A DNA stretch of 37,725 bases from an uncultured Lachnospiraceae bacterium (GTDB taxonomy: Bacteria; Bacillota; Clostridia; Lachnospirales; Lachnospiraceae), in the NCBI GenBank assembly GCA_902794825.1, contig CADBIU010000033.1, positions 1-37,725 on the forward strand. Direction: 5' to 3'. Positions 1 to 37,725 of this stretch are shown here, piece after piece (position 1 is the first letter of the stretch; each line of letters starts with the position of its first letter). The notes under the pieces are model-generated. The model was not told the origin of the DNA, made no database searches, and was given only the letters and a program-made list of their open reading frames with translations. Position numbers and translations under genes: made by a program.

Positions 1-573
1 GCAAAAGAGCGATATCCTGTAATTACGATTGTGCTGTATTTTGGCAATACACACTGGGAAAGCAACCGGACACTTCATGAGGCGATCGATGTCCCGGATG
101 ATCTGAGACCCTACGTCAATGATTACAAGGTCAATCTGTTTGAGATCGCGTTTATGAGTGATGAAGAGATCAGCCGGTTCCGCAGCGATTTCCGGATCAT
201 CGCCGACTTTATGGCGCATAAGCGGGCTGATTCTGGTTATGTGTCCACAGACAGAACCGAGTTTGTCCATACGGACGAGATTCTGAAACTGATGTCTTTA
301 CTGACCGACGACGACAGGTATGAGCTTACTATCAACGAGGAAGGAGGCAAGCCGAAGAATATGTGTGAAATGTTAGATAGAGTGGAAGCCAGAGGGATAG
401 AAAAAGGCATGGCTAGAGGCAGAGCTGAAGGCAGAGCTGAAGGCGAGGACATGGTGATCGCCCTTCTCAGAAAACTTGCTCCCGGCAGCGAAGAATACTA
501 TAAAGCATTGAATGCTTCTCCTGAAGAACGTAAGGAATTATATAAAAAATACGAAATTGAATGCTTCTCCTGA
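1..573 (+). CDS. Rpn family recombination-promoting nuclease / PD-(D/E)XK transposase-like protein (3' part)
   Basis: The reading frame is open from base 1, so the start lies outside the window; the first visible residues, AKERYPVITIVLYFG, match the core strand typical of the Rpn/PD-(D/E)XK nuclease family transposases. The visible 190 residues hold the second half of the nuclease fold, an acidic helical region, and a charged C-terminal helix with RAEGRAEGE repeats and the ERKELYKKYE tail usual for this family in Clostridia. Rpn proteins are DNA endonucleases linked to RecA-independent recombination; many copies are mobile or degenerate. A 49-bp tandem duplication at the 3' end shifts the frame, so the protein now ends in YEIECFS instead of the YEIA encoded by the second copy. 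The catalytic residues would lie upstream of the window, so activity cannot be judged. Confidence 0.75.
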   Translation, partial: AKERYPVITIVLYFGNTHWESNRTLHEAIDVPDDLRPYVNDYKVNLFEIAFMSDEEISRFRSDFRIIADFMAHKRADSGYVSTDRTEFVHTDEILKLMSLLTDDDRYELTINEEGGKPKNMCEMLDRVEARGIEKGMARGRAEGRAEGEDMVIALLRKLAPGSEEYYKALNASPEERKELYKKYEIECFS

Positions 574-608
574 AGAACGTAAGGAATTATATAAAAAATA
601 CGAAATTG
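511..608 (+). repeat. 49-bp perfect tandem duplication at the 3' end of the Rpn-like gene
   Basis: Bases 511-559 are repeated exactly at 560-608. The unit begins AATGCTTCTCCTGAAGAACG. Because 49 is not a multiple of three, the second copy is read in another frame and a TGA at 571-573 ends the protein early. Without the duplication the frame would end in GCT TAG. Confidence 0.95.
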
Positions 609-626
609 CTTAGGGCAAAAAGAAGC

Positions 627-665
627 AAGCCGGCCACAGTGTATAGACTGCGGCCGGTTGTGTTA
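627..665 (+). terminator. Hairpin downstream of the Rpn-like gene
   Basis: AAGCCGGCCACAG (627-639) pairs with CTGCGGCCGGTT (648-659) with one mismatch over an 8-base loop. The T-tract that follows (GTGTT) is weak, so termination is likely but not certain. Confidence 0.55.
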
Positions 666-743
666 TATGGCCTGGCAGACGACCGGGTGTAAATCACTCA
701 CAAAAGCCTGCTAATAAAAAGTCAAGGGGAAATTGAAGATATT

Positions 744-843
744 TTGTAAACGTCAAACCACCCGCCTGACGTTGTAAATTATAAGCGCCGCCTGTTTTCA
801 GCGGCGTTGCTTTTGACCCCGGCGCATGATTTGACGTTTACAA
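744..843. repeat. 100-bp element with perfect 14-bp terminal inverted repeats (MITE-like)
   Basis: TTGTAAACGTCAAA at 744-757 is the exact reverse complement of 830-843, giving an element of exactly 100 bp. A third copy of the core (TGACGTT, about 768-774) faces the left end, and a GC-rich internal hairpin (CGCCGC...GCGGCG, about 785-806) sits in the middle. It could be a miniature inverted-repeat element, or a paired operator, since the ends resemble half of a CcpA cre site. No clear target-site duplication is visible. The rest of 614-890 shows nothing else recognisable. Confidence 0.5.
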
Positions 844-886
844 TTAATCAACCCGCAGTTTGTCTCTATTTTGACAAATCTGCAGT

Positions 887-920
887 ACAAAAAAGCGGAG
901 CGTGACCGGCACGCTCCGCT
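887..920 (-). terminator. Rho-independent terminator of the giant adhesin gene
   Basis: AGCGGAGCGTG (894-904) pairs perfectly with CACGCTCCGCT (910-920) around a 5-base loop. Read on the minus strand the hairpin is followed by a run of Ts, about 50 bases after the adhesin stop codon. Confidence 0.85.
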
Positions 921-970
921 TTCTAATCTCATGGCCTTATGCAGCTTCCGCCGCATCAGATCAATACTCT

Positions 971-3900
971 TTACTCTTCATCCTTTTTCTTCTTGCGATT
1001 CCAAAGAAGTACCGCAAGTCCGATCGCGCCGACTCCAAGTCCTCCGAACAGGACTCCCAGAGGAGCCTCGTCACCGGTCTTGCTGCTCTTACTGCTGCTG
1101 GTCTTCTTGCTCTTCTTCTCGGTAGTCGTGTTGACAAATTTGATATCACTCTTTGCCTTGTCAGCCTTTGCAGTCATTGTTCCGTCTCCGTTGTCGGTGA
1201 CTGTAACCTTGACCGTGTAGACCGTCTTGTCATAAGTGATTCCGCTCTCGCTTCCCTTCACTTCCCAGACACTGTAGGAGTAGACCTTCGTCTTCTCTCC
1301 GTTCAGGTCGAAAAGCTTGTAGGTGATGGGCTTAAATGTGAAGTTTCCTTCTGCATCGTTTGTCGCCGTGTCGAGCCACTTGCCGTTCTCATCAGCCAGG
1401 ACGAACTTGAACTGGTCTTTCTTCAGCGTCTGGCCCTTGAGCTGCTTCACGCCTCCGATCGTGACCGAAGTCTCGACGTTCAGCTGCTCGTTCTCGAACT
1501 TGAGCGCTCCGCCGTTATCGATCTTCTTAGTCACTTCCAGTGTTTCGTCGCCCTTATCCTTCAGTTCGACTGTGACAGTATAGACAGTCGCGTCATACTT
1601 CACATCCGCCCTGCTTCCGGGCACTTCTCGTACTGTGTAGGTGAACGGTGCCTTCGCGACATCTGACAGCTTGTATTCAATCTCGTCAAACGCCACCTTT
1701 CCGGCTGCGTCATTGGTCTTGCTCTGCAGGACCTTTCCGCCCGCATCCATAAGTTCGAAGGTAAACTCGCCTTCTTTCAGCTTTCCGTTCTTGAACTTCT
1801 TCTCTGCCTCAAGATTCAGGGTACCAGTAGCGCTGTACGCATTAGTTACCGTGAACTTTCCAGCTTCCTTCTTTTCTACACTGCTTGTATAGCCAGCTAT
1901 CTTTGTAGGCTCTTCAATGCTGTACACGATTTCAGTCTTACCGTCTGACTGGTACTTCGGCAGTTTGTCGAAGGTGTAGCTCGTCTGGTCTGCACTCAGG
2001 ATTGCAGTCTTTCCGCTCACTTCTGTACCGTCTGATGTCAGCTGGATCTCAACCGTTACTCCATCAGGCCATGTTTCTGTTCCATCCGCGTTCACCCACT
2101 TCTTGTCAACTACAACTTCAGTGGTCTCCTGCGTGTTCGTGACTGTAATGCGGCCTGTTATTGTTTCTCCGACCTTACTGGTATAGCCGGATACTTTAAG
2201 TTCTTTCACACTGTATTCGATCTCGGTCTTTCCGTCCGCCCGGTACATCGGCAGACCTTCAAACTTGTGGCTCGGTTTATCTTTGCTCAGTGTTGCAGTC
2301 TTTCCGCTCACCGGATCGCCGTCTGCTGTCAGCTGGATTTCTACTGTCACTCCGGTAGGCCATGTATCTGTTCCATCCGCGTTCACCCACTTCTTTTCTA
2401 CTTCGATCTGGGTGGCTCCCTGTGTGTTTGTGATCGTAATCTTGCCGTCAGCAACTGCTTCCGCAAAGCCCGAATAGCCCGGCACCTTAGATTCTTTCAC
2501 ACTGTATGCGATTTCATTTCCATTTGAATTGTACTTCGGCAGTTTTTCGAATTTGTAGCTCGGCTGGTCTGCACTCAGGGTTGCAGTCTTTCCGCTCACA
2601 TCCGTACCGTCCGCTGTCAGCTGGATATCAATCGTTACTCCATCAGGCCAAGTATCGCTTCCATCCGCATTCACCCACTTCTTGTCTACTTCTATTTCAG
2701 TGGTCTCATAGTTGTTCGTGAATGTCGCAGAAGCCTGCGCTGCCGCAGTGTCGCCTGCAACTACTGTGACTGTCGTGCTGTACTCCGTTGTCTCTTCGTC
2801 ATTGATCTTGCTGATCTTCGTTCCGTTGGTGGGTACAGTCTCAGTGATCATGTAATCACCGGGAGTGAGGTCACCGATCACGACATAGCCGTCTGTAAGC
2901 GTAGCCGGTTCCCCGTCGATGGTCGCTGACGCCGCCTCGCCGTTTGTCACTGTGATCACTACAGTCTTGCTTACGCTTCCGGGGCCTGTGATAGTGAAGG
3001 TGTAGTCGCCGTCCGCACTTGTCTCCGTGGTAGCCGCTCCGTTCACCGTCACTTCCTTGGTCAGCTTCAGCGCTCCCTTCTCCTGCGTGTTCGTGACCGT
3101 TCCTCCATCATCTGCATATTCTGCAGTGGTTCCGTCCGCTTTGGTATACACCGCGTTGAAGCCGCTTACTCCGGAAGTCTCCTTCACTAAGTAGAAGATC
3201 TCTCTGACCGTTCCGGCTGCGCCATCCGTGCCTGCCACATATTCATACTTGGGCAGTCCGGTGAACTGCGCATGCCATGCCGTATCTTCCTGCTTCGTGG
3301 CTCCGTTCACGCCGCTTACATTCGCAGCGCTCGTGTCCGCTGTCCCGTCAAGCTCGATGGTGTCGACCACGGTTGTGGCTGCACCCTCGGTTTCTCCCTT
3401 GTACAGTGTAAGGGTTACCTTGGCGCCTTTCGGTGCTGCAGGATCCCAGGCTTTGGTTACGCCCAGGTCAACTGTTTTATAATCATTGGTAAAGCTTGCT
3501 GTCGCCTCTGCGCTTACAGTATCGCCTTCGGCTACTGTGACTGTCGTGCTGTACTCCTCTGTCGCTGTTCCATTGATCTTGCTGATCTTCGTTCCGTTTT
3601 CAGGCACGCTCTCTGTGATCGTGTATACGCCAGGTGTCAGGCCTCCGATCACAACATAGCCGTCGCTTCCGACCTCAGCCTCTTCACCGTCGATGGTCGC
3701 TGACTCTGCTGCGCCGCCTGTGACGGTTATCACCACAGCCTTGTTTACGTTTCCGGGGCCTGTGACCGTAAAGGTGTAGTCACCGTTAGCCAAGGCTTTG
3801 TCCGCATCTGTCTCAGGCGCCTCCCCGTTCACCGTCACTTCCTTCGTCAGCTTCAGTGCTCCGACATCCTGCTTTTTATTAGTAAAGGTTACAAGTGTAT

Positions 3901-6900
3901 ACTCACCGCCTCCCTTTGTGATGCCTGAATATGATCCGTCTTCGCTCTTTTCAGAGGTCTCTCCTTCGCCAACCCATACTACCAGTCCTTGTGAGTCCGT
4001 TTCAGTAACCCTGAATCTGGTATCTTTCGGCATATCCTTGAATAAAGCCTGTTGCTTATCCTTGAGAGTAAAGGTCGTGGAACCTTCTACGAAGTCATAC
4101 TTTCCATATTTCGTATTTACAGAAGTATCAACGTTGCCGTCCTGATCCAGGATTTCCAGTTTAAAACTGTACTCTTTTGTCTTGTAGGATTCTCCCTCGG
4201 GCTCCGGTTCCTCCACATCAACAATCTTTTCAATAACAAGTCCCTCTAACGGCCAGTTTTTGATCTGGAAGGTCTCTCCGTTAAAATAGATATATTGATC
4301 CCAGTCAACTTCATCCGCATTCTGAGTAAGCTTGAACTGGTAAGGGAATGTTATAAGCTGATAATCGGGTGCCGCTTCCTGCTCTTCCAGGTAATACTTC
4401 TCATCTTCAACCAGCGAGAATCCGTACTTTTCATAACTGATATCAAGTATGCCGTTTTCATCTGTTTCAAGAATTTCCCAGTTTTGGCCATGCTTAGGAT
4501 GATCTTGAGGGTATAGGCTTATTCCTGATGATGAATACAGTTTAAACTTAACGCCTTGAAGCTTTTTATTAGCATCATATCCATCAACCTTAACGGCTTT
4601 GACGCTGAACTGAGTCGCTTCTCCACCGCCGGAAGATCCCATATCAACATCTTTCTCAACATATTTACTCTTTCCCCTGGCTTCAACAGTATTCTTATAA
4701 GTAACTGTACCTGTTCCGACAACCATTGCTCTGTACTCAATTGTTACTGCAGTTTCGTCCGGAATCTCATATGTCGCTACGGTTCCACCCGTGGGATTAC
4801 CGTATTCATCCTTTTCACCACTGATCGAATAAGGCACATAAACGCCGGCTGGATCTGTCGTGATCGTTATTGATGAGTGATCAATACTCAGATACTTATT
4901 GAGCGTGTCTGTCATAGGGAATGATTGACCATTATTGAGCGTAGCGTGCCGAGGATTGAACGTGATTTTGTAATAAGCGTAGTGATCCTCAGCAGTTGCT
5001 GCGGTAATGAGTTCTTTGCTCAGGGCGTCATAATTATAAGTGAACTTGAAGTCACTTTCATGATCACCCCATTTCGCAGTATTGCTCAGTTCAAATTCCC
5101 CGCCATTTTCTACTGCAAGTTCGTTCGGGTCAATACCATCTTTCACCTTTGCGTAATAAATAATCTTATAGTGGGAATAATACTCTCCGTTAGGCTGTTT
5201 CGGTATGCTGTTCGCTGTTAACAGAACACCGTTCTCTGTCTGACTGTAGTTGACAGGATACCCTCCGGCACTCTGATCCCACTGGTTACCGCCATAAATC
5301 TTCAGGCTGTTCCATGCTGTGTTTCCTGAATCAAACTCAAGAATACTTGTATCAAATATATCTTCAATGCTGATCGGCTCTGCACTAACACCTGTTAGTA
5401 TAAGCGTATACATGTAGTGATAATCAGCTTGTTCCAAACCAGTCTTCTTGATGTCGGGTTTTGCATACGTTACTTCTGCCTGTGCTGTTATCCCATTGAT
5501 GCCAATTACGTTTGTATGGGTTTGAAATCTTTTGAAATTTGGGTCATCACCTTTTTCATATCCAATTTCCAGCCATTCCTGATTGACCCTTGTTGTCAGT
5601 TGGATCGTAATATCATGTCCACCGTCTGCGGGCTGAAGTCCTGTTTGTGTTTTGCCTGAATCTTTGTAGAAAGTAATAGTTACAGTCCCCAGATCCCCAT
5701 CTACGACAGGATCATCATAACTTTCACCCGGAAGTAATCCGTCAACCACCAGAGATCCGTCCTTATAATCATCAAAATAATTCCGCGTATTATACCAAAG
5801 ACTCGGTACCCAGTCGGTTACAATCGCCTGAGCAAGTCCGCCTTCCGGAACATGGATATGGGAAATCCATGTTACTTCGTCTGTATTGGAAGTGACTACT
5901 TCTTTAGTAATCGTGACCTTTTCCTTAGGACTTACAGTAACTCCTCCGCCGTCAGTCCCACCGGGGCCTTCCGAGTTATTAGTGAGCGCCACTTCCGTAG
6001 CGAGACCATCCACTTTTGCCTGGTCTACAACAGTCTGGTACTCGAACACATATCTGTACGGAGTTGTGTCTCCACCCGGAACGGTGTACTGCCAAGCGGA
6101 ATCGCTTCCAGGTGCGAAGCTTCTGGTATCAACAAGATTGTCATCGTGATCATACACCTTGACCGTAATATTTCCGTAGTACTTCATGTACTCCTGAGAA
6201 CCTACCGCTATCGCATCCTTGATGACATCTCCGGCGCAGCCTGCCAGCGCAAGCTTATTGTATTCGATAGTCCAATTGTAAATCTTATTTCCGTCTGCAG
6301 TTGTACCGGCTTCACTGCCATCTCTTTTGTCAGGTGTTTTCAAGTTGATCTGATGCGAATACTCTGCATTGTGCGGCTCACCGTCCTCTTTTCTGACCGT
6401 GACAGTATTCTTTGTCATATCCGCATTGATCTCATCTGCACCAGCCATTTCGCCGGGATCAAGGGAAGCGGAGTAAGTAATCGTAATCTCTTCTCCATCC
6501 TGCATCTCTTCGAAAGTATAATCAAAGCCTTTCCCGGTAACAGGATTTGTTGTATAACCGCTGGAATTTCCGATTATCTGCACATCGTTGTTAAACCTCA
6601 GCGCAGTTCCGGAAATCACATCCTTAACATTGACGTTTTTGGGATTTCCGGTAGCTTTGACCTTAATCGTATAATGATAAGTTCCTGTAGTTTCATCAAA
6701 TGTTCCACTCTTCGTCGCATAGGCATCCGAATGATCGTCATCATCAATAATGACTTCCTTCTCTACGGTATCGCTGAACCTGATCGTAGTCTCCGATCCG
6801 TCAAAACAAGCATTAAACTGCGCACGAAGAGATACATTATTTGCATTTGCCAGACGCGGGAATTCCGGGTCACTTTCATCGAATTTGATCGTGAGTTTTC

Positions 6901-8401
6901 CATCAGTTGTGATATTCAGTGTCGCATCAGCCTCATAGGTTATCCCGCCACTGGTCACTACGATCTCCAACTGCTTCGTCTGGTCATCCGGTATATACAT
7001 GCCTGCCGGCATATCGTAGGCAAGCGTGGAATGGTTTGCAAACTGCCACTGTCTTCCTTCTTTAAAAGTAAGAGTAATGCCATAGGGTTTATTCGGCTCT
7101 ACCACATAGGCGCCTCCCTGAGGAGTGGCACCGGAGATAACTGCATTTGTAAGGAAGTTTACCAACTCCGAACTCTCCGTCCACTCATCTCCTGTGGCAT
7201 CCGTCACATCGACAATAAATGTCACGCCATCATTCATCTCAATGGTCAGCGTCTCCTCACTTGTGAAAGGCGCAAGACTCGTAAGCAGCCAGTCTCCGTC
7301 TGCCTGCTTCTCTATTTTGACCAGATCGTAGTCGGTGAATGATACATTGCTCACATTGCCGACAGAAAACGCCTTGTCGAGATCCGTCTCGTAAAGTCCG
7401 AGGATCTGTGCCAGCTCACTCAGATAGATGCTGCTTCCGCCTTCGATGCAATAGGTATATCCATCGTATGTGAAGTCAACCGTGTACACGATGCCGTATA
7501 CAGAGAAAGACTCTGCGTCAAAAGCAATCTCGCTCACCTTACTGCCGCCGTTGGTATCAGCGTTGACCACCTCGGCGTCCGCTGAGCCATCCTCGAAGTG
7601 CATTGCCTGAACTTCGCCCTCGGCTGCCACTTCGATCGCTTTATGATAGGTAATATTCACTCGGACCGCGCTCTGCGGCTGGATCTCCTGCTGCTGACCG
7701 TCTGCTCCGGCCGCCCAGATCGTGATGTCAAAAAAGCGCGCTTCCGCCACGCCCTTACCTGCTGCCGCTTCTGCGCCTTTCAGGTAAGAATTGTATTCAG
7801 AAGTTCCCTTTGCGATCTCGCGGACTCTGAGTTCTGCCGCCGCAGGGATCTTCGCATTCTCATCATAGGCCAGCGTCACATCGTAGTCTGAGCCGTGACA
7901 GACAAGCTCGCCGGCAGTAAAGACTTCTTCCTGCGCCTGCGCCGCGGCTGCTGCCGCTGCAGCTTCTTCCGCAGTCAGTTCTGCTGCCGCCGCATCTGCG
8001 TTTTCTGATGCCGCTGCATCTTCTGCCGCTTCAGCTGCTTCTTCCACATCCTCTTCAGAAGCAGATTCAGAAATCTCTTCTTCCGCTGCTGTATTTTCAT
8101 TTTCTTCCTCAGAAGCTTCCGCGCCTGCTTCCTCAACAGTCTGTGCGTCTGCTTCCTGCCCTTCGCCTGCCTCTTCCTGTATCTGCTCTTCTTCAGCGCT
8201 TTCTTCATTGGCCGGCTCGGACGCTTCCGCGTCTCCGGGACTTTCCACCTGTTCCTCGTCTACAGCTTCCTGGGTGACTTCTTCAGTACCGGCGATGCTG
8301 TCTCCATCCGCTATCTCTGCTGCATAGGAGATCCCATTTGACCCCAGTAACATGGAAGTAATCAGGACTGCTGCGAGGAGTCTCTTGATCATCCTATTCA
8401 T
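971..8401 (-). CDS. Giant sortase-anchored surface adhesin with Cna_B-type and pilin-type isopeptide domains
   Basis: A 2476-residue secreted protein, probably anchored to peptidoglycan and displayed as an adhesive stalk. Residues 1-28 are a signal peptide ending near SYAAE. Residues 29-150 are a disordered Ala/Glu-rich tract. A conserved N-terminal region follows to about 420, then several beta-sandwich modules (about 430-1260). A SpaA/prealbumin-like domain lies at about 1263-1385. Two related domains beginning GALKLTKEV (about 1511-1639 and 1774-1897) flank a Cna_B-like domain. Three tandem Cna_B repeats with KKWVNADG occupy about 1897-2189. Two FctA-like pilin domains lie at about 2191-2303 and 2308-2424. 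The C-terminus has KTGD, a hydrophobic helix and RKKKKDEE, a sorting signal, but SSKTGD replaces the usual LPxTG. The start at 8401 follows GGGAG. An AraC regulator is divergent; its ligand and targets are unknown. Confidence 0.88.
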   Translation of the reverse strand: MNRMIKRLLAAVLITSMLLGSNGISYAAEIADGDSIAGTEEVTQEAVDEEQVESPGDAEASEPANEESAEEEQIQEEAGEGQEADAQTVEEAGAEASEEENENTAAEEEISESASEEDVEEAAEAAEDAAASENADAAAAELTAEEAAAAAAAAQAQEEVFTAGELVCHGSDYDVTLAYDENAKIPAAAELRVREIAKGTSEYNSYLKGAEAAAGKGVAEARFFDITIWAAGADGQQQEIQPQSAVRVNITYHKAIEVAAEGEVQAMHFEDGSADAEVVNADTNGGSKVSEIAFDAESFSVYGIVYTVDFTYDGYTYCIEGGSSIYLSELAQILGLYETDLDKAFSVGNVSNVSFTDYDLVKIEKQADGDWLLTSLAPFTSEETLTIEMNDGVTFIVDVTDATGDEWTESSELVNFLTNAVISGATPQGGAYVVEPNKPYGITLTFKEGRQWQFANHSTLAYDMPAGMYIPDDQTKQLEIVVTSGGITYEADATLNITTDGKLTIKFDESDPEFPRLANANNVSLRAQFNACFDGSETTIRFSDTVEKEVIIDDDDHSDAYATKSGTFDETTGTYHYTIKVKATGNPKNVNVKDVISGTALRFNNDVQIIGNSSGYTTNPVTGKGFDYTFEEMQDGEEITITYSASLDPGEMAGADEINADMTKNTVTVRKEDGEPHNAEYSHQINLKTPDKRDGSEAGTTADGNKIYNWTIEYNKLALAGCAGDVIKDAIAVGSQEYMKYYGNITVKVYDHDDNLVDTRSFAPGSDSAWQYTVPGGDTTPYRYVFEYQTVVDQAKVDGLATEVALTNNSEGPGGTDGGGVTVSPKEKVTITKEVVTSNTDEVTWISHIHVPEGGLAQAIVTDWVPSLWYNTRNYFDDYKDGSLVVDGLLPGESYDDPVVDGDLGTVTITFYKDSGKTQTGLQPADGGHDITIQLTTRVNQEWLEIGYEKGDDPNFKRFQTHTNVIGINGITAQAEVTYAKPDIKKTGLEQADYHYMYTLILTGVSAEPISIEDIFDTSILEFDSGNTAWNSLKIYGGNQWDQSAGGYPVNYSQTENGVLLTANSIPKQPNGEYYSHYKIIYYAKVKDGIDPNELAVENGGEFELSNTAKWGDHESDFKFTYNYDALSKELITAATAEDHYAYYKITFNPRHATLNNGQSFPMTDTLNKYLSIDHSSITITTDPAGVYVPYSISGEKDEYGNPTGGTVATYEIPDETAVTIEYRAMVVGTGTVTYKNTVEARGKSKYVEKDVDMGSSGGGEATQFSVKAVKVDGYDANKKLQGVKFKLYSSSGISLYPQDHPKHGQNWEILETDENGILDISYEKYGFSLVEDEKYYLEEQEAAPDYQLITFPYQFKLTQNADEVDWDQYIYFNGETFQIKNWPLEGLVIEKIVDVEEPEPEGESYKTKEYSFKLEILDQDGNVDTSVNTKYGKYDFVEGSTTFTLKDKQQALFKDMPKDTRFRVTETDSQGLVVWVGEGETSEKSEDGSYSGITKGGGEYTLVTFTNKKQDVGALKLTKEVTVNGEAPETDADKALANGDYTFTVTGPGNVNKAVVITVTGGAAESATIDGEEAEVGSDGYVVIGGLTPGVYTITESVPENGTKISKINGTATEEYSTTVTVAEGDTVSAEATASFTNDYKTVDLGVTKAWDPAAPKGAKVTLTLYKGETEGAATTVVDTIELDGTADTSAANVSGVNGATKQEDTAWHAQFTGLPKYEYVAGTDGAAGTVREIFYLVKETSGVSGFNAVYTKADGTTAEYADDGGTVTNTQEKGALKLTKEVTVNGAATTETSADGDYTFTITGPGSVSKTVVITVTNGEAASATIDGEPATLTDGYVVIGDLTPGDYMITETVPTNGTKISKINDEETTEYSTTVTVVAGDTAAAQASATFTNNYETTEIEVDKKWVNADGSDTWPDGVTIDIQLTADGTDVSGKTATLSADQPSYKFEKLPKYNSNGNEIAYSVKESKVPGYSGFAEAVADGKITITNTQGATQIEVEKKWVNADGTDTWPTGVTVEIQLTADGDPVSGKTATLSKDKPSHKFEGLPMYRADGKTEIEYSVKELKVSGYTSKVGETITGRITVTNTQETTEVVVDKKWVNADGTETWPDGVTVEIQLTSDGTEVSGKTAILSADQTSYTFDKLPKYQSDGKTEIVYSIEEPTKIAGYTSSVEKKEAGKFTVTNAYSATGTLNLEAEKKFKNGKLKEGEFTFELMDAGGKVLQSKTNDAAGKVAFDEIEYKLSDVAKAPFTYTVREVPGSRADVKYDATVYTVTVELKDKGDETLEVTKKIDNGGALKFENEQLNVETSVTIGGVKQLKGQTLKKDQFKFVLADENGKWLDTATNDAEGNFTFKPITYKLFDLNGEKTKVYSYSVWEVKGSESGITYDKTVYTVKVTVTDNGDGTMTAKADKAKSDIKFVNTTTEKKSKKTSSSKSSKTGDEAPLGVLFGGLGVGAIGLAVLLWNRKKKKDEE
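1838..2712 (-). repeat. Three tandem Cna_B-coding repeats inside the adhesin gene
   Basis: The KKWVNADG-coding segments begin (in plus coordinates) at about 2092, 2383 and 2671, giving spacings of 291 and 288 bp (97 and 96 codons). The units are highly similar, including VSGKTA and a YS(V/I)xE motif. Such arrays change copy number by slippage and alter stalk length. Confidence 0.85.
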
Positions 8402-8654
8402 GTTGCTCTCCCTTTTTGAAACTATGTTAACGCGTCAAGATTCAAGTTATACTGCTGCTGTCAAATGAACCAAACTCCGTCCACAATATATTATACGTCA
8501 TATTACCTATTAATATGTACAAAAAATATACATCGTCACAAAAAATTCATATTCTTGTCTTTAAAAATGCACCTGAGTGATCGTCATTTTGATTGTCCTT
8601 GCACTTCCCAACCTGAAATGGTAAATTTGGTACAAATAACTGAGAGGATCGATT
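8402..8654. other. Divergent intergenic region between adhesin and AraC regulator
   Basis: 253 bp, AT-rich in the middle. It must carry promoters for both neighbours. On the minus strand TATAAC near 8449 is a possible -10 for the adhesin, but no convincing -35 is seen. The ribosome binding site AGAGG lies seven bases before the AraC start. No terminator or ORF is visible. Confidence 0.5.
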
Positions 8655-9500
8655 ATGCCCGAGAATATTTATCTTCAGAACTACAACATCCCCGAAGACG
8701 GGGTCCTGGTGGAATACAGAACAACCGGTGAATACACTCCTGCCCACTGGCACGATTCACTGGAACTTGTCTATATTTTGAACGGAAACGCGACCATTTA
8801 TCTGGAAGGAAGCGAGCACAAGCTTGTTCCCGGAGAATTCATTGTGATCGACACCAACCAGATCCATGAGGCGCGGTGCACCCGCACTTATATGATGATC
8901 GTGGTCAGGATTGACGATGATCTGATCCAGCGCCTTATGGGAAATAAGCGCAATTTCCAGATCATCTGCAGCCGGGCGGAACTGACGGACGAGCTTGTTC
9001 CCGCCTATCTGGAAATCTGCGACTGCCTCAAGAAACTGGTGCAGCTTCATGTCCGCCAGCCTAAGGGATATATGATCGCGACGCAGTCGATCGCGCTGGA
9101 CATTCTGTACCGGCTGATCACCGACTTTTCAATCCCTTTATACAAAGAAGATCTCCCCGAACCGAGCCGCAATCAGCTCAGGATCAAAGAGATCGTTTCC
9201 TACATCGACAAGCACTATATGGAGCCGCTGTCCCTCGAACAGATCGCAGATGTCTTCGGCCTCAACAGCGACTATTTCAGCCGCATGTTCCGGCAGAACA
9301 TCGGCATTCCCTTCACGCAGCATGTCAACCACGTGCGGCTCACCCACATCTACCACGACATCTGCTCGACAGACGAGCCTGTCCTGGAGGTGCTCGACAA
9401 GCACGGATTTACCAATTACAAACTGTTCAGCCGCATGTTCAAGGAAGTTTACGGGGATACGCCCCGTGAGATCCGGAGAAGGGCTAGGGAGGAAGAATAA
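8655..9500 (+). CDS. AraC/XylS family transcriptional regulator with N-terminal cupin sensor
   Basis: A 281-residue cytoplasmic transcription factor. Residues about 20-80 form a cupin-type sensor domain (HWHDSLELVYILNG, then PGEFIVIDTNQIHE), the usual ligand pocket of AraC proteins that bind small sugars or similar effectors. Residues about 175-278 are the double helix-turn-helix: LSLEQIADVFGLNSDYFSRM is the first and the VLEVLDKHGFTNYKLFSRMF segment the second, ending with the family signature YGDTPREIRR. An AGAGG site supports the ATG at 8655. It stands alone with its own terminator. Being divergent from the adhesin suggests it may control that gene, but no operator could be identified. Confidence 0.9.
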   Translation: MPENIYLQNYNIPEDGVLVEYRTTGEYTPAHWHDSLELVYILNGNATIYLEGSEHKLVPGEFIVIDTNQIHEARCTRTYMMIVVRIDDDLIQRLMGNKRNFQIICSRAELTDELVPAYLEICDCLKKLVQLHVRQPKGYMIATQSIALDILYRLITDFSIPLYKEDLPEPSRNQLRIKEIVSYIDKHYMEPLSLEQIADVFGLNSDYFSRMFRQNIGIPFTQHVNHVRLTHIYHDICSTDEPVLEVLDKHGFTNYKLFSRMFKEVYGDTPREIRRRAREEE

Positions 9501-9510
9501 TCGTTTTGAA

Positions 9511-9550
9511 AAGCCGCTTCGGTGATAATTTCCGAAGCGGCTTTCTTTTT
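9511..9550 (+). terminator. Rho-independent terminator of the AraC gene
   Basis: AAGCCGCTTCGG (9511-9522) pairs perfectly with CCGAAGCGGCTT (9532-9543) over a 9-base loop, followed by TCTTTTT. Confidence 0.92.
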
Positions 9551-9596
9551 GTTTCATAGTCGGAAGAGTTTCACTGTTTTGATCGTGCTTCACTCT

Positions 9597-10094
9597 TCAG
9601 AAGTGGTATTCTCCGTCGAAGAACCCGTTGAGGAACGCCTGCGCGAGGGATTTATCCCGAATCCTTGCCCGGGCTTCCCCGACGCTGAACCACTTCCAGG
9701 CATCAATCTCCGAATTGGGGCTGGGCTCGCCTTCCTCCACGATCGCCGTGAAGTTCAGCATCAGCGTGTTGGACGGCGCGAAATAATGGCTCCTGTTGAA
9801 ATGGCACTCCAGCACCTGCAGCCCCATTTCTTCGCCGACCTCTCTCTTGACCGCGTCCTCGGCGTCTTCGCCCTTGTTGACATATCCCGCCACAAGAATA
9901 TAGGAATCCCTCCCATACTGCTTGATCAGAAGGACCTTGTCCAACTCTTTATTCATGACGATCATGCTGACCGCCGTGTTGTAGACCGGAAACCGGAATT
10001 CCTGGCACTCGGGGCAATAGGGGACCATGCCCTCCCCCATCAGATATTTTTCATCCAGCTTGTGACCGCAGTGCATACAGTATTTCATTTCCAT
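9597..10094 (-). CDS. NUDIX hydrolase with N-terminal zinc ribbon (short NudC-like)
   Basis: 165 residues. Cys6, Cys9, Cys27 and Cys30 form a zinc ribbon. The NUDIX box runs from Gly70 to Leu92 with every consensus position present (GX5E, then REVGEEMGL), so hydrolysis of a nucleoside diphosphate derivative is expected. The zinc ribbon followed by a NUDIX domain is the order found in NADH pyrophosphatase NudC, but this protein is about 100 residues shorter and lacks the NudC N-terminal domain, so NAD(H) as substrate is only a guess. The start at 10094 is chosen because GGGAG lies eight bases upstream; an open extension to 10145 has no such site. It is a single gene convergent with the AraC regulator. 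Confidence 0.85.
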   Translation of the reverse strand: MEMKYCMHCGHKLDEKYLMGEGMVPYCPECQEFRFPVYNTAVSMIVMNKELDKVLLIKQYGRDSYILVAGYVNKGEDAEDAVKREVGEEMGLQVLECHFNRSHYFAPSNTLMLNFTAIVEEGEPSPNSEIDAWKWFSVGEARARIRDKSLAQAFLNGFFDGEYHF

Positions 10095-10133
10095 GATTTG
10101 TTCTCCCGGGAATGCGAGGTTTACACTGGAATA

Positions 10134-10162
10134 ATTATAATACATAACTGCGTGGGTGACAT
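10134..10162 (-). promoter_or_regulatory. Probable promoter of the zinc-ribbon NUDIX gene
   Basis: On the minus strand ATGTCA (10157-10162) and a perfect TATAAT (10134-10139) are separated by 17 bp, placing the transcript start about 33 bases before the NUDIX start codon. The -35 match is only moderate. Confidence 0.45.
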
Positions 10163-10220
10163 CTACATTCAGCGTTTTGGCCGGTACATTGCAGCGTTTT
10201 GGTCGATTCTGATCCGGTCG

Positions 10221-10544
10221 TTTCGGTACACAAGCTTCTTTTTCTTAGATTCTCGTCCCTGCAGGACAACTCTGACCGGTAAATTCTAACTTGCAAAGCC
10301 TCCTCTTTCTTTTTTTTCGGTACAGAGGCATCGTTGGCAAAATATTGCGTCCATGAAAATTCCTGAGCCTCAGGTTAGTTGAGGCTTTCTTCCAAAATTT
10401 TTGTTTACCGAGGGACGAGAGTGTGTTCAAATTTTGCTTCTGTACCTAATTTCCTGCCGCCCGGCCTTCAGGTTGATTGGCACACATCAATTTGTTCCTC
10501 GTCTGGGGACGATAAATGTCTTAAAAAGTTGTTCTGTGCCGAAT
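10221..10544. repeat. Four inverted and direct copies of a ~40-bp box with constant internal spacing
   Basis: Each box has the form TTCGGTACAGAAGC, about 19 variable bases, then TCTCGTCCCT. The CGGTACA and CGTCC elements start exactly 30 bp apart in all four. Boxes A (CGGTACA at 10224) and B (10318) read forward; C (starting at 10447) and D (10541) read in reverse. A to B and C to D are both 94 bp, so A/D and B/C share one dyad centre at about 10382. A weaker fifth copy begins at 10182. No protein gene is convincing in 10095-10633, so these boxes fill most of the gap. Function unknown. Confidence 0.7.
10225..10446. ncRNA. Candidate 222-base long-hairpin structure formed by the inverted boxes
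   Basis: Four nested helices can form: 10225-10235 with 10436-10446 (10 of 11 pairs), 10251-10260 with 10411-10420 (10 of 10), 10277-10283 with 10404-10410 (7 of 7), and 10295-10302 with 10381-10388 (8 of 8). A smaller hairpin, AGCCTCA/TGAGGCT (10366-10386), competes with the innermost helix. Transcription has not been shown and the strand is unknown; the fold could equally reflect duplicated DNA sites. It does not resemble tmRNA, RNase P RNA or SRP RNA. Confidence 0.35.
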
Positions 10545-10590
10545 TTCCCCCACAATGCCATTACCCTCTAATGAAAATGATGCCTTAAAA

Positions 10591-10618
10591 ACAAAAAAAG
10601 AGCGTTGCACGCTCTTTT
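10591..10618 (-). terminator. Terminator of the 61-residue protein gene
   Basis: AAAAGAGCGT (10596-10605) pairs with ACGCTCTTTT (10609-10618) around TGC. On the minus strand it is followed by a run of Ts. Confidence 0.85.
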
Positions 10619-10633
10619 AATGTCTTCAGCTCG

Positions 10634-10819
10634 TTATTTCCCGCTTTTTTGAGCACCGGGCTTCAGATTCTGAAGGATACTCCCAATAGCCTCTAGCGCG
10701 CTGCGGCGCTTCTGCAGCATTTTCCGGGAATCGAGTTTGGCCTTTTCCAATGTGCTTTCTGTTTTACCAGCATCGGTCGCTGCAGTCCCCTCGAAACTAT
10801 AGAGTTCTGTATACATCAT
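10634..10819 (-). CDS. Small uncharacterised 61-residue protein
   Basis: I do not recognise a family. The protein starts MMYTELYSFEG, is highly charged from residue 18 onward (KTESTLEKAKLDSRKMLQKRR), and is probably a single amphipathic helix with a flexible, basic tail (LKPGAQKSGK). There is no signal peptide or membrane segment. It is supported as a real gene by an exact GGAGG nine bases before the ATG, a good promoter at 10863-10891 and a clear terminator right after it, making it a free-standing transcription unit. It lies downstream of the C39-like gene in the same direction. Confidence 0.7.
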   Translation of the reverse strand: MMYTELYSFEGTAATDAGKTESTLEKAKLDSRKMLQKRRSALEAIGSILQNLKPGAQKSGK

Positions 10820-10862
10820 GTTACATTTCCTCCGGTTGGCAGTTACTCTTTAACTGATTTCA

Positions 10863-10891
10863 ATCATAACATTTTTGTAACATTTTGTAAA
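10863..10891 (-). promoter_or_regulatory. Sigma-A type promoter of the 61-residue protein gene
   Basis: On the minus strand TTTACA (10886-10891), a 17-bp spacer and TATGAT (10863-10868). The transcript would begin about 37 bases before the start codon. Confidence 0.7.
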
Positions 10892-10921
10892 GAATTTTAA
10901 ACACTTTACAGCCAACTTTTT

Positions 10922-11509
10922 TTATCCCTTTTTCCGGTTTATCACCGTACACAACGCGAAGAGCTCTTCGCCTGCAGGAAGATCATGGATTCTTCTCACC
11001 CAGCCGTCGGCCATCCGCAGCATCAGTCTTCCGTCTCTGACAGTGTAACCATAGCACAGCATATGGTGATTTCCGTAAACAGGATGTCTGTGTACCTCCA
11101 GATACACGATCGCTCCGCGGTCCAGCTCGGTGCAGACGCGCCGCGCTGTAGCGGGGAAAGGTCCCCTGATTCTGTAACCGGTGAGCCCGTAAGCCCTAAG
11201 GCTCCTGCGGATCATAAGCGGTACAAGAAAATCGGAGGTTCCCCCGAAACGCTTGAGGAAATCTGCGTTCATATAGATAAGACGCTTCCTGCCGATCCCG
11301 GCGATCCTGCGAAACACCGCTTCAGGGCTCTGAGAAATAGGTATCCCCTCTCTCTTAGCCAAAGTATAGACCAGGTTGGTGATCGCCGTCGGGCCGCAGT
11401 GCCTTCTGTAGGCGCGGTCCAGTTTCGCGAACTGTCCGGTCGTAAAGCAGTATTCATTTCCGTTCCAGAACGCGCTTGAACGCCCCTCATCTAATGATTC
11501 TCTGAACAA
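10922..11509 (-). CDS. C39-like papain-fold peptidase domain protein
   Basis: 195 residues with a likely papain-like catalytic arrangement: Cys38 in HCGPTAITN, His148 or His149 in VYGNHHMLCYGY, and Asp168 in RMADGW. This order (CGP near the N-terminus, then a GNHH motif, then Asp) is that of the C39/bacteriocin-processing-like peptidase superfamily. No signal peptide is visible. The start is uncertain: TTG at 11507-11509, six bases after the upstream stop codon, has no good ribosome binding site, and no ATG exists before the Cys motif. Translation is therefore probably coupled to the upstream 3D-domain gene. The pairing with a secreted wall-type protein suggests work on peptides or wall material, but the substrate is unknown. 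Confidence 0.6.
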   Translation of the reverse strand: MFRESLDEGRSSAFWNGNEYCFTTGQFAKLDRAYRRHCGPTAITNLVYTLAKREGIPISQSPEAVFRRIAGIGRKRLIYMNADFLKRFGGTSDFLVPLMIRRSLRAYGLTGYRIRGPFPATARRVCTELDRGAIVYLEVHRHPVYGNHHMLCYGYTVRDGRLMLRMADGWVRRIHDLPAGEELFALCTVINRKKG

Positions 11510-11515
11510 AACTTT

Positions 11516-12574
11516 TTACCATGTCACCGCTATATCGAGCTGATTGGGGTTGCCTGCGGCAAATCCGCCTGTATCAACGACGATGCAGGTGCCCAGACTG
11601 CACTCTACGAGGGATCCGAAAGGATGGACTCCGAGGTTCGCCGCGCACATGATGTAGTCGCCGAACATCTTGCAGCCGTCATTTCTCACCCAAACATCGT
11701 AGTAGTAACCTCTTCGGTTCATGTTTCTTACGCAGCCGCTCATGTTGAGATTGTAATAAGTCTCCTTACCCGAGGGGCCGTATACGCTGCCCTTGCTGCG
11801 GGAGAGCACCGGACCGTTCCAGTTAAGGCTGCGGGTCTGGTTCGCGAGTTCGGACCTGCGCTCATCCTTGACCGCCTGTGCCCAATCCTCCTTGGCCTCG
11901 GAGGTCTTCTCTACGAGGATTTCCTCCTGCTCCTGCTTGCTCTGGGCTTCGTTCTCTTCCTTTCTCGCGTCGTCCTCTTTGAGCGACTCAATCTCAGCAG
12001 GGTCTCTTGTGATAACACTGCTGTCAAGATAGCCGATCCTGCCGCCGACCCTGACTTCCCAATAGGTTAAATCGTTGGTGCCGGTAAGGTTGATCGAACT
12101 GTATTTTTCCAAAGAAGCGATATCTTCAGCGTCATCGAAAGGCTCGCTCTTGACTGCCGCCGCTTCTGTGAGATAAACGATCGAATCTTCGCTGACAAAC
12201 TGATAACTGCTGTCAAAAGCAGCTCCGATCGTGCTCTTATTCATTTCCGTCTCATCGGCGGACGGCGTCTGCAGCGCCTCGTCTGCTGCCGATGCTGTGT
12301 CTGAATTCTCCTCTTCAGCTTCCGTTTCACCTGTGATCATCGTCACGCCCAGATCCGCGTTATCGATCGCCTTCGCTGTCTCCGGCGAGATCACGTTGCC
12401 CGCAGCGTCTGTGGGCGCCTGGTCATTTGTTACATCTTCCTCGATCTGAGCTGTCTCCGTATTGGTTGCTCCCTCTCCGGCTGTCTCGGTCGCCCGCGCT
12501 GCTGTTCCGCAGACCGCTCCTGCGCCCACCAGAATTACTGCCGACAGACAGAGGGAAAGTATCCTTTTTCTCAT
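11516..12574 (-). CDS. Secreted SH3-like and 3D (RlpA/double-psi barrel) domain protein
   Basis: 352 residues. Residues 1-28 are a signal peptide. Residues 30-115 are an acidic, Thr-rich disordered region. Residues about 120-195 look like a bacterial SH3 wall-binding domain (YWEVRVGGRIGYLDSS). A charged coiled segment follows, and residues about 248-352 form the 3D domain: the YGPSGKETYYNLNMSG segment, DGCKMFGDYIMCAANL, then VVDTGGFA and QLDIAVTW with the conserved aspartates. 3D-domain proteins are related to lytic transglycosylases such as MltA and resuscitation-type factors, so it probably binds or trims peptidoglycan outside the membrane. GGAGG five bases upstream fixes the ATG at 12574. 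It is the first gene of a two-gene unit with the C39-like gene. Confidence 0.85.
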   Translation of the reverse strand: MRKRILSLCLSAVILVGAGAVCGTAARATETAGEGATNTETAQIEEDVTNDQAPTDAAGNVISPETAKAIDNADLGVTMITGETEAEEENSDTASAADEALQTPSADETEMNKSTIGAAFDSSYQFVSEDSIVYLTEAAAVKSEPFDDAEDIASLEKYSSINLTGTNDLTYWEVRVGGRIGYLDSSVITRDPAEIESLKEDDARKEENEAQSKQEQEEILVEKTSEAKEDWAQAVKDERRSELANQTRSLNWNGPVLSRSKGSVYGPSGKETYYNLNMSGCVRNMNRRGYYYDVWVRNDGCKMFGDYIMCAANLGVHPFGSLVECSLGTCIVVDTGGFAAGNPNQLDIAVTW

Positions 12575-12615
12575 AAATCCTCCATTTTCTCTGCATTCTT
12601 ACCTAAAACATTGCT

Positions 12616-12645
12616 ATTTTAGCATGCAGATTTTAAAAATGTCGG
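12616..12645 (-). promoter_or_regulatory. Possible promoter of the 3D-domain gene
   Basis: On the minus strand CCGACA (12640-12645), an 18-bp spacer and TAAAAT (12616-12621). The -10 is good and the -35 matches four of six. Confidence 0.45.
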
Positions 12646-12727
12646 ATTTTGGTTTTTCTTAATACTTTTTTACAGAAAGTTTATAAAATGCTCTATTTTG
12701 GCAGGTTGTTATAAGCGTTTTCCGGTC

Positions 12728-13648
12728 TCAGGCCTTGTTGCCAGTCTGTACGGCACCGGTCACAGTATCCAGATGCACATCCATCTGAGGATAAGGGATC
12801 TTGATTCCGCCCTCATCGAACCGCAGCTTGATCTCCTCCGTCACATACCACTTGGAGCTGAGAAACTCAGACCCGGGTACCCACCCGAAGGCCTCGATCA
12901 CCACTGCGCTGTCTCCGAGGCTGCTCACGTGCACGTTGATCCCCTTGTCAACGATCACAGCAGGGCAGCTCCGATAGACTTCCTCCATGATCTCCTTTGC
13001 CTTGCGGATGTCGGAGTCATAGCTGATCCCCACAGAAATATCAAGGCGCCTCTCCGGCATCATGGAAGCGTCTGTCACCGCCGAATTGGCGAGCGTGCCG
13101 TTTGGAATCGTCAGCACACGGTTGTCAACTGTCGTGATGGTCGTGTACACCAGGCCGATCGCCTGCACTGTCCCGTCTCCAAAGGAAGTCATCACATAAT
13201 CGCCGACCCGGAACGGCTTCATCAGAAGTATCAAAATACCGCCGGCCACATTCGCCAGGCTTCCCTGCAGGGACATACTGATCGCCAGACCTGCCGCGCC
13301 CATGACTGTGACGATGGAAGCCGTGTTGACTCCCAGCTGCCCCACGATCATGAAGATGAGGATCGCATACATACATGTCCTCGCAGCCGACGACAGGAAT
13401 TTTGCAACTCCCACGTCAATCGATGTTTTGGCCAGGAATTTATCCAGCAGTTTCAGAAGGAAGCCGATCAGCTTTTTTCCAATGAAAAAAATGATGATCG
13501 AAATAATAATATTGAAGACCAGTTTTGTTAAAGACGGCGTTATTGACTGCAAAAGCTGCTGCAGCGCGCCCGGCGTCAGATCCGAGGGGTCTATAGTGGG
13601 CGTTTCCGGAGTCTCGGTGAATGCGCGAATTAAGATCAATGAATTCAT
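12728..13648 (-). CDS. mscS: Small-conductance mechanosensitive channel (MscS family)
   Basis: 306 residues. Three predicted membrane helices lie at about 43-65, 88-108 and 112-135. The third continues into the pore-lining segment with the family's Gly/Ala pattern (VMGAAGLAISMSLQGSLANVAGGILIL), then the beta domain (PFRVGDYV, TTVDNRVLTIPNG) and the C-terminal alpha/beta domain. The channel opens under membrane tension and releases solutes during hypo-osmotic shock. The length matches the short MscS class. AAGGA lies 11 bases before the ATG, slightly far. The gene follows the coiled-coil gene's 5' neighbour on the same strand with about 50 bp between 13648 and the next stop codon, so the two may be co-transcribed in the order 14514 to 13699, then MscS. 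Confidence 0.93.
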   Translation of the reverse strand: MNSLILIRAFTETPETPTIDPSDLTPGALQQLLQSITPSLTKLVFNIIISIIIFFIGKKLIGFLLKLLDKFLAKTSIDVGVAKFLSSAARTCMYAILIFMIVGQLGVNTASIVTVMGAAGLAISMSLQGSLANVAGGILILLMKPFRVGDYVMTSFGDGTVQAIGLVYTTITTVDNRVLTIPNGTLANSAVTDASMMPERRLDISVGISYDSDIRKAKEIMEEVYRSCPAVIVDKGINVHVSSLGDSAVVIEAFGWVPGSEFLSSKWYVTEEIKLRFDEGGIKIPYPQMDVHLDTVTGAVQTGNKA

Positions 13649-13670
13649 ATAGTAAATAGTCCTTTCTTAT

Positions 13671-13726
13671 CCGTTCCAGTTCCCGTCGCTGTCATGGTTC
13701 AGCCGTTCCAGTTCCCGTCGCTGTCA
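13671..13726 (-). repeat. 24-bp direct repeat with 32-bp period spanning a stop codon
   Basis: Bases 13671-13694 and 13703-13726 are identical. The right copy encodes the last residues (DSDGNWNG) of the coiled-coil protein; the left copy lies after its stop codon and before MscS. The left copy creates a 14-codon ORF (MTATGTDKKGLFTI) whose TGA overlaps the MscS ATG. Confidence 0.9.
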
Positions 13727-14514
13727 AAAGAGAAACTGAGCTGCTCTTCCGTGCTGCTCTGCTCTTTATTCTCCTGCTCCGGAGCTGTCCTTCTAACTCT
13801 GTAAGTCTCCTCGTGGAGCGTCGTAAAGTCCTTTTTGAGGTAGATCAAGTACTCTTCTTCGGGAATATTGTATTTGCCCAGCAGTTTAGAGATCATCTTC
13901 TTGAGATATCTGGCGCTGACATGGGTCTCAACATACAGGTCAGCGTCCGGGATTTTCGCCGGCGTATCGAGTCCTACTCCATCCCTGGAAAAATACGGGC
14001 GCTTCCTGCCCTGCAGATCCGGATCCATCTCCAGACTTGTAAAGAGCATCGGATTCATCCTGTTGAGCAGCGCACATGTCTGCAGGAGCATCTGCTTCCA
14101 GCTGTCCACGTCTATTTTTTGCCCATACAGCGAGAATGCTGCCGGTTTCTTATTAGTGATGACACTGCTGAGATCATAGGGCACAGTTTCATCCACGCGG
14201 AAAGCGTCGTAGTCGATCCTCTCCAGAGCGTTTCTATCCCTCTCAGCCTTCAGCAAACTCTGCTCCCGGCTGAACTGCGCCCGGCACTCATCCACACTTT
14301 CCAGCTCCTTGCGCACACTTCGGTAGATCCTGCGGTACTGCCGGATCTGTTCAGGATCCTTGTCCTTGCGATATTTCTCTTTCTCGATCTCCATCATGAT
14401 CGCCGCGCCGGTCTCCTCAAGAAGCCCGGACAGCCTTTCCATCTCTCTGGATAGTTTCTCGGCGTTTTTAGGAAATTCGCGGTAAAGATCAGCAGCAATT
14501 TTCTCCAGTTCCAT
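13699..14514 (-). CDS. Uncharacterised protein: N-terminal coiled coil plus conserved clostridial domain
   Basis: 271 residues, cytoplasmic. Residues 1-95 are strongly heptad-patterned and charged, consistent with a long coiled coil. Residues about 110-225 form a compact domain whose pattern (KKPAAFSLYGQKIDVDSWKQ, then GRKRPYFS, then LYVETHVSARYLKKM) recurs, from memory, in many uncharacterised clostridial proteins; I cannot name a function. The tail is acidic and Ser/Gln rich. The ATG at 14514 is preferred to the GTG at 14520 because AGGGAG overlaps the GTG and is ideally spaced from the ATG. The last eight codons are part of a partial tandem duplication. Confidence 0.75.
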   Translation of the reverse strand: MELEKIAADLYREFPKNAEKLSREMERLSGLLEETGAAIMMEIEKEKYRKDKDPEQIRQYRRIYRSVRKELESVDECRAQFSREQSLLKAERDRNALERIDYDAFRVDETVPYDLSSVITNKKPAAFSLYGQKIDVDSWKQMLLQTCALLNRMNPMLFTSLEMDPDLQGRKRPYFSRDGVGLDTPAKIPDADLYVETHVSARYLKKMISKLLGKYNIPEEEYLIYLKKDFTTLHEETYRVRRTAPEQENKEQSSTEEQLSFSFDSDGNWNG

Positions 14515-14610
14515 AGTCACTCCCTACATTCTCGCGTGCTTGGCCACATGCAGCGGCCTTTGACGCCGCGCCACTATTATTCTACAACAGATGGAATTGT
14601 GTTGAAATAG

Positions 14611-14641
14611 CAAAAAGACCGAACTCCCAAGAGTCCGGTCT
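14611..14641 (-). terminator. Terminator of the hybrid histidine kinase gene
   Basis: AGACCGAACTC (14616-14626) pairs with GAGTCCGGTCT (14631-14641) with one mismatch over a CCAA loop; minus-strand reading continues into TTTTTG. Confidence 0.85.
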
Positions 14642-14659
14642 CCAAATCTGTATTCAAAT

Positions 14660-16723
14660 TCATTTCTTCCCGCGCAGCTTCCAGATTGTCTGGTTGAGCA
14701 CCTTAATATTGATAGGCTTGGGAATATGCGCGTTCATTCCGCAGGCAAAGGAGCGCTCGACATCCTCTTCCATGGTGTCGGCAGTCATTGCCAGGATCGG
14801 CACGGTCGCCGCGTCTTCACGGGGGAGACTGCGGATCGCGGCAGTCGCCTCGTAACCGTCCATCAGAGGCATTCTGATATCCATGAGGACCATGTCGTAA
14901 TAGCCCGGTCTGGAGCTGCGATACATTGCCACTGCAGCTTTGCCGTTTCCGGCTATCTCACATCTTGCGCCTTCCACTTCCAGAAGTTCCTTGAGGACGT
15001 CCGCGTTGATCGCGTTGTCCTCTGCCACAAGAAATCTCAGTCCTCCGAGAGGATTTGAACTCATGGCTACACTGCCGGTGCCCTCTCCGTCCTTCGTAAG
15101 CCCCAGTTCGTCCACGATCGTGCGGAAAGTGGAGAAGAAGAAAGGCTTGGGCATGATCGCGTCTATGCCTTGCTTGTGCACGTTCTGAAGGAAATGCTCT
15201 GCCTTATCCGACATCAGGATGATTGCCGGAGTCTTGCTCCAGGTCATAGCCCGGATCTCATCCGCGACCTCCCAGTAACCTTTATCCTGAATATCCCTGT
15301 CCATAAGGAAGAGGTCGAAGTTTCTTTCCTCCACGCCGGCCTGCTCTATAAGCTGCATCGTGCCGTACGCGCTTGCGGTATAATCCGCATCCAGACCCGT
15401 GTCCCGAAGAAGATCGCAGATCCGCGCCGCTTCGTTCATGTTCTCGCCCACGACCAGAAGCCTGCGCACGCCGTGCTCGCTCCAGAAGTTATCTGCCGCC
15501 TGGCCCGCTGTCTGCAGCCGGAGTCCGACGAAGAAAGTCGTTCCCTGTCCCAGCGTGCTCTGCACGGAGATCGTGCCGCCCATCTGTGCTACAAACTTTC
15601 TGCTGACTGCAATTCCGATTCCTGAGCCCTGCATACCGGGAACGTCATCGAAACGTCCGTTATTGTCAAAGAGTCTCTTCTGCAGCTCGCTGCTCATTCC
15701 CATGCCGTTGTCACGGACTTCAAATGAGATCTCTCTGAAGTCAGCATCGCCTTCGCTCTCTCTGCCGATCACAGTGAGGGAGATTTCCCCGCCCTCCTGC
15801 GTGTACTGCACCGCGTTGTCGAGAAGGTTCATCAGCACTTCTGTGATCCTGACCTTGTCTCCGATGAAAATATCGTGCTCGATCCCTACTGTGCGGACCT
15901 CAAAGCGCTGGTGCTTGAGCTGTGTTTTGACACGCACGATGTCTGAGATCTCTTCTATAGTCCTGCCAAGGGCGAACTCGCTCTTATCCGCCTCCGGGCT
16001 GTTCTTGTCCACTCCGCTCATCTCCATGATCTGATTGATCATAGTAAGGAGATCCTGGCAGGATACGCTGATCCTGTGAGCATACTCCTTGACCTTTGGC
16101 GCGCTTTCCGCGTTTTTCATAAGGAGCATCACAAATCCGGTGATGGAATTCAGAGGGGTCCTGAGGTCATGGGACATGCCCTTGAGCATGCGGTTGTGCA
16201 CTGCAACCGTTCCGTCGTAGAGAAGTTCATGCAGTCGGCTGTTGTCAGCTGTACCGCCCTCTGCGTCCAGATACACTACGAGATAGCGGTTCCTGCCGTT
16301 CACGCCCTCAATCCTTGCCACGCTTCTGTGATACGCCTTAGACAGCCCGGTCCGCCTGTCCAGGCACTCTGCGTCCGATCGCAGGATCGCGCTGTCGTCC
16401 GCGTTCTTTCCCCCGTTCTGCTCGGAGATGGAGTCTCCGAACATTTCCTCGCAGGGAATATCTCCGGAGCGCGGCCCCAGTTCCCGGACGTCGCTCATGA
16501 CCAGCTCTCTGGGCAGGCCAAGCGCTTCCTCCACGTTAGGCGATACGTAAACAGCCCCCCGGCTGCCCTCCTCGACAAGGAGCAGCAGGTTTCGTGTTCC
16601 CGCCACCATCGTGTCATATAGTTTATTCGTGGCCTCCAGCTCTTCCCTCGCTTCGCGCAAATCCTTCTTCAACGACTGGTTTTCCAGAAGAATCTCCCGG
16701 ATTTCACTTTCCGTAAACTGCAT
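14660..16723 (-). CDS. Orphan hybrid histidine kinase with two receiver domains
   Basis: 687 residues, with no membrane helix, so a cytoplasmic sensor. Residues 5-40 form a coiled coil, 41-165 a PAS-like sensor (SPNVEEALGLPRE). The HisKA domain has the phosphorylated His175 in MSHDLRTPLN. The ATPase domain has its N box at Asn283 (LLDNAVQYT), G1 at DNGMGM (318-323) and G2 at GSGIG. The first receiver domain (about 400-515) is probably degenerate: VVGEN replaces the acidic pocket, although Asp455 and Lys506 remain. The second receiver (543-687) is complete, with ED at 548-549, Asp595 in LMDIRMP and a KP motif. No HPt protein or output regulator lies nearby, so its partner must be elsewhere. 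AGGGA lies eight bases before the ATG. Confidence 0.92.
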   Translation of the reverse strand: MQFTESEIREILLENQSLKKDLREAREELEATNKLYDTMVAGTRNLLLLVEEGSRGAVYVSPNVEEALGLPRELVMSDVRELGPRSGDIPCEEMFGDSISEQNGGKNADDSAILRSDAECLDRRTGLSKAYHRSVARIEGVNGRNRYLVVYLDAEGGTADNSRLHELLYDGTVAVHNRMLKGMSHDLRTPLNSITGFVMLLMKNAESAPKVKEYAHRISVSCQDLLTMINQIMEMSGVDKNSPEADKSEFALGRTIEEISDIVRVKTQLKHQRFEVRTVGIEHDIFIGDKVRITEVLMNLLDNAVQYTQEGGEISLTVIGRESEGDADFREISFEVRDNGMGMSSELQKRLFDNNGRFDDVPGMQGSGIGIAVSRKFVAQMGGTISVQSTLGQGTTFFVGLRLQTAGQAADNFWSEHGVRRLLVVGENMNEAARICDLLRDTGLDADYTASAYGTMQLIEQAGVEERNFDLFLMDRDIQDKGYWEVADEIRAMTWSKTPAIILMSDKAEHFLQNVHKQGIDAIMPKPFFFSTFRTIVDELGLTKDGEGTGSVAMSSNPLGGLRFLVAEDNAINADVLKELLEVEGARCEIAGNGKAAVAMYRSSRPGYYDMVLMDIRMPLMDGYEATAAIRSLPREDAATVPILAMTADTMEEDVERSFACGMNAHIPKPINIKVLNQTIWKLRGKK

Positions 16724-16851
16724 CTTAACATCCCTTGCCCTTACAATTACCCAAAGTATCTATAATCTTTCCTATTGTATACTAAAATACGATTGAATAC
16801 AATTCCAATCACGTTATGCGCACTTAATCTTTTCGTAGAAACCGCCGATTC

Positions 16852-17463
16852 TCAGGCGCTCTGCGCCGCCATTCTTCCGCAGAAGCGTCTCACTGCGATC
16901 GCAACTGCGCTGTCTGTTCCAAACTCCTCCTCGGAGATTCTCTTCATAGACTCCATCGCCGCAAGTGCCTTTTTGTGCTGGCCGTCCGCCTCTGCTGCCG
17001 CCGCCAGTTTCTCCAGGCAGTGAATTCCGTAAGTATTCGTGATACCAATCAGTCTTTCTGTTCCTTCACAGAGCTTGTCAAAAAGTTCTGTCGCTCTGTG
17101 AGCTTCTCCTGTTCCGAGAAGCGCGTTGGCATATCTGTACAGGATGAAGAGGTACAGCGGCATATAGCTGTCCGCCATCATTTCTTCGGAAAACTCATAT
17201 AACTTGGCGTAAATGTCCCTGTACGCCTCCGCCTCGCCGCGATCAGAAAGCTTCACGATCTCGTCGGAGATTTCCTCGAATCTTGCCTCGAAGTCGAAAA
17301 GGATCAGGTCTTTCCTGACGCCTTCCGCCTCGTCCCGTCGTGCCCACCCGATGAGGGTATCCACCGCCTTGGTGATATCAGCTGCGGAGAGTTCCCTTCC
17401 GCTGATCATATGCTTCAGTTTTCTGTCGCGAAGCGATCTCCGCATCTTTTCGTAAGTGTTCAT
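16852..17463 (-). CDS. Helical-repeat (TPR-like) protein of unknown function
   Basis: 203 residues, all-alpha by composition and cytoplasmic. Residues about 95-185 show paired-helix patterns typical of tetratricopeptide-like folds (LYRYANALLGTGEAHRATEL, LEKLAAAAEADGQHKKALAAM). Such proteins usually act as scaffolds. The start is placed at 17463 (MNTYEKMRR) because AAAGGGG lies five bases upstream; an open extension to 17547 lacks a site and reads through the preceding terminator hairpin. It lies between the terminator of the coiled-coil/Tudor-like gene and the histidine kinase gene, with about 130 bp to the latter, so it could be co-transcribed with the kinase. Confidence 0.7.
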   Translation of the reverse strand: MNTYEKMRRSLRDRKLKHMISGRELSAADITKAVDTLIGWARRDEAEGVRKDLILFDFEARFEEISDEIVKLSDRGEAEAYRDIYAKLYEFSEEMMADSYMPLYLFILYRYANALLGTGEAHRATELFDKLCEGTERLIGITNTYGIHCLEKLAAAAEADGQHKKALAAMESMKRISEEEFGTDSAVAIAVRRFCGRMAAQSA

Positions 17464-17505
17464 CGCGGCCCCTTTCGCCGGAATATGTAATTGCTTTCGC
17501 CGGGT

Positions 17506-17542
17506 AAAAAGAAAGCTGCAGGATACTCTTGATCCCGCAGCT
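17506..17542 (-). terminator. Terminator of the coiled-coil/Tudor-like gene
   Basis: AGCTGCAGGAT (17514-17524) pairs with ATCCCGCAGCT (17532-17542) with one mismatch; the minus strand continues TTCTTTTTA. Confidence 0.8.
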
Positions 17543-17576
17543 GTCATTGCTGTCTGTGTCTACAGTTCGTTCTGTC

Positions 17577-18014
17577 TTAACTCATTTTCTGCAGGTCTGA
17601 TATCCAGCTCTCGCGGTACTGAATTTCCTTCTTCAGCTTCGACTGCTCCGTCTCAAGATCATTGATCCTGCGGCAGCGCTCCGTCGCCTCGCTGTCATCG
17701 ACTGTAACACATCCGCTGGCAATCACAAACGGAAGTTTCTGCTTGCGTACGCCGCCCGCATAAGTGATGGTCAAAACAGTGTCTTTCTGTTCACTGACTG
17801 TGCCTTCGCCATACTTCGAATGCTCCACCTTCTTCCCTTCCAGATTCGGAAGTGTCATTGCCTCTCTCTGTTCAGTAACCTCTGTAAGTCTTCCGCGCAG
17901 TACGTCCAGCTGACCAGTCAGCTTTCTGATCTCATTTCTTGCTTCTTCTTCTCTCTGCTTCTTCGTTGCTGCTCTTCTGCGTCTCACATTGATGCCGGTT
18001 ACTCTTTGCGCCAT
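17577..18014 (-). CDS. Small coiled-coil protein with a central Tudor/SH3-like module
   Basis: 145 residues. Residues 10-52 are basic then heptad-patterned; residues about 58-105 look like a small beta barrel (GKKVEHSKYGEGTV, then LTITYAGGVRKQKLP) similar in pattern to the Tudor-like tail of PcrA/UvrD helicases, which binds RNA polymerase; residues 108-143 form a second coiled coil. The similarity is by eye and only suggestive. No signal peptide. AGGTGG lies four bases before the ATG. It has its own promoter and terminator and a 5'-UTR hairpin ACCGCTG/CAGCGGT (18034-18058). Confidence 0.7.
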   Translation of the reverse strand: MAQRVTGINVRRRRAATKKQREEEARNEIRKLTGQLDVLRGRLTEVTEQREAMTLPNLEGKKVEHSKYGEGTVSEQKDTVLTITYAGGVRKQKLPFVIASGCVTVDDSEATERCRRINDLETEQSKLKKEIQYRESWISDLQKMS

Positions 18015-18101
18015 ATTACCACCTTTCTTACAAACCGCTGCTTAGAATAAACAGCGGTAGGCGCGCAGAAATACCTACTTCAGCCACTTGTCTATAATAC
18101 T

Positions 18102-18131
18102 ATTTTAACATAAAAGTAAAAAATAGGTCAA
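18102..18131 (-). promoter_or_regulatory. Promoter of the coiled-coil/Tudor-like gene
   Basis: On the minus strand TTGACC (18126-18131), an 18-bp spacer and TAAAAT (18102-18107). The transcript would carry an ~80-base leader with the hairpin at 18034-18058. Confidence 0.6.
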
Positions 18132-18225
18132 AATAGAAATTTCGCAAAAGCGCTTTAGATTCGCCTTTTTTCGATATTTTGACCGCTAAATTCATAAAAT
18201 TATAACACTTCAGGCTCCCTTGTCA

Positions 18226-18234
18226 TGCTATACT
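18226..18234 (+). promoter_or_regulatory. Extended -10 promoter of the transglutaminase-like gene
   Basis: TGCTATACT is an extended -10 element about 40 bases before the start codon; no good -35 is present. Confidence 0.5.
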
Positions 18235-18279
18235 TGCAGTACGGTTTGAGAATATCGTCTTTGCATGAAAGGACATAAG

Positions 18280-19389
18280 ATGAATAAATTACCCATCGCA
18301 GCCGCGGGGATCGTTGCCATGCTGACAACGTCCGTGCTGTTTGCATATGCGGAGCCCTCCGAGGGGATCACTCCCCCCAAAAACGACGCGGTCCACTACT
18401 GCCGCACACATCTGACAGAGGAGGAGCAGCTTGTATATGACGCTCTTTTGACCTGCGCCCTCGCTGAGGACCCTACTGAAAAAAGCCCTGAATTCCAGGT
18501 CAGCATGGATCCCGCGGGCGACGAATTCAAGACCATGTTTCATCGCTGCTACAACGCTCTGCTGTTCGACCGCCCCGAACTCTTCTGGCTTTACGCGGGT
18601 GACAGTTCCTACCAGTACAGTTACCGGCGCAGACTCCTGGGTGAAGGCGTTTATGACATCGCTTTCCAGCTCACCGGATCTTTTCCTGACCGGGAAGAGC
18701 AGATGGCGGCTCTTAACAGTGCGGCGGACGCCTTCCTCTCCGAGATCGATCTCGACGAGAGCGCCCCGAGCGTAGCGCTGCAGATCCACGACAAGCTCAT
18801 TGATCTGGTTTCTTACGACAGGGAGGCAGCCGCAAGCTCGGACAAGGATCTCGCGCACACCGCTTATGGAGCCCTGGTGGCCAACAGCCGGGGAGAGGAG
18901 AATCGCGCGGTCTGCGACGGATATTCCTACGCCTACGAATATCTTCTGCAGAAAGCGGGAATCCGGAGTACCGTCATCGCGGGCAGAGCCGGAGACAATG
19001 AAGAGACCGCAGGTCCCCACTCCTGGAATCTGGTAGAGCTGAACGGCCAGTGGTATGAAGTGGACGCAACCTGGAATGACATCTCCGCCGAGGAAGCTCT
19101 TGACGCTGAAGCGGACTACAGTGAAATCGCCAAGGAAGCCATGAACAACGCCTGGTATACTGACAGGCTCACCCATTACCTCTTCAATGTGACAACCGAG
19201 CAGATCTCCTTCTTCGAGCCAGGTGATCGCTACCGCTATACCAATGACAGGGGCTGGGTCACTTTCCTTAGTGATTCCGTACACATCCGCCACACCGAAG
19301 AAGATTCCGCGGAGACCGGCGACTACATGACGCCCCTGGCTCCCACAGCGGAGGGAACAGAATTCTCGTACGATAACCTGAAAGACTGA
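18280..19389 (+). CDS. Secreted transglutaminase-like (papain-fold) protein
   Basis: 369 residues. Residues 1-24 are a signal peptide. The C-terminal half holds the transglutaminase-core triad: Cys212 in AVCDGYSYAYEYLLQKAG, His247 in GPHSWNLVELNGQWYEVD, and Asp262 in DATWND. In bacteria this superfamily mainly contains peptidases or peptide-processing enzymes acting at the cell surface. No wall-binding domain is seen. AAAGGA lies seven bases before the ATG at 18280, which is preferred to an earlier ATG at 18265 that has no site. The gene is a single unit with its own promoter and a shared terminator. The substrate is unknown. Confidence 0.88.
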   Translation: MNKLPIAAAGIVAMLTTSVLFAYAEPSEGITPPKNDAVHYCRTHLTEEEQLVYDALLTCALAEDPTEKSPEFQVSMDPAGDEFKTMFHRCYNALLFDRPELFWLYAGDSSYQYSYRRRLLGEGVYDIAFQLTGSFPDREEQMAALNSAADAFLSEIDLDESAPSVALQIHDKLIDLVSYDREAAASSDKDLAHTAYGALVANSRGEENRAVCDGYSYAYEYLLQKAGIRSTVIAGRAGDNEETAGPHSWNLVELNGQWYEVDATWNDISAEEALDAEADYSEIAKEAMNNAWYTDRLTHYLFNVTTEQISFFEPGDRYRYTNDRGWVTFLSDSVHIRHTEEDSAETGDYMTPLAPTAEGTEFSYDNLKD

Positions 19390-19407
19390 GGATGATCACT
19401 GCAAACA

Positions 19408-19436
19408 AAAATCCGGCCGCACGGCCGGATTTTTTA
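19408..19436. terminator. Bidirectional terminator between convergent genes
   Basis: ATCCGGCCG (19411-19419) pairs perfectly with CGGCCGGAT (19422-19430) over CA, flanked by runs of A and T. It serves the transglutaminase-like gene and the phasin-like gene on the other strand. Confidence 0.92.
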
Positions 19437-19481
19437 TACTCGTTTATGTCGACTCGCGCTTTTAATGCGCGCCGCCTTTCT

Positions 19482-19979
19482 TTATTCCTCAGCTGCCTCT
19501 TTAACAGCTTCCTTGACTTCCTCGATCTTCTCTTCAGCCTTGTCGCAAGCCTCTTCCGCGACCTCAGCATCCGCTTCCTTAGCTTCCTCGACTTTTTCTT
19601 CAGCCGCCTCGGCAGCGTCTTCCGCAGCTTCCTCTGCGACATCAGCCGCATCGACTACGTCATCTTCAACCTTCTTAAGTCTCTCGGAGATCATCTCCTG
19701 TGCTGCCGCGATCTGTTCCTTGATCTTGGTCAGCTCATCTGTGGACATCTTGGAGATCTTCTGACTGAGTTCGTCGATATCCACGCCTCTCTCATTCATA
19801 GACTCCTTGAAGCTCTTCTGGAGATCTTTGTTGAGTTCCTTGCCCTGCTCAACGGTAAGCTCGCCCTTCTTAACGAGTTCGCCGATGATCTCCTGGCCCT
19901 TCTCCGCTGTGATCGCCACTGCGCCTACGCCTGCCAGAAAGAATTTCTTGATACCATCACCAAATTTGTACTCTGCCAT
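19482..19979 (-). CDS. Phasin-like protein with Ala/Glu-rich tail
   Basis: 165 residues. Residues 1-60 carry a pattern common to clostridial proteins annotated as phasin family or PhaI-like (KKFFLAGVGAVAITAEKG, then LVKKGELTVEQGKELN). Residues 60-110 are helical and amphipathic. Residues 110-165 are almost only Ala, Glu, Lys, Asp and Val, consistent with a long surface helix. Phasins coat hydrophobic inclusions, but no polyester synthase is nearby, so the real role is unclear. The start at 19979 follows AAGGAGGATGAA; an open extension to 20039 has no site. It converges on the shared terminator. Confidence 0.72.
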   Translation of the reverse strand: MAEYKFGDGIKKFFLAGVGAVAITAEKGQEIIGELVKKGELTVEQGKELNKDLQKSFKESMNERGVDIDELSQKISKMSTDELTKIKEQIAAAQEMISERLKKVEDDVVDAADVAEEAAEDAAEAAEEKVEEAKEADAEVAEEACDKAEEKIEEVKEAVKEAAEE

Positions 19980-20133
19980 TTCATCCTCCTTATTTTCATG
20001 GGACTCCCCCCATAGTTTACAGAGTGTTCGCAGCGCCATTGCTGCTTTTTTTCTCTTTCCCTTCTTATTCTATTCTCAGAAGTGTTTTCCTTGTGTTCAC
20101 TTTATAAAGTTTCTATGAATAATAACTAAATAA

Positions 20134-20928
20134 TTATCTCACTGCCCCCAGGTACTCCTCCAGCGTTGTGTTCCTGTCAGTGATCTCCTGTGCGGCTTCG
20201 GGGCCGACATACCTGTAGTGCCAGGGCTCTCCCTTGACTCCGGTAATGGAAGACTTATCATTGGGGTACCGCTTTATGAAGCCGAAACGGCTGCAGTTCT
20301 CGTCCATCCACTTCCATACGGCGTTTGCCGATTCATTGTCTCCGGAGTCGCTGGAAATGTCGACGCAAAGCCCCGTCTCATGCTCGCTTGAACCGGGCTC
20401 GGCTTCCCACTGGACCGCGAGTTCTCTCGCCTCTTCCCGGCTCTTGCCGTATCCCATGTACTCCCTGATCTTATTGTCGAGCCTTTCCTTCTGTTCATCT
20501 CGGGTTCTGTATCCCTGGACCACGCGGGGCTCAAGTCCCGCTGCTCTCATCTCGTCGAACATCTCCTGTAGATCCGGGTAGATCCGGCTGTCGACCATCT
20601 CTCCGTAGCGGAGTTCAGTGAGTTCCCCGTTGAATTCCTCTTCAAGCGGATGATCCCTGTTGACAAGGAACAGTCTCCAGTCCTCCGACTGAACAAAACT
20701 CTTCTCTTTTTTGCCCGGTCCCGAGTCTGCATATGTATCGCTGACCACCGGCTCCGAAAAAGCGAGTTCCGGAAGGTCAAATCCATAGAAGAACATGTTC
20801 ACAAAGAACGCGATGCCGATCACAAGTACTATAATGACCAGGGCAGCCACGACCTCACTGCTGTACAGGCGCCATACTCCCCCGCGTTTTCTTTCTTCGA
20901 TTGGATCTATGTTCTCTCTTTCTGCCAT
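20134..20928 (-). CDS. Membrane-anchored D-alanyl-D-alanine carboxypeptidase, VanY family
   Basis: 264 residues. A single membrane helix at about 26-47 anchors the protein with the catalytic domain outside. The VanY/peptidase M15B zinc site is complete: SEHETGLCVD gives His183 and Asp190, and EPWHYRYVG gives His237. Arg-rich YRTRDEQ (140-146) is the usual substrate-side motif. The enzyme trims the terminal D-Ala from peptidoglycan stem peptides. No vanA/B-type ligase or VanRS pair is adjacent, so this is a housekeeping wall enzyme, not evidence of glycopeptide resistance. AAGGA lies seven bases before the ATG at 20928. Confidence 0.9.
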   Translation of the reverse strand: MAERENIDPIEERKRGGVWRLYSSEVVAALVIIVLVIGIAFFVNMFFYGFDLPELAFSEPVVSDTYADSGPGKKEKSFVQSEDWRLFLVNRDHPLEEEFNGELTELRYGEMVDSRIYPDLQEMFDEMRAAGLEPRVVQGYRTRDEQKERLDNKIREYMGYGKSREEARELAVQWEAEPGSSEHETGLCVDISSDSGDNESANAVWKWMDENCSRFGFIKRYPNDKSSITGVKGEPWHYRYVGPEAAQEITDRNTTLEEYLGAVR

Positions 20929-21006
20929 CAAATTTTCCTTAGCCGCAAGTATGTTAAACGCATTTTAAGCAATACTTGCTTTGTTTTAACAAAATATTAC
21001 ATATTT

Positions 21007-21034
21007 AGTATACTCTGTTTCAAACAAATTGCAA
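21007..21034 (-). promoter_or_regulatory. Promoter of the VanY-family gene
   Basis: On the minus strand TTGCAA (21029-21034), a 16-bp spacer and TATACT (21007-21012). The leader contains an 8-bp stem GCAAGTAT/ATACTTGC (20945-20979) that overlaps an alternative stem AAGCA/TGCTT (20967-20981). Confidence 0.5.
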
Positions 21035-21056
21035 AGAAAATCCGGCGTCCGAGAAT

Positions 21057-21093
21057 CAAAAAAGAGGCCGCCAGATATTCATTCGTGACGGCC
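21057..21093 (-). terminator. Terminator of the phosphoribosyltransferase-like gene
   Basis: GGCCGCCA (21066-21073) pairs with TGACGGCC (21086-21093) with one mismatch; the minus strand then reads TCTTTTTTG. Confidence 0.82.
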
Positions 21094-21127
21094 CCATGCA
21101 AAGGTTCGCTATTGTCTGCGCAGCATG

Positions 21128-21769
21128 TCAGTGAAGTTTAGAATAGCCGAAACTGTTGCAGATCGCGTCGATCGGAATGTGGTCCTTGCACATCTTGCAA
21201 TCCGACGCATTGTAACTTCTGTAATCCGGAAGATCCTGAATCTTGTACAGCGAGTGGACCTGCTGTCCGAAGATCTTGGTCGGAACGGAGAAGATCGCCG
21301 TGATGCCCACAACGGTTCCGCCGTAATAGTCGATGCTCTCGCCTGCGCGGAGGATCGTCTGTCCCGTGGTCGCGGAAGCCAGAAGCAGAAGGACGTGCTT
21401 GCCCTTGATCATCATCTCTGAATTCTCGCGGAAGATCATCTGGCCGCGGTTATCGAACTCGGGAGAATATACATAGATCGTCTTATGCGCGTTCATGGAC
21501 ATAATACCCGCCTGAGTAAGCTCATCGGCAAGGTAAGCACCGATTACCTCCATCCCGTCCATACACACGATCGTATCGACGATCGTCGTGGCGGCATAGG
21601 TGCTGGCCATAGCGCGTGCGGCTGCCTTAGCTTCACTCTGCCTGGTCTTCATTGTCGTCATATCGATATAGTAATTGATATGGGAGTTCGGCGTTACAAA
21701 ATGTCCGGGGATAACTTTCATAATGACGTCCGGGAATTTTCTCGATCTCATCTTTGTGTAAGACTGCAT
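21128..21769 (-). CDS. Phosphoribosyltransferase-fold protein with altered PRPP loop
   Basis: 213 residues with the type I phosphoribosyltransferase layout, closest by eye to orotate phosphoribosyltransferase. The PRPP-binding stretch (residues 126-139) reads VLLLLASATTGQT: the TTG turn is kept but the two acidic residues normally before it (DD or ED) are replaced by Leu-Ala. A CxxC pair (SDCKMCKDHIP) lies near the C-terminus. The change makes ordinary transferase activity doubtful; it may be a regulator or a specialised enzyme, as in PurR-type paralogs. GGAGG five bases before the ATG at 21769 decides the start. It is monocistronic, with a -10 at 21841 and its own terminator. Confidence 0.72.
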   Translation of the reverse strand: MQSYTKMRSRKFPDVIMKVIPGHFVTPNSHINYYIDMTTMKTRQSEAKAAARAMASTYAATTIVDTIVCMDGMEVIGAYLADELTQAGIMSMNAHKTIYVYSPEFDNRGQMIFRENSEMMIKGKHVLLLLASATTGQTILRAGESIDYYGGTVVGITAIFSVPTKIFGQQVHSLYKIQDLPDYRSYNASDCKMCKDHIPIDAICNSFGYSKLH

Positions 21770-21840
21770 ATGCACCTCCGTTCTGCGGCTCACGCCCCTG
21801 CAGCGAAGCCGTATTGACTATTCCTGTAACTTATAGAGTC

Positions 21841-21869
21841 ATTATACTATATTTTTTGCATCATTTGCA
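21841..21869 (-). promoter_or_regulatory. Possible promoter of the phosphoribosyltransferase-like gene
   Basis: A perfect TATAAT on the minus strand (21841-21846) lies about 70 bases before the start codon, but the -35 position (TGCAAA, 21864-21869) matches poorly. Confidence 0.4.
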
Positions 21870-21951
21870 CAAAAATAACTTCCATTGCGTCCCAAATTCA
21901 GCCATATTTTTCAATTTTTTCTTTCTCTTTTTTTCAGAAAACTTTAGAAGT

Positions 21952-21980
21952 TTTTCATTCTTTCTAAATAGTTTTATAAC
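21952..21980 (+). promoter_or_regulatory. Candidate promoter of a small RNA
   Basis: TTTTCA (21952-21957), a 17-bp spacer and TATAAC (21975-21980). A second possible -10, TATAGT, lies at 21991-21996. No protein gene follows on this strand. Confidence 0.4.
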
Positions 21981-21986
21981 AACTAT

Positions 21987-22139
21987 CGTGTATAGTATTA
22001 CTTGTAAACAGAGAGAACATTTCCCCCTCTTTAAAACTCTCAATGTTTAACAAGATTTACATTTCCCCCTTTCAGATAAGCCCTTCGCAATGATCGCGGA
22101 ACACTCCGCAGTCGTTGCGAGGGGCTTATTCCTTTTGGT
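21987..22139 (+). ncRNA. Candidate C-rich regulatory small RNA
   Basis: About 150 bases lie between a plausible promoter and a strong terminator hairpin, with no ORF. The sequence carries two copies of ACATTTCCCCCT (22018 and 22059), 41 bp apart in otherwise unpaired stretches. The reverse complement, AGGGGGAAATGT, looks like a ribosome binding site followed by ATG, so each copy could pair with translation start sites. Firmicute small RNAs such as RsaE/RoxS act through similar UCCCC motifs; the resemblance is in motif only. Transcription is not proven. Confidence 0.4.
22076..22136 (+). terminator. Strong 24-pair hairpin, probable terminator
   Basis: ATAAGCCC/GGGCTTAT (22076-22083 with 22122-22129), TCGCAA/TTGCGA (22085-22090 with 22115-22120) and GCGGA/TCCGC (22096-22100 with 22105-22109) stack with wobble pairs and one mismatch around an ACAC loop. 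A moderate T-rich tail (TCCTTTT) follows. Confidence 0.7.
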
Positions 22140-22182
22140 AGCGGGATCATTTTCGGGCCGGAATGGTTTGTTTTAGCAAACT

Positions 22183-22560
22183 CTCCATCCTCTTACGGCA
22201 TTGGCTGAATCCGATGGGCTGATATTTAGCTTCCTGGCACAAACTCTCCATCCACTTTCGGCATCGACTGAATCCGATGGACTGGAAAAGCTTGTTCTGG
22301 CACAAACTCTACATCTCTTTTGGGCATCTGCCGCATCCGATGGAGACTTCATGTACAAGTGCTCTAATAGGTTACATCCAATAAAGAAAATAGCCGTATC
22401 CGATGGGGACTTCAGGCAGGAGCGTCCAAATCGGCTACATCCAAAAAATGGAATAGTCGTATCCGATGGGGACTTCAGGCAGAAGCGCTCAATTTGGCTA
22501 CATCCAAAAAAGAAAAAAGTCGTATCCGATGGAGCCGCCAGGCATAAACAGCAGAAACAA
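22183..22560. repeat. Six-unit tandem array with an exact 63-bp period
   Basis: The 9-mer ATCCGATGG occurs at 22209, 22272, 22335, 22398, 22461 and 22524, each exactly 63 bp apart. A second block, C(T/C)(C/A)CATC(C/T), lies exactly 26 bp upstream of each (22183 to 22498). There are no insertions or deletions over 378 bp. Units 4-6 resemble each other most, as do units 1-2. Both strands stay open: the minus strand could encode a 137-residue protein of 21-residue repeats (SPSD plus a GC or GW motif, 22173-22586). Differences between units 4 and 5 fall mainly at first and second codon positions in both frames, so a conserved protein is not supported. 63 bp equals six helical turns. Confidence 0.85.
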
Positions 22561-22634
22561 AAAAGGGGCAATTGCCGCACGGACACAAGTTTTCACAACC
22601 ACCTTGCATCCGGAGCAGCACGCCCCTCACAAAT

Positions 22635-23411
22635 TCAGTCTTCAATTTCCATCGCAACCGGCTCTTCCAACGTAAGCTTCCCGCCCACAGTGCCAGCATA
22701 TCTTCCCTGCCGTTTGGCCATGTTGACAGTGATCGTTCCGCCCGGCTGCTCGAAATTGTAGCTGTGGAAGCCATCCTTCTCATCTCTGGTCAGATACCAG
22801 GCCGCTGCCAGCGACCCGCTGCCGCAGGATGATTCACAGCACACCGTATCTGTCTCCGCGACATAGACGACCGGGATCAGGCTGTCGCCGTTAACAAACA
22901 TTACGCCGAAGGCACTGAAGCCTTTTCCAAACTTGTCGATCATTCGACGGGCAAAAGCCTCGTCAAACTCTCTGTCCACACAGATCATATGGGTTATACC
23001 GCGAGAGATCACGAGGGGATAGAGTCCCTCAGCTTCCTCGCCTGCCATCTCCAGTTTCTCGGGCATAGGCATCTGGGCTGCGCTGGTCTCCCTCTCGAAG
23101 TCGCAAATGACTTCAAGCTGCTCGCGCGTGCCGGACATTTCTATTTTGCAATGGTCGATCTCTTTCTCCCTGCACAGAAGGTAACCGTAGGAGCGCGCCG
23201 CATTCCCGCAGAATTCACCGCCTGCCATTTCGAGCCTTCCGAGGCTCTTTCCGTAGAGGGGGCGCGTTTCAAAGCCGACTTGCTCAGCACTGAGCGCCGG
23301 GTCCGCCATGATCGCGGCCGCAACTCTCGCCCGCTCTGACTTGGGAACACCGCTGCGGACAATCGCTGTCCTGTTGCCGGCCGGATCTGCCATTACCACT
23401 GTAAACTTCAT
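22635..23411 (-). CDS. DapF-fold amino-acid racemase, closest by eye to histidine racemase CntK
   Basis: 258 residues of the diaminopimelate epimerase fold, a cofactor-independent racemase using two cysteines: Cys68 in MAGGEFCGNAARS and Cys196 in CCESSCGSGS. The motifs PAGN (10-13), GGEFCGN, SCGSG and EQPGGTITV match my memory of the staphylococcal histidine racemase CntK better than ordinary DapF (MCGNGARC and ACGTGA). CntK makes D-histidine for the metallophore staphylopine; no CntL or CntM homolog lies here. The start at 23411 is set by GGAGA five bases upstream. It follows the amino-acid ABC transporter genes on the same strand after a 168-bp repeat-filled gap, so the racemase may act on the transported amino acid. 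The exact substrate is unknown. Confidence 0.75.
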   Translation of the reverse strand: MKFTVVMADPAGNRTAIVRSGVPKSERARVAAAIMADPALSAEQVGFETRPLYGKSLGRLEMAGGEFCGNAARSYGYLLCREKEIDHCKIEMSGTREQLEVICDFERETSAAQMPMPEKLEMAGEEAEGLYPLVISRGITHMICVDREFDEAFARRMIDKFGKGFSAFGVMFVNGDSLIPVVYVAETDTVCCESSCGSGSLAAAWYLTRDEKDGFHSYNFEQPGGTITVNMAKRQGRYAGTVGGKLTLEEPVAMEIED

Positions 23412-23445
23412 TGCTGTCTCCATTCTTCTGTTAATTCTTTGCGGC

Positions 23446-23579
23446 GGCTCTTCCGTCCAACATTGCCGCGGCAAGGCTCTTCCGTCCAACATTACCACAG
23501 CAAGGCTCTGCCGCCCAACACTGACGCGGCAAGGCTCAGCCGCCAATCATAACCGCGGCATGTTCTGCCGCCAATCACT
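23446..23579. repeat. Degenerate 29-bp tandem repeats between racemase and transporter genes
   Basis: Units starting near 23446, 23475, 23504, 23533 and 23562 share GGCTCTTCCGTCCAACATT-like and GCCGCGGCAA-like halves. The second half is nearly palindromic (TTGCCGCGGCAA). The period is not a multiple of three, so this is not a conserved coding repeat. Confidence 0.8.
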
Positions 23580-24346
23580 CACCCATTCTCCGCAAATCTC
23601 GCCAGGAACCTCTTCGTCCTCTCCTCCTTGGGATTGGTGATGACGTCTTCAGGCTTTCCTTCTTCCACGATGTAGCCGCCGTCCATGAAGATCACGCGGT
23701 CCGCCACGTCTCTTGCGAAAGCCATCTCGTGAGTGACGATAACCATGGTCATATGCTCCTGGGCCAGCTGGCGGATGACCTTTAAGATCTCGCCTGTCAG
23801 TTCCGGATCCAGCGCCGATGTCGGCTCGTCAAAAAAGAGAATATCCGGGTTCATGCACAGAGCCCTGGCGATGGCGACACGCTGCTGCTGGCCGCCGGAG
23901 AGCTGCTGGGGATAGTAATTCTCCTTGCCTTCAAGGCCCATCTTCACTAACAGTTCCTTTGCCTCTTTTTTGACCTCAGAGGCGTTTCTCTTCTGCACGC
24001 AGATCGGCGCGTCGATGAGATTCTTGAGCACGCTGTAGTGCGGGAAGAGGTTGAACTGCTGGAACACGAGGCCAAAGTAGCTCTTGATCTTCCTCAGTTC
24101 TGACGATGAGGCGTAGACGCTCTTTCCTTCAGCGTCGTTGTGCGCCGCCACTTCGCCCAGATAGCTCAGTTCGCCGCTGTCCATGGTCTCGAGCATGGTG
24201 GCGCAGCGAAGGAGCGTGGATTTGCCGCTTCCGGAAGGGCCGATGATCGCCACGACCTCGCCTTCTTCGACGGAGACGGATATATCGTTGAGAACCTTCA
24301 GGTCACCGAAGGATTTGCTCACATTTTTGATCTCAAATAAGCTCAT
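23579..24346 (-). CDS. Polar amino-acid ABC transporter ATP-binding protein (GlnQ/HisP type)
   Basis: 255 residues, with the full ABC ATPase set: Walker [10 protein letters not shown] (36-44), Q-loop VFQQFNLFP, signature [15 protein letters not shown], Walker [13 protein letters not shown] and switch His in IVTHEM. It powers import of a polar amino acid with the permease gene upstream and the binding protein. GGAGG lies seven bases before the ATG, in the 12-bp gap after the permease stop codon, so the two are co-translated from one message. Confidence 0.95.
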
Positions 24347-24358
24347 ATCTTCCCTCCG

Positions 24359-25009
24359 TCAATTGTAATAGCTCAGCCGCTTCTCAATGTAGTTCATGAT
24401 GAGCGTGACTACTAAGTTGAAGACGTAGTAGAATACGCCCGCCACGAAGAGAGGCATAAGGCTGGACATAGCCGCGGATACCTGCTTGGCGTAAGTGAAC
24501 ATCTCCTGATAGGCGAGCACGAATGCCAATGACGTATCTTTGACCAGTGTGATGACTTCGTTGGTGACCGGCGGAATAGTGCGCTTGACCATCTGAGGGA
24601 AGATGATCTTGAGGAATGTCTGCACCTTCGTATAGCCGAGCACCGTTGCAGCTTCCGTCTGGCCCACCGGAATACTCTGGATTCCCGCGCGGAAGATCTC
24701 CGCGAAATAGGCCGCATAGTTGATGGAGAAACCGATCAGGGTTGCGTACAGTCTCCAGGCTGTCGATAATTTGAGTCCGAAAACATAATAGGGACCGTAG
24801 AACACTACGATCAGCTGCAGCATCAGGGGCGTTCCGCGAAGTATGGAAATGATTCCCTGGATCAAAATAGAGAGCGGCTTGAACTTACTCATCCGGCCCA
24901 GCGCCACCAATATTCCCAAAGGCATTGAAAACAACAGAGTGCAGAAAAAAACGATCAGCGTTGATCCAAAGCCGGACGCGATCTGCGAAATGACAGTCAA
25001 AAGGCTCAT
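24359..25009 (-). CDS. Polar amino-acid ABC transporter permease (HisM/GlnP type)
   Basis: 216 residues with about five membrane helices. The EAA loop that docks on the ATPase is clear (GQTEAATVLGYTKVQTFLKI, about residues 118-137), as is the LRGTPLMLQL motif typical of this permease family. Only one permease gene is present, so it probably works as a homodimer. GGGGG lies five bases before the ATG. It is preceded by a 140-bp gap with a hairpin after the binding-protein gene. Confidence 0.95.
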   Translation of the reverse strand: MSLLTVISQIASGFGSTLIVFFCTLLFSMPLGILVALGRMSKFKPLSILIQGIISILRGTPLMLQLIVVFYGPYYVFGLKLSTAWRLYATLIGFSINYAAYFAEIFRAGIQSIPVGQTEAATVLGYTKVQTFLKIIFPQMVKRTIPPVTNEVITLVKDTSLAFVLAYQEMFTYAKQVSAAMSSLMPLFVAGVFYYVFNLVVTLIMNYIEKRLSYYN

Positions 25010-25040
25010 AAATCCCCCTTAGCTTGTGATAACAAAGACC

Positions 25041-25067
25041 GCCTGCGCTCCGCCACGGAGCTCAGGC
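25041..25067 (-). terminator. Intercistronic hairpin between binding-protein and permease genes
   Basis: GCCTGCGCTCCG pairs with CGGAGCTCAGGC with one mismatch around a 3-base loop (25041-25067). The T-tract is weak on the minus strand, so it may act as a partial terminator or as a 3'-end stabiliser, the usual way a binding protein is made in excess of its permease. Confidence 0.6.
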
Positions 25068-25149
25068 GATCAAAATGAACTTATCCGTTCACGTCGGCAG
25101 TCTGCCGGATCCGTTTAAGATCCATCCGCCGGCCGGTCTGGCTTCCCGA

Positions 25150-25958
25150 TCACTCAGTAATGAGCATATCCGGAAGATTGTCGTCCGAGTATTTCTCGGC
25201 GATCTTCATGACAGTGCCGTCTGCGAGCATCTCATCATAAGTCTCCTGGACCTTGTCCCTGAGAGCCTCATTGCCGAGTTTGAATGCGATCGCATACTGC
25301 TCTGTAGAGATAGGCTCCTCAAGAATGCGGAAAGCATCAGGATTGTTTCTCATCTGATAGCGGGCAACGCCGATATCAACCGCAACCGCGTCTACTGCTC
25401 CGGACTTCATATCCGTGAAGCATGTGTTGTAGCTGGCGTTTCTCTGAAGATCAGCGAATGTTCCGGTGAGGGCGGCAAGTTCCTCGCTCTTAAGGGCGGT
25501 CTCCGCGGAGGAGTCACTCTGTACGATCACAACCTTGCCCGCAAGATCTGCCGGAGTCTGGATATCGGACTCAGCCAGGACCGCGATAACAATGCTGTTG
25601 TTAACATAAGGCTTGCTCCATGTATAAGCCGCTTCACGGCCGGTGTAAGTCATACCGTTCCAGATGCAGTCGATAGTGCCGCTGTCGATCTCGGCGTCCT
25701 TGTTGTCCCAGTTGATGGGCTGCTTCTTCAGAGTCCAGCCGCGACGCTTGCAAAGTTCTTCAGCCAGTTCAAGGTCGAAACCTGTGTAGTCGCCGGTCGC
25801 CTCATCGAGATAACCGTAAGGCGGATACTCTGCGTCGAAACCTACTACGAATTCGGTATCTTCATCTGTAGCTGCCGGTGCCTCGATGAACCTCCGCATG
25901 CCGCGAGTGAGATGGCCATCACGCCTGTAAGAAGCATAGCTGCAAACTTCTTGATCAT
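25150..25958 (-). pseudogene. Amino-acid ABC transporter substrate-binding lipoprotein, frameshifted after the lipobox
   Basis: The start at 25958 follows GGGAGG and encodes a lipoprotein signal peptide ending in the lipobox SLAACGGSS (Cys at about residue 21). At about 25883-25886 the frame then breaks: the signal-peptide frame runs into a stop codon 13 codons later, while the mature domain (EAPAATDEDTEFVVGFDAEYPPYG onwards) continues one base out of phase to 25150. One missing base, probably a G in a TCGGAG context, explains this. The mature part is a complete family 3 binding protein (FDLELAEELCKRRGW, then DCIWNGMTYTGREA, then VAVDIGVARYQM). The rest of the operon is intact, so a sequencing or assembly error is as likely as a real mutation. 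Confidence 0.85.
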
Positions 25959-26019
25959 TTCAAAATCCTCCCAGACTGTAGAATATTGTTTCCGCGGCGG
26001 GAAGTCCCTGACCTGCGGC

Positions 26020-26061
26020 CGGCACTTGAACATATCAGCGAGATAACGAATTAAAGTGCCG
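26020..26061 (-). promoter_or_regulatory. Leader hairpin upstream of the binding-protein gene
   Basis: CGGCACTT and AAGTGCCG (26020-26027 with 26054-26061) form a perfect 8-bp stem at the 5' end of a predicted ~108-base leader. No T-box or known riboswitch core was recognised. Confidence 0.4.
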
Positions 26062-26072
26062 AATACTGTAGT

Positions 26073-26101
26073 ATATTATCACGCTAAAGTATGTTTGTAA
26101 A
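26073..26101 (-). promoter_or_regulatory. Promoter of the amino-acid transporter operon
   Basis: On the minus strand TTTACA (26096-26101), a 17-bp spacer and TAATAT (26073-26078). It overlaps the last codons of the upstream Ig-like gene. Confidence 0.6.
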
Positions 26102-29100
26102 CACCGTACGAGAACCAAATTGCCAAAATCAGCCCCAAAAAAGCGACCGCCGGAAGGGCCCCGCTGCTGTAGAGATGGACCATCAGATTTGAACTGACAA
26201 GGATGCGATAAGCGGCCTCGCTGCTCCGATTGCCCGCTCCATCTGCAGCCGTTGCTCTCATCGTCTGCCACTCGCCCCGGGCACGGATCTCGAAGGGAAT
26301 CTCCCCTCCGTTTTCATCCATGATCCTCGTAAGTTCCTCCTCATTATATTTATAAGTCTCGAGAAGAATACCCTGATCGTCCGTGATCTCAATCTCCAGC
26401 CCGCTCAGTTCCATATTGTCAGAAGGTATCAGGCGCAGAGGCACAGCGTCTGCAATAAACTTGCCCTGCCGCGTATCCACTCCCGTGATCCGCACTGAAG
26501 GCGGCGTCCTGTCCACCGCCCAGGAAGGACTGTACCCGGTTCCGGACGTAAACCGTCCCGCGCTGCTGTTGTAATTACCGGTCTCGTCCTCGGACTCCAG
26601 AAGAATGCTGTATCTTCCCTCCCTGCTGATTGCAGCCGGGTCGATACTGTAGACATATTTCATGCCCGCAGTTCCCGTTTCCTCATCGACAGAGTAGTCT
26701 TTTCCTTCCTCCAGGATCTCAGCGTTTCCGTTCCGGAAAAGCGTAATCTGCCTCTTAGTCAGGGGCGAGATGTTGTACTCGGCAATGACCAGCGGATTCT
26801 CTGCCTCCGTATACACAGCTCCTATCATCTCCCGTGTCTTCTCATCCTCAGAGATGTCGTAGAGGGAGCCGAATCTGTTGACGCACAGGTTCCTCCTGAT
26901 GATCGAACGGTTTCCCGCGAGATCGCAGGCTGTCCCTGTGAGCACGCAGATCCCGTCCGCGGCTCTCTCTTTCGGCAGATCCGGCAGCACGATCCGAGCT
27001 GAAAGTCCGCCGCCCCTGAACTCCATGGTCCCGCCGCCCGCCGTCCGGTTGTTCCACCTTGCGCAGAGCGAGCCCGGAGCCATATTCACCTCTTCACAGC
27101 AGATTGCCGGCGATATTTCTGCTCCGTAAGCCCCCATCTCCTGCACTGTACTCCCGTCAAAATACAGTTTCGGCGCAGTTCGATCAATAATAAACGATTC
27201 TTCGAATAGAGGGACTGCCGTGTTCCCCGCCAGATCCATGCACAGACAGCCCAAAGCCCACTCTCCGTCTTCCGTAAAAGGAATCTCCGCCTCGTAGACC
27301 GGGATCAGCCCTGCAGTCCTGTCATCCCGGATTTCAGATACTTTGCGGAAGGACCTTGCGAAGGGCAGTATTTTGACATAGCTGTCGTCGAAGGACAGGT
27401 CTGCTACCCGGACTGTCGCGAGTCTGGCCGCGTTGTAGTATCTCCCGTTTCGCGCATCCGTGTTGTCCCAAGTCACCTCGATCAGCGGCGGCGTCCGATC
27501 GATCGTGAAGGCCTGCGGCGCCTCGCCGGTATAGCTTACCGACGCCGTGTTCCCCAGTGCGTCTGTCCCGGTCACATCCAATGTGTATGCGCCGTCCATG
27601 GGAAACTGCAGTTCCATGGTCCATGTCTCCGGGTCGCCCGACGGCCCCCGCTTCCACTCCCCGGGCACAGCTCCCGGCGCCCGCACCGTCAGCTTTTCAG
27701 TATCGAAGTTCCGCTCGCGCACAGACACCACAGCAGTCCTCGCCCGGTCAAAATATCGTCCGTTCCTCACCTCATTGTTGTCAAAACTCACATTCACTTC
27801 AGGACCCGCTGTGTCAATTCCGAATCTTCGGATTCCGCTGTCACCGTAATCCGAGGAATTCCCCGCGTTGTCGTACGCGACAGCCTTAACTTCAATGTCA
27901 TTGCTGTCCCACTCCCCGCCGGAAGGTATCGAAATTTCGCCGTGAAATCTGTAAACGGGAGTCTGCTCAGTCCCGGCGACAGTCTGCTCTGACTCATCGG
28001 CAGTCTCCTCCCACACAGTTCCATCTTCCCCGCGAAAGAGCACCTTCTCCATAACGATCTCCCCGTCTCTTGTCACCTCGCAGCGTACTTCCGCCAGTCC
28101 CGATCCTCCGTGTTCCCGGTCCGGATCTTCCGCGAAGATCTCCAGTGTCACCGAACCGTCATAGAGAGGTCTTCCGTCAGCCATTCTCGCTGTGATCTGC
28201 GGTACGGCTCTCACCACAGCGCCCGGCGCCTCCGTGTCCACCGTTGGGTCCGAAATATCGAGATAGATATCGGCAGTCCTTTGCATTACAGCAGTTTCAT
28301 TGCCGGCCCGGTCCCGCAGCCGCAGACCCTCGATCCTGAAAACCTGCCCTCCCCGTACCATGATCCTGCCTCCACAGGCAGATCGATACTCCTGTCCGTC
28401 CGGCGGCGTGTCGTTTTCCTCCCCCGCTGTTGACAAAAGGCCGAAGGTTACGCTCGCAGGCGAAATATCAGCCGCGCTGTACTCAATGACAGCGTTTTCC
28501 TCATTTCTGTATGGCTGGAAACTGTCGCGGTCCATTGTCCAAGCCTTACCGTTGGCGGCCATCCGGCAATATGTCCCGCCGTCCTCATTTTCAATGAGGA
28601 GTTCTCCTTCCGGAGCCTTCGTGTCGACCACGATTCTTCCTGTAACATATGTGCCTTTTTCCGCGTCTTCACAGGTCAGTCCGCTCTCCGCACTTTTAAG
28701 AACGATCGGATTTCCTGCTTTGTCTCTGCCTGTGATCCCAAACCGGTACACCCCGTCCGGCGTTTCCTCGCTCCCGGGAGCTCGCTCCAGTTGCAGCAAA
28801 ACCGAGCCGGGCTCCCCTTCTCCGCTTTCCACGACTTCAGTCCGGCACTCCTCTTTAGAAGCGCTCTCCCAGGCCGGCCACACCTGCTCGCAGCATTGTC
28901 CCTCAGGAACAGCCGCATAAGCGCTCCGCAGTTCCAGTGCGGCGGGATCTATGTTTTGATCGGTCACGCGCATAGACGCCATGATCACCGGCACTCCTCC
29001 CGCATATTGCTTCGGATCGCTGCCAAAATAGACAATCCCGCTGCTCTCATCGATCCCCGCAGGATTTTCGAGCGGCGCGCTGAAATCAGCTTCCAGCACC

Positions 29101-29786
29101 GGGCTGACAGTATCCAATATGAAGCTGAATTCACTATCTCCTCTGTTTCCTTCTTCATCAGCGACTTCCGCCGTCACCCGGATAAGCCCATCTGAGAGTT
29201 CTGCCGTTTTCTCCGCGCTGACTTCGATCACCATCTCCTGTTTGGCCGCACTGTCCAAGGCGTTTTCAAGTCTGATCTCCTTGCCCGCCGAGTCCGCCAT
29301 TATAATGCAGTAGGACACAATTCCGGTGTCCTTTTCCCGGTCATCCTTCAAGCTTATACGGATCCCCGCGTTGTCCGCTCTGCAGTAGATCCGGCCGTCC
29401 TCGCTCTTTTCGATCTCATCATGCATCTGAATAGAAATCTCCGGCGGGTCTTCGTCCGGAAGCGGTTCAGGCTCGTTCCCGGGATCCGGCTCGCCACTGG
29501 TCTCAGGTCCGGTTCCGGGCTCCGGATTTCCGCTTTCACTGTTTTCTGCCGGCGCTTCTGCCGCCGCAGCGCTCTTCCCGATCGCCAAAATCCACACAAA
29601 AACCGCGATCAGCGCCAGAATTCCCAACTTTCTGCCTGCCTCTTTCTTTACTGTCTTTTTCAATCGTTCCGTCAGATCCTCATGCACCAACAGGATCACC
29701 GCAGCGGTGACCGCCGCCAAGGCTGTGATCATGCACAAAGACGCCATGATCCTGCCGGTCTCTCCCCAGATTCTCCAAATCGTCAT
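26079..29786 (-). CDS. Large membrane-anchored extracellular protein with bacterial Ig-like repeats
   Basis: 1235 residues. Two hydrophobic helices near the N-terminus (about 14-36 and 53-72) and one at the C-terminus (about 1203-1228, VAFLGLILAIWFSYG) frame a large extracellular part. A Pro/Glu/Gly-rich linker (about 78-112) leads to many beta-sandwich units. At least two are clear repeats, with the boundary motif DRTPP or DTAGP, then VxxxxDNxxxRNGRYxxxAR. Others share the DxAGN hairpin (KAGNP, DRAGNETA, DNAGNSS, DLAGN, DGAGNRS), usual for secreted Ig-like or cadherin-like repeats. It follows the kinase gene by 66 bp, with AGGAG seven bases upstream of the ATG, and is probably co-transcribed. 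Ligand and role are unknown. Confidence 0.82.
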   Translation of the reverse strand: MTIWRIWGETGRIMASLCMITALAAVTAAVILLVHEDLTERLKKTVKKEAGRKLGILALIAVFVWILAIGKSAAAAEAPAENSESGNPEPGTGPETSGEPDPGNEPEPLPDEDPPEISIQMHDEIEKSEDGRIYCRADNAGIRISLKDDREKDTGIVSYCIIMADSAGKEIRLENALDSAAKQEMVIEVSAEKTAELSDGLIRVTAEVADEEGNRGDSEFSFILDTVSPVLEADFSAPLENPAGIDESSGIVYFGSDPKQYAGGVPVIMASMRVTDQNIDPAALELRSAYAAVPEGQCCEQVWPAWESASKEECRTEVVESGEGEPGSVLLQLERAPGSEETPDGVYRFGITGRDKAGNPIVLKSAESGLTCEDAEKGTYVTGRIVVDTKAPEGELLIENEDGGTYCRMAANGKAWTMDRDSFQPYRNEENAVIEYSAADISPASVTFGLLSTAGEENDTPPDGQEYRSACGGRIMVRGGQVFRIEGLRLRDRAGNETAVMQRTADIYLDISDPTVDTEAPGAVVRAVPQITARMADGRPLYDGSVTLEIFAEDPDREHGGSGLAEVRCEVTRDGEIVMEKVLFRGEDGTVWEETADESEQTVAGTEQTPVYRFHGEISIPSGGEWDSNDIEVKAVAYDNAGNSSDYGDSGIRRFGIDTAGPEVNVSFDNNEVRNGRYFDRARTAVVSVRERNFDTEKLTVRAPGAVPGEWKRGPSGDPETWTMELQFPMDGAYTLDVTGTDALGNTASVSYTGEAPQAFTIDRTPPLIEVTWDNTDARNGRYYNAARLATVRVADLSFDDSYVKILPFARSFRKVSEIRDDRTAGLIPVYEAEIPFTEDGEWALGCLCMDLAGNTAVPLFEESFIIDRTAPKLYFDGSTVQEMGAYGAEISPAICCEEVNMAPGSLCARWNNRTAGGGTMEFRGGGLSARIVLPDLPKERAADGICVLTGTACDLAGNRSIIRRNLCVNRFGSLYDISEDEKTREMIGAVYTEAENPLVIAEYNISPLTKRQITLFRNGNAEILEEGKDYSVDEETGTAGMKYVYSIDPAAISREGRYSILLESEDETGNYNSSAGRFTSGTGYSPSWAVDRTPPSVRITGVDTRQGKFIADAVPLRLIPSDNMELSGLEIEITDDQGILLETYKYNEEELTRIMDENGGEIPFEIRARGEWQTMRATAADGAGNRSSEAAYRILVSSNLMVHLYSSGALPAVAFLGLILAIWFSYGVYKHTLA

Positions 29787-29852
29787 TCCTGCTCCTACTC
29801 CGCCTCTCCGGTTCGCGTTTCGAGCTGCATTTTTTGCCCGGTCTTCCCCATA

Positions 29853-31619
29853 TCACCGGGCGGAAGCTTTCACTATACGCGCCGCAGAATCAGCCGCCGT
29901 GCGCAGTTCCTCGAACAGCCGGTCCGGCACCCGGATCCGGCCGCTCTCCGCTTCGTCCACAAAACTCCCTGCGATCTGTACCACCTCCTTCACTGTTTCC
30001 GGATCTGCCCCGGCCTCCTCATAGCGGTCCGCGAACAGCGCGATCTCAACGGCCGCCGCTTTACACACCGCCGCCGCGAAGACTCCGTTCCCGCTCATCT
30101 CCGCCTCCCGCTCCGCTGTCTCCTCCAGCACTCGCCAGGCGCCGATCCGCTCTCCGGTCCATTCCTCCCCCAACACAACTTCCATCGCCTCTGCCATTTC
30201 CCTGTCGCCGAACCAAATCCCGCCTTCTGCCAAAGCATTGCGAAAGCACTGTTTTGCCGCCTCCCTTCCCCCCTCATAGCAGGCAAAATATACCTTCCCC
30301 AGTTCCATCTGAAGCGCCGCATAATCTCCGGGCCTCTTCTTCCTCATTCGTTCCAGGTTTCCTTCCGCACCTCCTGCCGCTTTCTCCCACAGCTGTCCAG
30401 TGCTCACTCTCGCAAACAGGACATCGTCAAGCGCCTTTTTCTCTTCTTCTGTGATCACGCAGTCATCCACAAGTTCCCTCAGAAAACTGATATATGCTTC
30501 CGGCTCCTCAGGCCTTAGCGCCACAGCCTTCAGATAAGCCTCCTTCTTCTCCTCAAGGGCTGTCTTTTTCCCCGCCTCCTCGACGAAAGCACAGTATTCC
30601 ACGGTTTTCGCTCCCGCTGCTGTCGCTGCGAGTACGAGTGCCAGAGCCAGGCAGACCACCGCAGTATTGACTAACAACACGAACCGCTTCCACCCCCTGT
30701 CACTGCTTCCATGCGTTACTCTCTTTAGATACCTGCTTCCCGCGGTCCCGCTTCTCTCGCAGTTCCTGAGTACTCCCTGTAATGCCTTCTCCAGTTCTTT
30801 GCATGAACAGTAGCGCATTGACGGGGCGGTCATGCAGCAGCGCATCAATATTTGGGCCAGCCCGTCGTATTGCAGAGTTTCTCCTTGGGCACCCAGGATC
30901 TCCCCCAGCGGCCTCAGCCCGGTATCTAGCGGCGGGCGGCCTGTGACCATATGGTGCAGGACCGCCCCGATGCCGTAGATATCGGTCCTCTCGTCAGACT
31001 GCTCCCATCCGCCGTACTGCTCCGGCGCCGCGTACCCGTCCGTTCCAAGCCGCATAGTGTCTGAGCCGGCGCTCTTCCTTAGTTTTCTCACCGCGCCGTA
31101 ATCCACCAGGACAAATTTCCCGTCTGGCCGCACCAGAATATTGGCCGGCTTCAGATCCCGGAAGATCATGGGCGGATCCTGCCCGTGCAGCTGCTCCATT
31201 ATGCCGCAGAACTGCAGGCCGGCCACGGCAGCCTCCCTGACCGTGAACGATCTGCCATCGTCAAGGATCTTCTGTAGGGATCTTCCTTCCACATATTCCA
31301 TGACAAATCCCGCAAACTCACCCTTACCGTCACAGACGCACTCTATGTACGCAGGAATTCCGGGATGAAGGGCGACATCTCCCGGCTCATCGGTGCAGAG
31401 TGCCTGCAGGACTTCAGCCTCTGCGCGCAAGTTTTCGGTCCTTGCTCGCAAATGATCTGCTTCCTGCTCATATGAATCCGTTTTATTGTCATCCTTTAGA
31501 AGAACTTTCATTGCATAGTTTCTTCCGTTCGCTTTATCCTTTACAAGATAAACGACACTTGTTCCTCCGCGTCCAAGCTCGCGGAGAATCTCATATTGAT
31601 CAATAGATCTCTCATTCAA
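29853..31619 (-). CDS. Transmembrane Ser/Thr protein kinase (Hanks type) with helical extracellular domain
   Basis: 588 residues. The kinase domain (about 9-280) has the Gly loop GRGGTSVVY, Lys38 in YAMKVL, the catalytic loop FRDLKPANIL with Asp155, and Asp173 in DYG (DFG variant). The activation segment leads into GYAAPEQY. One membrane helix at 312-334 is followed by about 250 residues of alpha-helical sequence predicted outside, unlike the PASTA repeats of PrkC; it resembles TPR-type packing. The start is TTG at 31619, with AGGGAG 11 bases upstream; no in-frame ATG fits better. It has its own promoter and precedes the Ig-like gene, so it may sense or regulate the surface protein. No PP2C phosphatase is adjacent. 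Confidence 0.9.
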   Translation of the reverse strand: MNERSIDQYEILRELGRGGTSVVYLVKDKANGRNYAMKVLLKDDNKTDSYEQEADHLRARTENLRAEAEVLQALCTDEPGDVALHPGIPAYIECVCDGKGEFAGFVMEYVEGRSLQKILDDGRSFTVREAAVAGLQFCGIMEQLHGQDPPMIFRDLKPANILVRPDGKFVLVDYGAVRKLRKSAGSDTMRLGTDGYAAPEQYGGWEQSDERTDIYGIGAVLHHMVTGRPPLDTGLRPLGEILGAQGETLQYDGLAQILMRCCMTAPSMRYCSCKELEKALQGVLRNCERSGTAGSRYLKRVTHGSSDRGWKRFVLLVNTAVVCLALALVLAATAAGAKTVEYCAFVEEAGKKTALEEKKEAYLKAVALRPEEPEAYISFLRELVDDCVITEEEKKALDDVLFARVSTGQLWEKAAGGAEGNLERMRKKRPGDYAALQMELGKVYFACYEGGREAAKQCFRNALAEGGIWFGDREMAEAMEVVLGEEWTGERIGAWRVLEETAEREAEMSGNGVFAAAVCKAAAVEIALFADRYEEAGADPETVKEVVQIAGSFVDEAESGRIRVPDRLFEELRTAADSAARIVKASAR

Positions 31620-31703
31620 TTATCAGTTCACTCCCTGATTGACCCGCGATTTGCGGAAATGAACAAAAACTACTAGTTAGATTCAGCAGTTTTGCCAAGA
31701 TAC

Positions 31704-31730
31704 CCGGCCAGGCAAGATACTAAGGGCCGG
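31704..31730 (-). promoter_or_regulatory. Leader hairpin of the kinase transcript
   Basis: CCGGCC (31704-31709) pairs with GGCCGG (31725-31730) in the ~150-base leader. CAAGATAC occurs twice nearby. No riboswitch class recognised; the rest of 31620-31800 shows nothing else. Confidence 0.35.
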
Positions 31731-31773
31731 AAATAAGAAGCCGGTCTCCATTGGATACCGACGAGATAGGTTC

Positions 31774-31803
31774 ATTATCAAATAAGTGGAGGCTGAAAGT
31801 CAA
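31774..31803 (-). promoter_or_regulatory. Promoter of the kinase / Ig-like protein operon
   Basis: On the minus strand TTGACT (31798-31803), an 18-bp spacer and GATAAT (31774-31779), each matching five of six consensus bases. It lies just after the terminator of the upstream unit. Confidence 0.65.
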
Positions 31804-31807
31804 GACT

Positions 31808-31842
31808 AAAAAAAGCCGCACCGGAAATCATCCCGGCGCGGC
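31808..31842 (-). terminator. Terminator of the acyltransferase / DUF6320 / hydrolase unit
   Basis: GCCGCACCGG (31815-31824) pairs with CCGGCGCGGC (31833-31842); the minus strand reads a full 10-pair stem with one G-U, followed by eight Ts. Confidence 0.92.
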
Positions 31843-31852
31843 ATCTCATATT

Positions 31853-33046
31853 TCATCCCTTCATCATCAGATGCAGTCCCACATCAAACGGCCTTCCCTC
31901 GACGCACTCGCTGAGCCATTCGGCCATGGTCATTTCATCCTGCGTGCGGAGTGTGAATTCCGGCTGCCGGACTACTGTATGGATCGTTCCTCCCTTGTAC
32001 ATGGTCAACGGTCTGTGCCAGTCATGGATGAAGAAGGAGAATTCCGGTCCGATATCTCTCATTTCCGCGATCATTTTCTGCATCTGCCGGTAATAGTCCT
32101 CCTGGATCTGTGAATCAGTGTCGTATACCTTGTTGGTCATATCGTTGTAGAAAGCGCTCAGGAGGTAATCCATTGTTGAACCCGAATAGAGGTATTTAAA
32201 CCGATTGCCCTGGCGCTTGTAGACGCCGCGGTACCACTCGAGGGCAAGATTTTTGCCTTTCACATCGCTGCAGATTTCCTTCCGCGCGTTCCAGACATCG
32301 CACAGAACATGCTTCCAGTTTTTGTACAGGAGCTGCGCACTGTCCGAGAAGAGTGTCACATCGCTGCAGGCCGGATAGAACTCGCCCGCGATCTGTTCGG
32401 CAAGAGCAGGCACCGCAAAAGCTCCGGCGCTCTCACCCGCGATCAGGAGTTTGGAAGCGGTGGGGAACAGTTTTTTGCCGGTCCGCATGGCAGCCATGAA
32501 GTTCTCGTAACCGTGAAAATATAGTACAGCCTCATCTCCGGCCTTCTGGCTTCCGTCTTCACTGCCCTCGACGATGTGGTAGGTGAACTCGCTTCTGCCG
32601 ATATGCATATCTCCGGTCGCATAGGTGATGACTATGAAATTCCAGTCGTCGAAGGGGTTTTCGGATCCGTTTTTGGTGATGCCCACATTGATGTTCATTA
32701 CCTGTGTGAACAGCCTGAGATTATTCCAGTAATAGTTGGGCACCCAGGCCGCGACACTGCCGCCGTTTACAGGCCTGGCAGCCATATATTCGTTGATCGC
32801 GATGCCTCCGCCGGAGAAGAACACGCACAGCTTATCAGTAGTCCCCTTCCGGACGTAGATGTGATATTCGGAGCCGTCTCCGCACTTTCCCTCGGGAACA
32901 GGCACCTGGTACCAGACCTTCTCAGCGGGCTCACCAACCAGAATCGGAGCCTCCTGCCCCAGTTCGTAGATTCCCTTCGCGATGGATTCTTCAACCAGAT
33001 TTCCTATCCGGACCATCCAGTTCTTTGCAATATTGCCAGTTGCCAT
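31853..33046 (-). CDS. Pectinacetylesterase/Notum-like alpha/beta hydrolase
   Basis: 397 residues. The order of motifs follows the pectinacetylesterase/Notum family: an oxyanion GGG (79-81, FFSGGGIA), a DWNFIVITYATGDMHIG strand, and the nucleophile Ser206 in GESAGAFAV; a His-rich C-terminal part (FIHDWHRPL) may supply the base. Family members remove acetyl or acyl groups from glycans or proteins. There is no signal peptide, so it acts in the cytoplasm or at the inner face. AGGTGG lies five bases before the ATG, 16 bp after the DUF6320 gene. It is the last gene of the unit, next to an acyltransferase, suggesting opposite activities on one substrate. Confidence 0.75.
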   Translation of the reverse strand: MATGNIAKNWMVRIGNLVEESIAKGIYELGQEAPILVGEPAEKVWYQVPVPEGKCGDGSEYHIYVRKGTTDKLCVFFSGGGIAINEYMAARPVNGGSVAAWVPNYYWNNLRLFTQVMNINVGITKNGSENPFDDWNFIVITYATGDMHIGRSEFTYHIVEGSEDGSQKAGDEAVLYFHGYENFMAAMRTGKKLFPTASKLLIAGESAGAFAVPALAEQIAGEFYPACSDVTLFSDSAQLLYKNWKHVLCDVWNARKEICSDVKGKNLALEWYRGVYKRQGNRFKYLYSGSTMDYLLSAFYNDMTNKVYDTDSQIQEDYYRQMQKMIAEMRDIGPEFSFFIHDWHRPLTMYKGGTIHTVVRQPEFTLRTQDEMTMAEWLSECVEGRPFDVGLHLMMKG

Positions 33047-33062
33047 AATTAACCACCTTTGA

Positions 33063-33722
33063 TCACAGATTAAACAGTTTCTGCACCGCGCTCCACAGGT
33101 CCCTGAACCGGAAGATCACTGCCGCGCAGGCGGCGATGAGAAGGAGCGCCATGCTCATCACTGCCGGCAGAATGTTCGGATTGACATGAGTCAGGACCGG
33201 AATGATCTGCAGCATGGAGAGCAGTATCGTTACAAAAATATAGATAATATACTCTTCTAATCGAAGTTTGGCCCCACGCCCCACGCTGATCGTGACAAAC
33301 ACCAGCAGAACAAATCCGCTCGGTAAGACATACGACAACGACCAGCCGTGCCAGCCGGTAAGAACATCGATCAGAAAACAGACCGCCATGGCCAGATAAG
33401 TCTCAATAAACAATGTTTTGATCAGGTTGTTCCGATAGTAAATGCCGACCATCAGATCCCCCCAGGCAATAAGCGCCCCCATTACCGCGAAAGGAACCCA
33501 GGCCAGTTTGAAGTCATAGAGGATCTCCAAGGAATTCATGATGATGATGAAAGTGAGCAGACAGAATGTTCCTACCTTTACCAGGGACATGTGGGAAAAG
33601 CGTCTTCTGTCAAGGACCGGGAAGCCGCCCGGCTCCGCATTTCCCGTAACTCTCCCTCCGCAGAGAGGGCATTCTGTCTTATCGCCCCGGATACTGATCC
33701 TGCATTTAGGACAATACTGCAT
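33063..33722 (-). CDS. DUF6320-type membrane protein with zinc ribbon
   Basis: 219 residues. Cys4, Cys7, Cys18 and Cys21 form a zinc ribbon at the N-terminus; six or so hydrophobic helices fill residues 48-205. The layout matches what I know as DUF6320, a family of unknown function. Its ATG overlaps the acyltransferase stop codon by one base, so translation is coupled. Membership in this unit suggests it brings or holds the acyltransferase and hydrolase at the membrane, but this is inference. Confidence 0.75.
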   Translation of the reverse strand: MQYCPKCRISIRGDKTECPLCGGRVTGNAEPGGFPVLDRRRFSHMSLVKVGTFCLLTFIIIMNSLEILYDFKLAWVPFAVMGALIAWGDLMVGIYYRNNLIKTLFIETYLAMAVCFLIDVLTGWHGWSLSYVLPSGFVLLVFVTISVGRGAKLRLEEYIIYIFVTILLSMLQIIPVLTHVNPNILPAVMSMALLLIAACAAVIFRFRDLWSAVQKLFNL

Positions 33723-35059
33723 TACGGCGCCTCCTTTCCTGCGGAATCTGCTGCCTCTGCATTAGCCGGTTCCGTTTTTTCAGCAGCCGACTCCTTAGAA
33801 GGCGCATCGAAATCATTGCTCTCCAGCACCACGTCGATCCCCATATCCACCATGTCCCGGAAGAAGTTCCGGATCACCGGCTGCTGGATAAAGGCTGAGG
33901 TAACGCTGAACACCAGCTCATCTTTGAAGGAGCACAGGCAGACCTGCACCTCGGGCGCCGCCATAAAGCAGCTGAATTTGTTAATATAGGGCTCCATCTC
34001 CTTGGGAACTGTAACTTTGCCCACGTTGGAGATCGTCCCCGTGATCCCGCGCTGGGTCTTGGCGTTGATCGCGGAAATGACCAGATTTTTGATAAAAAGA
34101 GGCACCACCTTGATCGCGATATTGTGCTCAAGGGCCGCGTAAGAATTCATAGTCAGTTCGACCTGGTCCTGTTTGAGCTGTTTGTCAAAAGATTCCCTCA
34201 CCACAGGAATAATGCTCTCGAGCGTCCCGTCGTAGAGAGCCGGATCGTAGACCACATTGATGACGCCGAAGAAGTTGCGCGCCGTGTCGGAAGGAAAATA
34301 ATTTCTCAGATTAACCGGCACACTTAGAACGATCGGGTATTTCCTGTCGCGCACCGACATCTCATGAAGCGCAGCCCGGATAAAGAGCGCCGTACTCAGC
34401 TCGGCCACTGTCGATTTTCGCTCCCTGGCTGCTGCCAGAAACGCTGCCAGGGACACTGTCCCCTCAAGCAGGTGATTCTGCAGGTTTTCGTCTTTGTCGC
34501 CGCGCAGGTGATAGGCCCGCTTGGGCGCGGACTTCTGCCCCTCGGGCTTCTCCTTTGCCTTATGATAGTATTTGCCGAACGCGTCGTTCTGCCTGTCCTC
34601 GCCGGACGCCCTGCTGCCAGTTGTCTGAATCAGGTCCAGTCCGTACCTGATCCCGAGATACTCCGCCAGGATCGCCTTGAGGAACTCAAAGGCCCCCGTC
34701 CCGTCTGTCAAAACATGGTACATCTCCAGGTTGATCCTGCGCCCGTGATAATTGACTCTGTATAGCAGGTTCCTGCGCCCCTCCCAGTAGATCGTATCCA
34801 GCGCGGGTCTGTCATCCCTCGTCACTTCCGCGTCGAGATCACTCTGATCAAGGTAATACCAGAACAGTCCCTTTTTCAGAACACTGCTGAAATGGGGAAA
34901 ATCCCTCGCCGCCGCTGTCACTGCGCTCTGAAGGACCTCAGGGTCCACCTCTTCTTTGAGTTCACAGGTGATCCTGAACACCCGGGTGTCCGAGCCGCCA
35001 GCTGTGGAGGGCACTATTTTGGCCGCGTTATCCAGTTGATACCACTTCGTCTGTGCCAT
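33722..35059 (-). CDS. CoA-dependent acyltransferase (alcohol acetyltransferase / condensation-like fold)
   Basis: 445 residues of the chloramphenicol acetyltransferase-like fold. The catalytic HxxxD motif is His115 to Asp119 in MYHVLTDGTG. The second half holds the solvent-channel region (SVPVNLRNYFP, FFGVINVVYDP) and a ISNVGKVTVP stretch matching the DFGWG-like region of related transferases. The C-terminal 30 residues are a low-complexity Ala/Glu tail. Members acylate hydroxyls of alcohols, sugars or polyketides. AGGAGA lies six bases before the ATG. The acceptor is unknown, but the genes next to it point to a membrane or cell-surface substrate. Confidence 0.78.
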   Translation of the reverse strand: MAQTKWYQLDNAAKIVPSTAGGSDTRVFRITCELKEEVDPEVLQSAVTAAARDFPHFSSVLKKGLFWYYLDQSDLDAEVTRDDRPALDTIYWEGRRNLLYRVNYHGRRINLEMYHVLTDGTGAFEFLKAILAEYLGIRYGLDLIQTTGSRASGEDRQNDAFGKYYHKAKEKPEGQKSAPKRAYHLRGDKDENLQNHLLEGTVSLAAFLAAARERKSTVAELSTALFIRAALHEMSVRDRKYPIVLSVPVNLRNYFPSDTARNFFGVINVVYDPALYDGTLESIIPVVRESFDKQLKQDQVELTMNSYAALEHNIAIKVVPLFIKNLVISAINAKTQRGITGTISNVGKVTVPKEMEPYINKFSCFMAAPEVQVCLCSFKDELVFSVTSAFIQQPVIRNFFRDMVDMGIDVVLESNDFDAPSKESAAEKTEPANAEAADSAGKEAP

Positions 35060-35102
35060 ACCGCTTCTCCTGTGCAGCTGCTTGCTGCCGCTTGTTTGAT
35101 AA

Positions 35103-35118
35103 GGAAAGCAATCTTTCC
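35103..35118 (-). terminator. Weak hairpin after the NUDIX gene
   Basis: GGAAAG (35103-35108) pairs with CTTTCC (35113-35118) over four bases, followed on the minus strand by TTAT. Probably only partial termination before the acyltransferase gene. Confidence 0.35.
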
Positions 35119-35122
35119 GTAC

Positions 35123-35731
35123 TTATTTGGTGAGGAAAGCAAACGGATCGTCGTCTACAAGGAAGTGCATGAGCTGGTAAGCGCACATGATGGCCACTTT
35201 CTCCTCCTTGAGGATCCTGCGGACTTCGTCGCGGTCAGCCAGGACGATCTCGATGTTCTCGGTGTCCTCCATAAAGCGGTCGCTGATCTCTCCGTCCGTG
35301 TAACCGTAGACCGTCGCGCAGGACTCATCCGTAAGGCCAACCGTAGTGAACCGGGGCTCCTCGAACATCGGATCCACATCAAGCGGCTCGAACGTAAGCC
35401 CTGTCTCCTCGTGCATCTCGCGCACCGCTGCCTCGCGGAAGTCCTCGCCCTTCTCCACAAGTCCCGCCGGGAACTCATAGACATATTCGCCGATGCAGAA
35501 ACGGTACTGGCGGATCAGCACTACTTTGTCACGCTTGGGGCCGTACAGGCTGTAGATGATAACGCCGTCGGGATGATTCTCGCCTGTGACGATCTTGAGT
35601 TCGCTCTCATTTTTGGCCCTGGAAGCGACATAATAATGGGACTTCGCGCCGTTCTTGTGCGTGACGTCCAGATCATAAAGATTGACAAACTTGTTCTCGG
35701 TTTTCTGTGTGATCTTATCGATGGATACCAT
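35123..35731 (-). CDS. ADP-ribose pyrophosphatase-type NUDIX hydrolase
   Basis: 202 residues. The NUDIX box is complete (Gly90 to Leu112, with EKGED and REMHEETGL) and is preceded by YVYEFPAG, the usual context of ADP-ribose/ADP-sugar pyrophosphatases (NudF group). A downstream acidic loop (EEPRFTTVGLTDES) also fits that group. It hydrolyses ADP-ribose or a similar nucleotide sugar to a nucleoside monophosphate and sugar phosphate. AGGAGG lies nine bases before the ATG. It sits between the HelD-type helicase and the acyltransferase, on the same strand. Confidence 0.85.
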   Translation of the reverse strand: MVSIDKITQKTENKFVNLYDLDVTHKNGAKSHYYVASRAKNESELKIVTGENHPDGVIIYSLYGPKRDKVVLIRQYRFCIGEYVYEFPAGLVEKGEDFREAAVREMHEETGLTFEPLDVDPMFEEPRFTTVGLTDESCATVYGYTDGEISDRFMEDTENIEIVLADRDEVRRILKEEKVAIMCAYQLMHFLVDDDPFAFLTK

Positions 35732-35754
35732 GCTTTCTCCCTCCTATATGATGG

Positions 35755-35769
35755 CCGGCGCTCCGCCGG
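35755..35769. other. Perfect GC hairpin between NUDIX and helicase genes
   Basis: CCGGCG (35755-35760) and CGCCGG (35764-35769) form a perfect stem over CTC. There is no T-tract, so it is not a standard terminator. Confidence 0.5.
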
Positions 35770-35782
35770 ATCTCTTCGCTAT

Positions 35783-35862
35783 ATGCAGGCGGCGCTCCTG
35801 TGCAGGCGGTCCGCTGTACTTTATGCAGGCGGCTCTTGTGCAGGCGGTCCGCCGCGCTTTAT
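35783..35862. repeat. Two ~40-bp tandem repeats rich in TGCAGGCGG
   Basis: Units begin with ATGCAGGCGG at 35783 and 35823, and each also holds an internal GTGCAGGCGGTCCG copy, so the motif recurs about every 20 bp. The second unit reaches the end of the helicase gene. Confidence 0.75.
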
Positions 35863-37725
35863 TCCGCTTTCTTCTCGAGCAGGCCTGTCAGATTTCTTTC
35901 CGCCAGTATGCTCAGTCTTCTGATCGCCCTCGAAACCGCTGTGTACAGGCGGTGCCTCGACAGGGTGTCCTCCGGGTACATCTGCGGATCCGCGTCCGGC
36001 AAGATCACGCCGTCAAATTCAAGACCCTTCACCAGTTCCGGCGTGATCAGGAAAACACCGCCCGACGGCAGCGCCTGGTTTCGCCGGATCACCGGCGGCG
36101 CGTCCTCTCCCAGAAGTTCTTCGATCCTCTCCAGGCTCCGTCTGTTCCCGCAGATCACTGCGGTCAGGCCTTTCTCCTGTTCCGCGGCGCTGATCAGGCT
36201 CCTGAGCCTCATCACATACTCATCTCTGGACGCACAGGCCATCTTCACCGGCGCAGTTCCCGGTCTCTGCACCGATGCGGTCCGGATCCGCTTCTCCCGC
36301 GGCAGCAGCCGAGTGAAGATCTCCGTGATCTCCGGCGACGACCGGTAACTGGTCAGCAGCGGGAATTCCGCCACTTCGCCGAACAGCTCGCGGATCTTGT
36401 CAAAAGATGCCGTCCCCTGCCTGATCGCCTGGAACTCATCTCCCAGCATCATAAACTTCGCATTGCCAAAATATCGCCTGAGCACCATCAACTGCGCTGC
36501 CGTATAGTCCTGCACTTCATCGATCATGACGTAACGGACATTTTTGTCGCCCATGCCGGTCAGCAGCATTTTGAGCCAGATCCATTCCGCGGAAGTCAAT
36601 TTCTTCCTCCCGAGGATCCGGCAGCCGATCCTCTCTATATCCAGAAAAGCAAAGTGGCTGATCGCGCTGAACGCGCCGCCGTACTGGTTCTTAATCCGGT
36701 TCTGCTCCCTGACTCCGGGCTCGTCTGTCATTTCGGCATCGTCGTTTTCCTTGTCGTCCCTCTCCATCCTTTGGATCTTGACCCTGGCGATCTCCGCCAG
36801 CCTGTCGGCCAGGATGTTCATGAACCTCACTCCGGTCTCGATCCCGGCCAGCCCCTCGGAAGCTCTCCTGATCTCCCTGCGGCTCAGAACACACCTGCCT
36901 TTCTGCATGACAGGCCTGAAGTCCTCCTCCTCGAGGCGGAGGCTCCTTAGGGCGCGCTCTATTTTGACCAGGTCCGCTTCCGTGGAAGGCTCATAGGGTC
37001 CCTTGTCGGGCGCATTCGCAATATGGACAAAATCCCTCCAAGTGATCGTCCTCGGATTCTCCTCGCCGAGGTCCGGCAGCACCTGGTCGATGTACTGGCG
37101 GAACACCGGATTGATCGTGAGCAGATAGACCTGGTCCGGCCTCAGATTCTCCCTTTGGCGGTAGAAAAGGTAGGCGATCCTCTGCAGCAGCACAGAAGTC
37201 TTCCCGCTTCCCGCAATTCCGTTCACCAGCAGCACCGGCACGTCGGCGCAGCGGATGACCGCGTTCTGCTCCTTCTGGATCGTCGCCGTGATGGCCTTCA
37301 TCTTGTCGGTGCGGCTGCTCGCCAGCGACTGCAGCAGCATCGGATCCTCGATCGCCACCTGTGTGTCAAAAAACGAGAACAGCCTGTCCTCCTCGAGGTT
37401 GTACTGCCGCCTCAGTTGCAGGTCCACGTCCACCCTTTTGCCATTAACTGTGTAGAAAGTCTTGCCGTTTTCCTGATTGTAGTAGGTCTCCGCGATCGGC
37501 GAGCGCCAGTCTATCACCAGATGCTCGAATGCGTTCTCGGACACTCCCGCGCTCCCGATGTAGTAGTCCTCCGGCTCCTCCGACGGGTCGAACTGCAGCT
37601 TCACCCTGGCAAAATATGGCGCCTTGAGCAGCCTCTTAACCCTCCCGAGTTTCTCCGCCGCCGCGTCCTGCTCAATATTGTATTGAGTGATAGAATGGCT
37701 CATCGCCTCAAACTCGATATAAGTC
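35859..37725 (-). CDS. HelD/UvrD-type superfamily 1 ATPase, N-terminus outside the window
   Basis: 621 codons are visible and the frame stays open to the window edge. An in-frame ATG at 37703 is unlikely to be the start, because residues upstream (TYIEFEA) continue the helix that in HelD proteins forms the N-terminal arm. Motifs: Walker A GIAGSGKTSVLLQR, then ILTINPxF-like TINPVFRQYI, Walker B YVMIDEVQDY, GDEFQAI, a SYRSSPEITEIF motif IV and YTAVSRAIRRL motif VI. An IDWRSPIAETYY block before Walker A is typical of HelD, which frees stalled RNA polymerase from DNA. Because the arm is cut off, RNA polymerase binding cannot be checked. It heads a co-directional run with the NUDIX and acyl-modification genes. 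Confidence 0.85.
   Translation of the reverse strand, partial: TYIEFEAMSHSITQYNIEQDAAAEKLGRVKRLLKAPYFARVKLQFDPSEEPEDYYIGSAGVSENAFEHLVIDWRSPIAETYYNQENGKTFYTVNGKRVDVDLQLRRQYNLEEDRLFSFFDTQVAIEDPMLLQSLASSRTDKMKAITATIQKEQNAVIRCADVPVLLVNGIAGSGKTSVLLQRIAYLFYRQRENLRPDQVYLLTINPVFRQYIDQVLPDLGEENPRTITWRDFVHIANAPDKGPYEPSTEADLVKIERALRSLRLEEEDFRPVMQKGRCVLSRREIRRASEGLAGIETGVRFMNILADRLAEIARVKIQRMERDDKENDDAEMTDEPGVREQNRIKNQYGGAFSAISHFAFLDIERIGCRILGRKKLTSAEWIWLKMLLTGMGDKNVRYVMIDEVQDYTAAQLMVLRRYFGNAKFMMLGDEFQAIRQGTASFDKIRELFGEVAEFPLLTSYRSSPEITEIFTRLLPREKRIRTASVQRPGTAPVKMACASRDEYVMRLRSLISAAEQEKGLTAVICGNRRSLERIEELLGEDAPPVIRRNQALPSGGVFLITPELVKGLEFDGVILPDADPQMYPEDTLSRHRLYTAVSRAIRRLSILAERNLTGLLEKKAE

Follow-up and report, generated by a model that had tools for sequence, protein, structure and literature searches.

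The analysed stretch of 37,725 nucleotides, here called the window, carries a tandem array in the gap between two ORFs of the minus strand. ORFs were called greedily, the longest first, and the features of the locus are as follows.

21128..21793, minus strand: left neighbour, an ORF of 221 amino acids without a Pfam match at 1e-5
22076..22136, plus strand: terminator-like hairpin with a T-rich run, left of the array and reading towards it (hairpin by eye)
22183..22560, plus strand (the unit strand being taken as plus): the whole array, six units of 63 bp
22183..22217, plus strand: core of unit 1, CTCCATC..ATCCGATGG, 35 bp, the further cores lying at steps of +63
22209..22217, plus strand: copy 1 of ATCCGATGG
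22218..22308, plus strand: A-type half, the spacers of units 1 and 2 ending in CTGGCACAAACT, with core 2 in between
22344..22560, plus strand: B-type half, the spacers following cores 3-6
22559..22628, minus strand: terminator-like hairpin behind the right-hand gene, reading towards the array (by eye)
22635..23546, minus strand: right neighbour, an ORF of 303 amino acids without a Pfam match at 1e-5

The right neighbour may be DapF-like, to judge by sequence motifs only. The left hairpin and its T-rich run are common to the genomes G012, G480 and G465 and to G032, which lacks the array at this site, and G032 has a different, shorter hairpin at the site of the right-hand one. The stretch 21980-22136, with a promoter-like part (by eye), two TTTCCCCC motifs and the terminator-like hairpin, looks like a small RNA gene as judged from its sequence; it gave no Rfam match, and its TTTCCCCC block is near-identical across the ten genomes compared, though the hairpin there differs. 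Elsewhere in the window the upstream end of the right-hand ORF has a 29-bp tandem repeat of 4.5 copies (23446-23574), and there are also a perfect 49-bp tandem duplication (507-608) and a 291-bp repeat within an ORF of 2476 amino acids (1951-2721).

The initial annotation had described six copies of an invariant 9-mer at exact 63-bp steps, accompanied by a second block at a fixed offset of 26 bp, and both observations were borne out. The six copies of ATCCGATGG are all on the plus strand and start at 22209, 22272, 22335, 22398, 22461 and 22524, while 100 shuffles gave a mean of 0.48 and a maximum of 3 over both strands; among the 9-mers of the plus strand of the window it is the only one with six in-phase copies at periods of 20-200. 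The second block, [CT]T[AC]CATC, keeps its offset in 6/6 units, and 16 of the 63 columns are invariant. Tandem Repeats Finder reported two rows of period 63 (22177-22344 and 22335-22532), since the units fall into two classes, 1-2 and 4-6, and unit 3 stands between the two. Accordingly, unit 1 agrees with unit 2 at 48/63 positions and unit 4 with unit 5 at 52/63, and the identity of units 1-2 to units 3-6 is only 25-32/63. By the classification rule the spacers after cores 4 and 5 are of the B type and the one after core 3 is unclassified; the stretch following core 6 is the array end and was left out of the classification.

The window array is not alone in its genome. In the 2.7-Mb source assembly of 127 contigs the pair pattern was found at 10 places, spread over 4 contigs, and a looser pattern allowing up to 2 mismatches at 60, some of them plainly chance. 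A profile search found units in 16/16 further stretches of the same genome, the profile having been built from the window and other own-genome units, so that part of the units found were its seeds. The unit consensus is T[AC]CATCCa, then about 19-20 variable bases, then aaATCCGATGG, followed by a spacer of mostly 28-29 bases, which ends in ..GCTTGtcTGGCACAAAc in the A type and in ..CAGAAACGCcCAAAT in the B type. Each unit holds two short facing half-sites, T[AC]CATC and GATGG.

With a sequence-only profile made from 54 units and strict filters (R1), scoring up to 85 candidate places in each genome, at least 50 matches were obtained in G000, at least 72 in G032, at least 85 in G465, at least 89 in G480 and at least 96 in G012; G464 gave 2, also on closer inspection. 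Under the same filters 56 of the 62 genomes of the genus had no match listed. Closer inspection gave none in G473 and G006, and marginal rows with E values of 0.02-0.08 in G023 and G035. Exact pairs were seen in 3/61 genomes of the relatives search, all of the own genus, and among 398 genomes drawn from the phylum the exact pattern was found in the own genome only. In the named collection, which may leave out own-genome records, 43 stretches were found, all of them in RUG13037, RUG12657, UBA6998 and SRR873608_bin.40; these four are metagenome-assembled genomes titled uncultured Lachnospiraceae or Lachnospiraceae bacterium, and the RUG names we take to denote rumen genomes. Judged by the identity of one protein to that of the window, the five array-bearing species stand at 90-95% and the other genomes at 87% or less. 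Viral contigs contained 0 stretches with the exact pattern and BLAST of the array gave no match in plasmids or phages, and an origin from a virus or plasmid was therefore rejected. The literature titles for ATCCGATGG were unrelated among the matches listed, and keyword searches returned nothing or papers on REP and BIME. The arrays lie outside long ORFs and are present in high copy, the genomes of the five species having 50-96 unit matches as a lower bound. The array of the window is a single member of a dispersed family of non-coding intergenic repeats whose range is restricted to one lineage, a few uncultured species of Lachnospiraceae. The dispersal over the genome, the A-to-B polarity and the gain and loss of whole arrays go beyond what the initial annotation had noticed.

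The phasing proved less rigid in the family than in the window. Among 268 distinct intervals (those with spacers of 20-34 bases) 159 measured 63 bp, 59 measured 64, 37 measured 62, and 13 measured 59-61 or 65; steps of 31, 52, 54, 72, 74 and about 126 bp are also present, outside the 268 counted. Strict 63-bp phasing is therefore not supported, because 109 of the 268 intervals differ from 63, though 255 fall at 62-64 bp.

The question of coding was raised by the fact that 63 is divisible by three and by the open reading of both strands, which was confirmed as one open frame on each strand of the window array. An open frame was found in 8/48 arrays (8/47 without one that was entered twice); shuffles, which take no account of the repetition, would give 0.4. 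The divisibility does not extend to the family, where 160/268 intervals are multiples of three and 108 are not. In each of the three orthologous arrays every one of the six frames is interrupted by stops inside the array (minimum 2, 3 and 1), and frame-breaking indels separate them from the window array. Substitutions per phase at the window site were 33/125, 37/125 and 30/125 against G480 and 13/88, 15/89 and 15/89 against G465; those against G012 were uneven (37/117, 36/118 and 22/119), but in an alignment full of gaps. It had also been claimed that the changes between units 4 and 5 fall mostly at first and second codon positions, which is weak because there are only 11 differences, split 2, 5 and 4 by phase. 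With no kept frame and no clear phase bias a coding tandem repeat is excluded, and the proposal that the arrays encode a 21-residue repeat peptide, contradicted by the stops and indels, is left with practically no chance. The preference of the initial annotation for a signal at the DNA or RNA level is supported by the same ortholog stops and frame-breaking indels, and by core bases that change about six times less than the others.

This last figure was obtained from nine aligned array pairs (ten were tried, one of which had no aligned array), six of them orthologous and three within the own genome, the window being used three times. The core bases CATC and GATGG agree at 384/398 aligned positions (96.5%) and the non-core bases at 2,053/2,593 (79.2%), in a comparison where the cores themselves help the alignments and the pairs are not independent. 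Conversion within arrays could account for part of this conservation. A kept core within a drifting remainder points to recognition by a factor.

The order of the two spacer classes is likewise preserved. Both classes occur in 37 arrays, of which 34 are strictly A then B (the exceptions being L086, L119 and L123), a count that in 2,000 permutations never exceeded 17; here the spacers were classed by two short motifs and the unclassified ones were dropped. When the doubles on the other strand (11/69 entries) were removed, the count was 35/38, and it was 23/25, with a permutation maximum of 12, once arrays that are 85% or more alike across 150 bp had been merged. The B half was also considered as an inverted A half and this was rejected: the profile score of 7.71 was reached by 20/500 column shuffles, and a control that was reversed without being complemented scored 7.72.

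Comparison of orthologous sites indicates that whole arrays come and go. At the site of the window array 14 genome loci were compared. Those of G000, G012, G480 and G465 carry units and the other 10 do not; one of these 10 has a gap containing Ns, and another, L137, gave only a partial alignment. In G032 the colinear flanks are joined with about 40 bp between them and no array. The exact ends of the array were not fixed, because the adjoining hairpins differ between the empty and the occupied sites, and no target-site duplication was fixed either. Near-copies are found at other places: L174 of G464 and L051 of the own genome share 237 bp at 89% identity with flanks that do not match. L050 and L051, both of the own genome, are 88.7% identical over 274 bp only; L050 stops at a contig end, therefore just one of its flanks is able to differ. 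A G012 contig has the array and pieces of the flank in common with the G464 copy at 97-98%, and the G464 copy may consequently derive from a longer transferred stretch or from a binning error.

The number of units differs between orthologs. The rate of change looks uneven in the rows obtained from 12 of 14 comparisons of arrays with their flanks. Four array loci are 98.8-100% identical between G012 and G032 while one flank of each is 89.0-95.7% identical, and L051 and L118 are 99.3% identical with flanks at 86-93%. The window array, in turn, is 75-77% identical to two orthologs whose flanks are at 91-99%; L048 and L052 likewise show lower identity than the flanks beside them, and L056 is about equal. 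From these sequence comparisons some arrays look recently exchanged and others look to be changing fast. In the pairs L083/L088, L098/L111, L107/L106 and L067/L086 the array and one flank are near-identical between species and the other flank is 4-11% different; exchange tracts may have their boundaries at the arrays.

In a first count 45/49 arrays were placed at gene 3' ends, with 4/49 in divergent gaps as against 28/124, but three arrays had been counted on both strands and orthologs were kept. The recount gave 42/46 places, and 24/28 dissimilar arrays as against 41/52 other gaps (7 convergent, 17 parallel and 4 divergent, compared with 9, 32 and 11); since this weakens the first count, no preference for gene 3' ends is claimed. 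Of 30 neighbouring ORFs 20 were scanned, and 15 of these matched assorted families (two are SNF symporters) and 5 matched none. A mobiliser of the RAYT type was rejected: the five species have 24 Y1_Tnp matches, and no unit was detected at E<=1 in the 12 stretches, some cut by contig ends, that hold 13 of them. No reader protein or mobiliser was found in this analysis.

Other repeats lie close to some of the arrays. Before the A half of a few of them stands a well conserved, folded repeat of about 300 bp, element X (z -3.55), with loci at L049:996-1302, L043:2070-2373, L224, L225, L226, L227, L228 and L229. When 56 array entries were tested, X or its last 64 bp was present on the A side, at a distance of up to 450 bp, in L043, L051 and L118, and not in the window array; L049 also has X, with too few units for the list of 56. 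Since X also occurs at loci where such arrays are missing, it is placed outside the array family. A 282-bp query of X gave 8 matches in G000, 2 in G012, 2 in G465, 1 in G032 and 0 in G480, as well as 74% matches in G011 and G015 and a 41-bp match in G473; X adjoins the gene of an HTH_38 protein in G011 and that of an ISL3 transposase in G473. Ten loci holding X or arrays gave nothing at the Rfam gathering level, and one X locus gave weak Rfam rows only (E 0.13 and above). In L229:800-1480 and in L228, X is followed by another array of hairpin units of about 62 bp (by eye) and by a tail that seems to near-repeat, in inverted form, the end of the neighbouring ORF ahead of a terminator (by eye). 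Some arrays (e.g. L048, L093, L117, L122) have beside them a hairpin module, GGGGC..GCCCC, of about 60-100 bp; it is also present at L174:1354-1460, L201, L202 and L203, and it starts a different multicopy stretch at contig ends. Another dispersed repeat, about 50 bp long, was seen at L174:750-870; dozens of matches to it came from several genomes of the genus.

A repeated RNA bait was among the candidates of the initial annotation, and the folding data give it little support. The 48 array entries, one array being entered on both strands, fold somewhat better than dinucleotide shuffles (family mean z -1.95 and -2.21), and the G012 ortholog taken with its flanking hairpin reaches -2.81 and -2.54. 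Long-range pairing is slightly above the shuffles (+0.10 and +0.06), and a few arrays adjoin the strongly folded element X. The window array itself, however, has z-scores of only -1.32 and -1.17, and shuffling of the inner bases has a small effect only (mean z -0.26 to -0.57). The candidate CATC/GATG stem has no covariation, its bases being invariant or changed without compensation (column pair 1/34 is C-G in 68 units and A-G in 50). A foldback of A on B spacers was rejected, since in 38 arrays the spacers of one array had no advantage in pairing over spacers from different arrays (mean rank 0.55). Neither the window nor the array region gave an Rfam match, and the window array is flanked by two terminator-like hairpins, both oriented towards it (by eye). 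Taken together, action of the arrays as RNA, be it as a hairpin series at mRNA ends or as an array RNA, is improbable.

The explanation that we prefer, at a probability of roughly 0.55, is that these dispersed, polar, non-coding arrays spread by relocation and unit duplication while their cores are held by recognition in trans. Each copy would be a polar array of A-type and then B-type units of 62-64 bp; the copies would multiply by relocation of whole arrays and could also grow by local duplication of units. Recognition by a trans-acting protein, either DNA-binding or mobilising, would be what keeps the cores, and the arrays would constitute a non-autonomous intergenic repeat working like a BIME or REP cluster. 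Both the reading protein and the route of spread are what we infer in this scheme.

Two other readings have to be set against it. The arrays might be a functionless satellite, spread once by mobile DNA and now decaying, in which the core is kept only by unequal crossing-over and conversion; the widely diverged spacers, the varying unit number of orthologs and the array pieces lying at contig ends, as repeats do (C24, C94, C95), agree with this. A satellite does not readily explain why the core bases hold between orthologs as their neighbours drift, and the polarity would be hard to keep under free turnover of units, so we regard it as unlikely, if still worth weighing. Alternatively, the arrays could be maintained by a host function in which a nucleoid or regulatory protein docks on them as phased platforms, with facing half-sites about three helical turns apart, units of about six turns and a direction given by the A and B halves. 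The concentration of intervals at 62-64 bp, the kept cores and the polarity in dissimilar arrays speak for such platforms. The 41% of intervals that are not 63 bp, together with steps of 52-54 and 72-74, speak against them, as do the scanned neighbours without common function, the 56 of 62 congeners without a match, the site empty in G032 and a placement behind gene ends that was not clear after the recount; a host platform is accordingly held to be unlikely. A combined form, in which a mobiliser would have seeded tens of intergenic sites with polar, helically spaced half-sites read by one protein as directional DNA platforms, appears rather doubtful. If it were true, the chromosome could, for example, be organised or insulated between transcription units.

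The five close array-bearing species and the 56 congeners without matches provide a densely sampled case in which to study the origin, spread and fixation of clustered intergenic repeats beyond the REP/RAYT systems. The contrast of core and spacer and the A-to-B order offer quantitative handles for finding the reading factor.

Among known systems the arrays resemble the BIME and REP clusters of enterobacteria, pseudomonads and Xanthomonas in being high-copy, extragenic short repeats of regular clustered spacing with facing half-sites, and in clusters that vary between related genomes. They differ in having no palindrome preserved by compensatory changes, in their 62-64 bp units with cores of 4-9 bases and A-to-B polarity, in their occurrence in Lachnospiraceae, and in the missing RAYT neighbour at the 13 of 24 Y1_Tnp matches examined. 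Nunvar et al. (PMC2817692) reported that RAYT homologs were at that time absent outside gammaproteobacteria. The CATC and GATG half-sites alternate at fixed distances and each has 4-6 bases, which does not make a REP; of a head like the GTAG/GTGG of REP, the reverse strand has GATG[TG]A, with the next G in part of the units only (by eye). Since a compensated palindrome and an association with RAYT were tested and did not appear, the arrays were not filed as REP. With REPINs and MITEs they have in common presence or absence at orthologous sites and, as far as seen, a non-autonomous nature; unlike these, the copies are arrays of many units, with no terminal inverted repeats or target duplications shown. 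CRISPR arrays have a similarly regular spacing of a short invariant motif with variable sequence between. Here, in contrast, the invariant block is 9 bp, the spacers form two homologous classes and the arrays are many and small; CRISPR was rejected, as near-identical repeats of 20-50 bp with unrelated spacers were not seen and 16/63 columns are invariant. Bacterial loci of the MIRU/VNTR type are likewise made of intergenic tandem units of about 60 bp in variable number, whereas the units described here are strongly diverged outside the core and are ordered, A then B.
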